Source of the DNA: a bacterium
Lineage (GTDB): Bacteria; CG2-30-53-67
Direction of reading: 5' to 3'
Assembly: GCA_919901565.1 (NCBI GenBank)
Contig: CAKKPE010000005.1
Location: 1-46,766, forward strand
DNA: 46,766 nucleotides
The notes beneath the pieces are model-generated. The model saw only the letters and a program-made list of their open reading frames with translations. It was not told the origin of the DNA and searched no databases. Positions 1 to 46,766 of the stretch are shown piece after piece; the first letter of the stretch is position 1, and each line of letters begins with the position of its first letter. The translations under genes were made by a program, and so were the position numbers.

Positions 1-50
1 AGACGCTATAAGTCAATAATATTATGCTGCATTAATTATGACGCTGTGTA

Positions 51-88
51 TAAAAAGCACACATGAGCTAAAAAGCACTTGACATGAG
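51..88. repeat. 18-bp-period direct repeat upstream of the toxin gene
   Basis: TAAAAAGCAC occurs at 51-60 and again at 69-78. Each copy is followed by ACATGAG (61-67 and 82-88). The repeat lies just upstream of, and runs into, the -35 box of the toxin-antitoxin promoter, so it may be a regulator-binding array. That role is inference; the repeat itself is read directly. Confidence 0.6.
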
Positions 89-107
89 TTAACACATAGG
101 TTAACAT
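79..107 (+). promoter_or_regulatory. Promoter and probable operator of the HigBA-type operon
   Basis: TTGACA (79-84), a 17-nt spacer and TAACAT (102-107) form a good sigma-70 promoter. The palindromic hexamer GTTAAC occurs at 88-93 and 100-105, centred 12 bp apart. One copy lies in the spacer and the other overlaps the -10 box. This is where an autorepressing antitoxin would be expected to bind. The toxin ATG at 110 is only two bases past the -10 box, so the transcript would start at or inside the coding region. Confidence 0.6.
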
Positions 108-109
108 CT

Positions 110-472
110 ATGACGAAAAGGACGGTTACTTTTTACAGAACGGCTGATGGGAGATGTCCGGTACAAGAGTTTCTTGATTCCTTGCCCTCGAAGGTCGCAC
201 AGAAGGTGACATGGGTGCTCAATCTGTTGGAAGAGCTGGACGTTGTTCCGGCTTCCTACTTCAAGAAGCTTGTCGGAACGGAAGAAATCTGGGAATGCAG
301 GATTCAGTTTGGTTCAAATATCTACCGCATCTTCTGTTTCTTCGCAGGCAATTCCGTGGTTGTCCTAACTCATGGGATCATTAAGAAAAGTCAGAAAACG
401 CCGGAGCGTGAAATCGAGAGGGCAGAGGCTTACCGGAGAGATTTCCTCAGCAGGAGGCTCAAACATGAGTGA
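110..472 (+). CDS. HigB/RelE-superfamily (Gp49-like) toxin
   Basis: This 120-residue protein resembles the phage-derived Gp49-like/HigB branch of the RelE superfamily. These are small mRNA interferases that cleave mRNA on the ribosome. Visible family features are the N-terminal strand (VTFYRTADGRCPVQEFLDSL), the central IWECRIQFGSNIYRIFCFF core and the late HGIIKKSQKTPEREIERAE segment, which carries the basic residues expected at the active site. The stop overlaps the start of the downstream helix-turn-helix gene by 8 bp, so the pair is translationally coupled. Toxin-first order is typical of HigBA. No ribosome-binding site is evident before the ATG, which agrees with a leaderless transcript. 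Function is inferred from family and context. Confidence 0.85.
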   Translation: MTKRTVTFYRTADGRCPVQEFLDSLPSKVAQKVTWVLNLLEELDVVPASYFKKLVGTEEIWECRIQFGSNIYRIFCFFAGNSVVVLTHGIIKKSQKTPEREIERAEAYRRDFLSRRLKHE

Positions 473-740
473 CCTCAAAAGATACATAAAGGCCAGGAAA
501 AAGAGGGATAGGAAATTTGCCCAGGGCTTTGATGAGGGCTATGACCGGTTCAAAATCGGGATGATACTTCGTGAGGCGCGGGAGGCGGCTGGACTGACCC
601 AGGAAGAACTCGCCCGGAGATTGAGGACCAAGAAAACCGCGATTTCCCGAATCGAGAACCATGCAGAAGACATCAAGCTTTCAACGTTGGAACGTGTTGC
701 TGCAGCTTTGGGAAAGCGCTTGCAGGTGAGCATCGCTTGA
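465..740 (+). CDS. XRE-family helix-turn-helix antitoxin (HigA type)
   Basis: This 91-residue protein has a basic N-terminus (about residues 1-25) and a Cro/C1-type helix-turn-helix (about 28-85) with the recognisable LTQEELARRL and AISRIEN helices. It should neutralise the upstream toxin and repress the shared promoter. I chose the ATG at 465 because AGGAGG (452-457) sits 7 bases before it. An open frame extends upstream to 372 but runs inside the toxin gene and adds a low-complexity basic stretch. No separate promoter is seen, so antitoxin supply depends on the operon promoter. Confidence 0.85.
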   Translation: MSDLKRYIKARKKRDRKFAQGFDEGYDRFKIGMILREAREAAGLTQEELARRLRTKKTAISRIENHAEDIKLSTLERVAAALGKRLQVSIA

Positions 741-804
741 AAACAATCCGTTTTTTCGCGTTTCTGCGTAGAACCTGACTGGGATACGGCGTCAAAAAGG
801 GGGA

Positions 805-1305
805 TTATTTCTTTCGTAAAATTTCTTTTTCAATCAGGTCGGCGACCCCTTGGACATTGTCCATGGTAAAGACGGAGAATGGTGCTTTGGGATACGATCC
901 GTCCGTGACCAGGGCAAAGGGAGATGACCCCTGTATAAAAAGGGGTTCAGGATGCCCCGCTCCGGTCCGGAAGATCTCGATTCTCGGCAGGTCATCTCCT
1001 TTGTACCCTTCAATCAGGACCAGGTCCACATCCCTGAAATAGCTGAGAACCTCCTGCAGGGGGAGTTCCTGCTTCTGTTTCCGGATCAGGGCCATCTGGT
1101 TGGGGGCATTGATGATCACCACGTCCGCTCCGGCCTCGCGCAGACGGAAAGAGTCCTTGCCGGGCTGATCTATGTCGATGGTATGATGCGCGTGCTTGAC
1201 CACACCAAGGCGGTAACCCCGGCCAGTGAGGACCGGGATGAGTTTTTCCAGGAAGGTGGTCTTGCCCGTGCCGCTCCGGGCTACAATGGAAACAGCGGGG
1301 ATCAT
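805..1305 (-). CDS. mobB: MobB-like molybdopterin-guanine dinucleotide biosynthesis adaptor
   Basis: This 166-residue P-loop GTPase of the MobB family helps form or deliver the guanine dinucleotide molybdenum cofactor. A Walker A (ARSGTGKT, residues 9-16) has Ala in place of the first Gly, which the A/G-x4-GK-T/S pattern allows. The GVVKHAHH segment follows, then DSFRLREAGADVVII and LVLIEGYKGDDLPRIEIFR, all characteristic of MobB. CAGGAG lies 6 bases before the ATG. It is monocistronic and converges on the toxin-antitoxin pair. The only molybdoenzyme in the window, at 12.2-13.3 kb, belongs to a family that uses undecorated molybdopterin, so MobB probably serves other enzymes elsewhere in the genome. 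Confidence 0.85.
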   Translation of the reverse strand: MIPAVSIVARSGTGKTTFLEKLIPVLTGRGYRLGVVKHAHHTIDIDQPGKDSFRLREAGADVVIINAPNQMALIRKQKQELPLQEVLSYFRDVDLVLIEGYKGDDLPRIEIFRTGAGHPEPLFIQGSSPFALVTDGSYPKAPFSVFTMDNVQGVADLIEKEILRKK

Positions 1306-1332
1306 AAACGCTCCTGATTGAAGGCGAAAAGT

Positions 1333-1361
1333 ATCTTAGGTGGATCGGCGGGGAATGTCAA
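1333..1361 (-). promoter_or_regulatory. Probable sigma-70 promoter of mobB
   Basis: On the minus strand TTGACA (1361-1356) is separated by 17 bases from TAAGAT (1338-1333). This is about 28 bases before the mobB ATG. The -35 is a perfect consensus match and the -10 matches four of six positions. Confidence 0.5.
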
Positions 1362-1439
1362 GAAAGAGCAGTGGCTGAATTTGTAAGGGTTTTTCAAGCA
1401 GGCCTTAAAAAAACCGGACAAAAAAAATGTGATTATGTC

Positions 1440-1468
1440 TTGACGGGACGGGGATGATCCGTTAATAT
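1440..1468 (+). promoter_or_regulatory. Probable sigma-70 promoter of the DUF47-pit operon
   Basis: TTGACG (1440-1445), a 17-nt spacer and TAATAT (1463-1468) lie about 95 bases before the first gene. I see no convincing Pho box, so phosphate-starvation control is not supported by this stretch alone. Confidence 0.5.
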
Positions 1469-1563
1469 CTTCACGTCTTTTAGAATATCTGAAACAAACA
1501 ACAAACAACCAAGAAAGCCGGAAGGCCTCATCCGGCGCCTGGTGTTTCCGAAAAGGTAAAAAT

Positions 1564-2181
1564 ATGAAAATTTTTCCAAAACAGGTCGATTTTTTTGAGA
1601 TTTTTGATGAAGCCTCGGATAATGTCAATGAGGCGGCCTCTCATCTCGTGGAGCTTTTCACCGACTTCAGCCTTCTTGACGAAAAGATAAAAAAGATCTA
1701 TGACCTCGAGCAGAAAGGGGATACCCTGACGCACGAGGTCATGAAAAGACTGAATATGACCTTCATCACGCCGATCGACCGGGAGGACATTCATACCCTG
1801 GCCGCCCGCCTGGACGATGTTCTGGACCTGATCTGGGGGGCCGTGGACCGCTTAAGCGTCTTCCGGATCAAGGCCGGCACCCCGCAGGCCCTTGAGCTTG
1901 CAAAGGTGCTCCACAAGACGACCGAATCCATTGCCCGGGCAATGGATTATCTTAAGGAAAAGAAATATTCCTTTGTTTCAGACACCTGCATTGAGATCAA
2001 CCGGCTGGAAAACCAGATGGACCGGATCTTCAGGGATGCCCTGGGAAAACTCTTTGATGACATCAAGGACCCTTTGATGATCATCAAGTGGAAAGAGATC
2101 TACGAGCACCTTGAAGATGCATCGGACCGTTGTGAGGATGTGGCCAATACCCTTGAGAGCATCGTCTTAAAATATGCTTGA
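1564..2181 (+). CDS. DUF47/PhoU-like phosphate transport accessory protein
   Basis: This 205-residue, mostly helical protein belongs to the DUF47 (TIGR00153, PhoU-like) family. Family features are the N-terminal FFEIFDEASDNVNEAA helix, the conserved EQKGDTLTHEVMKRLNMTFITPIDREDIH block (starting about residue 49) and the C-terminal EIYEHLEDASDRCEDVANTLE motif. Members are usually encoded beside Pit transporters and are thought to modulate low-affinity phosphate uptake, with metal clusters bound at the acidic motifs. The last 8 bases overlap the transporter gene, so the two are translationally coupled. It is not the PhoU of a pst operon, since no pst genes are present. Confidence 0.9.
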   Translation: MKIFPKQVDFFEIFDEASDNVNEAASHLVELFTDFSLLDEKIKKIYDLEQKGDTLTHEVMKRLNMTFITPIDREDIHTLAARLDDVLDLIWGAVDRLSVFRIKAGTPQALELAKVLHKTTESIARAMDYLKEKKYSFVSDTCIEINRLENQMDRIFRDALGKLFDDIKDPLMIIKWKEIYEHLEDASDRCEDVANTLESIVLKYA

Positions 2182-3157
2182 AGCTATTTTTATCATCGTG
2201 TTTCTGGCCGTTCTCTTTGATATCAGCAACGGCTGGAACGATTCTGCCAATGCCATTGCCACGGTTGTCTCGACCCGGGTGCTCAGCCCTTTACAGGCAG
2301 TAACCCTCTCCGCCTTCATGAATATTCTGGGGGCGTTTTCATCAACAGCTGTTGCCAAGACCATTGGCAGTGGAATCGTGGCCCCGGCTTCCGTCTCCAA
2401 TGTAGTGGTGGGTTCCGCCCTGCTCTCGAGCTTTCTATGGAACTCAGCCATGACAGTTATCGGCATGCCTGTGAGCGCCTCCCATGCCCTGATCGGGAGC
2501 CTGATGGGAGCGGCCGTGGCCTTCAAGGGAATGGGGATCCTGCAATATGCGGGACTGACCAAGATCTTTCTGGCGCTTCTGATCTCTCCGATCTTTGGGA
2601 TACTGGGAGGCTATTGTCTGATGAAGGCGATCCTTGCATTCTTCGGTACCCGTTCTCCTGGCAAAATCAACAAGGTCTTCGGCAGGCTCCAGATCGTCTC
2701 ATCCGCCTTCATGGCCTTTTCCCACGGCTCCAATGACGCCCAGAAGGTCATGGGGATCATCACCCTGTCCATGGTCAGCGGAGGCTTTCTGCATTCCCTT
2801 GAGGTCCCTTTCTGGGTCATCCTTGTCTGCGCCATGGCCATGGGGCTGGGGACGGCCATGGGAGGCTGGCGGGTAATCAAGACCCTCGGCGTACAGATGC
2901 TGAAGCTGCAACCCATCCACGGATTTGCGGCCGAGACATCGGCAAGCCTGATCATCATCGTGGCCAGCTTCCTCGGCCTTCCGGTCAGCACTACCCATGT
3001 CATCTCCACCAGCATCATGGGGGTCGGGGCCACTCAAAGGATCAGGGCTGTCCGCTGGGGTGTGGCGGGAAAGATCGTTATGGCGTGGCTTTTTACCCTC
3101 CCCATGAGCATCGTCATGGCGTGGCTGATCTGCAAGGCCTTGCTCCGAATCTTTTAA
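2174..3157 (+). CDS. pit: PiT-family inorganic phosphate transporter
   Basis: This 327-residue integral membrane protein has about ten hydrophobic segments. It carries the duplicated PiT signatures GWNDSANA (residues 20-27) and GSNDAQKVMG (185-194), one in each half, as expected of the inverted-repeat PiT fold. PiT proteins import phosphate, often as a metal-phosphate complex, coupled to protons or sodium. The length fits compact bacterial and archaeal Pit proteins rather than the longer E. coli PitA. It overlaps the DUF47 gene by 8 bp and ends 43 bp before the convergent DoxX gene. No strong terminator is visible between them. Confidence 0.92.
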   Translation: MLEAIFIIVFLAVLFDISNGWNDSANAIATVVSTRVLSPLQAVTLSAFMNILGAFSSTAVAKTIGSGIVAPASVSNVVVGSALLSSFLWNSAMTVIGMPVSASHALIGSLMGAAVAFKGMGILQYAGLTKIFLALLISPIFGILGGYCLMKAILAFFGTRSPGKINKVFGRLQIVSSAFMAFSHGSNDAQKVMGIITLSMVSGGFLHSLEVPFWVILVCAMAMGLGTAMGGWRVIKTLGVQMLKLQPIHGFAAETSASLIIIVASFLGLPVSTTHVISTSIMGVGATQRIRAVRWGVAGKIVMAWLFTLPMSIVMAWLICKALLRIF

Positions 3158-3200
3158 TCATCTGCCGCAGAACACGATACAGTCCATTCATCTCACCCGG

Positions 3201-3653
3201 TTATTTTCGGATTTTTCCCGAAAGAGCCCTGTCCATTGACCAGAGGCCGCCCCCCTTGATCATCAGGGCGAGGGCAATGGCCGCGGCCAGGATATGGTAC
3301 TCGAACCCTTCACCCTTCTGGTCCCCGAACCAGTTCATGAAAAAACCGTTCTGGAAATGAATCATATAAACAGCCACGGCCATGACGCAGGCGATGCCGA
3401 ACGCGGCGACCCGGGTCAGCAACCCGACGATCAGCCCCAGGGCCCCGAGGAATTCCGCCATGATGGCCAGAAAAGCGAAGAGAGCGGGGATCCCCAGAGA
3501 ACCCGTGAAACTGTTCATGGTCCCTGCAAAGCCGTGACCCCCAAACCAGCCAAGGACCTTCTGCGCGCCGTGCGGGAAGAAGACGATCCCGAGCAGGACT
3601 CGAAGGACAAGGGCGGATATGTCCTTGTCTGTGCGAAGTAATGTGCGTAACAT
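3201..3653 (-). CDS. DoxX-family membrane protein
   Basis: This protein of about 150 residues has four predicted membrane segments and the DoxX features LRVLLGIVFFPHGAQKVLGWFGG, then FLAIMAEFLGALGLIVGLLTR, and a C-terminal ALMIKGGGLWSMDR. DoxX members are poorly defined; some link to quinone or thiosulfate metabolism and redox stress, but nothing nearby assigns a role. I chose the start at 3653 because AGGGAG (minus strand, 3666-3661) lies 7 bases upstream. An in-frame ATG at 3683 would add ten residues. Confidence 0.85.
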   Translation of the reverse strand: MLRTLLRTDKDISALVLRVLLGIVFFPHGAQKVLGWFGGHGFAGTMNSFTGSLGIPALFAFLAIMAEFLGALGLIVGLLTRVAAFGIACVMAVAVYMIHFQNGFFMNWFGDQKGEGFEYHILAAAIALALMIKGGGLWSMDRALSGKIRK

Positions 3654-3713
3654 AAATGGCCTCCCTGAAAACAAGCGGTACATAAAAACGGATTCAGCCG
3701 ATACCTGGTTACA

Positions 3714-3742
3714 ATTAAGTCAGAAGGCGGGTAAAATGTCAA
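3714..3742 (-). promoter_or_regulatory. Probable promoter of the DoxX gene
   Basis: On the minus strand TTGACA (3742-3737), a 17-nt spacer and CTTAAT (3719-3714) form a plausible promoter. Its -35 box lies at the very 3' end of the upstream methyltransferase gene. Transcription would then start near 3707. Confidence 0.4.
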
Positions 3743-4914
3743 GGCGGCGTGGGTTGTGACGGGCCTGTTTTTTCCCTGCTTCCCTGATACAGCTCGTATT
3801 CAAGGAGTCTGCATTCGATTTCGCTGTTGTAAAAAGGGATTTTTCTTTTTGCCTTCAGTCCGACCTTTTTGGCCAGTCCGGGGTTGCCGGTAAAAATATA
3901 TCCGGTATAGCCTTTGCATCTCTGTTTGAAAAAATCGCCTATCCCCCTGTAGGTGGCTTCGAGTGCCTCGGTCTTTCCCATCCTCTCGCCGTACTCGGGA
4001 TTGAGCACAACCACGCCGCCGCCCTCCGGGACCGGAGTTTCCGAGTAGTCGCCTGCGTGGAATTCGATCAGATGCTCAACCCCGGCATAGGCTGCGTTCT
4101 TCTTCGCTCCCTCAATGGCTTTATGACTGATATCTGTGGCGATGATCCTGCCGTTCAGGGTTTTTTTTACTTCTTTTTTTGCTTCCCGGCACAGGGCATT
4201 CCATAAAGAAATATTAAACCCCTTCAGGTGCATGAACCCGAAATTGTCCCTCAACAGTCCGGGGGGGCTGTTCAGCCCGATCAAAGCGGCCTCAATGGCC
4301 AGTGTCCCGCTGCCGCACATGGGGTTGATAAAATTCCCGCTGCCGTCCCATCCTGTTGTCAGGACCACGGCGGCCGCAAGCGTCTCCTGCATCGGCGCTT
4401 TCAGTGGGATCTTTCTGTATCCTCTTCTTGAAAGGGGTTCCCCCGAAGTGTCCAGATAGACCGAACAGTGATCCCCTTTCCAGTAGAGATGGGCCACGGT
4501 CCGGCCTCTCTCCGGGCCTGAATCCGGCCGCTGCCCGCGTTTTTGCTTTATCCGGTCCACAATGGCATCCTTGCACTTGACATTGGCATAGCGTGAATCT
4601 CTGATGCTCGGATTGTCCACGCTGGATGTCACGCACAGGTACCCATCTTCGGCGATGTAATCTTCCCAGTTTATTTCCGAGATTTTGCTGTAGAGGTCTT
4701 CACCGTCTCCGGCTTCAAATTCCCTGACGAGAAAGAGCACGCGGTGCCCCGTCCGGAGGAAGAGGTTCAGCTTCATGGTATCCTCAAGGATCCCTTCGGT
4801 GGCAACGCTTGAAACCGTCTCGAACATGACCGGGAAACCAAGGGCAAGGATTTCCTGTTTAAGGTAAGGGGGGATCGCCTTGGGGCATGTGACCATGATC
4901 CTGTTTTTTCTCAT
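3739..4914 (-). CDS. THUMP-domain class I RNA methyltransferase (RlmL-like)
   Basis: About 391 residues. The N-terminal ferredoxin-like plus THUMP region spans roughly 5-155, followed by a Rossmann methyltransferase. Motif I is NPMCGSGT (197-204), with IIATDIS near 258 for the SAM ribose. The catalytic motif reads NPEYGER (305-311) where the usual form is NPPYGER. The family methylates guanine N2 in rRNA (as RlmL, G2445 of 23S rRNA) or tRNA, and was long annotated as N6-adenine DNA methylase. I prefer the ATG at 4914 because the upstream in-frame extension to 4977 has no homology features. It lacks the second methyltransferase domain (RlmK) of E. coli RlmL. Confidence 0.85.
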   Translation of the reverse strand: MRKNRIMVTCPKAIPPYLKQEILALGFPVMFETVSSVATEGILEDTMKLNLFLRTGHRVLFLVREFEAGDGEDLYSKISEINWEDYIAEDGYLCVTSSVDNPSIRDSRYANVKCKDAIVDRIKQKRGQRPDSGPERGRTVAHLYWKGDHCSVYLDTSGEPLSRRGYRKIPLKAPMQETLAAAVVLTTGWDGSGNFINPMCGSGTLAIEAALIGLNSPPGLLRDNFGFMHLKGFNISLWNALCREAKKEVKKTLNGRIIATDISHKAIEGAKKNAAYAGVEHLIEFHAGDYSETPVPEGGGVVVLNPEYGERMGKTEALEATYRGIGDFFKQRCKGYTGYIFTGNPGLAKKVGLKAKRKIPFYNSEIECRLLEYELYQGSREKTGPSQPTPP

Positions 4915-5082
4915 CTTTATCCACCCTGACAGGCTGCGGTTTGACCCGGCCTGCAGACCGCAAGCTGAACTATACAAAGAATCATCCGTAAAAGCACGGC
5001 TTATAACCTATAATAAGGACAGCAGCGTGTCAAAAAGAATTTAAGATTGCGTTTTGAACGGTTTTTCATATATGTTACACCC

Positions 5083-5111
5083 TTGACAAAATTCCTGGAG
5101 TAAGGTGTTAT
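5083..5111 (+). promoter_or_regulatory. Probable promoter of the M16 protease gene
   Basis: TTGACA (5083-5088), a 17-nt spacer and TGTTAT (5106-5111) lie upstream of the protease start at 5148. Just before it, TTGAACGGTTT (5054-5064) matches the core of the repeat family seen around ftsQ. Confidence 0.5.
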
Positions 5112-5147
5112 CTGTTACAGATGTTTACTGAAGACGGAGGAAATCAT

Positions 5148-7853
5148 ATGGCACGGAGATTGTGGACGCTTTTGGGGATGATGCTGATTTTCTGGGGACT
5201 GATCCGCCCGGAGGTTTGCAGTGCCGCTGGCACGGGTTCTGCGGGATACAAGGAGGTTCTGCGTATGGAGGGTCTTACCAAGATTTTGCTGGACAATGGT
5301 CTTTCCGTGGTTATCTTTGAAAATCATGCCGCGCCTGTGGTGGCACTGCAGGTCTGGGTCAAGGTAGGGAGCCGTTATGAAATGGACGACCAGGCCGGGA
5401 TCTCCCACGTGTTTGAGCATATGCTCTTCAAGGGAACGAAAAAACTGGGTGTGGGGGAAATCGCACGGGAAGTGGAGACCGCCGGAGGGAACATCAATGC
5501 CTACACCTCCTTTGACCACACGGTCTATCACCTAACTTTGGCCAGCCGGTACTTTGATGTGGGTCTGGACGTGCTTTCCGATGCCGTTCAGAACTCTTCT
5601 TTTGATCCGGGCGAACTGGCCCGGGAATCCGAGGTGGTGCTGGAAGAGCTCAAGCGGTCGAAGGATGACCAGGACCAGGTGGCGGGCATCAAGATGTTCG
5701 AGACGGCCTATACGGTCCACCCCTACCGCAGGCCCGTGATCGGTTACGAAAAAACCTTTATGGGACTCACACGAGACCGGTATCTCAACTATTTCCATCA
5801 ATGGTATGTGCCGAACAATATGAGCCTGATCGTGGTCGGGGACATCAAGGCCGAGGAGGTGATTCCCCGGATCGTGAAGGCCTTCAGTGGTTACGCCCCG
5901 AATTCGAACCTGTCTCATGAGGTTCCGCAGGAGCCGGAGCAGAAGGAGACCCGGACTGCGGTCACGAGGATGGAGACCAGCCAGACCTATCTGAACCTGG
6001 GCTACCATATCTCCAGCCTTCGTGATCCTCGGAATCCCGCCCTGGACCTCCTCGGGATGATCCTGGGGCAGGGCGAGACCTCCAGGCTCTACCGGGAGGT
6101 GAAGCGGGAAAAGGAACTGGTGCGCAGCATTTATTCCTATGCCTTCACACCCATGGACCCGGGGATTCTGATGATCGATGCCACGCTGGATGTTGAGAAG
6201 ATCGAAGAGGCCCTCAGGGAGACGTTGCGGCAGGTCCACCGCCTCCAGGTGGAGCCGGTGAGCGAGGAAGAACTCTTCCGGGCAAGGACCAATGTGGAGA
6301 GCGACTTCATTTACAGCAAGGAGTCCATGGAGGGCCAGGCCAGAAAGATCGGCTATTACGAATCCGACTTCGGTGACCCTTTTTATCAGAAAACCTATCT
6401 CAAGGGGATCGCCTCGGTCACCCCGCAGGAGATCATGGACCTGGCCAGGACCTATCTGCGGCCCGAAAACCTGACCGTTTCCCTCCTGCTCGCCCCGGAC
6501 CAGCGGGCCGACCTCAATGCCGAAAGTCTGAAGACGATGGTGGGAGAGATCACCCGGGAGATCGAAAAGGAGTCCCGTCCGGCCAAAGTTGGGGAAGAAG
6601 GCCTGCCGCGGAAGCTCGTCCTTGCAAACGGCATCCGGCTGATCGTCAAGGAGAATCATGCGGTCCCCACGGTCTCGGTGAAGGTCGTCTTCCCGGGGGC
6701 GCAGCGTTACGAGACCGAGGCAACGAGCGGTCTCTACAATTTCATCGCTTCCATGCTGGAGCGGGGTACGGACAAACGCAAAGCCTCGGAGATCTCTGCG
6801 GAAATAGAGGACATGGCCGGGAGCGTGAGCGGTTTCTCCGGACGGAACAGCTTCGGCGCTGAGCTGACGATCCTGAGCCGGCATTTTTCCAGAGGCATGC
6901 ATATTCTTTCGGATATTCTCCTGCATCCATCCTTTGATCCATCCGAGATGGAGAAGGTCAGGCAGGATATCCTGACCGATATCAAACAGCAGGAGGATAT
7001 CCTGACCCAGAGGGCCGGGAACCTCTTTCGCAGGACCCTGTATCAGACCCACCCCTATCGCATGCGGGTCATGGGAGAGGAGCAGACGGTCAAGGGGTTC
7101 ACGCAAACAGATCTGAAAAAAGCCTATTTTGATTCGATCTCTCCGGACCGGATGGTGATCGCCGTTGTGGGAGACATCACGGAAAAGGAAGCGGTTGCAG
7201 TGGTTGAGGATCTCTTCGGAAAGATGGAGAAAAACAAGCTCATCGAGCCGGACATCAAACAGGAGAAACCTCAGGACCAGGTGCGGGAAAGCCTGGAGAT
7301 CGCAGACCGGCAGCAGGCCCATATGATCCTCGGTTTCCTCGGGACCACGGTCACCTCCGATGACCGGTATCCTCTTGAGGTTTTGAACAACGTACTGGCC
7401 GGGCAGGGCGGACGGCTCTTTTTGGAGCTCCGGGACAAGAAAAGCCTGGCCTATGCAGTGACCTCCTTTACCCAGGAGGGTGTGGATCCGGGATTCTTCG
7501 CTGCCTATATCGGATGCAGCCCGGAGAAACTCGTCGAGGCCAAACAAGGGATCATTGCCGAGCTTCGCCGCATCCGCGAGGAAAAGGTTTCCAAGGACGA
7601 GATGGATCGTTCCAGGAAGAACCTGATCGGTCAGTTTGAAATTGATCTCCAGACCAACGGGGCCATGGCCTCCTCCCTGGTCTTTGATGAGCTGTACGGA
7701 AACGGTTTTGATGCCTACAGAAAGTATGCGGAACGGATCGGGAAGGTCACGGCAAAGGACGTGCAACGGATCGCCAAGAAGTATATCGATCTCACGAGAT
7801 ATACGGTAGCCGTGGTGGCCCCTGGGCCGGAAGATGAAAAGAAAAAAGAATAG
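5148..7853 (+). CDS. Secreted two-domain M16 zinc metalloprotease (pitrilysin/insulinase family)
   Basis: 901 residues from the ATG at 5148, which follows GGAGG (5136-5140) by 7 bases. A signal peptide covers about residues 1-27 with probable cleavage after CSA. The first M16 pair has the inverted zinc motif HVFEH (H87, E90 catalytic, H91), and the third zinc ligand is probably E167 in the SEVVLEEL helix. The second M16 pair starts near residue 485 (LPRKLVLANG). At the matching place it reads LYNFIASMLERGT, with no HxxEH, so this half is structural, as in other fused M16 proteins. It probably degrades peptides in the periplasm. It stands alone between a methyltransferase and trpE. Confidence 0.92.
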   Translation: MARRLWTLLGMMLIFWGLIRPEVCSAAGTGSAGYKEVLRMEGLTKILLDNGLSVVIFENHAAPVVALQVWVKVGSRYEMDDQAGISHVFEHMLFKGTKKLGVGEIAREVETAGGNINAYTSFDHTVYHLTLASRYFDVGLDVLSDAVQNSSFDPGELARESEVVLEELKRSKDDQDQVAGIKMFETAYTVHPYRRPVIGYEKTFMGLTRDRYLNYFHQWYVPNNMSLIVVGDIKAEEVIPRIVKAFSGYAPNSNLSHEVPQEPEQKETRTAVTRMETSQTYLNLGYHISSLRDPRNPALDLLGMILGQGETSRLYREVKREKELVRSIYSYAFTPMDPGILMIDATLDVEKIEEALRETLRQVHRLQVEPVSEEELFRARTNVESDFIYSKESMEGQARKIGYYESDFGDPFYQKTYLKGIASVTPQEIMDLARTYLRPENLTVSLLLAPDQRADLNAESLKTMVGEITREIEKESRPAKVGEEGLPRKLVLANGIRLIVKENHAVPTVSVKVVFPGAQRYETEATSGLYNFIASMLERGTDKRKASEISAEIEDMAGSVSGFSGRNSFGAELTILSRHFSRGMHILSDILLHPSFDPSEMEKVRQDILTDIKQQEDILTQRAGNLFRRTLYQTHPYRMRVMGEEQTVKGFTQTDLKKAYFDSISPDRMVIAVVGDITEKEAVAVVEDLFGKMEKNKLIEPDIKQEKPQDQVRESLEIADRQQAHMILGFLGTTVTSDDRYPLEVLNNVLAGQGGRLFLELRDKKSLAYAVTSFTQEGVDPGFFAAYIGCSPEKLVEAKQGIIAELRRIREEKVSKDEMDRSRKNLIGQFEIDLQTNGAMASSLVFDELYGNGFDAYRKYAERIGKVTAKDVQRIAKKYIDLTRYTVAVVAPGPEDEKKKE

Positions 7854-7877
7854 AGCAAATAGCAAATAGCAAAATTT

Positions 7878-7972
7878 CCCTCGCCCCATGAATGGGGAGA
7901 GGGGAAGGGTGAGGGGTTGACAGGAAAGAGCCCCCTCATCCTAACCTTCTCCCCAAAAGGGAGAAGGAACAT
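7878..7972. repeat. Imperfect inverted repeat of the CTCACCC/GGGGAGAGGGG type
   Basis: The left arm (7878-7916) includes GGGGAGAGGGGAAGGGTGAG. The right arm (7931-7970) has the imperfect reverse complement, including CCCTCATCCTAACCTTCTCC. The left arm also has its own small stem, CCCCAT/ATGGGG. Sequences of this kind are common dispersed intergenic repeats in proteobacteria and related phyla. It could fold in RNA and end the protease transcript, but no T-run follows either arm. Confidence 0.7.
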
Positions 7973-8080
7973 GAAGGAAGAGATCAAGATTACGACACAA
8001 TCTCCCGGCGGGAGGGGATTTACCCGTTATAAGTTCCGGCGGCCAATAGACATCCCGTTCCATAAAGAATAGCGGGGTAA

Positions 8081-8149
8081 ATGGAAGGGCCCGTGCAGAT
8101 GAAAGACCCGGATAAAAACAAAGGGCCGTATTCCCCATGGAAACCATGA
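8081..8149 (+). CDS. Possible 22-residue leader ORF coupled to trpE
   Basis: An ATG at 8081, preceded by GGGG at 8073-8076, opens a 22-codon frame ending TGA at 8147-8149. The peptide has one Trp near its end (PYSPWKP). The stop overlaps the second in-frame ATG of trpE (8146) in an ATGA arrangement, so translation could be coupled. No tandem Trp codons and no terminator/antiterminator pair are visible after it, so it is not a classical attenuator. It may be chance. Confidence 0.25.
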   Translation: MEGPVQMKDPDKNKGPYSPWKP

Positions 8150-9651
8150 CCGAAACAACAGAGGCAACCCCCACACTCAAGGATTTTTTAAACCTTTCCC
8201 GGGGCCCCAGGGCGGTTCCGATCTTCCTGAAGATCCCCATGGGGACGCTCGACCCGCCTACGGTTTTTGAGCGGGTCCGCGAGGGGAGGGACTCCTTCAT
8301 CCTCGAGTCAGTCAAAGGGACATCACAGATCGGCCGGTATTCCTTCGTGGGTTCACGACCTTTCCAGGTCTTTGAGAGCAAGCATGACCAGATCCGGATC
8401 CGTGACGGGCTCTATGAGACCATGATCCAGGGGAACCCCTTTATGGAACTCAGGCGCCTGCTTCAGGAAACCCCGGTGGTCAGAATGAAAGGCCTCCCTT
8501 TTTTTACCGGAGGGGCAGTGGGCATGATCGGGTACGATGCGGTCCACTTCTTCGAGCGCATCCCCAGGACGGCCAGAGATGATCTTCAGATCCCGGACCT
8601 CTATTTTTTGTTTATGGATACGGTGGTGGTTTTTGATCACGTGGAGCGGGAGATTATCCTGGTCTATGTCCCCATGCTGAGGAGGCGTCCGGATGAGGAG
8701 GAAGCAAAGGAACGGGCATACAGCCGGGGCGTGGATAAACTCAAAGCGCTTCTCCAGAGGGTTAAGACGCCTGCTTCGAAAAGGGCGGCTCCATCTTATG
8801 CCGGGCCCAAGGATTTTACCGTGACCGCCAACATGGGGAAAGAGGACTACATGGAGATGGTCCGCCGGGCCAAGGAATATATCCGGGCAGGCGACATCTT
8901 CCAGGCCAACCTCTCCCAGCGGCTGACCGCAGAGATCGGGGACCTCGCTCCTTTCCGCCTCTATAAAGTTCTGCGTGAGATCAACCCTTCTCCTTTTGCA
9001 GCGTTTATGGACCTTGAAGGTTTTCAACTGGTGAGTTCCTCACCCGAGCGGTTCATGCGCCTGCAGGAGAGGATCGTGGATACCCGCCCCATCGCCGGGA
9101 CCCGGCCCAGGGGCAAGGATGCCCGGGGAGACCAGGCCATGAGCGCTGAGCTGATCACCAATGAAAAGGAGCGGGCCGAACATATCATGCTGATTGATCT
9201 CGAACGAAACGACATCGGCCGCGTCTGTGATTACGGTTCGGTCTCTGTGGATGAATTCATGGTGCTCGAAGAATACTCCCACGTGATCCATATCGTCTCC
9301 AATGTCCGCGGGAGACTGCATGAGAAAAAGGACCTGTTTGACCTGATTCGAGCGACCTTTCCGGGAGGCACCATTACCGGCGTGCCCAAGGTGCGCTGCA
9401 TGGAGATCATTGATGAACTCGAGCCGGTCCAGCGCGGGCCCTACACCGGCTCCATCGGGTGGCTCGGCTTCAACGGGGACATGGACCTCAACATCATCAT
9501 CCGGACTTTTGTGATCAAGGACGGCAAGGCCCATGTGCAGGTGGGCGCCGGGATTGTCGCCGACTCGGACCCGGAGCGGGAATACCATGAGACCCTGCAC
9601 AAGGCCGACGCATTGCTTCAGGCATTGAAGGTGCTTGAAGGAAAGAAGTAG
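8137..9651 (+). CDS. trpE: Anthranilate synthase component I
   Basis: 504 residues. This enzyme converts chorismate and ammonia (or glutamine with TrpG) to anthranilate, the first step of tryptophan synthesis. The N-terminal domain has ILES (55-58) followed by GRYSFVG, matching the tryptophan feedback site. The C-terminal chorismate-binding domain has INPSPFAAFMDL, RPIAGTRPRG, DLERNDIGRV, TFPGGTITGVPK and GAGIVADSDPEREYHET, all conserved. PabB is a possible alternative, but overall layout favours TrpE. No trpG, trpD or trpC follows; the next genes belong to an accessory island. Start could be 8137 or 8146. Confidence 0.92.
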   Translation: METMTETTEATPTLKDFLNLSRGPRAVPIFLKIPMGTLDPPTVFERVREGRDSFILESVKGTSQIGRYSFVGSRPFQVFESKHDQIRIRDGLYETMIQGNPFMELRRLLQETPVVRMKGLPFFTGGAVGMIGYDAVHFFERIPRTARDDLQIPDLYFLFMDTVVVFDHVEREIILVYVPMLRRRPDEEEAKERAYSRGVDKLKALLQRVKTPASKRAAPSYAGPKDFTVTANMGKEDYMEMVRRAKEYIRAGDIFQANLSQRLTAEIGDLAPFRLYKVLREINPSPFAAFMDLEGFQLVSSSPERFMRLQERIVDTRPIAGTRPRGKDARGDQAMSAELITNEKERAEHIMLIDLERNDIGRVCDYGSVSVDEFMVLEEYSHVIHIVSNVRGRLHEKKDLFDLIRATFPGGTITGVPKVRCMEIIDELEPVQRGPYTGSIGWLGFNGDMDLNIIIRTFVIKDGKAHVQVGAGIVADSDPEREYHETLHKADALLQALKVLEGKK

Positions 9652-9670
9652 GACATCTCTCATTCTGCTT

Positions 9671-9702
9671 TCAATCAAACGGGTATTCAATCAAACGGGT
9701 AT
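9671..9702 (+). repeat. Perfect 16-bp tandem duplication before the brnT promoter
   Basis: The unit TCAATCAAACGGGTAT occurs at 9671-9686 and 9687-9702 without mismatch. The second copy ends at the first T of the -35 hexamer of the BrnTA promoter. It may be a recent slippage duplication, a scar at the island edge, or a binding array. Confidence 0.85.
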
Positions 9703-9735
9703 TGACATTCCTTGAGATTATGTGTACTTTGTACA
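9702..9735 (+). promoter_or_regulatory. Promoter and probable operator of brnTA
   Basis: TTGACA (9702-9707), 17 bases, then TACTTT (9725-9730). The inverted repeat TGTAC-TTT-GTACA (9723-9735) covers the -10 box. The brnT ATG at 9737 lies six bases beyond the -10, so the message is probably leaderless or nearly so. BrnA-type antitoxins are known to repress their own operon, and the palindrome is the natural candidate site. Confidence 0.6.
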
Positions 9736-9736
9736 T

Positions 9737-10021
9737 ATGACTAATATTCACTTTGAATGGGATGAGAGAAAGAGCCGCGAGAACAAGAAAAAGCATGGTG
9801 TATCGTTTGATGAGGCGCAATCTGTCTTCCTTGATGAGAATGCTATTCGATACTATGACCCTGACCATTCTCAAGACGAGGATCGATTTATAATGCTCGG
9901 CATGAGTTTCAAATTAAGGGTACTGGTCGTATGTCATTGCTATCGTTCGAGTGACAAGGTTATCCGTATTGTCTCGGTACGCAAGGCAAACAAAAAAGAG
10001 ATAACCGCTTACTGGAGGTGA
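9737..10021 (+). CDS. brnT: BrnT-family ribonuclease toxin
   Basis: This 94-residue protein has the BrnT pattern: FEWDERKSRENKKKHGVSFDEA at the N-terminus, a middle DPDHSQDEDRFIMLG and the C-terminal RIVSVRKANKKE. BrnT toxins are RelE-like ribonucleases that arrest translation and are neutralised by BrnA. I took the ATG at 9737 over a GTG at 9722 because the GTG lies inside the promoter. Its stop overlaps the ribosome-binding site of the next gene, and base composition is AT-richer than trpE upstream, in line with acquisition by transfer. Confidence 0.9.
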   Translation: MTNIHFEWDERKSRENKKKHGVSFDEAQSVFLDENAIRYYDPDHSQDEDRFIMLGMSFKLRVLVVCHCYRSSDKVIRIVSVRKANKKEITAYWR

Positions 10022-10025
10022 TACC

Positions 10026-10244
10026 ATGAGGGCGCATTACAATTTTTCAAATATGAAAGGGCAAAAAAACCCCTATGTTAAACATCTGAAGCAACCGGTT
10101 ACGATCCGCCTCGATAAAGACTCCGTGGCATATTTCAAGGCCATGGCGAAGGAACTGGGAATTCCTTACCAAAAACTTATCAATCTCTACTTGCGGGATT
10201 GCGCAATGAATCGCAGAAAGCTTATGCTCAAGTGGGCATCCTGA
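10026..10244 (+). CDS. brnA: BrnA-like ribbon-helix-helix antitoxin
   Basis: This 72-residue protein carries the BrnA/CopG-like core VTIRLDKDSVAYFKAMAKELGIPYQKLINLYLRDCA (about residues 25-60). In this fold the strand VTIRL contacts DNA and the two helices form the dimer. It should bind BrnT and repress the operon through the palindrome at 9723-9735. The site GGAGGTGA (10015-10022) overlaps the toxin stop and gives strong, coupled translation. The tail is short and basic. Confidence 0.85.
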   Translation: MRAHYNFSNMKGQKNPYVKHLKQPVTIRLDKDSVAYFKAMAKELGIPYQKLINLYLRDCAMNRRKLMLKWAS

Positions 10245-10457
10245 GAATACCCACGATCTGAACGTGGGCGGCAAGAGAGTCCGTAGCTTGGCCGATTCGT
10301 TGCAGCACGGAAGTCTCGGGGTGTTATATGGAAACCCCATATCACCTCTGTAAACCCGGCAGCAAAGATCCAACCGTTGAAAGGCGTGGAGACATGGACT
10401 GAAGAGAAAGGTGCGCTATGCAGTATTCGAGCAGACCATAGGTTTTATCGAGGAACT
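10245..10457 (+). other. Structured gap between brnA and the HEPN-like gene
   Basis: No gene is supported here. Two hairpins can be read. CCCACG (10250-10255) pairs with CGTGGG (10263-10268). Further on, ATATGG pairs with CCATAT around 10325-10342, extended by flanking GGTG/CACC. Neither is followed by a T-run, so they are not convincing terminators. The stretch could be the 5' leader of the downstream gene or a small structured RNA; I found no known family. Confidence 0.3.
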
Positions 10458-11234
10458 ATGAATAGAAGGAAAAACCAGAGATTGTCCAGCCAGGAGAAGG
10501 AACTTGAGAAAAGAATTCGTCCTAAGACCCCCGCTGCCCTTCGCAGCAAGTGGAGGCGTTGGTTACCCCGATTGAAAGGAGACGTAACTGACTTATACAG
10601 GAAGTTGCAAATTTATAAGGAGTTAGTGTCAATTGTCAAAGCCGACAAAAAGACTCTTGATCCTCCTGCGTTTTTTAATTGGGCACGTGATAATTATATC
10701 GTTGCAATTTGTATTGGGATACGCCGTCTATCTGACAAGGATCTTGATTCAATTTCTCTGCGCCGTTTGTTGGGAGAGGTCGCGTTGCGGCCAGATGTAG
10801 TAAGTCGAGATAGTTTCCGTGCTCTGCACTGGCAGAAGGATTGCACGTCCAGAGATGCTGATGTTTCTTTCGATAAAATTGTCGGCCGTGGAAAAAGCCA
10901 CGTCTCGGCGCAAATGGTGACAGCAGACGTTAAGAAGCTTGCTCAAGCCGATGAACGAATTCGTAGATTTGTGAACAAGAGGTTAGCGCATCATGTCCCT
11001 CTTGGTCAGATTCGCCGGTTTCCAACCTTATCAGAAGTCGAGGAGGCATTGGAAGTCTTTGATGAATTGTTTGCAAAATATAACATGCTAATCTCAGGAG
11101 ACGGTTTCATTACACTGTATGCAACACCACAGTATGACTGGCGTAGAGTGCTCGCACACGCGTGGATGAGCAATACCCCGGGCCGAAGACCGAAACGGTA
11201 TCAAGGTCCGAAGCATGTTTATATCTCTTTCTAA
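10458..11234 (+). CDS. AbiU2/HEPN-like domain protein, putative defence or toxin component
   Basis: 258 residues from the ATG at 10458 (AGGAA just upstream). A basic N-terminus (MNRRKNQRLSSQEK) precedes a helical domain. The run LYRKLQIYKELVSIV, NWARDNYIVAICIGIRRLSD, then ISLRRLLGEV resembles AbiU2-like HEPN proteins. Near residue 195, IRRFVNKRLAHH occupies the place of the HEPN R-x4-6-H ribonuclease motif, but Val stands where the catalytic Arg would be, so activity is uncertain. AbiU2 relatives are linked to abortive phage infection. The next gene, a P-loop kinase, follows within 44 bp or overlaps. Family assignment is from pattern memory only. Confidence 0.5.
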   Translation: MNRRKNQRLSSQEKELEKRIRPKTPAALRSKWRRWLPRLKGDVTDLYRKLQIYKELVSIVKADKKTLDPPAFFNWARDNYIVAICIGIRRLSDKDLDSISLRRLLGEVALRPDVVSRDSFRALHWQKDCTSRDADVSFDKIVGRGKSHVSAQMVTADVKKLAQADERIRRFVNKRLAHHVPLGQIRRFPTLSEVEEALEVFDELFAKYNMLISGDGFITLYATPQYDWRRVLAHAWMSNTPGRRPKRYQGPKHVYISF

Positions 11235-11278
11235 CCGTCAATCGGGGCAGCCGGGCCCCATTATCAGTTAAGAACCAT

Positions 11279-11848
11279 ATGCAGGCGACTTCCGAAGTCA
11301 GCGAAATATTGAAAAGATTGAAAAGGCGCAAAGTCGGTCTTATTGGTATTGATGGAAAAGACGGATCGGGCAAGAGTACCTTGGCGAGGGAATTGGCAAG
11401 CCGGTTGGGGTATATCCATGTTGAATTAGACGATGATGAATACGTGGAAAAAAATCTTGGCCAATTTGTTCAGAATATTAAATATGACAAGGTTCGAGAA
11501 AAAATTAACAATGCACAAAATACGCTGATTCTTGATGGTGTCTGCCTTCTTGCTGTGTTCGACCGGCTCCACATAGATCCAGATTTATTGATCTACGTGA
11601 AAAGAACGGGCAGTTATGGTGAGTGGCGCGATGAGGAAGAATGTGATGTGAGTGAGGACATAGAAGGATTCATCGCAAGAGAGAATGAGGAGTATCACAG
11701 GTTTGGTGAAGCAGAGGCCGGCATCGAGGGTAAAAAGTTTGACCCAGACGAATGGACGTTGTCTGAGTTGCAAAAAGAAATTATAAGATATCACTATGAC
11801 TTCAGGCCTCATCGTAAGTCAGATATTATTTACAATCGTGGTGACTGA
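11279..11848 (+). CDS. Uridine-kinase-like P-loop protein
   Basis: 189 residues from the ATG at 11279. The Walker A is GKDGSGKST (residues 26-34), within the pattern GLIGIDGKDGSGKSTLARELA. An acidic ELDDDEY lies where the phosphate-acceptor-binding aspartate of uridine kinases sits, and TLILDGVCLL looks like the second conserved strand. The C-terminal half (EYHRFGEAEAGIEGKKFDPDEW) is not one I recognise. The substrate is unknown. An alternative upstream start at 11162 would overlap the HEPN-like gene by 73 bp. Either way the two genes look co-transcribed. Kinase partners that modify HEPN or toxin proteins exist in other systems, so an antitoxin role is possible but unproven. Confidence 0.6.
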   Translation: MQATSEVSEILKRLKRRKVGLIGIDGKDGSGKSTLARELASRLGYIHVELDDDEYVEKNLGQFVQNIKYDKVREKINNAQNTLILDGVCLLAVFDRLHIDPDLLIYVKRTGSYGEWRDEEECDVSEDIEGFIARENEEYHRFGEAEAGIEGKKFDPDEWTLSELQKEIIRYHYDFRPHRKSDIIYNRGD

Positions 11849-11962
11849 TACCCATTCATGGGATCTGACGCTTAATGGAGTCACTCCGAATCTGTCGTTG
11901 AGGAAAGAAGAATATCAGAAACGTCTCCGGGAGATCGGACTATGGAGAGGAAAGGAGGAGGG

Positions 11963-12115
11963 ATGCCTAAGAACACATCCAAATCGAAGCCGACCGGACC
12001 ACGATGCGGTCTGTGCGGCAAGACCGGCAATCTGATAAGGACCGAGTGTTGTGGAAATTGGATTTGCGATGACGAGGACAAGTACGTGATTTTTTCATAC
12101 GCACGGAATAGCTGA
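11963..12115 (+). pseudogene. Truncated cysteine-rich zinc-ribbon-like ORF
   Basis: A strong site (AGGAGG, 11953-11958) precedes an ATG at 11963 that opens a 50-residue frame. It contains CGLCGKTGNL, then ECCGNWICDDEDKY and FSYARNS, with CxxC and CC...C pairs that look like a zinc knuckle. I recall similar N-terminal sequences in longer small proteins in which a further Cys/His half follows. Here the frame ends in TGA just after ARNS, where a Cys codon would be expected. The next 113 bases carry no continuation I can read. A truncated remnant is the likeliest reading; a genuine 50-residue protein remains possible. Confidence 0.4.
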
Positions 12116-12228
12116 GAAAAGACTTCGTCAAAGAACAACCGCACCGTAGCGACGTAGCAAAGGACGTGCCTGACGTTGAACGTTGATGCGACTTTAACTT
12201 GATGAGCTTATGAACAGTGGCTATCAGG
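12116..12228. other. Gap at the right edge of the accessory island
   Basis: No gene, promoter or terminator is supported. It separates the truncated zinc-ribbon ORF from the 3' end of the minus-strand molybdoenzyme gene and may hold the remainder of the decayed gene. Confidence 0.4.
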
Positions 12229-13272
12229 TTACGTAATATGAACCGTGACCCCATGCTCCTGTATGCCGTTGTTCCCGTATCCCAGGACGTTCCACACGGT
12301 CTCCATGGGCTGTTTGCGCCCCTCGGAATCGGTGGAGCGGGCCATGATGGTGTAGTCCCCCTTTTCTTTTGCATTCCATACAAACTGCCACTGTCTCCAG
12401 GCAAAGGGTTCATGCGGCCCGATGAATTCTGCGGGGTCCCAGTTCTTGCCGTTGTCCACGGAGACCTCGACGATGACCACATCGGTTTCCCCCGCGTAGG
12501 ATGCGCCCAGGATGGTGACCGGTCCGGCCGGGAGCGTCTCGTCCTTGAGCGGCTGGGTGATGATGGTCTTGACGTTCATGGCGGTGACCACGGTTCCGGT
12601 TTTGGGTTCCTCCCCTTTCTGGAAGAGGCGGTAGACGTTGTCCATGAAGAACCCTTCGTAGGGCCGCTCCATGACTGTGATCCTGGAGAGCCACTTGGTG
12701 CAGTTGGCGCCGGTCCATCCGAGTGCCAGGGCTCGAAGCGGATAACCATGCTTCAGAGGCAGGGGCTCTCCGTTCATCTCATAGGCGAGCAGGGTCGAGG
12801 TCATGGCCTTTTCTATGGGGATGCTGCGGATGAATTTGATCCCTGCGGAGCCGAGGGGTTTGTCCAAGCCTTCAAAGGCCACATGTTTTGCGCTCTTTTT
12901 CAGGCCGGCTTTTTCCAGAAGGTTTTTGAGCCATACGCCGCTCCAGACCGCATTCCCCACACCGCCGATGGTCCATGGGTTTCCGGTGGTCTTTTCCTTG
13001 AGGAGAGACCTCCCGTTTCCCGAGCATTCGAGGGTATTGGAGACGATGGTCTTGGGCATGCGGAGGATTTGGTCGAATGTGAACCGGACCTCTTTTTCAA
13101 CTTCTCCATCAATGGTCAGTTCCCATTCGGACAAGGAGACCGGTTGATCCATGATCGCCCCCTGGTTCCGGTCATAGAATACGGCGTTGGCCGTGATCCA
13201 TGAGCGGAGATGCTGGTTCGGGGTCTCCGCATTCAATGGTTTTTCGCTCATGATGCGCATATTCTGATCCAT
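12229..13272 (-). CDS. Sulfite-oxidase-family molybdopterin oxidoreductase
   Basis: 347 residues. The sulfite-oxidase Mo-cofactor domain (about 25-215) contains LECSGNGRS with C83 as the expected molybdenum ligand, plus GGVGNAVWSGVWLKNLLEKAG and HGYPLRALALGWTGANCTKWL. A Mo-co dimerisation domain (about 230-345) follows, including VEVSVDNGKNWDPAEF. No heme domain and no Tat signal is present, so it may act in the cytoplasm or rely on a partner for export. The substrate could be sulfite or another oxo-anion; the sequence does not decide. GAGGAG lies 7 bases before the start and a strong promoter precedes it. Confidence 0.88.
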   Translation of the reverse strand: MDQNMRIMSEKPLNAETPNQHLRSWITANAVFYDRNQGAIMDQPVSLSEWELTIDGEVEKEVRFTFDQILRMPKTIVSNTLECSGNGRSLLKEKTTGNPWTIGGVGNAVWSGVWLKNLLEKAGLKKSAKHVAFEGLDKPLGSAGIKFIRSIPIEKAMTSTLLAYEMNGEPLPLKHGYPLRALALGWTGANCTKWLSRITVMERPYEGFFMDNVYRLFQKGEEPKTGTVVTAMNVKTIITQPLKDETLPAGPVTILGASYAGETDVVIVEVSVDNGKNWDPAEFIGPHEPFAWRQWQFVWNAKEKGDYTIMARSTDSEGRKQPMETVWNVLGYGNNGIQEHGVTVHIT

Positions 13273-13326
13273 ATCACGCTCCTCAGGTTAAACTGTTTGT
13301 GCTTTTCGGAAAGGTGACCGTCCTGA

Positions 13327-13356
13327 TTTATAGCAGAGCCCACCTCTTCCTGTCAA
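13327..13356 (-). promoter_or_regulatory. Strong promoter of the sulfite-oxidase-like gene
   Basis: On the minus strand TTGACA (13356-13351), an 18-nt spacer and TATAAA (13332-13327) are preceded by TGC, giving an extended -10. The predicted start lies about 48 bases before the ATG at 13272. Confidence 0.65.
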
Positions 13357-13633
13357 GCTTCAGATGGAATTGGGTCCAGACACCAAAATGCCTCTCAGAT
13401 AAAAGCCTTTTCCGCCACCAAGGCACAAAGGCACTAAAAAAAATATTCAGCCACGAATTGGCACAAACCAACAACTATGAAAAGGGAAACCACAGAGTGC
13501 ACAGAAAAATACTTTGCACAGGAATGGGTGTCCCAAGTTCCACCACCAGGAATTCACACGAAGTTACAGAAGGAAACGCCTGTCCTGTTTATGTTAGGCT
13601 GGTCTATCGCTGTTTCGGGGTTTACGAAGTTCC

Positions 13634-13662
13634 TTGACGGCCCGGTGATTTTCGGATAAAAG
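13634..13662 (+). promoter_or_regulatory. Probable promoter of the Smr-macrodomain pair
   Basis: TTGACG (13634-13639), a 17-nt spacer and TAAAAG (13657-13662) lie about 40 bases before the Smr start. Confidence 0.4.
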
Positions 13663-13702
13663 TGATTTATCAGGACATGGAATCAGAGAAAAGGCGGCGG
13701 CC

Positions 13703-13993
13703 ATGAATACCGATCAACCCCCGGACTCACCGGTCAATCTCCCCATCACCGATGAGTTGGACCTCCATACTTTTGATGTGCGGGATATCAAGTCTGTGGT
13801 GGAGGAATATCTGTATCAGTGCCATCTCAAAGGGTTTTCCGAGGTCCGCATAATCCACGGCAAGGGGATCGGCACTCAGCGAAACATGGTCCGGTCGGTT
13901 CTAAAAAATAGCCCCTATGTCCGCTCTTTTTCAGAGGCGCCTCCGGAGTCCGGGGGTTGGGGGGCGACCCTGGTCCGGATCGAGCCGGGATAA
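13703..13993 (+). CDS. Stand-alone Smr domain protein
   Basis: This 96-residue protein is essentially one Smr domain. It has the LDLHTFDV motif (residues 19-26), the helix IKSVVEEYLYQCHLKGF, the loop IIHGKGIGTQR (50-60) and the terminal GGWGATLVRIEP strand. Smr domains occur at the C-terminus of MutS2 and alone; several are nucleases that cut RNA or branched DNA, and LDLH and HGKG form the active surface. The gene precedes a macrodomain gene with 54 bp between them, and both could be transcribed from the promoter at 13634. Confidence 0.88.
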   Translation: MNTDQPPDSPVNLPITDELDLHTFDVRDIKSVVEEYLYQCHLKGFSEVRIIHGKGIGTQRNMVRSVLKNSPYVRSFSEAPPESGGWGATLVRIEPG

Positions 13994-14003
13994 TGAAAAG
14001 TGA

Positions 14004-14023
14004 AACCACAGAGCTCTGTGGTT
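14004..14023. repeat. Perfect 20-bp palindrome between the Smr and macrodomain genes
   Basis: AACCACAGAG is followed directly by its exact reverse complement CTCTGTGGTT, with no loop. The left half matches AAACCACAGAG copies at 13487-13497 and 44541-44551. It is 10 bp after the Smr stop. It may be an operator or a composite of two dispersed repeat units. Confidence 0.8.
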
Positions 14024-14047
14024 AGCTTGTTACAGAGGGAGGCCGAT

Positions 14048-14590
14048 ATGGAAAAATTGATCGGGAAGACAAAGCTGACCCTGGTACGGGGGGACATCAC
14101 GCAGGCGGAGACCGAAGCCATTGTGAACGCGGCCAACTCATCGCTTATGGGCGGCGGAGGGGTGGACGGGGCCATTCACCGGGCCGGAGGGCCGAAGATC
14201 CTAAAGGAGTGCAAGGCCATTGTGGCCAGGCAGGTGAGATGTCCCACCGGAGAAGCGGTGATCACCACCGGCGGGAATCTAAAAGCCCGATATGTGATCC
14301 ACACCGTGGGGCCGGTCTGGTCCGGAGGGGACCGAAAGGAGCGGGAACTTCTTGCCGGCGCCTACAAGAACAGCCTCAAGCTCGCGAAAGAGTACAACAT
14401 CCGGTCCATCTCATTCCCGTCCATCAGCACCGGGGCCTACCGGTTCCCCATCGGGGAGGCGGCCGGGATCGCCCTTTCAACGGTTCGGGACTTTCTCATG
14501 GAGCACCCCATGGACGAGGTCCGGTTTGTGCTCTTTTCTGAAAACGATCTTAAGGTTTATGAGGATGCATTCAGGAAGGTATTCCCTTGA
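14048..14590 (+). CDS. Macrodomain ADP-ribose hydrolase (YmdB/MacroD-like)
   Basis: 180 residues from the ATG at 14048, with GGGAGG at 14037-14042. The macrodomain signatures are clear: VRGDITQAETEAIVNAANSS, GGGGVDGAIHRAGG (residues 35-48), TGEAVITTGGNLKARYVIHTVGP and SFPSISTGAYRFP. Such proteins bind ADP-ribose and remove it from O-acetyl-ADP-ribose or from ADP-ribosylated proteins and nucleic acids. NAAN plus GGGGVD are the hallmarks of the MacroD-type catalytic class. The physiological substrate here is unknown. No ADP-ribosyltransferase gene is seen in the window. Confidence 0.92.
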   Translation: MEKLIGKTKLTLVRGDITQAETEAIVNAANSSLMGGGGVDGAIHRAGGPKILKECKAIVARQVRCPTGEAVITTGGNLKARYVIHTVGPVWSGGDRKERELLAGAYKNSLKLAKEYNIRSISFPSISTGAYRFPIGEAAGIALSTVRDFLMEHPMDEVRFVLFSENDLKVYEDAFRKVFP

Positions 14591-14817
14591 TTAGAGATCC
14601 GCGGCCCTTATTCATCTGTGATTAATATCAATTTCTTCATAGATCCAAATCGTCATTCTGGAATCCATACTTTGATCCTGGTTCGCTGACTATCCAGCGT
14701 ATATTCTCAGCGGTCATTTTGCCGATCCCTTCAACTATCAATTTTTATGGGAATTGTAAATCTAATTTTTCTTGTGGAGAGCACGCCTGACCAGGATCCG
14801 AAGCAGGGCCCGGTTGC
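14591..14817. other. Convergent gap with a possible coding relic
   Basis: The region lies between the 3' ends of the macrodomain gene and the exported-protein gene. No terminator with a T-run stands out. On the minus strand an ATG at 14717 opens a 26-codon frame ending at 14637. A one-base shift would let it run on to 14612, reading YEEIDINHR. This could be a decayed small gene or chance. Confidence 0.3.
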
Positions 14818-16164
14818 TCAATTCACAAAAGCGGGGGCGTTCTGAAGGATATCAAAGCCCTGGTCCACGGAGATGTCCCGGATCATGTAAACGCTGAAGA
14901 CCATGTGGTAGACCGAGGCATCCAGTTTTTCCCAGCCTGTGGAGATAAACCCCATGTTGCCGAACTGCCCGGGGACATTCTCCGGAGGGTCCGGGCGGCT
15001 TTGGTCATCCATGATGTATACCCTGTACCGGACCGGAAGATTCTTTCCCAGGTCCATGGAGACCAGGACCTTTCCGTAGGTGCTGGAGATGACCAGGTCC
15101 TGGTCCCCTGAAGCGTTGATCCTCTTCTTTTTCACGGACATCCTCCCGTTGATATCTGCGCCTTCCCTCACGGAATTGCTGTAGACCCGGTATGCCGGCA
15201 CCGAAGGGCCGTCGTTCCCGTCCATGGTCATCAGGGTTGTCAAGTCCGAGAGGAAGAGGCCGATCCTGAAGGGAATCTCAATGAAGGTATCCATGAAGAA
15301 GGCATTGGCGTAATGGATATTGTAGATGGTGATGGCCGGGGTGCGGAGCCCCATGATGAGCCTGGCCCTGTTGACCGTGCACCGGATGACCCGCACGGGG
15401 CCTTGCTTGACGGCGGTCAGTCTGGATTCGGAATCCTCCTCGGTCCTTACGAAGTCGAGCTTCTGGAAAAGTTTTCCGGTGTGCCTCGCTTTCATCTTGT
15501 CGGCGAGATTCGGGCTGGATTCACCGGGCGTTGCCCCCTTCCAGATCAACGTATCGATGACCAGGGGCGTTTGCCTGGAGAATCCGACCCTGTAGGTTTC
15601 CGACTCGATCACATCGTCCCGGTTTTGGTAGGAGACATAATGCGGCGTGCCCGTTACAGGGGATTCATGGTCCAGGATGAATGCATAGACCCATCTGCGG
15701 CTCTCACTTGGCGGATCAAGGAGTTCTATCTCCACAGCCGGGGAGAATGTGAGACCGTCCGGACGGGACAGGGTCTGCTCTCCGGTGTCAGATGCCATGA
15801 ATACAAGCTCGTCGTATTTGCCCATGGGGTATTTGCTTTCCCGGTCTATCTCCGCTTTTTTGTCCGGGATCAGGAATTCCCCTCCCATATTCTTCCGGTC
15901 GATCTGGAAGGGGATGGGTTCCATTCCCTTTGCGCCATGGAAGGCGTATAAAGAGATCTTTCCTATGGCCGCGTTCAGGAGGGGAGGCAGGTCCCTGCCT
16001 TTGATGACCACAGGATAATATGGAGAAGAGATCGGACGAAGGAGCGAAATATGCTGAAGTGATGCGGCTGCCGGGCCCAGGGATGAGGCCTCATTCGGCA
16101 AGGCCAGGCAAACAAACAGGAATGCATGGAAAAAAAGGACTCTTACACCGGGAATAGGGATCAT
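14818..16164 (-). CDS. Exported protein of unknown function
   Basis: About 448 residues. The start at 16164 is chosen because AGGA lies 8 bases before it and a clean signal peptide follows (MIPIPGVRVLFFHAFLFVCLALPNEASS). Upstream in-frame codons to 16254 give no membrane or signal features. The mature part is rich in beta-strand-like segments, including YYPVVIKGRDLPPLLN, EPIPFQIDRKN, KYDELVFMASDTGE and GFISTGWEKLDASVYHMVFSVYM; these suggest a periplasmic beta-sandwich or carbohydrate-active-like fold. I do not recognise the family. It follows the radical SAM gene on the same strand and may be co-transcribed with it and kup. Confidence 0.7.
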   Translation of the reverse strand: MIPIPGVRVLFFHAFLFVCLALPNEASSLGPAAASLQHISLLRPISSPYYPVVIKGRDLPPLLNAAIGKISLYAFHGAKGMEPIPFQIDRKNMGGEFLIPDKKAEIDRESKYPMGKYDELVFMASDTGEQTLSRPDGLTFSPAVEIELLDPPSESRRWVYAFILDHESPVTGTPHYVSYQNRDDVIESETYRVGFSRQTPLVIDTLIWKGATPGESSPNLADKMKARHTGKLFQKLDFVRTEEDSESRLTAVKQGPVRVIRCTVNRARLIMGLRTPAITIYNIHYANAFFMDTFIEIPFRIGLFLSDLTTLMTMDGNDGPSVPAYRVYSNSVREGADINGRMSVKKKRINASGDQDLVISSTYGKVLVSMDLGKNLPVRYRVYIMDDQSRPDPPENVPGQFGNMGFISTGWEKLDASVYHMVFSVYMIRDISVDQGFDILQNAPAFVN

Positions 16165-16275
16165 ATGGACCATCCTGTCGGGTTGTTTCTGAAGGAACTC
16201 TCTATACGGGCAAGGATATCCCAAATCCGGAGACATGGCAATCCGCAGGGGCAAAGGCAGAAACTTTTCGACCGG

Positions 16276-17817
16276 TCATCTTTCCAGTGACGGGTTTTCG
16301 GGAGGCGCCATTATAAAGAATGGTGCGTGATTGGAGGTAAACAGGGGAGGATCTTTTTTCAGGATTCCTGACACGGCCGGATGACGCTTGAACTCATGCT
16401 CTAAAAACTGCCGGACCTGTTTTCTGTTCCAACCTTTTGGATGGATAAAATCCGTGTACAGGGAAAGGTCGCCTTCATAAAAACCGCTGGTTTTCAGTCC
16501 TTCTGCTTCCGGGCTGCCCACCGGCATGTTGAAGAGTGCGAGGTTCAGGAAGCTGATTTCATTCTTGTGCCTGACTGTAAAATCAAGGGTCCTTTGCGCT
16601 TCAGTCAGGGTCTCCGGCGGCGTGCCGAAGAGAAGGTAGACATACGTGGCGATACCGGCTCCGTGCATGGCCTTCAGGGCAGCGGAGGACATATTCAGGT
16701 CAATCCCCTTGTCCATCCGGTCGAGCACGTCCTGGTCCCCGGACTCCAGACCCAGTTTGAGCATCACGCATCCTGACCGCTTCAGGGCCATGCAGAAACC
16801 CGGATCGGTCAGGTCCCGGCTGATCCGGGCAAAGCCGTACCACGGCACACCCGGCGGATAACCGGCAAGGGATTTGAGCAGGGAGGCGTTCATGGCATTG
16901 TCCAGAAAATGGATCAGCGCGGGTTTTTTTTCGGTTACCAAAGTTTTCAGCTCGCAGGCTACGCTCTCCACGGGTATCGGGATATAGGTATTTGCTTCTG
17001 TACTTTCCGGACAGAATGCACATCGGCCCCAATGGCACCCACTCGACCCGCTGTAGGGAAGAACAAAACCCGGAGAGAGATAGTCCTGTACCGGGAGCGT
17101 TCCATAATCCGGTCTGGAGCGGCCGTCCCGCATCCCGTTTCTGCCGGCGAGAGAAAGCAGGGGCGCCTCCCCGGGTCCGGCAACAAGGTGATCCACCAGC
17201 CCGAGGAACGGATTCCGCCAGCCGGGCCTCTTCATCCATGACGTGACCAATCCCCCGCCAAGGACCAGGCTCAGCCCGGGGCATTCCTTTTTCAGGAACC
17301 CGATCATGGCAAACGTGCACAAGGCCTGGCTCAGATAGTTCAGGGAGAATCCGATGATGGATGGCTGCTCCTCATTTAGGAGTTCGGTCAGCCGGGTCAT
17401 GAAATAGGGATAAAAAGGATTCAGGTCCGGACATTCCGAGGCCAGGATCAGGTCCCTGCTCGATGTGGGAGATCGTTCCTGGTCCCGGTAATCCGCAAGG
17501 CCGACTGTTACGCTGCTTTGTTTTGCTGATCTTTCGAGAACTCGGTTCAGGTCCAGGACCGCCCGCTTGTAGCGATCCAGATTCAGATATGTGCGCCGGT
17601 CTTTCAGAGAGGCAAGATGGTTTAAACGATGACGGACGGCCCGGTTTGTCCATGTATCAGATTGGGGCTGCGTGCATCCAAGCAGATAGAGAAGGCCCTC
17701 GAGGTTGGCATCCAGGAGCCTGCATGCGACCCCATGGTCTTTCAGCGTTCCAAAAAGCTTTGCCATGCCGGCCGGGGGGTCGGATGGCTTTGCTACAGGC
17801 GGATAGATAAGGATCAT
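16276..17817 (-). CDS. B12-binding-type radical SAM protein
   Basis: 513 residues. The N-terminal part (about 1-225) resembles a cobalamin-binding domain: LIYPPVAKPSDPPAGMAKL, ACRLLDANLEG, SIIGFSLNY and LVLGGGLVT. The radical SAM core starts at GSSGCHWGRCAFCPE, with C261, C266 and C269 forming CX4CX2C rather than the usual CX3CX2C. HFLDNAMNASLLKSL and KLGLESGDQDVLDRMDKGI are typical barrel segments. The canonical DxHxxG B12 motif is not evident, so cobalamin binding is uncertain. The substrate is unknown. The ATG sits one base after the kup stop (TGATATG), so translation is coupled to kup. Confidence 0.8.
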   Translation of the reverse strand: MILIYPPVAKPSDPPAGMAKLFGTLKDHGVACRLLDANLEGLLYLLGCTQPQSDTWTNRAVRHRLNHLASLKDRRTYLNLDRYKRAVLDLNRVLERSAKQSSVTVGLADYRDQERSPTSSRDLILASECPDLNPFYPYFMTRLTELLNEEQPSIIGFSLNYLSQALCTFAMIGFLKKECPGLSLVLGGGLVTSWMKRPGWRNPFLGLVDHLVAGPGEAPLLSLAGRNGMRDGRSRPDYGTLPVQDYLSPGFVLPYSGSSGCHWGRCAFCPESTEANTYIPIPVESVACELKTLVTEKKPALIHFLDNAMNASLLKSLAGYPPGVPWYGFARISRDLTDPGFCMALKRSGCVMLKLGLESGDQDVLDRMDKGIDLNMSSAALKAMHGAGIATYVYLLFGTPPETLTEAQRTLDFTVRHKNEISFLNLALFNMPVGSPEAEGLKTSGFYEGDLSLYTDFIHPKGWNRKQVRQFLEHEFKRHPAVSGILKKDPPLFTSNHAPFFIMAPPENPSLER

Positions 17818-17818
17818 A

Positions 17819-19711
17819 TCACAGCTCGATATGAGTGCCGAGTTCGACCACGCGGTTTGCCGGGAGCCCGAAGAAATAGGTCGCTCCCCTTGCGTTATGG
17901 GACATCCAGATGAAGAGTTTTCTCCGCCACAGGGCCAGCCCGGGTTTCTTTGTTGCGATCAGGGTCTCACGGCCGAGGAAAAAAGTCGTTTCCATAGGAT
18001 TGAACTCCAGGCCTTCCATCTTCACCCCATCGAGGACTTTCGGGATATCCGGATTCTCCATGAACCCATAGTGGATCACCATACGGTAGAGGCCCTGGCC
18101 GAGTTCCTCCAGCTCCATCCGGTCTTCTTCAGCAACGTAAGGAAGACCCTCTGTGAGCACGTTCAGGATGACAACCCGTTCGTGCATTACCTTGTTGTGC
18201 TTGAGATTGTGCAATAATGCGGAGGGAGTTCCGGATGGATTGCTGTACATGAAGACCGCAGTGCCGGGTACGCGTGCCGGTGAATTCAAGCTGATGCTGT
18301 TTATGAACGTTTTGAGGGGGAAGGACTCCTGCTGGAGCCGCTGCGCAAGGATCCTGCGGCCGGTTTTCCATGTGGACATGAGGATGAACACCATGGCTGC
18401 AATCAGGATAGGGAACCAGCCGCCATGGGTGATTTTTGATATATTGGCGCCGAAGAAAGACAGGTCAAAAACGAGGAAGGATGCGCACAGCAGAAGAGAG
18501 GCCGGAAGGCCCCATCCCCACCGGTTCCGCAGGACAAAGTAAAAGAGCATTGAGGTGATCACCATCGTGGTCGTGACCGCCACGCCGTATGCCGCGGCAA
18601 GATTGCTTGAGCTTCGGAACCCGGCCACCAGTCCGACACATGCGATCATGAGCCCCCAGTTGATGGCGGGTATATAGATTTGTCCCCTCTTTCTTGCCGA
18701 TGTGTGCGCTATATCCATGCGGGGACTGTAGCCGAGCTGAACGGCCTGCATGGTGAGGGAGAACGTGCCGGAGATGACCGCCTGCGAGGCGATGACAGCG
18801 GCCATGGTGGCAAGGATGACCATGGGGTAGAGCGCCCATCTCGGCGCCATCTGATAAAGAGGGTTGACGGCCGCGGCCGGATTTCTCATCAGGAGGGCGC
18901 CCTGTCCGAAATAGTTGAGCAGGAGCGCAGGCAGTACGACCAGAAACCAGGTCATCCGGATCGGCCTGGTTCCGAAGTGCCCCATGTCCGCGTACAGGGC
19001 CTCCCCGCCGGTCATGACCAGGAAGACCGCGCCCAGGACAAGGAACCCATGCCATTTGTTCTGCAGGAAGAAGCTCACACAGTGAAGCGGATTGACCGCG
19101 GACAAAACCCCCGGCTCCCGGATGATCTGGGCTATCCCGAGTATGGAGAGGACCAGAAACCAGACCAGTGTAATCGGTCCGAAGACCGCTCCGACTCCGG
19201 CGGTGCCACGGCGCTGGATCTTGAACAGTCCGATCAGGATCACAATGGTGATGGGGATGACGTAGGGTTTTAATAATGGGGTTGCAATCTCGAGCCCTTC
19301 CACCGCGCTCAGCACCGAGATGGCGGGCGTGATCATTCCGTCCCCGTAAAGAAGAGCGGCGCCAAAGAGCCCGAGCATGATCAGCCATCGGCTCCCTTGT
19401 GAGAAGGAACGCACGGGAGTAACCAGGGCGGTCAGGGCAAGGACTCCCCCTTCACCCTGGTTGTCAGCCTGCAGGATGAAGGCCAGGTACTTGATCGAAA
19501 TCACGAAGATAAGAGACCAGAAGATCAGGGAAAGTACGCCGAGGATATTTGCGGATGTTACAGCAACGGCATGTGAGCCGTAGAAACACTCCCGGAGCGC
19601 GTAGAGAGGGCTGGTTCCGATATCTCCGTAGACGATGCCCAGCGCCGTAAGGGACAGCCCCATGAGTTGCCAGCCTCTGGGAACATCAGAACATGGATCT
19701 TTTTTTGTCAT
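17819..19711 (-). CDS. kup: Kup-type potassium uptake transporter
   Basis: 630 residues with about 12 membrane segments followed by a cytoplasmic C-terminal domain of about 170 residues. The N-terminal signature GIVYGDIGTSPLYALRE (residues 25-41) and the later GDGMITPAISVLSAVEGLE, GGEALYADMGHFG and FSLTMQAVQLGYSPR are diagnostic. Kup imports potassium with protons and is constitutive in many bacteria. The C-terminal part ends FFGLPANRVVELGTHIEL. No c-di-AMP riboswitch (ydaO/kimA type) is recognised upstream. It heads a minus-strand unit with the radical SAM and exported-protein genes. The start lies at the divergent gap with the methyltransferase gene. Confidence 0.95.
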   Translation of the reverse strand: MTKKDPCSDVPRGWQLMGLSLTALGIVYGDIGTSPLYALRECFYGSHAVAVTSANILGVLSLIFWSLIFVISIKYLAFILQADNQGEGGVLALTALVTPVRSFSQGSRWLIMLGLFGAALLYGDGMITPAISVLSAVEGLEIATPLLKPYVIPITIVILIGLFKIQRRGTAGVGAVFGPITLVWFLVLSILGIAQIIREPGVLSAVNPLHCVSFFLQNKWHGFLVLGAVFLVMTGGEALYADMGHFGTRPIRMTWFLVVLPALLLNYFGQGALLMRNPAAAVNPLYQMAPRWALYPMVILATMAAVIASQAVISGTFSLTMQAVQLGYSPRMDIAHTSARKRGQIYIPAINWGLMIACVGLVAGFRSSSNLAAAYGVAVTTTMVITSMLFYFVLRNRWGWGLPASLLLCASFLVFDLSFFGANISKITHGGWFPILIAAMVFILMSTWKTGRRILAQRLQQESFPLKTFINSISLNSPARVPGTAVFMYSNPSGTPSALLHNLKHNKVMHERVVILNVLTEGLPYVAEEDRMELEELGQGLYRMVIHYGFMENPDIPKVLDGVKMEGLEFNPMETTFFLGRETLIATKKPGLALWRRKLFIWMSHNARGATYFFGLPANRVVELGTHIEL

Positions 19712-19857
19712 GGTTGTTTCTGTCCTTTATGCAGCATCTTCTTTCTAATAGGCATTTCGTGGAGAAATCAAGAAGGATACGGATTGAGTGGGCATGTCCC
19801 CGTCCTCCTTCCTCGCCGCTAAAATTCCGTGGAATGGGTCTGCCAATGCCAATGGAC

Positions 19858-19886
19858 TTGATGAACAACATGAAAACCATTATAAT
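19858..19886 (+). promoter_or_regulatory. Promoter of the unknown methyltransferase-like gene
   Basis: TTGATG (19858-19863), a 17-nt spacer and a perfect TATAAT (19881-19886) lie 60 bases before the start codon. Confidence 0.6.
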
Positions 19887-19946
19887 CAATTTGAGAATGC
19901 ACAGCAAACGTTCAGCAATATACTTCAGAAGTGAGACAGGGTCAAG

Positions 19947-20705
19947 ATGAATGATTTGGTCAAGAGATTTCTCTCCCTGACACAAGGGCAGGAGGAGGAC
20001 CGCGAAAGGACCGATCTTCTGGCTGTCCTGATCCGGCTCTTTAATTCGCTGGGATCAAGAACGGATTTTCCGGGTCTTTATCCCGGGTTTGCCCCCTTGT
20101 TTTTCAGGTTTCGCCGAGATCTTGACCGGGGTGACCCTGAGAGGGTTGAGGATGATCTTACACAGATCTATTGCTATCTGCACGGGAGCAACAACGGCTA
20201 TTCCCCTTCTGACCGGCAGGAGATGGATGCATACGGCGGTTACTGGTGCCATGCCGGCGGGCTCTCCCCGCTTCTTCGTGCCGGGCCGTATATCACACCG
20301 GAGACCCGGCTCGCGGACTACGGCGCCGGAAACGGTTTTCAGGGGCTCCTTTTTCAGTATCTTTATCCGCACAAAAAGACCTGTCAGATTGAACTAAGTT
20401 CGAGAATGATCGAAAGCGGCAGGAGGCTGCAATCCTTCATGGGTATCCCAGGGCAGAAAGTGGAGTGGATTCATAAAAATGTTATCGAGGTTCAGCCGGC
20501 CGATTTCGATTTCATCTACATCTATCGGCCCGTCCGTCCTGAAGGCCGTGGCAAGGCCTTCTATGAGAGTTTTGCGCGGGACCTGGATCAAGTCCGGCAC
20601 CCTGTCACAATCTTCAGTATCGCCGATTGCCTGAAAGATTTTCTGGGCCGCCGGTTCAGGATTTTTTATGATGACGGGCATCTGACCTGTTTCACGAATC
20701 AGTGA
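19947..20705 (+). CDS. Methyltransferase-like protein of unknown substrate
   Basis: 252 residues. The N-terminal 80 residues are charged and helical and not familiar. YGGYWCHAGGLSPLLRAGPY then leads to LADYGAGNGFQGLLFQYL (about 123-140), which fits motif I of a SAM-dependent class I methyltransferase (E/DxGxGxG). CQIELSSRMIESGRRLQ fits the acidic residue after strand 2, and FDFIYIYRPVRPEGRGKAFYE fits motif IV. The rest (TIFSIADCLKDFLGRRFRIFYDDGHLTCF) matches the last strands. The gene is alone behind a good promoter, divergent from kup. The activity is inferred from the fold only. Confidence 0.65.
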   Translation: MNDLVKRFLSLTQGQEEDRERTDLLAVLIRLFNSLGSRTDFPGLYPGFAPLFFRFRRDLDRGDPERVEDDLTQIYCYLHGSNNGYSPSDRQEMDAYGGYWCHAGGLSPLLRAGPYITPETRLADYGAGNGFQGLLFQYLYPHKKTCQIELSSRMIESGRRLQSFMGIPGQKVEWIHKNVIEVQPADFDFIYIYRPVRPEGRGKAFYESFARDLDQVRHPVTIFSIADCLKDFLGRRFRIFYDDGHLTCFTNQ

Positions 20706-20745
20706 TTCAGGTGTTATCCGATCCGCCCTGTAGTTTGGAATCCAT

Positions 20746-21183
20746 TTAAAGATAGAAAAAGGAGTGTTTCTGCTCCGGTGTGATGGCCTGTGTGGCGGAA
20801 CGGATCACAGCGACCAGATCGTTATTGACCTTGGGATCGGCCGGATAGAGGATGAACCCGTTATTGTTTTCCCTGTACCTGTGGGTGTAGCCGATCATGG
20901 TTTCGTTGTCCATGAAGGTGATCTCCAGACGGTCTCCGAAACCGTACCGTTCGGGCACGGAATTGGGGCCGGGATGATAGTCAGGCTTCCCGTTGAAATT
21001 CTTTACGAAGAAGACAGCCTTGAGATCCTCAACCCGGACCTGTGTGGCCTGCATCTCTTGTTCGGTCTTGCTGTCCACTTCGGTGAGGTCAAAGGTATTG
21101 CGGAAGAATGCGAAGTTTTTGGTATATCCTTTTCTTATGTCGCCATTTTTATAATGGACGACGACAGCAGGACGAAATTCCAT
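20746..21183 (-). CDS. Small conserved protein of unknown function
   Basis: 145 residues from the ATG at 21183, which has GGGA upstream; another in-frame ATG at 21195 lacks a site. The N-terminal strand pattern RPAVVVHYKNGDIRKGYTKNF, then VRVEDLKAVFFVKNFNGKPDY and DRLEITFMDNETMIGYTHRY suggests a small beta-barrel related to PilZ-like or Sm-like folds. FILYPADPKVNNDLVAVIRSATQAI closes the domain. No catalytic motif is seen. Similar small proteins occur in several delta-like bacteria as I recall, without known function. The gene is alone and faces away from thiD. Confidence 0.65.
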   Translation of the reverse strand: MEFRPAVVVHYKNGDIRKGYTKNFAFFRNTFDLTEVDSKTEQEMQATQVRVEDLKAVFFVKNFNGKPDYHPGPNSVPERYGFGDRLEITFMDNETMIGYTHRYRENNNGFILYPADPKVNNDLVAVIRSATQAITPEQKHSFFYL

Positions 21184-21222
21184 GGTAAATCCCATAAAAT
21201 TATGATTAGTATGAACGGTTCT

Positions 21223-21252
21223 AATTTATCGTATTATACGCGTTATTGTCAA
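21223..21252 (-). promoter_or_regulatory. Probable promoter of the small conserved gene
   Basis: Minus-strand TTGACA (21252-21247) is followed after 18 bases by TAAATT (21228-21223). A perfect TATAAT also occurs at 21238-21233, but it is too close to this -35. Confidence 0.4.
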
Positions 21253-21326
21253 GTTCAAATCTCCATTTTCGCAGAAAACCATACCTGCATAAGGATCATC
21301 CTCTGCTCGATCCGCCACATCTTGTC

Positions 21327-21355
21327 TTGATTTTTCATATCTCCATGGATATGAT
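21327..21355 (+). promoter_or_regulatory. Probable promoter of thiD
   Basis: TTGATT (21327-21332), a 17-nt spacer and TATGAT (21350-21355) lie 41 bases before the ATG at 21396. The near-consensus -10 also argues against the GTG start at 21366. No TPP riboswitch is visible in the short leader. Confidence 0.5.
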
Positions 21356-21395
21356 TTAAAATCAGGTGCTTTCAAATCCATTGGATAAAAAGAAC

Positions 21396-22154
21396 ATGGC
21401 GCAGCCGGGACAAAAAAAGATCGTTCTCACCATTGCCGGATCAGACCCCACGGGCGGGGCGGGGATTCAGTCCGACCTCAAGACGCTGCATGCCCTCGGT
21501 TTATACGGGGTCTCCGTAATTTCCGCGATCACGGCCCAGGATTCGACCGGCGTCCGCGGGGTCTTTCCCGTGGCCCTTGATGCTTTTTCCCTCCAGCTTG
21601 AAACCCTGTTCAGCGATTTCAGGATCGATGCAGTCAAGACGGGCATGCTTATGACCGCGGACCATGTCCGTATCGCAGCGGGTCTTTTTAAACGGCACAC
21701 TCCCCGTATACTGGTGATCGATCCGGTCATCCGTTCCTCGAATGGGGTCCCCCTCTTGAATGAAGATGCCATCAGCGTTATGATGGAGGAACTCTTTCCG
21801 CTTGCCACGGCGGTCACTCCCAACCTCTCCGAGGCCGGTATCCTGAGCGGGGCCGGGCGCTCCCCTGATGAGGAAGAGGATTCATGGATCAGAAGGATGT
21901 GCAAGTCGATCCGGGCGTTGGGCCCTGCACACGTGGTGATTACCGGAGGCCATCGGGCCGGGGACCCTGCGGACCTGCTTTATGACGGGAGAGACTTTGT
22001 CTCGGTTCCCGGACCCCGCCTGGCCAAAGACCTTCACGGAAGCGGCTGCATCTTCTCATCTGCCCTGTGCGGATATCTTGTCCTCGGGATCTCCATGCAT
22101 GAGGCCGTATCCCTGGCCAAGCAATATACCCTAAAACGGTTCCAGGAAACGTAA
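21396..22154 (+). CDS. thiD: Hydroxymethylpyrimidine/phosphomethylpyrimidine kinase
   Basis: 252 residues from the ATG at 21396. ThiD phosphorylates hydroxymethylpyrimidine phosphate for thiamine synthesis. The ribokinase-fold motifs are intact: IAGSDPTGGAGIQSDLKT near the start, ISAITAQDST, VIDPVIRSSNG, AVTPNLSEAGIL and the anion-hole motif DLHGSGCIFSSAL near the C-terminus. Length is normal for a single-domain ThiD, without a fused ThiE. No other thiamine gene lies in the window. It is transcribed toward the dcw cluster but is separated from mraZ by about 500 bp containing an AT-rich inverted repeat. Confidence 0.93.
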   Translation: MAQPGQKKIVLTIAGSDPTGGAGIQSDLKTLHALGLYGVSVISAITAQDSTGVRGVFPVALDAFSLQLETLFSDFRIDAVKTGMLMTADHVRIAAGLFKRHTPRILVIDPVIRSSNGVPLLNEDAISVMMEELFPLATAVTPNLSEAGILSGAGRSPDEEEDSWIRRMCKSIRALGPAHVVITGGHRAGDPADLLYDGRDFVSVPGPRLAKDLHGSGCIFSSALCGYLVLGISMHEAVSLAKQYTLKRFQET

Positions 22155-22591
22155 TGCGGTAATTTAGTTTTCTTTCGTATTTAAGGTGAACCACGCAGAA
22201 ATTGAAAATCAAAGTACTTTTTGCATGACTTAAGAATCAAAGATCAAAGATAAAAAATCAAAATGACAAATCAAAATATAAAAATTGATACATTCATTTT
22301 TTATTTTTCCTCTGTCATTTTGATCTTTGATTCTTGATTTTTTATCTTTAACTTCTATAGCCGTTTAACTTTTTTACGAAAGAACCAATTTTCCCTCCCA
22401 CTTTTTACCACATTTTGATCAGTCTCTTTTTCAAAAACCGGGAACTCCCTGCATAGGCCATATATCCATTGAAAAATTTTTCTAATACAATATATTGATG
22501 ATTGGCCTCTAATTTATTGTCAAACCGCGTATCCAGCAAAATTTCTGCGAGTTTTAAACCAGCAAAAGTCAAATATTTTCCAATATATTCC
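22155..22591. other. AT-rich gap between thiD and the mraZ promoter
   Basis: No gene is supported. The main content is the inverted repeat listed separately (22231-22351). The remainder, up to the mraZ promoter, is AT-rich with no terminator I can define. A short CCACGCAGAAATTG fragment near 22190 resembles the dispersed CCACAGAG-type relics. Confidence 0.5.
22231..22351. repeat. AT-rich imperfect inverted repeat, dispersed type
   Basis: The left arm (about 22231-22268) and the right arm (about 22314-22351) are near reverse complements, sharing blocks such as GAATCAAAGATCAAA, AGATAAAAAATCAA and ATCAAAATGACA. The 18-mer AAAATGACAAATCAAAAT recurs between murF and mraY, so this is a dispersed element. 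In RNA the arms could form a long hairpin. Confidence 0.7.
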
Positions 22592-22646
22592 TTGACATTG
22601 CGTGAGTTGGGTGGGTATACTGCGATCTATGGTGGGTTGAAGTGGG
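22592..22646 (+). promoter_or_regulatory. mraZ promoter with TGGG boxes (probable MraZ operator)
   Basis: TTGACA (22592-22597), an 18-nt spacer and TATACT (22616-22621) form a near-consensus promoter. TGGG occurs four times: 22608-22611 and 22612-22615 inside the spacer, and 22633-22636 and 22643-22646 downstream. The last two are exactly 10 bp apart, matching the known MraZ pattern of TGGGN units separated by 5 bp. Autorepression by MraZ at this site is inferred. Confidence 0.65.
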
Positions 22647-22662
22647 ATTATGTGGAGGATGG

Positions 22663-23097
22663 ATGTTCCGGGGCAAGTTCAACCACAACATCGATGCCAA
22701 AGGGCGGCTGAATTTTCCGGCCAAGTTTCGGGAAGTCCTTTCCGGCAATTACGAAGAAAAATTGATTGTTGTTAAATACAACAGGTGTCTTCGCGCCTAT
22801 CCGCTTTCCGAATGGATCGCCTTCGAAAAATCAAAGAGCCAGCAGTACAGGAACCAGGCACAGGAAGATACCCTGAGGATGGTTCTGAGCTCACTCGCGG
22901 AGTGTACCATTGACAAGCAGGGAAGGATCCTGATTCCCCAGGACTTGCGGGACTATGCCGGGCTGTCCAAAGAGGTGGTCCTCATCGGCATGTTCAAGAA
23001 GATCGAGATCTGGGATAAGAAACGGCAAGAGGAGCATGAGGCCGGAGTTCAGGAGTCTCAGGATTTGGGAGAGGCGCTCACGCAACTCGGTTTGTAG
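22663..23097 (+). CDS. mraZ: Transcriptional regulator MraZ
   Basis: 144 residues from the ATG at 22663, with GGAGG at 22654-22658. It contains two AbrB-like swapped-hairpin repeats: FRGKFNHNIDAKGRLNFPAKFRE at the start, and AECTIDKQGRILIPQDLRDYAGL at about 81-103. The DxKGR and DxQGR elements are the paired DNA-contact motifs. MraZ binds TGGG repeats before its own operon and represses dcw genes, so it probably acts on the boxes at 22608-22646. It opens the division cluster and is followed by the STAS gene, not directly by rsmH. Confidence 0.95.
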   Translation: MFRGKFNHNIDAKGRLNFPAKFREVLSGNYEEKLIVVKYNRCLRAYPLSEWIAFEKSKSQQYRNQAQEDTLRMVLSSLAECTIDKQGRILIPQDLRDYAGLSKEVVLIGMFKKIEIWDKKRQEEHEAGVQESQDLGEALTQLGL

Positions 23098-23175
23098 CCG
23101 CTTGTAAATAAAGTTCTTGCCTTCGTGTCTTTGCGGCAAATGGGTTCCGGCTTGTCCGGCTTGGGAGGATACAAC

Positions 23176-23622
23176 ATGGCAACTCTAAAGAACCAGAAGG
23201 TCAAGATCATGATCCTGAAACCGGATTGTGATATCGACGTGAGTGACATGGACCGGATCTGCGAGATCATCGATCAGTACAGCGGCAAAGGATACACCTT
23301 CTCCATTCTGGACTTGGGGGCCGTCAGTCACGTGAACTTCCTGGGCCTGAGGCGGTTATCTCAGGCGGCCGTGCGGCAGCGCAAAGCAGGAGGCGGGCTC
23401 GCCCTGACCGGGATCAACGGGTATTTGAAAAACATCTTCCAGATCGTCGGGGTATACGGCGATTTCCAGTACGTGACAAGCTGCTCCACCGGGATTCAGA
23501 AGATCCAGGAGGATCAGCAGGTCCGGGACATTGATGTGGCCGTGATCAACGGCAAAAGCGTGAAGGGATTCGGCAGGCCGTTTGTGCATGCATCGGCGCT
23601 TCAGAAGTACAAAGAACAATAA
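23176..23622 (+). CDS. STAS-domain protein inside the dcw cluster
   Basis: 148 residues from the ATG at 23176, behind GGGAGGA. Residues about 10-110 form a STAS (anti-sigma-factor-antagonist) domain: FSILDLGAVSHVNFLGLRRL, then GGGLALTGINGYLKNIFQIVGV. Where SpoIIAA-like proteins carry D-S-S/T-G with the phosphorylated serine, this one has N53-F54-L55-G56, so standard switch phosphorylation looks absent. A C-terminal extension of about 35 residues (VRDIDVAVINGKSVKGFGRP onward) follows and is not familiar. It lies between mraZ and rsmH, 24 bp before rsmH, so it is co-transcribed with division genes. The role is unknown. Confidence 0.75.
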   Translation: MATLKNQKVKIMILKPDCDIDVSDMDRICEIIDQYSGKGYTFSILDLGAVSHVNFLGLRRLSQAAVRQRKAGGGLALTGINGYLKNIFQIVGVYGDFQYVTSCSTGIQKIQEDQQVRDIDVAVINGKSVKGFGRPFVHASALQKYKEQ

Positions 23623-23646
23623 CGGGAAGAAGAAGGTTTATGGTTC

Positions 23647-24588
23647 ATGCAGACAAGACACCGGCCGGTCATGCGGGAAGAGTCCTTATCCATTCTGGAT
23701 ATCAGGCCGGGCCGTGTCTATGTGGACGCGACCCTCGGGGACGGCGGTCACGCCGAAATGATGCTGAAAAAATCCTCTCCGGACGGGATCATCATAGGCA
23801 TCGACCGGGACCCCGAAGCGATTGCACGTGCTTCGGAAAGGTTTGGCCCTTTCAGAAACCGGATACAGGTCATCAAGGGGAATTTCCGGGATCTCTGCGG
23901 ACTGATACGGGAGGCCGGATTCGATTCAGTGGATGGTGTCTTGATGGATCTGGGAGTTTCCATGATTCAGGTTGTTACTCCCTCGCGCGGGTTCAGCTTT
24001 ATGCTGGACGCCCCGCTCGATATGCGGATGAATCCTGAGGAACCGGTCCCTACGGCCTACGATCTCGTGAATGGCGCAGGGATCGATCAACTCCGGAAGA
24101 TCCTTGTGGAATACGGGGAAGAGAAGAGATGGCGCTCGGTGGCATCGGCGATCCTGAAGGCAAGAGAAAAAGGTCCGGTCCGTACCACAAGAGAACTTGC
24201 AGGTTTGATAGAAAAGGCCCTTCCTGGTGCAAGGCGATACAAGATCCATCCCGCCACTCGGACATTCCAGGCCCTCCGGATCGCAGTCAATGATGAGTTG
24301 AATGCATTACGCGAAGGTCTGGAGGGGGCCGTGAAGATCCTCAAGTCAGGAGGCCGCCTCTGCGTGATCTCTTTTCATTCCCTCGAGGACAGGATTGTAA
24401 AACAGTTTTTCCATGCGCTGGAAAAGGGGTGTACCTGTCCTCCTGATATTCCTGTTTGTGCATGCGGAAAGTTACCCGTGCTCAGGCGGATGACTAAAAA
24501 GCCGGTCATGGCTTCGCCGCAGGAGGTTGAAAGCAACCCATGGGCACGAAGCGCTAAACTGAGGGCTGCAGAAAAAATAGAGAGGTAA
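23647..24588 (+). CDS. rsmH: 16S rRNA (cytosine-1402-N4) methyltransferase
   Basis: 313 residues. RsmH (MraW) methylates N4 of C1402 in the ribosomal P site. The motifs are RHRPVMREESLSIL at the start, YVDATLGDGGHAEMML (SAM motif I), GVLMDLGVSMIQV, RGFSFMLDAPLDMRMNP and the C-terminal VISFHSLEDRIVKQFF. A short insertion with Cys residues (CTCPPDIPVCACG), typical of many RsmH proteins, follows. GAAGG at 23632-23636 is about ten bases from the ATG. The gap to ftsL is 2 bp. Confidence 0.95.
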   Translation: MQTRHRPVMREESLSILDIRPGRVYVDATLGDGGHAEMMLKKSSPDGIIIGIDRDPEAIARASERFGPFRNRIQVIKGNFRDLCGLIREAGFDSVDGVLMDLGVSMIQVVTPSRGFSFMLDAPLDMRMNPEEPVPTAYDLVNGAGIDQLRKILVEYGEEKRWRSVASAILKAREKGPVRTTRELAGLIEKALPGARRYKIHPATRTFQALRIAVNDELNALREGLEGAVKILKSGGRLCVISFHSLEDRIVKQFFHALEKGCTCPPDIPVCACGKLPVLRRMTKKPVMASPQEVESNPWARSAKLRAAEKIER

Positions 24589-24590
24589 CC

Positions 24591-24947
24591 ATGAAAAACA
24601 GTTCAGGGGTTCTGCTCGGGTCTCAAAGGATAGATGTCTTTTCCAAGAAGAAGACCGACCGGATACAGATGCACTGGTCCTATCTGTTCGTGGTCCTGTT
24701 TTGTATCTTCGTCGGAATTTTCGCAGTATGGGAAAGGGTACAGTACGTCGGTATCGGATATGACATCCAGGTCATGAAACAGGAACATGAAAAGCTTCTC
24801 CAGGATAAGCGGGAGCTCCTTCTGGAATACAATACCTCGATTTCCCTGGACAAGGTTGAAGAACGGGCCCGGAAGGAATTAAGGATGCAGGTCCCGGCAG
24901 CGGATCAGATTTTTTATGTGAAGGAATCCAGGGGCAGGCAAAGGTAA
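24591..24947 (+). CDS. ftsL: Cell division protein FtsL
   Basis: 118 residues. A cytoplasmic basic N-terminus (about 1-25) leads to one membrane segment (SYLFVVLFCIFVGIFAVWERV, roughly 29-50). A periplasmic coiled coil (IQVMKQEHEKLLQDKRELLLEY, about 57-80) follows, then EERARKELRMQVPAADQIFYV, the usual FtsL end. FtsL forms a complex with FtsB and FtsQ and activates FtsW-FtsI. Sequence similarity in this family is low, so the call rests on topology and its place between rsmH and ftsI. The gap to ftsI is 102 bp. Confidence 0.9.
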   Translation: MKNSSGVLLGSQRIDVFSKKKTDRIQMHWSYLFVVLFCIFVGIFAVWERVQYVGIGYDIQVMKQEHEKLLQDKRELLLEYNTSISLDKVEERARKELRMQVPAADQIFYVKESRGRQR

Positions 24948-25049
24948 GCGCCGCGGCACCTTGTCCTTTCCCTGCCGGAAATATTGCAAGGTGCTTAAAG
25001 ATGCTGTTTATTCTCAGGTTCTGTAATCAGCCACGATTTAGAGGCGGGT

Positions 25050-26831
25050 ATGAAGGATTTTTTTAGTAATCGATATCGGCTCAAGGCCATGCTCGTCATG
25101 GTTGTTTTTGCTTGTGGATATGCGTCAGTGACCTACCGGCTCTATACCCTCCAGGTCCGGGACCATGCCTTGCTCAGAGACATGGCTGACAAGCAGCACA
25201 AGTGTACGCTGGAGATCGTTCCCAAGCGCGGCACGGTTTATGATGCAAAGATGCGTGAGCTGGCCATAAGCGTGGATACGGTCTCTGTCTATGCCGTCCC
25301 TCCGAAGGTGAAAGACAAAACCGCCGCGGCCGGTATCCTCGCAAAGATCACCGGCGAGGACCGTCGTAAAATCCTCAGGGAACTCCTGAAAACAAAAAGA
25401 CAATTTGTCTGGGTTGCAAGAAAACTCAATCCTGAAATTATAGAAAAGCTGGATAAAGCCAATCTGGATGGCGTATCGTTTCTTTACGAGAGCAGACGTT
25501 TTTATCCGAATCGGACCCTGGCTTCAGGGCTCCTCGGGTTTGTCGGACTGGACAACCAGGGCCTGGAGGGGATCGAGTTTCAGTACGACAACTATATCAA
25601 GGGCGAATCCGGATGGTTCATCGCCAGCGTGGATGCCAGGCGCCGAAAGATCATGGCCGAGGTGAAGGGGTATGTAGAGCCTTCCGGCGCCAACCACCTG
25701 GTTCTGACCATCGACAAGGTGATTCAGTATGTGGCCGAGGAAGAACTGAAGAAAGCGGTTCTGGAAAACAAGGCCCTGTCGGGTATGGCCGTGATGATGC
25801 GCCCATCCACAGGAGAAATCCTTGCCATGGCCAGCTATCCCGTGTTCAATCCCAACGAGTTTCAGGATTCCCGGCCTCAGGACCGCAAAAACCTGGGCAT
25901 CATCGATGCCTTTGAGCCCGGATCTACCTTCAAGCTCATTACCCTGTCTACAGCACTTGACCAGGGAGCTGTAAGACCCGATGATATCTTCTTCTGCGAA
26001 AACGGGGCCTATCATTTCCGCACCACGGTCTATCATGATACACATGAGTACGGCTGGCTCTCGGTGGGCCAGGTCCTGCAGCTAAGCAGCAATATCGGGG
26101 CCATCAAGATCGGCGAGAGATTGAAGGAAAACAACTTTTATTCCTCCATTAAAAATTTCGGTTTCGGAGAAAAGACCAGGGTGGACCTTCCCGGGGAATC
26201 CGCCGGCATGGTCCGGCCCGTCTCCAAATGGTCCGGGCTCTCCATGGCCTCGATGTCCATGGGTCAGGAAATATCGGTCACGGCCCTGCAGCTCCTGACG
26301 GCCGTGTGCACCATTGCCAACAAGGGAGTCCGGATGCAGCCCTATGTGGTCTCGCAGGTCATCAACCCGGATGGGAAGATAGTCCTGGAGAACAAACCCA
26401 AGGTCGTGCGGAAGGTGATCTCCGACAAGACCGCTGAGTTTATGATCTCTTCCATGGAAGCGGTCACCAGCAAAGAGGGGACAGCCCCCCTCGCCGCTAT
26501 TCCAGGGTTCCGGGTTGGAGGCAAGACCGGAACGGCCCAGAAGTACGATTCTGCCATCGGCCGGTATTCCAACGATAAATATGTGAGTTCATTTGTGGGG
26601 GTTGTCCCCTCCAGGAATCCGGAAATTGCTCTGATTGTCGTGTTGAATGAACCCCGTGGCGCCGCCTACTACGGCGGTTATGTGGCTGCGCCGGCCTTCC
26701 GCAGGATTGCAGAAAGGACGCTCAGGTATCTTCGGGTAGCCCCTGAAGAGTCACCGGGATCCATCCTTTCCACAGCAGATGAAGCGCCGGTCTCCATCCG
26801 GAAGCTCAGCGGGAGCGGGTCATGCAGCTGA
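25050..26831 (+). CDS. ftsI: Septal penicillin-binding protein FtsI (PBP3) transpeptidase
   Basis: 593 residues. A membrane anchor (about 12-32) is followed by the pedestal domain with VPKRGTVYDAKMRELAISV, then the transpeptidase. Active-site motifs are S292-TF-K295 (GSTFKLIT), SSN at 346-348 and K492-T-G (GKTGTAQ). No PASTA domains are seen, so it is the division enzyme rather than a spore or sensing type. It cross-links septal peptidoglycan together with FtsW, encoded 5.6 kb downstream. The last 10 bases overlap murE, so the two are coupled. Confidence 0.95.
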   Translation: MKDFFSNRYRLKAMLVMVVFACGYASVTYRLYTLQVRDHALLRDMADKQHKCTLEIVPKRGTVYDAKMRELAISVDTVSVYAVPPKVKDKTAAAGILAKITGEDRRKILRELLKTKRQFVWVARKLNPEIIEKLDKANLDGVSFLYESRRFYPNRTLASGLLGFVGLDNQGLEGIEFQYDNYIKGESGWFIASVDARRRKIMAEVKGYVEPSGANHLVLTIDKVIQYVAEEELKKAVLENKALSGMAVMMRPSTGEILAMASYPVFNPNEFQDSRPQDRKNLGIIDAFEPGSTFKLITLSTALDQGAVRPDDIFFCENGAYHFRTTVYHDTHEYGWLSVGQVLQLSSNIGAIKIGERLKENNFYSSIKNFGFGEKTRVDLPGESAGMVRPVSKWSGLSMASMSMGQEISVTALQLLTAVCTIANKGVRMQPYVVSQVINPDGKIVLENKPKVVRKVISDKTAEFMISSMEAVTSKEGTAPLAAIPGFRVGGKTGTAQKYDSAIGRYSNDKYVSSFVGVVPSRNPEIALIVVLNEPRGAAYYGGYVAAPAFRRIAERTLRYLRVAPEESPGSILSTADEAPVSIRKLSGSGSCS

Positions 26832-28279
26832 ATGAACTTCTGGAGGTCCTTACGGATACTGAGGTCGTAGAAAAGACAGCAGGCATTGAGGTGAGCGGTA
26901 TAACGGATGATTCCAGGGAGACCGGGCCCGGGTTCCTGTTTGTGGCCCTTAAAGGGGTGCACACCGACGGCCTGGTCCATGTTTCCAAGGCTGAAGAGAG
27001 AGGAGCCGTGGCGGTCATTTCGGAAAAGAAGCTGGATCTGCATCGGGCCGTAGGGATCACCGTTCCGGATTCCTTGGATGCGCTGGCAAAGGTTTCAGCA
27101 CACTTCTATGGCTATCCCTCGGGGAAGATGACCATGGTCGGTATCACCGGCACCAATGGAAAGACAACCACCTCTCTGCTGATTCAGAACATCCTCCGGG
27201 AGGCCGGGAAAAAACCGGGGCTGATCGGAACCATCCGGTACGAGGCCGGGGATGAGATATTGCCGGCCCCCAATACCACGCCAAATGCGCTGCGTGTGCA
27301 GTCCCTCCTGAACCGGATGCATGAAAAGGGTATGGATGCCTGTGTCATGGAGGTCTCCTCCCATGCCCTGGCGCTCGGGCGGGTCCAAGGGTGCCGTTTC
27401 GACACGAGGGTCATGACCAATCTGACCAGGGATCATCTGGATTTCCATGGGACCATGGAATCCTATTACGAAGCCAAGCGGAGGCTCTTTACGGAATACT
27501 TTGCAAAACCGGGAGCGGCTTCCGTGCTTAATATCGACGACCCCTGGGGGGAACGATTGATCAGGGAGTGTCCCGGGCCGGTCTGGTCTTTCGGAGTGCA
27601 CAAGGATGCGGACTTCCGGGCCATGGATCAGGAATGTTCGATCCATGGTCTTTGTTTTCGTGTCCGGACCCCGCGGGGGGAACTGGAGGTCAACTCTCCT
27701 CTGATCGGGGCCTATAACATCTACAACATTCTCAGCGCCGTGGCCGCGGGGTTCTCTCTGGGCATTCCGGACAAGGCCGTCCTTCAAGGGATTCAAGGGG
27801 TCTCCGGGGTCCCGGGACGGTTTGAAAAGATCCAGGGCCCCGGGTTCACGGCGGTGGTCGATTACGCCCATACCGACGACGCCCTGAAGAACCTGCTTGA
27901 GAACGCGAGAAAGCTCTGCACGGGGAGGCTCATCACCATCTTCGGGTGCGGCGGGGAGAGGGACCGGGGCAAGCGGCCCCTGATGGGAAGGGTGGCGGTT
28001 GAACTCTCCGACAGGGTGATCGTCACCTCGGACAACCCGCGTGCCGAAGATCCGGGAATGATCATCCGGGAGATTCTCTCCGGTATTCAGGGCACGGATG
28101 TCTCGGTCATCGAGGACCGAAGCCTTGCTATCCGGAAGGGTATTGAAGAGGCCCGTGACGGCGACATGGTGGTGGTGGCCGGTAAGGGGCATGAGGATTA
28201 TCAGATCATCGGGGATAGACGGTTTCACTTTGATGACCGTGAAGAAGTGAGGAACGCTATCCGGAAACGGGGTCTATGA
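26822..28279 (+). CDS. murE: UDP-MurNAc-L-Ala-D-Glu:meso-DAP ligase
   Basis: 485 residues. The Mur ligase layout is N-terminal uridine-binding, central ATPase and C-terminal domain. The P-loop is GITGTNGKTTT (107-117), and NLTRDHLDFHG follows. The motif DNPRAEDP (404-411) is that of MurE enzymes adding meso-diaminopimelate, as in Gram-negative bacteria, rather than lysine. GKGHEDYQIIGD is also conserved. The product is UDP-MurNAc tripeptide. The stop overlaps murF in an ATGA. Confidence 0.95.
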   Translation: MQLNELLEVLTDTEVVEKTAGIEVSGITDDSRETGPGFLFVALKGVHTDGLVHVSKAEERGAVAVISEKKLDLHRAVGITVPDSLDALAKVSAHFYGYPSGKMTMVGITGTNGKTTTSLLIQNILREAGKKPGLIGTIRYEAGDEILPAPNTTPNALRVQSLLNRMHEKGMDACVMEVSSHALALGRVQGCRFDTRVMTNLTRDHLDFHGTMESYYEAKRRLFTEYFAKPGAASVLNIDDPWGERLIRECPGPVWSFGVHKDADFRAMDQECSIHGLCFRVRTPRGELEVNSPLIGAYNIYNILSAVAAGFSLGIPDKAVLQGIQGVSGVPGRFEKIQGPGFTAVVDYAHTDDALKNLLENARKLCTGRLITIFGCGGERDRGKRPLMGRVAVELSDRVIVTSDNPRAEDPGMIIREILSGIQGTDVSVIEDRSLAIRKGIEEARDGDMVVVAGKGHEDYQIIGDRRFHFDDREEVRNAIRKRGL

Positions 28280-29703
28280 TCTTTATGACATCAGATGTTT
28301 TGCAGGCCACGGGTGGTAAACTGATGAGAGGGAGGGACAACCTCCGCTTCTCAGGGGTTTCCATTGATTCGAGGAAAATCCGCGATGGGGAGCTCTTTGT
28401 GGCCATTAGCGGAGAACGTTTTGACGGGCATGATTTCTGTGAAGAGGTTCTGGGGAAAGGGGCGCTGGGTGTGATGGTCCAGGAAGGATGGGAGCCTTCC
28501 AGCGAAGGCCTTTTTAAGGAGCCTGCTGCGGATCGGAATATGATCTCGGTTCCGGATACCATCCGGGCGCTTCAGGATCTGGCCCATGCGCACCGTATGC
28601 GGCACAGGATCCCGGTTGTGGCTGTGACCGGGACCAATGGGAAGACTTCCACCAAGGAGATGATCTACAGCATCCTCAGTATCGGGCATCACGTTTTCCG
28701 TTCCCCTGGAAACCTGAACAATCATATCGGCGTACCCTTAAGTCTCTTCGGGGTCGAGAGGAAGACCGAGGCGGCTGTCCTGGAATTCGGCATGAGCGGC
28801 CCGGGGGAGATCCGCAGGCTGAGAGAGATCGCCCGTCCGGGCGTGGTGGTGATCACCAATGTTTCGGCCGCACACCTGATGACCCTCAGGACCGTGGAGG
28901 AGGTCGCCATGGCCAAGGGGGAGATTCTGGAAGAGATGGCCGGGGATGGCTGGGCCGTGCTGAACCGGGATGACCCGAGGGTCTATGCCATGCGGGACCG
29001 GGTCATAGGCAAAGTGATAACCTTTGGTTTGGAAAAAGGCGCGGATGTCACAGCGGAAGAGGTCCGGACAGAAGAAAGAGGAGTCCGCTTCAGGCTGAGG
29101 CACGGCGTGGAAGCGGCTGAGGTCAAACTGAATATTCCGGGCCTGCACCAGGTCTCAAATGCCCTGGCCGCGGCTGCCGCCGCCCTGGTTCTGGGAAGGC
29201 CGCTCTCCGTGATTGCCCATGGACTTTCCTCTTATCAATCCCTGGCTCAGCGATGGGAGACCTTCATCCTGTCCAACGGGGCCGCAGTGATCAACGACGC
29301 ATACAACGCGAACCCGGAATCCATGAAAGCGGCGATCCGGACCGTAGACGGCCTGGGGGCGGGAAGGAGGAACATCGCCGTGCTCGGGGACATGCTGGAG
29401 CTTGGGGCGTTCAGCGAAGAGGCACACAGGGCCATGGGACGGCTTGTTGTGGAAAGCTCCTTTGAGGTCCTGATCACCGTAGGCGAACACGCCGTCCGGA
29501 TCGCGGAAGAGGCGGAAAGCAGGGGAATGGACCCGAAAGGCATTATCAGATGCAGGAGCTGGGAGGACGCAGCGTTGAGACTCAGGCAAATCATGAAAGG
29601 CAACGACCGCATCCTGCTCAAGGGCTCAAGAAGGATGGGGCTGGAACGGATAGCCGAGGAGATGAAAAAAGCCGGGGCTGTCTCGGAAAGGGATAAGGAG
29701 TAG
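28276..29703 (+). CDS. murF: UDP-MurNAc-tripeptide:D-Ala-D-Ala ligase
   Basis: 475 residues. MurF adds the D-Ala-D-Ala dipeptide made by Ddl to complete the pentapeptide. The P-loop is TGTNGKTSTKEM, starting about residue 118. ISIDSRKIRDGELFVAI near the start, ALAAAAAALVLG, INDAYNANPESMKAAI and VLGDMLELGAFSEEAHR are characteristic of MurF. It overlaps murE by 4 bp (ATGA). After it comes a 173-bp gap with an AT-rich repeat before mraY. Confidence 0.95.
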   Translation: MIFMTSDVLQATGGKLMRGRDNLRFSGVSIDSRKIRDGELFVAISGERFDGHDFCEEVLGKGALGVMVQEGWEPSSEGLFKEPAADRNMISVPDTIRALQDLAHAHRMRHRIPVVAVTGTNGKTSTKEMIYSILSIGHHVFRSPGNLNNHIGVPLSLFGVERKTEAAVLEFGMSGPGEIRRLREIARPGVVVITNVSAAHLMTLRTVEEVAMAKGEILEEMAGDGWAVLNRDDPRVYAMRDRVIGKVITFGLEKGADVTAEEVRTEERGVRFRLRHGVEAAEVKLNIPGLHQVSNALAAAAAALVLGRPLSVIAHGLSSYQSLAQRWETFILSNGAAVINDAYNANPESMKAAIRTVDGLGAGRRNIAVLGDMLELGAFSEEAHRAMGRLVVESSFEVLITVGEHAVRIAEEAESRGMDPKGIIRCRSWEDAALRLRQIMKGNDRILLKGSRRMGLERIAEEMKKAGAVSERDKE

Positions 29704-29876
29704 GAAAGATCAAAAATAAAATATCAAAATGCAAAATGACAAATCAAAATGAAAAAATAATAAATAATAATCTGGGAGGCATATTCAGGAGAAGGATATT
29801 TTTGAATTTTGATATGTATTTTTGATATTTGATGTTTTATTTATTATACACTTTTGGATTCGGCAGGTAAACGAAA
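29704..29876. repeat. AT-rich imperfect inverted repeat between murF and mraY
   Basis: The left part (29707-29760) holds ATCAAAAATA and AAAATGACAAATCAAAAT. The right part (29800-29845) reads back as ATATCAAAAT and ATCAAAAATA on the other strand. The 18-mer is shared with the element before mraZ. A weak internal promoter for mraY could be TTGATA (29822-29827), 17 bases, TATACA (29845-29850); in so AT-rich a stretch this may be chance. Confidence 0.6.
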
Positions 29877-30959
29877 ATGCTCTATCATCTCCTATATCCC
29901 TTGCATGAGACCTACAAGTTCTTCAACGTATTCCGCTATATTACGTTCCGGACCGTGGTGGCCGCGCTGACCTCTCTTTTGATCAGTCTGGTTGTCGGCC
30001 CCTACCTGATCCGGTGGCTGACGCGGTACCATGTCGGGCAGCGGATCAGGAAACTCGGTCCCCAGGATCACCAGAAGAAGGCGGGAACGCCGACCATGGG
30101 CGGGGTCCTGATCATCGTCTCACTTTTTGTCTCCACGATTCTCTGGGCCGACCTGACCAATCGGTATGTCTGGCTGGTTTTGATTGCGACCCTGGGTTTC
30201 GGCCTGATCGGTTTCCTGGATGATTATCTGAAACTGATCCGGAACCGTTCTGAAGGGCTGCGCCCGAAACAGAAGTTTCTTTTCCAGGTACTGCTGGCCT
30301 TGATCATTGGTTTGATTCTGATCGTCTATTCCAACGACTCCATGACCACCAGGCTCCCACTCCCGTTTTTCAAGAGGGCCATGCCGGACCTCGGGTGGTT
30401 CTACCTTCCCTTTGCCATGCTTGTGATCATCGGGACCTCCAATGCCGTGAACCTGACAGACGGCCTGGACGGCCTGGCCATCGGCCCGGTCATGATATCC
30501 TCACTGGTCTATGCGATCATCGTCTATGCAGCAGGAAATGTGAAGTTTGCGGGCTATCTCCAGATCCCCTACGTCCATGGGTTGGGGGAGCTGACCCTGG
30601 TCTGTTTCAGCATGGCGGGCGCCAGCCTCGGATTTCTCTGGTTCAATACCTATCCGGCCTCGGTCTTCATGGGGGACATCGGGTCCCTGGCCCTGGGAGG
30701 GGCCCTGGGTACGGTGGCCGTGGTCAGTAAACACGAGATCCTCCTTGTTCTGGTGGGCGGGATTTTTGTGATTGAGGCCATGTCGGTCATCCTCCAGGTG
30801 GCGAGCTACAAACTTTTCGGGAAACGGCTCTTCCGCATGGCGCCGATCCATCATCACTTTGAATTGAAGGGATGGGCCGAGCCCAAGATCATCGTCCGGT
30901 TTTGGATCATCTCGATCATCCTGGCCCTGATGGCCCTCGGTACGTTAAAACTCCGTTAG
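29877..30959 (+). CDS. mraY: Phospho-MurNAc-pentapeptide translocase
   Basis: 360 residues, about ten membrane segments. MraY transfers phospho-MurNAc-pentapeptide from UDP to undecaprenyl phosphate, forming lipid I. Diagnostic elements are [17 protein letters not shown] near residue 65, [16 protein letters not shown], the active-site loop [27 protein letters not shown] and [22 protein letters not shown]. All catalytic aspartates seem to be in place. It is the first membrane step of the precursor pathway; murD and ftsW follow. Confidence 0.96.
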
Positions 30960-31013
30960 GGGCGCGGACGCAGCGGGGATTTACATGGTTCAGATCCTGT
31001 GAGTGAATTAAAA

Positions 31014-32375
31014 ATGATGGACATGACCGGGAAAAAAGTGGTGGTGGTCGGGCTGGCCCGTTCAGGGATTGCGGCCGCGAACCGGCTGCACGAGATGGGG
31101 GCGTCAGTCTTTGTGACCGACAGCAAGGAAAGGTCCATGCTAAACCATGCCATCGGGCAGCTCGCCCGGGGGATCCGCGTGGAGGCCGGGAATCATACGG
31201 AAGAAACCTTCGCTGACGCTGAGCTCGTGGTGGTCAGTCCCGGCGCCCCTCTGAATATCCCTCTGGTCATGAAGGCCAGGTCGAGGGGCGTGGACGTGAT
31301 CAGCGAGGTGGAACTGGCCTACCGGATCGGCGCCGGAAAATATATCGGGATTACCGGGACCAACGGAAAATCGACCACCACGTCTCTGATCGGGGAGATG
31401 ATGGCCAGGGCATACAGCGATGTGCGGGTCGGAGGGAATATCGGCCTCCCCCTTACAAACCTGGTCCAGGGGGCCACGGAAGAGACGATCTTTGTTGTGG
31501 AATTGAGCAGCTATCAGCTGGAAGGGATCGAGACGTTCAGGCCGGACGTGGCGATTCTCCTGAATATTACGCCGGACCATCTGGACCGCTACCCGGGCAT
31601 GGAGGAATATGCCCGGGCCAAGGCGAGGATATTTATGAATCAGACATCCAGTGACATCGCCGTAGTCAACAGGGATGACCCGTGGGTTACGGTCATGACT
31701 GCGGATCTGCGTTCCAGGGTGGTTCCCATTAGTTTGAACCGTAAGGTGGAAGGGGGGGTCTACTGTTCGGAAGGCAGGCTCATTTCCACCATTCCCCAGT
31801 CTGACGGAGTGATCATCGAAGTGGGGGAGATGAAGATCCAGGGTGTGCACAATATCGAAAATGCCGCAGCCGCTTCAGCAGCTGCCCTGGTTTCCGGATG
31901 CGGCCTGGATCCGGTCCGGGCGGCCCTCAAGGCATTTCCCGGTCTGCCGCACCGCATGGAGTTTGTAGACGAGATCCATGGCATATGTTTCATCAACGAT
32001 TCCAAGGGGACCAACATCGGGGCGATGATCCGTTCCATGCAGAGCCTGACCGGGGCCATCCATCTGATAGCCGGCGGGCGGGGAAAGGGGGCCGGGTACC
32101 ATCCCCTGCGTGAACTCATCTCCAAACGCGTCCAGACCCTGATCCTGATCGGCGAGGCTGCGGACGATATGGAACGGGACCTCAAAGGGACGACCGAGAT
32201 CCGGCGCGCCTCGACCATGCAGGAGGCGGTTCTGACCGGGTTTAAAAAGGCCCGCCGCGGGGAGTATGTGCTCCTCTCACCGGGGTGTGCCAGTTTTGAC
32301 ATGTTTACGGATTTTGAAGATCGGGGCAGGGTCTTTGCGTCGGAAGTGAAAAAGTTGAGAGAGTCAGAAGTTTAA
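31014..32375 (+). CDS. murD: UDP-MurNAc-L-Ala:D-glutamate ligase
   Basis: About 453 residues. MurD adds D-glutamate to UDP-MurNAc-L-alanine. GKKVVVVGLARSGIAAANRLHEMGA forms the uridine-binding domain, GITGTNGKSTTTSLIG (112-127) the P-loop, ITPDHLDRY the second motif and FINDSKGTNIGA the C-terminal one. LLSPGCASFDMFTDFEDRG is typical of MurD. The start is uncertain: I use the ATG at 31014; a GTG at 30999 is in frame and has no better site. Confidence 0.93.
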   Translation: MMDMTGKKVVVVGLARSGIAAANRLHEMGASVFVTDSKERSMLNHAIGQLARGIRVEAGNHTEETFADAELVVVSPGAPLNIPLVMKARSRGVDVISEVELAYRIGAGKYIGITGTNGKSTTTSLIGEMMARAYSDVRVGGNIGLPLTNLVQGATEETIFVVELSSYQLEGIETFRPDVAILLNITPDHLDRYPGMEEYARAKARIFMNQTSSDIAVVNRDDPWVTVMTADLRSRVVPISLNRKVEGGVYCSEGRLISTIPQSDGVIIEVGEMKIQGVHNIENAAAASAAALVSGCGLDPVRAALKAFPGLPHRMEFVDEIHGICFINDSKGTNIGAMIRSMQSLTGAIHLIAGGRGKGAGYHPLRELISKRVQTLILIGEAADDMERDLKGTTEIRRASTMQEAVLTGFKKARRGEYVLLSPGCASFDMFTDFEDRGRVFASEVKKLRESEV

Positions 32376-32403
32376 AGAAAAGGATGAGACATGAAAGGTA
32401 ATC

Positions 32404-33498
32404 ATGAAGCAGTCTTTTGACAAGATCCTGCTGACCGATGTGATCATCCTCTCAGCTGTAGGGATTATCATGGTCTATGCGGCCAGCGCCTATACGGCCA
32501 TGGTCCGTTTTCACGATCCGTTTTACTTCCTCAAGAAGGAACTTCTCTTTTTTGTAATGGGTATTGCTGGCATGCTGGTCATGGCCAATATCAACTATGT
32601 CCATCTCCGCTGGATGGTATTCCCCATCCTGATCCTCTGTCTCCTGCTGATGATCCTGGTCCTGGTTCCCGGCATCGGCATAGAGGTCGGGGGGGCACAA
32701 AGGTGGCTCAGGGTGGGCATGTTTACTTTTCAGCCTTCCGAGCTGACCAAACTCGGGCTTGTGGGCTACATCGCCCATTCCCTGATGAGGAAACAGGACA
32801 AGCTCAAGGATTTTGCCAATGGTTTTGTCCCCTATGTGGTGATCATGGGGATCTTCTTTATGCTGATGATGATGCAGCCCGACTTTGGGACAGCGGTCAG
32901 CCTGGCCGCGGTGATCATGATGATGCTCTTCATGGCCGGGACCCGGATCCGGTATCTTTTTGGTCTCGTTCTGGTCTCGCTTCCATTACTGTATGTCATG
33001 ATCATGAATGAGGGGTACCGGAGGGAGCGGTTCCTGGCATTCTGTGATCCGTGGAAGGATGCATCCGGGGCCGGTTTCCAGATCATCCAGTCCTTTCTGG
33101 CGATCGGGAGCGGGGGCCTGACCGGCGTGGGTCTGGGTGAGGGAAGGCAGGAATTTCTTTTTCTTCCGGAACCGCACACGGATTTCATCTTTGCCGTGAT
33201 CGGTGAGCAGTTCGGGTTCATCGGCGCCCTGCTGGTTGTCGCGGCGTTTGCGCTCTTTTTCTACAGGGGGGTGCTGATCTCCATCCGCTCTGTGGATCCA
33301 TTCGGGCGCTACCTGTCGCTCGGTCTGACCGCGATGATATCGATTCAGGCCCTGATCAATTTCGGGGTTGTGGTGGGGCTTCTCCCCACAAAGGGGCTGA
33401 CGCTCCCCTTGATCAGCTATGGAGGGTCTTCCCTGGTGATGACCCTTATTGGAGTGGGGATCCTTTTGAATATCTCAAAGTGGACTCGTGCAACATGA
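32404..33498 (+). CDS. ftsW: Septal peptidoglycan polymerase FtsW (SEDS family)
   Basis: 364 residues, about ten membrane segments. FtsW is the SEDS glycosyltransferase that polymerises lipid II at the septum with FtsI. Family features are MVYAASAYTAM at the start, GGAQRWLRVGMFTFQPSELTKLGL, MMMQPDFGTAV, IGSGGLTGVGLGEG and LPTKGLTLPLISYGGSSLVMTL near the end. AAAGG lies 5 bases before the ATG. The division version rather than RodA is indicated by its place in the dcw cluster. The stop overlaps murG by 4 bp. Confidence 0.95.
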   Translation: MKQSFDKILLTDVIILSAVGIIMVYAASAYTAMVRFHDPFYFLKKELLFFVMGIAGMLVMANINYVHLRWMVFPILILCLLLMILVLVPGIGIEVGGAQRWLRVGMFTFQPSELTKLGLVGYIAHSLMRKQDKLKDFANGFVPYVVIMGIFFMLMMMQPDFGTAVSLAAVIMMMLFMAGTRIRYLFGLVLVSLPLLYVMIMNEGYRRERFLAFCDPWKDASGAGFQIIQSFLAIGSGGLTGVGLGEGRQEFLFLPEPHTDFIFAVIGEQFGFIGALLVVAAFALFFYRGVLISIRSVDPFGRYLSLGLTAMISIQALINFGVVVGLLPTKGLTLPLISYGGSSLVMTLIGVGILLNISKWTRAT

Positions 33499-34592
33499 GG
33501 GTGATCTTTGCCGGAGGAGGAACAGGAGGGCATCTCTATCCGGCGATTGCCATGGCACAGGAGGTCCTGAGAAGGGATCCGGCATCCAGGGTCCTCTTTG
33601 TGGGGACCCCTGAAGGAATAGAATCCCGCATCCTTTCCAAAGAGGGGCTGGAATTGAAAACAATCCGGGTCAAGGGTTTAAAGGGAAAGAAGATGATGGA
33701 ACAGATCCGGGCCTTGCTGGGCCTGCCCAGGGCATTGAAGGATTCCCTGTCTATCCTCCGATCCTTTCAGCCGGAAGTTGTGGTCGGCGTGGGCGGTTAT
33801 GCCTCCGGGCCACTGGTACTGGCCTCATTTTTTATGGGGCGCAGGGCCGCGCTTCAGGAGCAGAACAGCATACCGGGGATTACCAACCGGATCCTCGGGA
33901 AACTGGTGGACCGGATTTATACGGCCTATGTTGAATCTCATTCATATTTTCCGGAAAAGAAGATCCTGCAGACCGGGAACCCGATCCGGGAGGGTTTCGG
34001 AAGAGTAGGCCGGGAAGAGGCCTTGAGGCATTTCAGCCTGGACCCGGACAGGAAAACCGTTTTTGTCCTGGGCGGCAGCCTTGGTGCCCACGCGATCAAC
34101 CGGATCGTATCGGACATGGTCAGAACCGCGGACTGGAAGGGGCTCAGGGTCCAGTTTCTTCACCAGACCGGTGAAGCGGATTATCAGGAGGTTTTGAAGG
34201 ACTATGGAGCTTCCGGGGTCCGGGCTTCAGTGCATTCCTATGTGCATGAGATCGTTCAGGCCTATGCAGCGGCCGATCTTGCCGTCTCCAGGGCCGGGGC
34301 CGTGGCCCTGTCCGAGCTCTGCGTGTCAGGGGTCCCGTCGGTCCTGATTCCTTTCCCCTATGCCGCGGATGATCACCAGCTGCATAACGCCCGCGTCATG
34401 GCCGATGCCGGGGCAGCCGAGGTCCTTGTCCAGGAGGATGTTACTGCTGGGAAGCTGGGGGAGCGCATACAGGTTTTGCTGGCGGACCCTGTCCGCCTGG
34501 AGAAGATGAGCAAGGCGGCGCTCGGCCATGCGCGTCCGCAGGCCGCCAGGGCTGTGGTTGATGACCTGGAAAGACTGGCAAGGTCCAACTGA
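33495..34592 (+). CDS. murG: UDP-GlcNAc:lipid I GlcNAc transferase
   Basis: 365 residues from the ATG at 33495, which overlaps the ftsW stop (ATGA). MurG converts lipid I to lipid II on the inner face of the membrane. FAGGGTGGHLYPAIAMAQE (N-terminal glycine-rich loop), VVGVGGYASGPLV, EQNSIPGITNR, VLGGSLGAHAIN and SRAGAVALSELCVSGVPSVLIPFPYAADDHQ are all family motifs. The frame extends 15 bases further upstream, but the ATGA overlap decides the start. Confidence 0.95.
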   Translation: MRVIFAGGGTGGHLYPAIAMAQEVLRRDPASRVLFVGTPEGIESRILSKEGLELKTIRVKGLKGKKMMEQIRALLGLPRALKDSLSILRSFQPEVVVGVGGYASGPLVLASFFMGRRAALQEQNSIPGITNRILGKLVDRIYTAYVESHSYFPEKKILQTGNPIREGFGRVGREEALRHFSLDPDRKTVFVLGGSLGAHAINRIVSDMVRTADWKGLRVQFLHQTGEADYQEVLKDYGASGVRASVHSYVHEIVQAYAAADLAVSRAGAVALSELCVSGVPSVLIPFPYAADDHQLHNARVMADAGAAEVLVQEDVTAGKLGERIQVLLADPVRLEKMSKAALGHARPQAARAVVDDLERLARSN

Positions 34593-34631
34593 TCCAGGGC
34601 ATGTCAGATTAGTTGTTTGATTGGGGAGAAT

Positions 34632-36005
34632 ATGTATAAGAAAGCACAGAAGATCCATTTCGTGGGGATCGGCGGGTCCGGGATGAACGGCATTGCCGAA
34701 GTCCTGATCAATCTGGGGCACAAGGTCAGCGGGTCGGACCTCAAATCCTCACCCGTGACAGAGCGTTTGAAGAGGATGGGCGCCAGGATTACCATCGGAC
34801 ACGCCGGGGAGAACGTCGCCGGCGTGGATGTGGTGGTGATCTCGTCCGCCGTTTCCAGGGATAACCCGGAGGTCCGTTCAGCCGAGGCGCAGCTCATCCC
34901 GGTGATTCCGAGGGCTGAAATGCTGGCCGAGCTCATGCGGATGAAATACGGCATTGCCGTGGCCGGTGCCCATGGCAAGACCACGACCACGTCCATGATT
35001 GCCACGGTCCTCGGGCACGGAGGCATCGATCCCACGGTCGTGATCGGGGGGCGTCTGAACAGCATCGGGAGCAATGCGCGTCTCGGGCAGAGCGATTTTC
35101 TTGTGGCCGAGGCAGATGAGTCCGACGGCTCCTTTTTGAAGCTTTCCCCGACCATTGCGGTGGTCACCAATATTGATGAGGAGCATCTGGACTTCTATGG
35201 TGATCTGGAAAGGATCAAGAAGACCTTTCTTGAATTTGTGAACAGGGTCCCTTTTTACGGGCTGGCCGTGCTCTGTCTGGATAACCCCTATGTCCAGGGC
35301 CTGATTCCGGGCGTCAAGAAGAGGTTTCTCTCCTACGGGACTTCGGCCCAGGCGGATCTGCAGGCCGAGGAGATCCGGCAGGAGGTCTTCGGGAGTGAAT
35401 TCAAGGTGAGCCTCAGGGGAAAGAGTTTCGGGCATTTCCGGCTTCATGCCCACGGGATACACAATGTCCTGAATGCCATGGCGGCCATTGCGGTCGGACT
35501 GGAACTCGGGCTTTCACACCAGGTGATCCGGGAGGGGCTGGAGGAGTATGCCGGGGTCCATCGCCGGTTCAGCCTGCTCGGAGAGGAGCAGGGGATTCGG
35601 GTGGTGGACGATTACGGCCACCACCCCACCGAGATTGAGGCGACCCTGTCCGCGGCCAAAGAAGTCCGGGCCAAGAGGATCGTGACGGTCTTTCAGCCGC
35701 ACAGGTATACAAGGACCCGGGATCTTTTTCACCGGTTCGTGACCTGTTTCAACCAGTCGGACATTGTGATCCTGACCGGCATCTACCCGGCCGGTGAGGC
35801 CCCGATTCCAGGTGTCTCCGCGGAGAACATCTGCCGGGCCATGAAGGAGCACGGCTACAGGGATGTGACCTATATTCCGGATATGGAGAAAATTGTGGAT
35901 CATCTTGAAGGGATTGTCAAGGAAGGGGACCTGGTCCTGACCATGGGCGCCGGAGACATATACAAGATTGGAGAAGAACTCCTGGCCAGGTTGAAAAAAA
36001 CGTGA
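34632..36005 (+). CDS. murC: UDP-MurNAc:L-alanine ligase
   Basis: 457 residues from the ATG at 34632 with GGGGAGA upstream; a TTG at 34617 is also in frame. MurC adds L-alanine to UDP-MurNAc. [18 protein letters not shown] (8-25) is the MurC N-terminal signature, [10 protein letters not shown] (111-120) the P-loop, [14 protein letters not shown] and [12 protein letters not shown] the middle motifs, and [12 protein letters not shown] the C-terminal one. It starts the cytoplasmic peptide series although it lies late in the cluster. Its stop overlaps murB. Confidence 0.95.
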
Positions 36006-36868
36006 AAGGGTCGATTCGTTATGATGAGCCCATGTCCAGGCACACCACCTTCAGGATCGGGGGGCCTGCAGACCGTTTTGTGGTCCCGTCAGGGATCCGT
36101 GGCCTCCAGTCTCTTCTGCAGGAGTTTCCTGCCGATGAGAAGATCACCATGGTGGGTGCAGGGAGCAACCTCCTTGTTTCGGACAAGGGCATACGCGGGA
36201 CCGTGGTCCACACGGGCGGACTGGACTGGATCCGGGTCAGGGAGAACAGGGCCTGGGTGGGTGCAGGGGTCCTTCTGCCGGGACTCCTGTGGAAACTTGC
36301 ACGCAGGGGGTTCGGCGGACTGGAATGCCTGACCGGGATCCCGGGGAGTTTGGGAGGCGCCATACGGATGAATGCCGGGACCCGTGAAGGGAGCATCGCT
36401 GACCGGCTGGTTTCGGTTACCCTTATCCGGCGCTCGGGAGAACGCGAAAAAAGAAACGCGGGAGAACTGGTATTCGGATACCGCTACATGGAGCTTCCGG
36501 AAGATGCATGGATCGTCGGGGCCTGGCTCGAAGTCGAACCCATGGACCCCAGGGAGATCGAACAGAAGATGAGAGACAGATTGAATGAAAGGCACAGAAC
36601 CCAGCCCGTTGAGTTTCCCTGTGCCGGGTCCATATTCAAGAATCCTCCGGGGCATTTCGCCGGTCAGCTGATCGAGGCGGCCGGAATGAAGGGTGAACGG
36701 GTTGGTGATGCCGAAGTCTCGGTGCTTCATGCCAACTACATCATCAACCGCGGCAGGGCCAGCGCTTCGGATGTGCTTGCCCTGATCCGGAAGATAAGGG
36801 AAAAGGTGGAACAGACCTCCGGGGTCAGCCTTGAGCTGGAGATTCGGGTGCTGGGTGAGCTGGCCTAA
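36002..36868 (+). CDS. murB: UDP-N-acetylenolpyruvoylglucosamine reductase
   Basis: 288 residues with a GTG start in a GTGA overlap with the murC stop. MurB is an FAD enzyme that reduces enolpyruvyl-UDP-GlcNAc to UDP-MurNAc with [57 protein letters not shown] and CAGSIFKNP are visible; the serine in the last of these is the expected proton donor. Length and the lack of a long C-terminal insertion fit the shorter type II MurB, as in many Gram-positive and delta-like bacteria. Confidence 0.94.
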
Positions 36869-36907
36869 GAAGATCCGCCCGCCCGGCGAGAATAAGAGGT
36901 ATACAGG

Positions 36908-37849
36908 GTGAAACGTCCATCATACTGCAAGCGCTTGCTCAAGGGGATGAGGATCGGGGTCCTGATGGGAGGACTCTCAGCGGAAAGGGAGATTTCCCTG
37001 AGAAGCGGAAAGGCGGTTTTCGAGGCCCTGAAACGCAAAGGTTACAATGCCGTCTGCATCGACCCGGCCCGGGACCTCGGCCTGCAAATGCTTCGGCGCA
37101 AGGTGGATGCGGCCTTCATCTGCCTCCATGGGACACCCGGAGAAGACGGGACCGTGCAGGGGCTCCTGGAATTCATGGGGATCCCCTATACAGGGTCCGG
37201 GGTCCTGGCGAGTGCAGCGGCCATGGACAAGATCGTGGCCAAGGAACTCCTGATTTACCACGGGATTCCCACCCCGGCCTTTGAGGTGAACGAGAACGGG
37301 AAAACAGCCGGCAAAAGGGTCCCTCTTCCTGTGATTGTGAAACCAGCGAAGCAGGGATCAACCATCGGGGTGACCCGTGTAAAAATTAAAAAGGATCTTG
37401 AGAAGGCCATACGGTTTGCCCGGAAGTTCGGCCCGAAGGTCCTGATTGAGAAATTTGTCAAGGGGAGGGAGCTGACCGTAGGGATATTGGATGATATGCC
37501 CCTTCCTGTGGTGGAGGTCCGCCCGATGAGCGGGTTTTATGATTTTAAGTCCAAGTATACACCCGGCCGGACCGAGTACCTGGTCCCCGCCCCCATCACC
37601 GGCAGAATGGCCAGGAGGCTGCAGGGTCTTGCCTTGTCCGCCCATTCGGCACTCGGCTGCAGCGGGGCAAGCCGCGTGGATATCATGCTGGCCAGGGGCG
37701 ATGATCCCTATATCCTTGAAGTGAACACCATACCGGGTATGACGGAGACGAGCCTTCTGCCCAAGGCCGCAATAGAGGCGGGGATCTCTTTTGATGATCT
37801 GGTTGAACGAATCCTGGTGATGGCGGTAAGGGGCCAAGGTATGGTTTAA
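36908..37849 (+). CDS. ddl: D-alanine-D-alanine ligase
   Basis: 313 residues from a GTG at 36908 with AGAGG 8 bases upstream; an ATG at 36947 (MRIGVLMGG) is the alternative but has its purine run too close. Ddl is an ATP-grasp enzyme making D-Ala-D-Ala for MurF. VLMGGLSAEREISLRSG, FICLHGTPGEDGTVQGLLE, GSGVLASAAAMDKI, VIVKPAKQGSTIGV, VKGRELTVGIL and ILEVNTIPGMTETSLLPKAA are family motifs. Its last codon and stop lie inside the 15-bp repeat (37844-37858) that also ends ftsQ. Confidence 0.94.
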   Translation: MKRPSYCKRLLKGMRIGVLMGGLSAEREISLRSGKAVFEALKRKGYNAVCIDPARDLGLQMLRRKVDAAFICLHGTPGEDGTVQGLLEFMGIPYTGSGVLASAAAMDKIVAKELLIYHGIPTPAFEVNENGKTAGKRVPLPVIVKPAKQGSTIGVTRVKIKKDLEKAIRFARKFGPKVLIEKFVKGRELTVGILDDMPLPVVEVRPMSGFYDFKSKYTPGRTEYLVPAPITGRMARRLQGLALSAHSALGCSGASRVDIMLARGDDPYILEVNTIPGMTETSLLPKAAIEAGISFDDLVERILVMAVRGQGMV

Positions 37850-37858
37850 ACCGTTCAA
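37844..37858 (+). repeat. 15-bp repeat overlapping the ddl stop codon
   Basis: GTTTAAACCGTTCAA supplies the last Val codon and the TAA stop of ddl. The identical 15-mer ends ftsQ at 38736-38750 in the same codon phase. Confidence 0.9.
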
Positions 37859-37913
37859 GCCGTTTTTCGATTTGTGCAGAAAAATTTAATGAATTCCTAA
37901 GGGCGAAGAGACA

Positions 37914-38741
37914 ATGGATGACCTGAAAAAAAACGGGATACGAAATGAAAAGGGCGTGCTCCTGCGCAATGTCCGCAGGAAGACCATCCGCAAGGAGCGG
38001 AGGCGGCACTCCCTGCGCCGTGTGACTCGCCGGGTGGTCTCCGCGGTCCTGGCCATTCTTTCGGTCTGGGTCGCTATCCTGTGCGGGCATATGATTCTTA
38101 CCTCGCCGAAGTTTCTTGTGAAAAACATCATCATGGAAGGGAACTCCCATCTCAAGGAGAAGGACCTGCGCAGGTATGAGGACCGGCTCACCAATAATAT
38201 TTTCATACTGAACCTTGGGGCTGTACGCGATGAACTGCTCCAGGAGCCTTACGTGAAGGACGTTTATCTGAGGAGGGAGCTTCCGGACCGGGTTCATATC
38301 CGGATCGAGGAGCGGATCCCCTATGCCGTCCTGAGGATGGAGGGCCGGGAATGTCTGGTTGACAGGGAAGGGGTTATTCTGGGGCCTCTGGAAGAAAAGA
38401 CCGGAAAGGCCTTGCCGATGGTTTCAGGGATCCGCCAGGACAAGGACGGGTTCTGGAAGGAGGACCTGTCCCAGGCCCTGTCCCTTGTGGACGCCCTGAA
38501 GAGTTTCGGCTATCCTGATCTCTCGGAGATCCGGGAAATAGAGATGTCAAAGGACCGGGGGGCGATCCTGCATCCCGCGGCGGGCAGCTTCGAGATCCTC
38601 TGCGGCGCCGGGGATTTTCTTCACAAGATGGTTCTGTTGAAAAAGGTGAGCGCCGATCTCGCTAAAAGAAACTGGGCGATCCTCCGTATCGATCTTCGCT
38701 TCGAGGACCAGGTGGTGGTAGGGATAGGGAAATCTGTTTAA
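37914..38741 (+). CDS. ftsQ: Cell division protein FtsQ
   Basis: 275 residues. A very basic cytoplasmic stretch (NVRRKTIRKERRRHSLRRVTRR, about 19-40) precedes one membrane segment (VVSAVLAILSVWVAILCGHMIL, about 41-62). The periplasmic POTRA domain begins FLVKNIIMEGNSHLKEKDL, and the FtsQ domain follows (VKDVYLRRELPDRVHIRIEER onward). FtsQ recruits FtsL and FtsB to the divisome. Sequence drift is normal for the family; order and topology make the call. Its end lies in the 15-bp repeat. Confidence 0.93.
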   Translation: MDDLKKNGIRNEKGVLLRNVRRKTIRKERRRHSLRRVTRRVVSAVLAILSVWVAILCGHMILTSPKFLVKNIIMEGNSHLKEKDLRRYEDRLTNNIFILNLGAVRDELLQEPYVKDVYLRRELPDRVHIRIEERIPYAVLRMEGRECLVDREGVILGPLEEKTGKALPMVSGIRQDKDGFWKEDLSQALSLVDALKSFGYPDLSEIREIEMSKDRGAILHPAAGSFEILCGAGDFLHKMVLLKKVSADLAKRNWAILRIDLRFEDQVVVGIGKSV

Positions 38742-38806
38742 ACCGTTCAAATTGTTTAAACCGTTTAAACCACTTGAACGGTTTGAACTGCTTGAACGGT
38801 TTTAAA
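38736..38806. repeat. Array of two direct and two inverted 15-bp repeat units before ftsA
   Basis: Unit 1 GTTTAAACCGTTCAA (38736-38750) overlaps the ftsQ stop. Unit 2 GTTTAAACCGTTTAA (38754-38768) differs by one base. Units 3 (TTGAACGGTTTGAAC, 38774-38788) and 4 (TTGAACGGTTTTAAA, 38792-38806) are inverted copies. The array can fold with unit 1 or 2 pairing to unit 3 or 4. It ends directly at the ftsA ribosome-binding site, so it could affect ftsA translation. Confidence 0.9.
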
Positions 38807-38818
38807 GAGGAGAGGACA

Positions 38819-40051
38819 TTGGCAAAGAAAGATCAGTTTATCGTCGGGTTGGATCTCGGGACCTCCAAAATCTGCGTCATCGTGGGAAGCAGGAACGATG
38901 AGGGTAAGATCGATGTCATAGGGATCGGGACGTCCCCTTCCAAGGGCCTTCGCAAGGGCGTGGTGGTCAACATAGACAGTACGGTAGAGACCATCAAGAA
39001 AGCCGTGGAAGAGGCTGAACTCATGGCCGGATGCGAGATCACATCGGTCTATGCGGGGATAGCCGGCGCCCACATCAAGAGCCTGAACAGCCGGGGTGTG
39101 GTGGCCATCAAGGAAAGAGAGGTCAGTTCACTGGATGTGGACCGGGTGATCGATGCAGCCAAGGCCATCTCCATCCCCATGGACCGGGAGGTGATCCATG
39201 TCTTCCCCCAGGAATTTATCGTAGATGACCAGGACGGGATCAAGGATCCCATCGGCATGTCCGGCGTCCGCCTGGAGGCGGAGGTGCATATCGTGACCGC
39301 ATCCGTGACCTCCATTCAGAATATCATCAAGAGCTGCAACCGGGCGGGCCTGGAGGTCAAGGACATCGTCCTGGAATCCTTTGCATCCAGTCTTGCCGTC
39401 CTGACTCCCGAGGAGAGAGAACTGGGCGTCTCCATTGTAGATCTGGGCGGCGGGACCACGGACCTCGCCATCTTTCTGGATGGAAGCATCTGGCATACCT
39501 CGGTCATCACCATCGGCGGAAACAACATCTCCAATGACATCTCCGTGGGGATCCGTACACCCATCAGCGAGGCCGAGCGGATCAAGATCAAGTACGGATG
39601 CGCGAAAACCGCCATGGTCCGGGACGACGAAACCATCGAGGTGCCGAGCGTGGGCGGCCGGCCTCCCAGAGTGCTCTCCAGGCAGATCCTGAGCGAGATC
39701 ATCGAGCCGAGGGTGGAGGAGCTTTTCAGCATGGTCAAAAGGGAGATTGTGAAGACCGGGTATGAAGACATGATCGCATCGGGCCTGGTCCTTACCGGCG
39801 GGACCTCCATCATGGACGGCATGGTGGAGATTGCCGAGGAGGTGATGGGCCTGCCAGCAAGATCGGGCATTCCCCAGGATATCGGTGGACTGGTGGACTT
39901 GGTCTCCAGCCCCATGTACGCCACGGCCGTGGGACTGGTGCAGTACGGATTGCAGAACCTGTCCCGGAGTTCCAGGTCGGCGCAGCCTGAAGAAAAAACA
40001 ATCAAAAGTATGATTATGAAAATAAAAAAATGGGTCAGTGATTTTTTCTAA
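38819..40051 (+). CDS. ftsA: Cell division protein FtsA
   Basis: 410 residues from a TTG at 38819, six bases after GGAG inside the purine run 38806-38815. An in-frame TTG at 38774 would add 15 residues translated from the repeat array and is unlikely. FtsA is an actin-like ATPase that tethers FtsZ to the membrane. FIVGLDLGTSKICVIVG is phosphate loop 1, GVSIVDLGGGTTDLAIF loop 2 and SGLVLTGGTSIMDGM the adenosine motif. The C-terminal SMIMKIKKWVSDFF is the amphipathic membrane helix. The 21-bp gap to ftsZ implies co-expression. Confidence 0.95.
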   Translation: MAKKDQFIVGLDLGTSKICVIVGSRNDEGKIDVIGIGTSPSKGLRKGVVVNIDSTVETIKKAVEEAELMAGCEITSVYAGIAGAHIKSLNSRGVVAIKEREVSSLDVDRVIDAAKAISIPMDREVIHVFPQEFIVDDQDGIKDPIGMSGVRLEAEVHIVTASVTSIQNIIKSCNRAGLEVKDIVLESFASSLAVLTPEERELGVSIVDLGGGTTDLAIFLDGSIWHTSVITIGGNNISNDISVGIRTPISEAERIKIKYGCAKTAMVRDDETIEVPSVGGRPPRVLSRQILSEIIEPRVEELFSMVKREIVKTGYEDMIASGLVLTGGTSIMDGMVEIAEEVMGLPARSGIPQDIGGLVDLVSSPMYATAVGLVQYGLQNLSRSSRSAQPEEKTIKSMIMKIKKWVSDFF

Positions 40052-40072
40052 ACTTATAGAAAGGGGATGCTT

Positions 40073-41215
40073 ATGAAATTTGAATTTGCAGGAGATGTGC
40101 CGAGCCAGGCTAAGATCATGGTCATTGGTGTGGGCGGCGGAGGGAATAATGCCGTCAATACCATGATCCAGTCCCAGTTGGACGGGGTGGAATTCATTGC
40201 GGTGAATACGGATGCCCAGATCCTCTCCACCAGCCTGGCTGTGATGAAGCTGCAGATCGGGACCAAGCTGACCAAGGGCCTCGGTGCTGGCGCCAATCCG
40301 GAGGTTGGGCGCCAGGCCGCACTTGAGGACCAGGATCAGATCAAGGAAAGCCTGCAGGGAGCGGACATGGTTTTTGTTACAGCCGGCATGGGCGGCGGGA
40401 CAGGAACAGGCGCCGCTCCGGTCATCGGAAGACTGGCCAAGGAGTCAGGGGCGCTGGTCGTGGGAGTGGTGACCAAGCCCTTTAATTTTGAAGGGAAGCA
40501 GAGGGCCAGGCAGGCGGAACAGGGGCTGCAGCAGCTCAAGGAGATGGTGGATACGGTGATCGTCATTCCCAACCAGAGGCTCCTCGGGATCATAGATAAG
40601 CAGACCGCCTTGTTTGACGCCTTCAAGATTGCCGATGATGTGCTCTGCCAGGCCGTCCAGGGGATATCGGACCTGATTACCATGCCCGGCCTGGTCAACG
40701 TCGACTTTGCAGACGTGCGGACCATCATGACCGGAAGGGGACGGGCCGTCATGGGGACAGGGATCGCCACCGGCGAAAGCCGGGCCGTGGAGGCCGCCCA
40801 TAAGGCCATCTCCAGCCCGCTGCTCGAGGACGGGTCCATGGGTGGGGCACGGCGCGTCCTGATCAATATCACCGGAACAGATAAGATGGCCCTCTACGAG
40901 ATCAATGAGGCGACCAGCATCATCCAGGAAGAGGCGCATGAGGATGCCAATATCATCTTCGGGTCGGCCATCAACCCGGACATGGGGGATGCCTTGAAGG
41001 TGACGGTCATCGCCACAGGGTTTGAAGAACCGGCCGTACTCGAGGAACCGGTGGTCAAGAAGGCCGTAAATTTCGAGACCTATGCCGGAGGCAAGGCCAT
41101 GGACACGCCGACCTTCATCAGGCGGGGGAGGATGAGTACCGGTCATGATTCGAAGGGGCGTTATGATGAAAACGACCTGGACATTCCCACATTCCTGAGG
41201 AGGCAGTTGGATTAA
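40073..41215 (+). CDS. ftsZ: Cell division GTPase FtsZ
   Basis: 380 residues from the ATG at 40073, six bases after AAGGGG; the ATG at 40067 adjoins that site and is too close. FtsZ is the tubulin homologue that forms the division ring. [13 protein letters not shown] is the first nucleotide loop and [10 protein letters not shown] (107-116) the tubulin signature. [11 protein letters not shown] is the T7-loop region whose aspartates complete the GTPase site of the next subunit. The C-terminal peptide [13 protein letters not shown] binds FtsA and other partners. The linker before it is short. Confidence 0.97.
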
Positions 41216-41242
41216 AACCTTTTTGGGGCTAATATGTGATTC

Positions 41243-43006
41243 ATGAACCTTGATGAAAAGCGAAAGAAGCGTCTCGCTTCCGAGTATGGTGAAACCTGGA
41301 ACCCTGTGAAAGGCGGGGTCAGGGTGGCATTGGTCTATCCGAACAGCTATTCCGTAGGGATGTCCAACCTGGGCTTCCAGGCCATCTACCATATCCTGAA
41401 CCAGCGTGACGATGTGACCTGTGAACGTGTTTTTCTTCCGGACAGGGAGGGGAGGGAAAAAGCTGAAACGCGTGAGGATCTTTGCCGGTCGTTCCCGTCC
41501 GGGCGCCTGCTGAGGACATTTGATATCCTCGCTTTTTCCGTCTCTTTTGAACTGGATTACGTCCACCTTGTCGAGATCCTTCAAAAAAACAAGATTCCTC
41601 CTTTACGCAGCCAGAGAGAATACGGGCGGGATCCCATGGTCTGGATCGGCGGTGTAGCGCTCTCCATCAATCCCGAACCTCTTGCGGATTTTGCCGACGT
41701 CATGTTCATCGGCGAAGCCGAAGAGATGATCCAGGAGGCCATGGATGCAATCGCAGGGAACCCGGTCAGGGACCGTGAAGGATTCAAACTATTCTCCAGG
41801 GCATGCCTGGGGCTGGAAGGGGTCTATTTCCCCCACGCCTACGCCTTTGATTACGACTCCCTCGGGAGGGTGGACAGGGTCGAACACGATCCGGATTTCC
41901 CGCAGCGCATCAGGCGGCGCTGGATCAGGGATCTGGACCGGATGCCGACCGTCTCCCGGGTTATGACCCCGGATACGGAACTGAACGACATGTTCCTGGT
42001 GGAACTGGACCGCGGGTGCGGCCGGCATTGCCGGTTCTGTGCGGCCGGATATATCTACAGGCCGCCCCGGTTCCGGAGCCTCGATGGGGTCATGAGATCG
42101 GTTCGAGAAGGGCTTTCCCATACGGACCGGATCGGACTGGTGGGCGCTGCTGTCTCGGATTATCCCCGGATGTCTGAACTGGTCAGGGAGATCCGTTCCT
42201 GCGGTGCGAGGATCTCCGTCTCTTCCCTCCGGGCCGATTCGCTCACTCCGGAACTCATGTCTGCGCTTGCAGAAAGCGGGCACAAGACCATCTCTCTGGC
42301 CCCTGAAGGGGGAAGTCAGCGCATGCGTGAGATCATCAACAAAGGGATTGAGGAGAAGGACATCCTGAATGCCTGCCGGATGGCCCTGGGGTACCGGATC
42401 CTGAATCTCAGGCTTTATTTCATGGTGGGGCTCCCTTCCGAGGAGACCGTGGATATCGAGGCCATAGCGGACCTTGTCTTGAAAATCAGGGAAATCCAGA
42501 AGCAGGCCGGGAGGGAGCAGGGCCGGATCGGGAGGATTACGGTGAGCCTGAACAGCTTTGTGCCCAAGCCTCATACGCCTTTCCAGTGGTTTCCCATGAA
42601 CAAAAAAGATGCATTAGCAAAAAAAATAGGTTATATTAAAAAACGGCTGCACCAGAAAGGGAATATCACGGTCATCCAGGACCTTCCCAAATGGTCGGTT
42701 ATCCAGGGGCTCCTCTCACGGGGAGACCGGCGGGTCAGTTCCCTGCTGGTTTCCGTGGTCAGCGGGGGGGGCAACTGGGCCCAGGCCCTGAAAGAGTCGG
42801 GTGAGGTTCTGGCCGGCTCGCCTTTTCGTGAGCGGGAAAGAGATGAGATCTTTCCCTGGGATATTGTTGAACCGGGATGCCGCCGGGACTATCTGTACCA
42901 GGAGTATCAGCGGTCCGCTTCAGGACGTTTGACCCCCGCGTGTCCAGAGGATTTGGCGTGTCACCGGTGCGGCGTCTGCGGGGAATCCGAGGAACGTCAT
43001 GGCTGA
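41243..43006 (+). CDS. Radical SAM protein of the TIGR03960 type
   Basis: 587 residues. The N-terminal part has a B12-binding-like region (VALVYPNSYSVGMSNLGFQA, FDILAFSVSFELDYVHLVEIL). The radical SAM core starts LDRGCGRHCRFCAAGYIYRPP with C259-x3-C263-x2-C266. LAPEGGSQRMREIINKGIEE and FVPKPHTPFQWFPM are conserved. This family is often fused or adjacent to a DUF2344 protein; here none follows, but the C-terminal Cys-rich tail (CPEDLACHRCGVCGESEE) could hold a second metal site. The substrate is not known. It lies 27 bp after ftsZ and overlaps pgeF by 8 bp. Confidence 0.85.
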   Translation: MNLDEKRKKRLASEYGETWNPVKGGVRVALVYPNSYSVGMSNLGFQAIYHILNQRDDVTCERVFLPDREGREKAETREDLCRSFPSGRLLRTFDILAFSVSFELDYVHLVEILQKNKIPPLRSQREYGRDPMVWIGGVALSINPEPLADFADVMFIGEAEEMIQEAMDAIAGNPVRDREGFKLFSRACLGLEGVYFPHAYAFDYDSLGRVDRVEHDPDFPQRIRRRWIRDLDRMPTVSRVMTPDTELNDMFLVELDRGCGRHCRFCAAGYIYRPPRFRSLDGVMRSVREGLSHTDRIGLVGAAVSDYPRMSELVREIRSCGARISVSSLRADSLTPELMSALAESGHKTISLAPEGGSQRMREIINKGIEEKDILNACRMALGYRILNLRLYFMVGLPSEETVDIEAIADLVLKIREIQKQAGREQGRIGRITVSLNSFVPKPHTPFQWFPMNKKDALAKKIGYIKKRLHQKGNITVIQDLPKWSVIQGLLSRGDRRVSSLLVSVVSGGGNWAQALKESGEVLAGSPFRERERDEIFPWDIVEPGCRRDYLYQEYQRSASGRLTPACPEDLACHRCGVCGESEERHG

Positions 43007-43826
43007 AAAAAAGGCAAAAATATATGAGGTCCGGAAGAACGAGGGAGTCAAGTTCATTGCCATCCCCGCCTTTGAAGCACTGGGCCTCGTCCATCACGGG
43101 TTCAGCACAAGGGTGGGGGGGGTGAGCACGGGCCCTTTCAAGGGGATGAATCTCTCCCTGAACGCCGGTGAGGACAAAGACCTTGTGGAGATCAACCGGT
43201 GCATGTTTGTCAAGGCCATGAATGCCGGGAACCCGGATGTCTATACCGTGCGGCAGATGCACGGCACCCGTGTGCTCAGGATCGAGAACAGGGACCACCC
43301 CACCGAAGAATACAGGCAGGCCCAGGCCGATGCCATCATCACCGATCAGCCCGGCCTGGCCATCGGCGTATTGACAGCGGACTGCGTCCCGATTCTCATG
43401 ATTGACCCGGAAAAGAGGGCCGTTGCCGCGGTGCACGCAGGGAGAGAAGGGAGTCTCAATCATCTTATCTCTAACGTGATAGAGAGGATGCGCAAGGATT
43501 TCGGGACTTTGCCCGGGGACCTTCGGGCCGCCCTCGGGCCGTGCATTGAAGCCGGCTGCTACGAGGTGGGCGATGATATCGCACAGCGGATCGACAACCA
43601 TAACCCGGACAAAAAGAAAATCCTGTTTACCAGGGACGGCTCTTATTTTCTGGACCTCAGGAAGATGAACCACAGGGAGCTCTTGGACTGCGGCGTCAAG
43701 GAGGACTATGTTTATCACGTCGACCTCTGCACCGCCTGCGCTCCACGGACGTTTTACTCCTACCGCAAAAGTAACGGCAAGGAGACAGGCCGGATGATGG
43801 CGATGATCATGCTCAATGAGGCGTAA
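42999..43826 (+). CDS. pgeF: PgeF/YfiH-family laccase-domain protein
   Basis: 275 residues. The family (formerly multicopper polyphenol oxidase, DUF152) is now linked to peptidoglycan-editing and purine nucleoside phosphorylase/adenosine deaminase activity. VHHGFSTRVGGVSTGPFKGMNLS, QMHGTRVL, VLTADCVPILM, AAVHAGREGSLNHLI and LGPCIEAGCYEVGDD hold the conserved His and Cys metal ligands. CTACAPRTFYSYRKSN ends the protein. In many genomes it sits near division genes, as here. It overlaps the radical SAM gene and lies 6 bp before yggS. Confidence 0.92.
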   Translation: MAEKKAKIYEVRKNEGVKFIAIPAFEALGLVHHGFSTRVGGVSTGPFKGMNLSLNAGEDKDLVEINRCMFVKAMNAGNPDVYTVRQMHGTRVLRIENRDHPTEEYRQAQADAIITDQPGLAIGVLTADCVPILMIDPEKRAVAAVHAGREGSLNHLISNVIERMRKDFGTLPGDLRAALGPCIEAGCYEVGDDIAQRIDNHNPDKKKILFTRDGSYFLDLRKMNHRELLDCGVKEDYVYHVDLCTACAPRTFYSYRKSNGKETGRMMAMIMLNEA

Positions 43827-43832
43827 GGCCGG

Positions 43833-44519
43833 ATGTTTATTGCAGAGAATATTGAAAAAATCCGCAAACGTGCCCAGAGATCGGCCCGGCATGCCGGGAG
43901 AGACCCTGATGGGATCACCATCGTGGCCGTGACCAAGACCGTGGATGCTGAAAGGATACAGGAGGCCGTTTCCGCCGGGATCAGTGTTCTGGGAGAAAAC
44001 CGGGTCCAGGACGCCAGGGAGAAGATCCAGAAGATTGATAGGGCCGTGCAGTGGCATATGATCGGCCACCTGCAGACCAACAAGGCCCGTGAGGCAGCAG
44101 CCCTCTTTGACATGGTCCACTCGGTGGACAGCCTGCGGGTGGCTCAGGCCCTAAATGTGGAGGCCGGAAAGCAGGGAAAGAAATTGCCGGTTCTGGTGCA
44201 GGTGAATATCTCTGAAGAGGAGAGCAAGTCCGGAGTCAAGGCCCAAGAGGCTCTGAATCTGGTCAAGTCCGTGGCCGCGATGGAAAACCTTACGGTGCAA
44301 GGGTTGATGACCATGCCCCCTTATGCCGAGGATCCGGAAAAGTCCAGATGGGTCTTCCGCAGCCTCAGGGAGATGCGGGACCGGATAGCGGAGATGGATA
44401 TTCAAGGGGTCTGCATGACCCATCTCTCCATGGGCATGAGCCACGATTTTGAGACGGCCGTGGAAGAAGGGGCGACGCTAATCCGGATCGGGACCGCAAT
44501 CTTCGGAGAGCGGGATTGA
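43833..44519 (+). CDS. yggS: Pyridoxal-phosphate homeostasis protein (YggS/PLPBP family)
   Basis: 228 residues, a single TIM-barrel domain related to alanine racemase. The PLP lysine is K35 in IVAVTKTVDAERIQEAV. ENRVQDAREKIQKID, WHMIGHLQTNKAREA, VLVQVNISEEESKSGV and LSMGMSHDFETAVEEGATLIRIGTAIFG are family motifs. It controls free PLP and amino-acid balance rather than catalysing racemisation. The partners proC and yggT follow, a common arrangement. Confidence 0.94.
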   Translation: MFIAENIEKIRKRAQRSARHAGRDPDGITIVAVTKTVDAERIQEAVSAGISVLGENRVQDAREKIQKIDRAVQWHMIGHLQTNKAREAAALFDMVHSVDSLRVAQALNVEAGKQGKKLPVLVQVNISEEESKSGVKAQEALNLVKSVAAMENLTVQGLMTMPPYAEDPEKSRWVFRSLREMRDRIAEMDIQGVCMTHLSMGMSHDFETAVEEGATLIRIGTAIFGERD

Positions 44520-44540
44520 ATCTGCAAAGGACAAGAAAGG

Positions 44541-44551
44541 AAACCACAGAG
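44541..44551 (+). repeat. AAACCACAGAG copy just before proC
   Basis: The 11-mer ends one base before the proC ATG (44553). Identical copies lie at 13487-13497 and 14003-14013. Here it sits between the possible ribosome-binding purines (AAAGG, 44536-44540) and the start codon. Confidence 0.7.
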
Positions 44552-44552
44552 A

Positions 44553-45368
44553 ATGAAACGGCTGAAGATCGGACTGATCGGGGCAGGGAACATGGGCGGC
44601 GCCATGCTGCAGGGATGGATCTCGTCCTCCGCAGCGCTGCCTGCGGATATCCTGGTCAGCGATGCGGATGCCGACAAGGTCCGCAGCGCAGTCCGAAGGT
44701 TCAAGGTCAAGGCGGCCCGGAACAATCAGGACCTGGCGGCAAGGTCCGATGTGATCCTCCTCGCGGTCAAGCCCCAGCTCATGGATCCGGTCCTGCAGGA
44801 GATTGCTGAAAAGATCGGGCCCCGGACGCTTCTCATCTCGATTGCAGCGGGGGTATCGTTGTCACGGATCGAAAAAGGGGTTGGGAAGAAGGTGCGTGCG
44901 GTCCGGGTCATGCCCAATACCCCGGCACTGATCCAGGAAGGGATCTCGGCCCTGAGTTTCAGCCGGCATGTGACCGTACAGGACAGGAAACTCGCGGTCC
45001 GTCTTCTCAATGCCGTGGGCGATACGGTCGTGGTGGACGAGAAGATCATGGATGCGGTCACGGGCCTTTCCGGTTCGGGGCCGGCCTATGTCTTTGTGCT
45101 GATCGAGGCCCTGTCCGATGCCGGAGTCCGGCAGGGGATCCCCAGGGATGTGGCCACTCGTCTCGCAGTGCAGACCGTGCGGGGCGCCTCGGGCATGGCC
45201 CTGAAGAGCGGCCGCCATACCGGTGAACTCAAGGACATGGTCACCTCGCCAGGAGGGACCACCATCGCCGGCCTTCACGCCCTGGAGAAGGGGAAGTTCA
45301 GGGCCGCCCTGTACAATGCCGTGGAGGCGGCCACACAACGCTCCAGGGAACTCGGAAAAGGAGAATAG
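44553..45368 (+). CDS. proC: Pyrroline-5-carboxylate reductase
   Basis: 271 residues. ProC makes proline from pyrroline-5-carboxylate with NAD(P)H. The Rossmann loop GLIGAGNMGGAMLQGWI is near the start. LLAVKPQLMDPVLQEI, VRVMPNTPALIQEGISAL, GLSGSGPAYVFVLIEALSDAG and VTSPGGTTIAGLHALE are conserved. Length is typical. The stop abuts the yggT start without a gap. Confidence 0.95.
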   Translation: MKRLKIGLIGAGNMGGAMLQGWISSSAALPADILVSDADADKVRSAVRRFKVKAARNNQDLAARSDVILLAVKPQLMDPVLQEIAEKIGPRTLLISIAAGVSLSRIEKGVGKKVRAVRVMPNTPALIQEGISALSFSRHVTVQDRKLAVRLLNAVGDTVVVDEKIMDAVTGLSGSGPAYVFVLIEALSDAGVRQGIPRDVATRLAVQTVRGASGMALKSGRHTGELKDMVTSPGGTTIAGLHALEKGKFRAALYNAVEAATQRSRELGKGE

Positions 45369-45665
45369 ATGTTTATCTTGGGAAACCTGCTGAGTGCCGT
45401 CGCACAGATCGCGCATATGATCATCACCGTCTATATCTGGATTGTGATCATTTCGGCCCTGATTTCCTGGGTCAACCCGGATCCCTATAACCCTGTGGTG
45501 CGGTTCTTAAAGGGGGCGACGGACCCGGTCCTCTACAGGATCCGGCGGTACCTTCCTGTTTTCGGGGGGATTGATTTTTCACCCTTTGTCCTGATCCTGG
45601 TCCTTTATTTTATGGATTCGTTTGTGGTAAAAACATTGAGTGATCTTGCATATCGGCTGCATTAG
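45369..45665 (+). CDS. YggT-family membrane protein
   Basis: 98 residues with two hydrophobic segments (about 5-30 and 70-92) separated by the conserved loop LISWVNPDPYNPVVRFLKGATDPVLYRIRRYLP. YggT proteins are often encoded with yggS, proC and divIVA, and some members affect osmotic tolerance, chloroplast homologues nucleoid or thylakoid organisation. The ATG follows the proC stop directly. Confidence 0.9.
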   Translation: MFILGNLLSAVAQIAHMIITVYIWIVIISALISWVNPDPYNPVVRFLKGATDPVLYRIRRYLPVFGGIDFSPFVLILVLYFMDSFVVKTLSDLAYRLH

Positions 45666-45688
45666 AGCGCCATGTAAGGAGGGTCATG

Positions 45689-46195
45689 ATGGCTGAAGAA
45701 AACATGAATGTGACATCGCTTGATGTCAGGAAAAAACAGTTCTCGACAACCTTCCGGGGTTTCGACGTCCATGAGGTCCAGACCTTTCTCGATATAATCA
45801 GCCTGGAGCTCGAACAGCTGACTGCAAAGAATCAGACGCTCAGGGAATCGGTCGAAAAGAAAGAGTCCGAGGTCAGGGAGATCAAGGACCGGGAATCCTC
45901 CATGCGCAAAACCCTGGAAGGGCTCCAGCAGATCCTGAACGATGAGAAATCCCGCTCCGATCAGAAAGCCAAGCAGATCATCCGCGAAGCCGAGCTCACG
46001 GCTTCGGAAATGATCGCCCAGGCCAGGGATGAGCTCTCCTCCATGCAGAGCGAGATCCAGCACCTCAAAAGGCTGCGCAGGGAATTCATGGCCAAGCTGG
46101 GGAGCCTGGTCGATTCCTACCGGAAGATCATCGAGCAGGACCAGCAGAATGATGATGCCGAGATCCGTCTCGACAGCGATGTCCGGATCATCTGA
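45689..46195 (+). CDS. divIVA: DivIVA-domain protein
   Basis: 168 residues from the ATG at 45689, six bases after GGAGG (45678-45682); the ATG at 45686 is closer and less likely. The N-terminal TSLDVRKKQFSTTFRGFDVHEVQTFLDIISLELEQL is the DivIVA/GpsB membrane-curvature domain. A long coiled coil (about 40-130) follows. DivIVA homologues organise poles or septa in Gram-positives; the role in delta-like bacteria is less studied. The acidic tail (QNDDAEIRLDSD) may be a partner site. Confidence 0.9.
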   Translation: MAEENMNVTSLDVRKKQFSTTFRGFDVHEVQTFLDIISLELEQLTAKNQTLRESVEKKESEVREIKDRESSMRKTLEGLQQILNDEKSRSDQKAKQIIREAELTASEMIAQARDELSSMQSEIQHLKRLRREFMAKLGSLVDSYRKIIEQDQQNDDAEIRLDSDVRII

Positions 46196-46497
46196 TGCCT
46201 GAATTCATTTTCCGGGAAGATGAGCAGGGAGTCACCCTGAAGGTCCGGGTCCAGCCCGGCGCATCACGCGATGAAATCATCGGCGTGGCGGAGGGTACCC
46301 TTCGCATCCGCCTCACCTCCCCGCCCGTGGAGGGCGCTGCCAACAAACACTGTATCCGGTTCCTTTCCAAAAAACTCAGAATCGCTCAATCCAGGATCTC
46401 GATTCTGCGAGGAGAGCGGGGCCGCGAGAAAACTCTCCTTGTGCAAGGCCTCACATCCGCTGAGATCAGGGACAGGCTTTCTCTGGGCCCGGCTTGA
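46195..46497 (+). CDS. DUF167 (YggU-family) protein
   Basis: 100 residues. The single DUF167 domain has LKVRVQPGASRDEIIGVAEGTLRIRLTSPPVEGAANKHCIRFLSKKL, then ISILRGERGREKTLLVQGL. The function is unknown, and E. coli YggU is the structural reference. It starts in a TGATG overlap with divIVA, so it is coupled to it. It is the last gene of the cluster in this window. Confidence 0.92.
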   Translation: MPEFIFREDEQGVTLKVRVQPGASRDEIIGVAEGTLRIRLTSPPVEGAANKHCIRFLSKKLRIAQSRISILRGERGREKTLLVQGLTSAEIRDRLSLGPA

Positions 46498-46565
46498 TCC
46501 TTACTCTCATCACTCTCATAGGTTATGATTATTCTTTTAAATTGACACATGAGTATGCATAAGGC

Positions 46566-46735
46566 CTCTGCCCCCTTGTATATAGGGGTAGAGTAGAGAT
46601 CTGGTCAAGAGACCAGATCTCTACATCTACTTCAAGGATGCTTTCTATCATTCATTATGGCGTTTTCCATAAAAAAAGAATGGCCTCTACCCCGAATACT
46701 CTAATAACCGGATCTGTACATTATAAGGGGTAGTT
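46566..46735. repeat. Hairpin-rich region after the DUF167 gene
   Basis: A perfect 14-bp stem GTAGAGATCTGGTC (46593-46606) pairs with 46611-46624 around the loop AAGA. Just upstream CTCTGCCCC (46566-46574) can pair with GGGGTAGAG (46585-46593). Further on, CTCTACCCC (46684-46692) and GGGGTAG (46728-46734) repeat the pattern in opposite orientations. No T-run follows the main stem, so it is not a standard terminator; a miniature element or RNA structure is possible. No gene is seen from 46498 to the window end. Confidence 0.6.
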
Positions 46736-46766
46736 AAAATAATAATTAAAAAAATAACATACATCT

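Follow-up and report, generated by a model that had tools for sequence, protein, structure and literature searches.

The dcw cluster is among the best-studied bacterial gene clusters. The DNA analysed here (the window) is a bacterial contig of 46,766 nucleotides in which a gene for a STAS-domain protein stands between mraZ and rsmH, the first genes of this cluster (Table 1). We asked whether the position of this gene is peculiar to one genome or belongs to the operon, whether the protein could still work as a phosphorylation switch, and which partner it may serve.

Table 1. Features of the mraZ-rsmH region, in window coordinates
Feature	Position	Strand	Basis
Sigma70-type promoter of the mraZ operon, TTGACA-N18-TATACT	22592..22621	+	11/12 consensus matches
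MraZ-box-like direct repeats, GTGGG-N5-GTGGG-N5-GTGGA, period 10	22632..22656	+	TGGG at 22633, 22643
mraZ, 144 aa, dcw operon transcriptional regulator	22663..23097	+	Pfam MraZ x2, 49.4 and 63.8 bits
Ribosome binding site of the STAS gene, GGGAGGA	23163..23169	+	read from sequence
STAS gene, 148 aa	23176..23622	+	ORF and Pfam match; Phe55 in place of the phospho-acceptor Ser
C-terminal extension, about residues 119-148	23530..23619	+	alignment; kept only in the window's family
rsmH (mraW), 16S rRNA methyltransferase	23647..24588	+	ORF listing, genome search
ftsL, next dcw gene	24591..24947	+	ORF listing

A STAS-fold protein without the acceptor serine

The gene starts with ATG, with GGGAGGA upstream, and its product matches the Pfam STAS profile (PF01740) over residues 7-96 with 33.9 bits (E 2.9e-8), above the curated cut-off of 22.6 bits; the identity proposed in a preliminary description of the locus stands. 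The STAS fold is a sheet of 4-5 strands with alternating helices, and the AlphaFold model of the protein (22-sequence alignment, pLDDT 84.4, pTM 0.80) has this fold. Its top Foldseek matches are 4hyl, SpoIIAA (in complex with SpoIIAB), RsbS and TM1442, the first three at a probability of 1.00. The core motif is HVNFLG (residues 52-57); its N54-F55-L56-G57 corresponds to D57-S58-S59-G60 of SpoIIAA, which places Phe55 at the position of Ser58. In SpoIIAA, Ser58 is the phosphorylatable Ser/Thr site at the N-terminus of helix 2. The preliminary description had noted NFLG in place of DSSG and hence the absence of the usual phospho-acceptor serine, and this is confirmed.

Beyond the minimal STAS domain the protein continues for about 35–40 residues, of which, in the alignment, about 20 are common to the window's family and the last 12–15 to its genus only. 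AlphaFold models this extension as a short pair of strands (119-126 and 136-138) with falling confidence. The extra C-terminal segment of about 35 residues described previously is therefore real, but it is a family-level trait and not general to STAS genes of the dcw cluster.

A probable member of the MraZ-controlled operon

The promoter and MraZ-box-like repeats lie before mraZ, and the stretch from mraZ to the STAS gene showed neither a terminator nor another promoter as good as this one, making it most likely, from the arrangement of these elements, that the STAS gene belongs to the operon controlled by MraZ. Both elements recur in other genomes: four relatives of the same family (L002-L005) have a comparable TTGACA...TATAC(T) block ahead of mraZ, and period-10 TGGG repeats precede this gene in most of the 21 loci inspected, being inexact in L007 and L008 and absent in L072. 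The single transcription unit described earlier is thus apparent in the layout: mraZ, the STAS gene and rsmH lie on one strand behind a strong sigma70-like promoter, with no detected terminator. Downstream the cluster runs on in the usual order to ftsZ (gene names from position and size). Directly 3' of ftsZ a 587-aa ORF (41243-43006) reads like a radical-SAM protein and precedes genes that read like pgeF, yggS, proC, yggT and divIVA.

Beyond the mraZ TAG itself, no stop codon interrupts the frame that leads across the 78-nt spacer into the STAS ORF (23095-23175). Read-through or a natural mraZ-STAS fusion was considered and rejected, as in-frame spacing occurs in 42 of 142 STAS entries, about the one third expected by chance; the long open frames around STAS genes in high-GC genomes overlap mraZ in a different frame and are not fusions either. 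At the other end of the gene, 27 of the 142 entries (some loci counted repeatedly) have a potential rsmH start that shares 4 nt with the end of the STAS gene, an overlap that would allow translational coupling. Such overlap or tight spacing to rsmH is frequent (for example in most of L129-L141) and is what would be expected if the protein were an accessory of RsmH in 30S maturation, helping the enzyme to act on the ribosome with no relation to MraZ. RsmH works without a STAS partner in most bacteria, however, and we regard this explanation as improbable.

The place between mraZ and rsmH is conserved

All five genomes of the same family carry the STAS gene between mraZ and rsmH (51–78% identity), so that the gene is not absent from the dcw cluster of close relatives, while in two genomes of the same class but another family (G006 and G007) mraZ abuts rsmH and there is no STAS gene. 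To define the wider distribution, STAS and rsmH coordinates were compared in 386 genomes of 258 families and the loci then read, giving the mraZ-STAS-rsmH arrangement in at least 12 of the 258 families; phylum-level groups, those of G035, G031, G071 and G217, were surveyed in addition, and the last has the arrangement in 18 of its 20 genomes. In total we could confirm the order in 109 genomes, which belong to 27 coded families, and additionally in G501, giving at least 110 genomes of 28 families. It is present in every genome of family f30 whose locus was read. The preliminary description had looked to relatives for both the place and the NFLG motif: position and acceptor loss are both kept far beyond close relatives, but the exact NFLG is not. 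Conservation of these two features points to a role tied to the operon.

On contigs showing both sides the STAS gene was never found beside mraZ alone or rsmH alone, and synteny thus cannot separate a partner of MraZ from a partner of RsmH. The same constancy bears on the idea that the protein is a scaffold of the division site or envelope, binding the cytoplasmic tail of FtsL, FtsI, FtsQ or FtsW or a cytosolic division factor. This we consider unlikely, as we do the accompanying notion that the gene heads the operon only for co-production with division proteins. Membership in an operon with the full dcw cluster would fit a scaffold, and the STAS domains of SLC26/SulP proteins are examples of association with membrane machines. 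STAS proteins outside sigma-factor signalling do bind such machines, as MlaB binds MlaF (PMC7367683). Against it, in every lineage examined the gene keeps strictly to its place between mraZ and rsmH and is not next to ftsL or ftsI, and its sequence suggests no membrane segment.

One of the lineages appears to include a tractable model organism. The encapsulin EncA copy in G485 (L220) agrees with 4pt2, the EncA of M. xanthus, at 262 of 264 residues, and we infer that the copy in G460 (family f30) is identical to that of 4pt2. This encapsulin match indicates, indirectly, that Myxococcus has the dcw STAS gene (L100).

Two departures from the single-copy arrangement were seen. Genomes of family f184 (loci L142, L143, L144, L145, L147 and L148) carry a tandem pair of STAS genes in the mraZ-rsmH interval, both without the acceptor serine; the first (FMNAKG or YMNAKG) falls outside the main dcw STAS group in our first tree and the second (HVSLNA) inside it, which suggests that the first copy may be a second recruitment with the same acceptor loss. 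G004 has two dcw loci (L006 and L023) with different STAS copies, 60% and 53% identical to that of the window; one short contig of this genome, C71, could be a contaminant (reported contamination 3%).

Residues that set the dcw STAS proteins apart

We group as dcw STAS those genes, including that of the window, that lie between mraZ and rsmH and encode neither Ser nor Thr at position 55. Among 110 STAS proteins encoded at the dcw site, the position equivalent to Ser58 is Tyr in 65, Val in 11, Leu in 10, Ala in 10, Phe in 6, Gly, Ile and Met in 2 each, and His and Ser in 1 each, whereas 49 STAS genes sampled elsewhere have Ser (47) or Thr (2). The contrast, 1 of 110 against 49 of 49, has a Fisher p of 1.6e-40 that is merely descriptive because the sequences are related, and the 49 of 49 holds for a sample biased to the non-dcw sequences most similar to the query. 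The same pattern was seen in every group sampled. The general dcw motif is H-x-[NDS]-[YFVLA]-x-[GDA], and NFLG itself is confined to the window's relatives. Two apparent non-dcw exceptions with FISYMG (L047 and L048) proved to be dcw genes when their loci were read.

Individual sequences deviate further. G501 (L197:1718-2149) has WTSLKA in place of HVNFLG, again with no acceptor serine, and G008 (L061:2760-3095) has an aberrant core, ITSHRS, on a very long branch. The only dcw STAS gene found with Ser at the acceptor site, that of G513 (L153:1450-1845, HINSTG), sits in a dcw clade that looks basal and is marked by HIN[ATMS]TG motifs; it may retain the ancestral state.

Differences extend beyond the acceptor. 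When 69 dcw STAS domains were compared with 40 others, the most divergent positions were 55, 52, 83, 25, 86, 66 and 64; conserved and specific to the dcw set are H52 (61/69), Y83 (56/69) and G92 (67/69), absent or rarer in the 40. The remodelled and strongly conserved set thus comprises His52, an aromatic or hydrophobic residue at 55, Tyr83, Asn86 and positions 24-25. In the model the divergent positions fall on helices 1, 2 and 3 and on the loop that leads into helix 2, which, judged by the SpoIIAA-SpoIIAB complex, is probably the partner-binding side. Strong conservation on this side argues that a partner exists, and the change of residues argues that it is a new one. A dN/dS of about 0.2 between two genomes of the same genus indicates purifying selection.

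The altered residues also cluster around the loop at position 55, as would suit a nucleotide-responsive regulator that has kept the ability to bind NTPs and signals the presence of GTP or a related nucleotide to MraZ or RsmH, with a ligand in place of the kinase input. SpoIIAA is reported to bind GTP and to have weak NTPase activity (PMC8256260), and its Ser58 is reported to influence nucleotide binding. A bulky Tyr or Phe in place of the loop serine may however block the pocket, and we think such a regulator quite improbable.

Comparison with known STAS systems

The dcw STAS proteins resemble the single-domain SpoIIAA/RsbV proteins (TIGR00377) in fold and core length and probably share their ancestry, as related non-dcw genes lie beside RsbW-like kinases. 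They differ in lacking the acceptor Ser/Thr and a kinase or sigma gene in the operon, in their fixed place between mraZ and rsmH and in their own residues H52 and Y83; the window protein scores only 28.6 bits against the TIGR00377 cut-off of 53.45. The likeness in fold and profile nonetheless raises the possibility that the protein has remained an anti-sigma antagonist, a permanently active form of RsbV/SpoIIAA that ties up an RsbW-type anti-sigma kinase and so links the division genes to a sigma factor. Some host genomes do have RsbW-type kinases, and in G000 itself a single strong HATPase_c_2 match lies within a 589-aa frame of a different contig. However, five genomes that carry the dcw STAS gene and are 92–100% complete (G001, G005, G136, G273 and G316) gave no HATPase_c_2 match above about 32 bits, scores no higher than histidine kinases of the common type reach. 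Nor was a kinase or sigma gene found among the dcw operon ORFs, and the surface that should contact SpoIIAB is remodelled. Kinase partner-switching is evidently not needed in those five genomes, and together with the lost acceptor and the kinase-free operon they make an anti-sigma partner switch a poor prospect.

Other STAS systems are less close. MlaB, a STAS_2 subunit of the MlaFEDB ABC transporter, is reported to be a stable STAS subunit that works without phosphorylation (PMC7367683); the window protein reaches 17.7 bits with STAS_2 (PF13466), below the cut-off of 29.2, and its gene neighbours are mraZ and rsmH with no ABC transporter gene, so an MlaB-like protein was rejected. Stressosome membership was rejected as well: the 6jhk structure of RsbS ranks with the top Foldseek matches (TM-score 0.79, normalised to the length of the target), but no rsbR or rsbT is adjacent and the conserved Ser/Thr phosphosite of RsbS/RsbR is missing. 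CapS, a STAS-wHTH repressor with its kinase CapK (PMC13373217), sets a precedent for a STAS protein with a direct part in repressing transcription of its own operon. It has a conserved phospho-Ser54 and a C-terminal wHTH, whereas the dcw STAS protein has neither, and in the dcw operon the DNA-binding role belongs to MraZ.

Probable capture of a partner-switch protein

In the first tree all dcw STAS sequences except the first-position f184 copies lie on one side of a branch with SH-aLRT of about 90, and the nearest non-dcw sequences have HINST or QINST motifs. With the motif masked and long branches removed, the main dcw group requires three changes on the free tree, and a single dcw clade is not rejected (AU test, p 0.535, motif masked). 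The trees, which rest on 102–108 columns only, are compatible with one main origin. The non-dcw relatives L012, L054 and L060 (HINST/HINSL) adjoin small RsbW-like kinases, two of them also lying near SpoIIE-type phosphatase genes (sequences read by eye). This neighbourhood suggests that the dcw STAS protein is a former phosphoswitch taken up by the division operon; the simplest history would be that the mraZ operon captured a canonical partner-switch STAS gene, which then lost its acceptor.

A possible adaptor of MraZ and RsmH

MraZ represses dcw genes through MraZ boxes, and antagonism between MraZ and MraW has been described in E. coli, according to PMC8475190, citing Eraso et al. 2014. Because the STAS protein is always made together with these two reported antagonists, we favour an adaptor that acts on MraZ and/or RsmH. 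Our tentative proposal, rated somewhat short of an even chance, is that the protein is a former phosphoswitch that has become an adaptor of the MraZ-RsmH pair, competent to bind constitutively. On this view an ancestral STAS protein with the SpoIIAA/RsbV fold would once have worked in a kinase-driven partner switch, its gene would have been captured by the mraZ operon, and the phosphorylatable serine would then have been lost. His52, residue 55, Tyr83, Asn86 and positions 24-25 would form a surface for MraZ and/or RsmH. Contact with MraZ, or a bridge between MraZ and RsmH, would let the protein adjust how strongly the dcw operon is repressed. Its level would be set by gene dosage within an autoregulated operon and not by a kinase.

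Modelled as a single chain read through the mraZ stop (TAG taken as Q, partly paired alignment), one copy each of MraZ, linker and STAS give two well-folded domains with no confident docking (pTM 0.51); this prediction neither supports nor excludes binding to an MraZ ring. Many bacteria, including G006 and G007, have MraZ and RsmH without the STAS protein, which is thus not required for MraZ function in general. Put more broadly, the protein may be a third, so far unrecognised component of the MraZ-RsmH module, a former phosphoswitch that regulates the division operon either constitutively or in response to a ligand, a possibility we also hold with reserve and would not call probable. If this is true, several phylum-level groups have retained such a component at its site between the mraZ and rsmH genes.

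Implications

A literature search for STAS proteins with mraZ or dcw returned no relevant report, although subscription papers or genome annotation may still mention one, and a review of STAS-only proteins makes no mention of cell division. A conserved gene in the second position of the dcw cluster, present in at least 28 families, thus seems to be without description. The dcw STAS gene is widespread, conserved in place and devoid of the phospho-acceptor; the preliminary description was correct but understated, and the gene looks like an overlooked standard part of the operon in those lineages. It also provides a clear natural example in which a phosphoswitch domain, once moved to a new operon, has lost its switch. 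With a protein encoded exactly between mraZ and rsmH, and present in Myxococcus as the encapsulin match indicates, the adjacency and antagonism of MraZ and RsmH would become a testable question.
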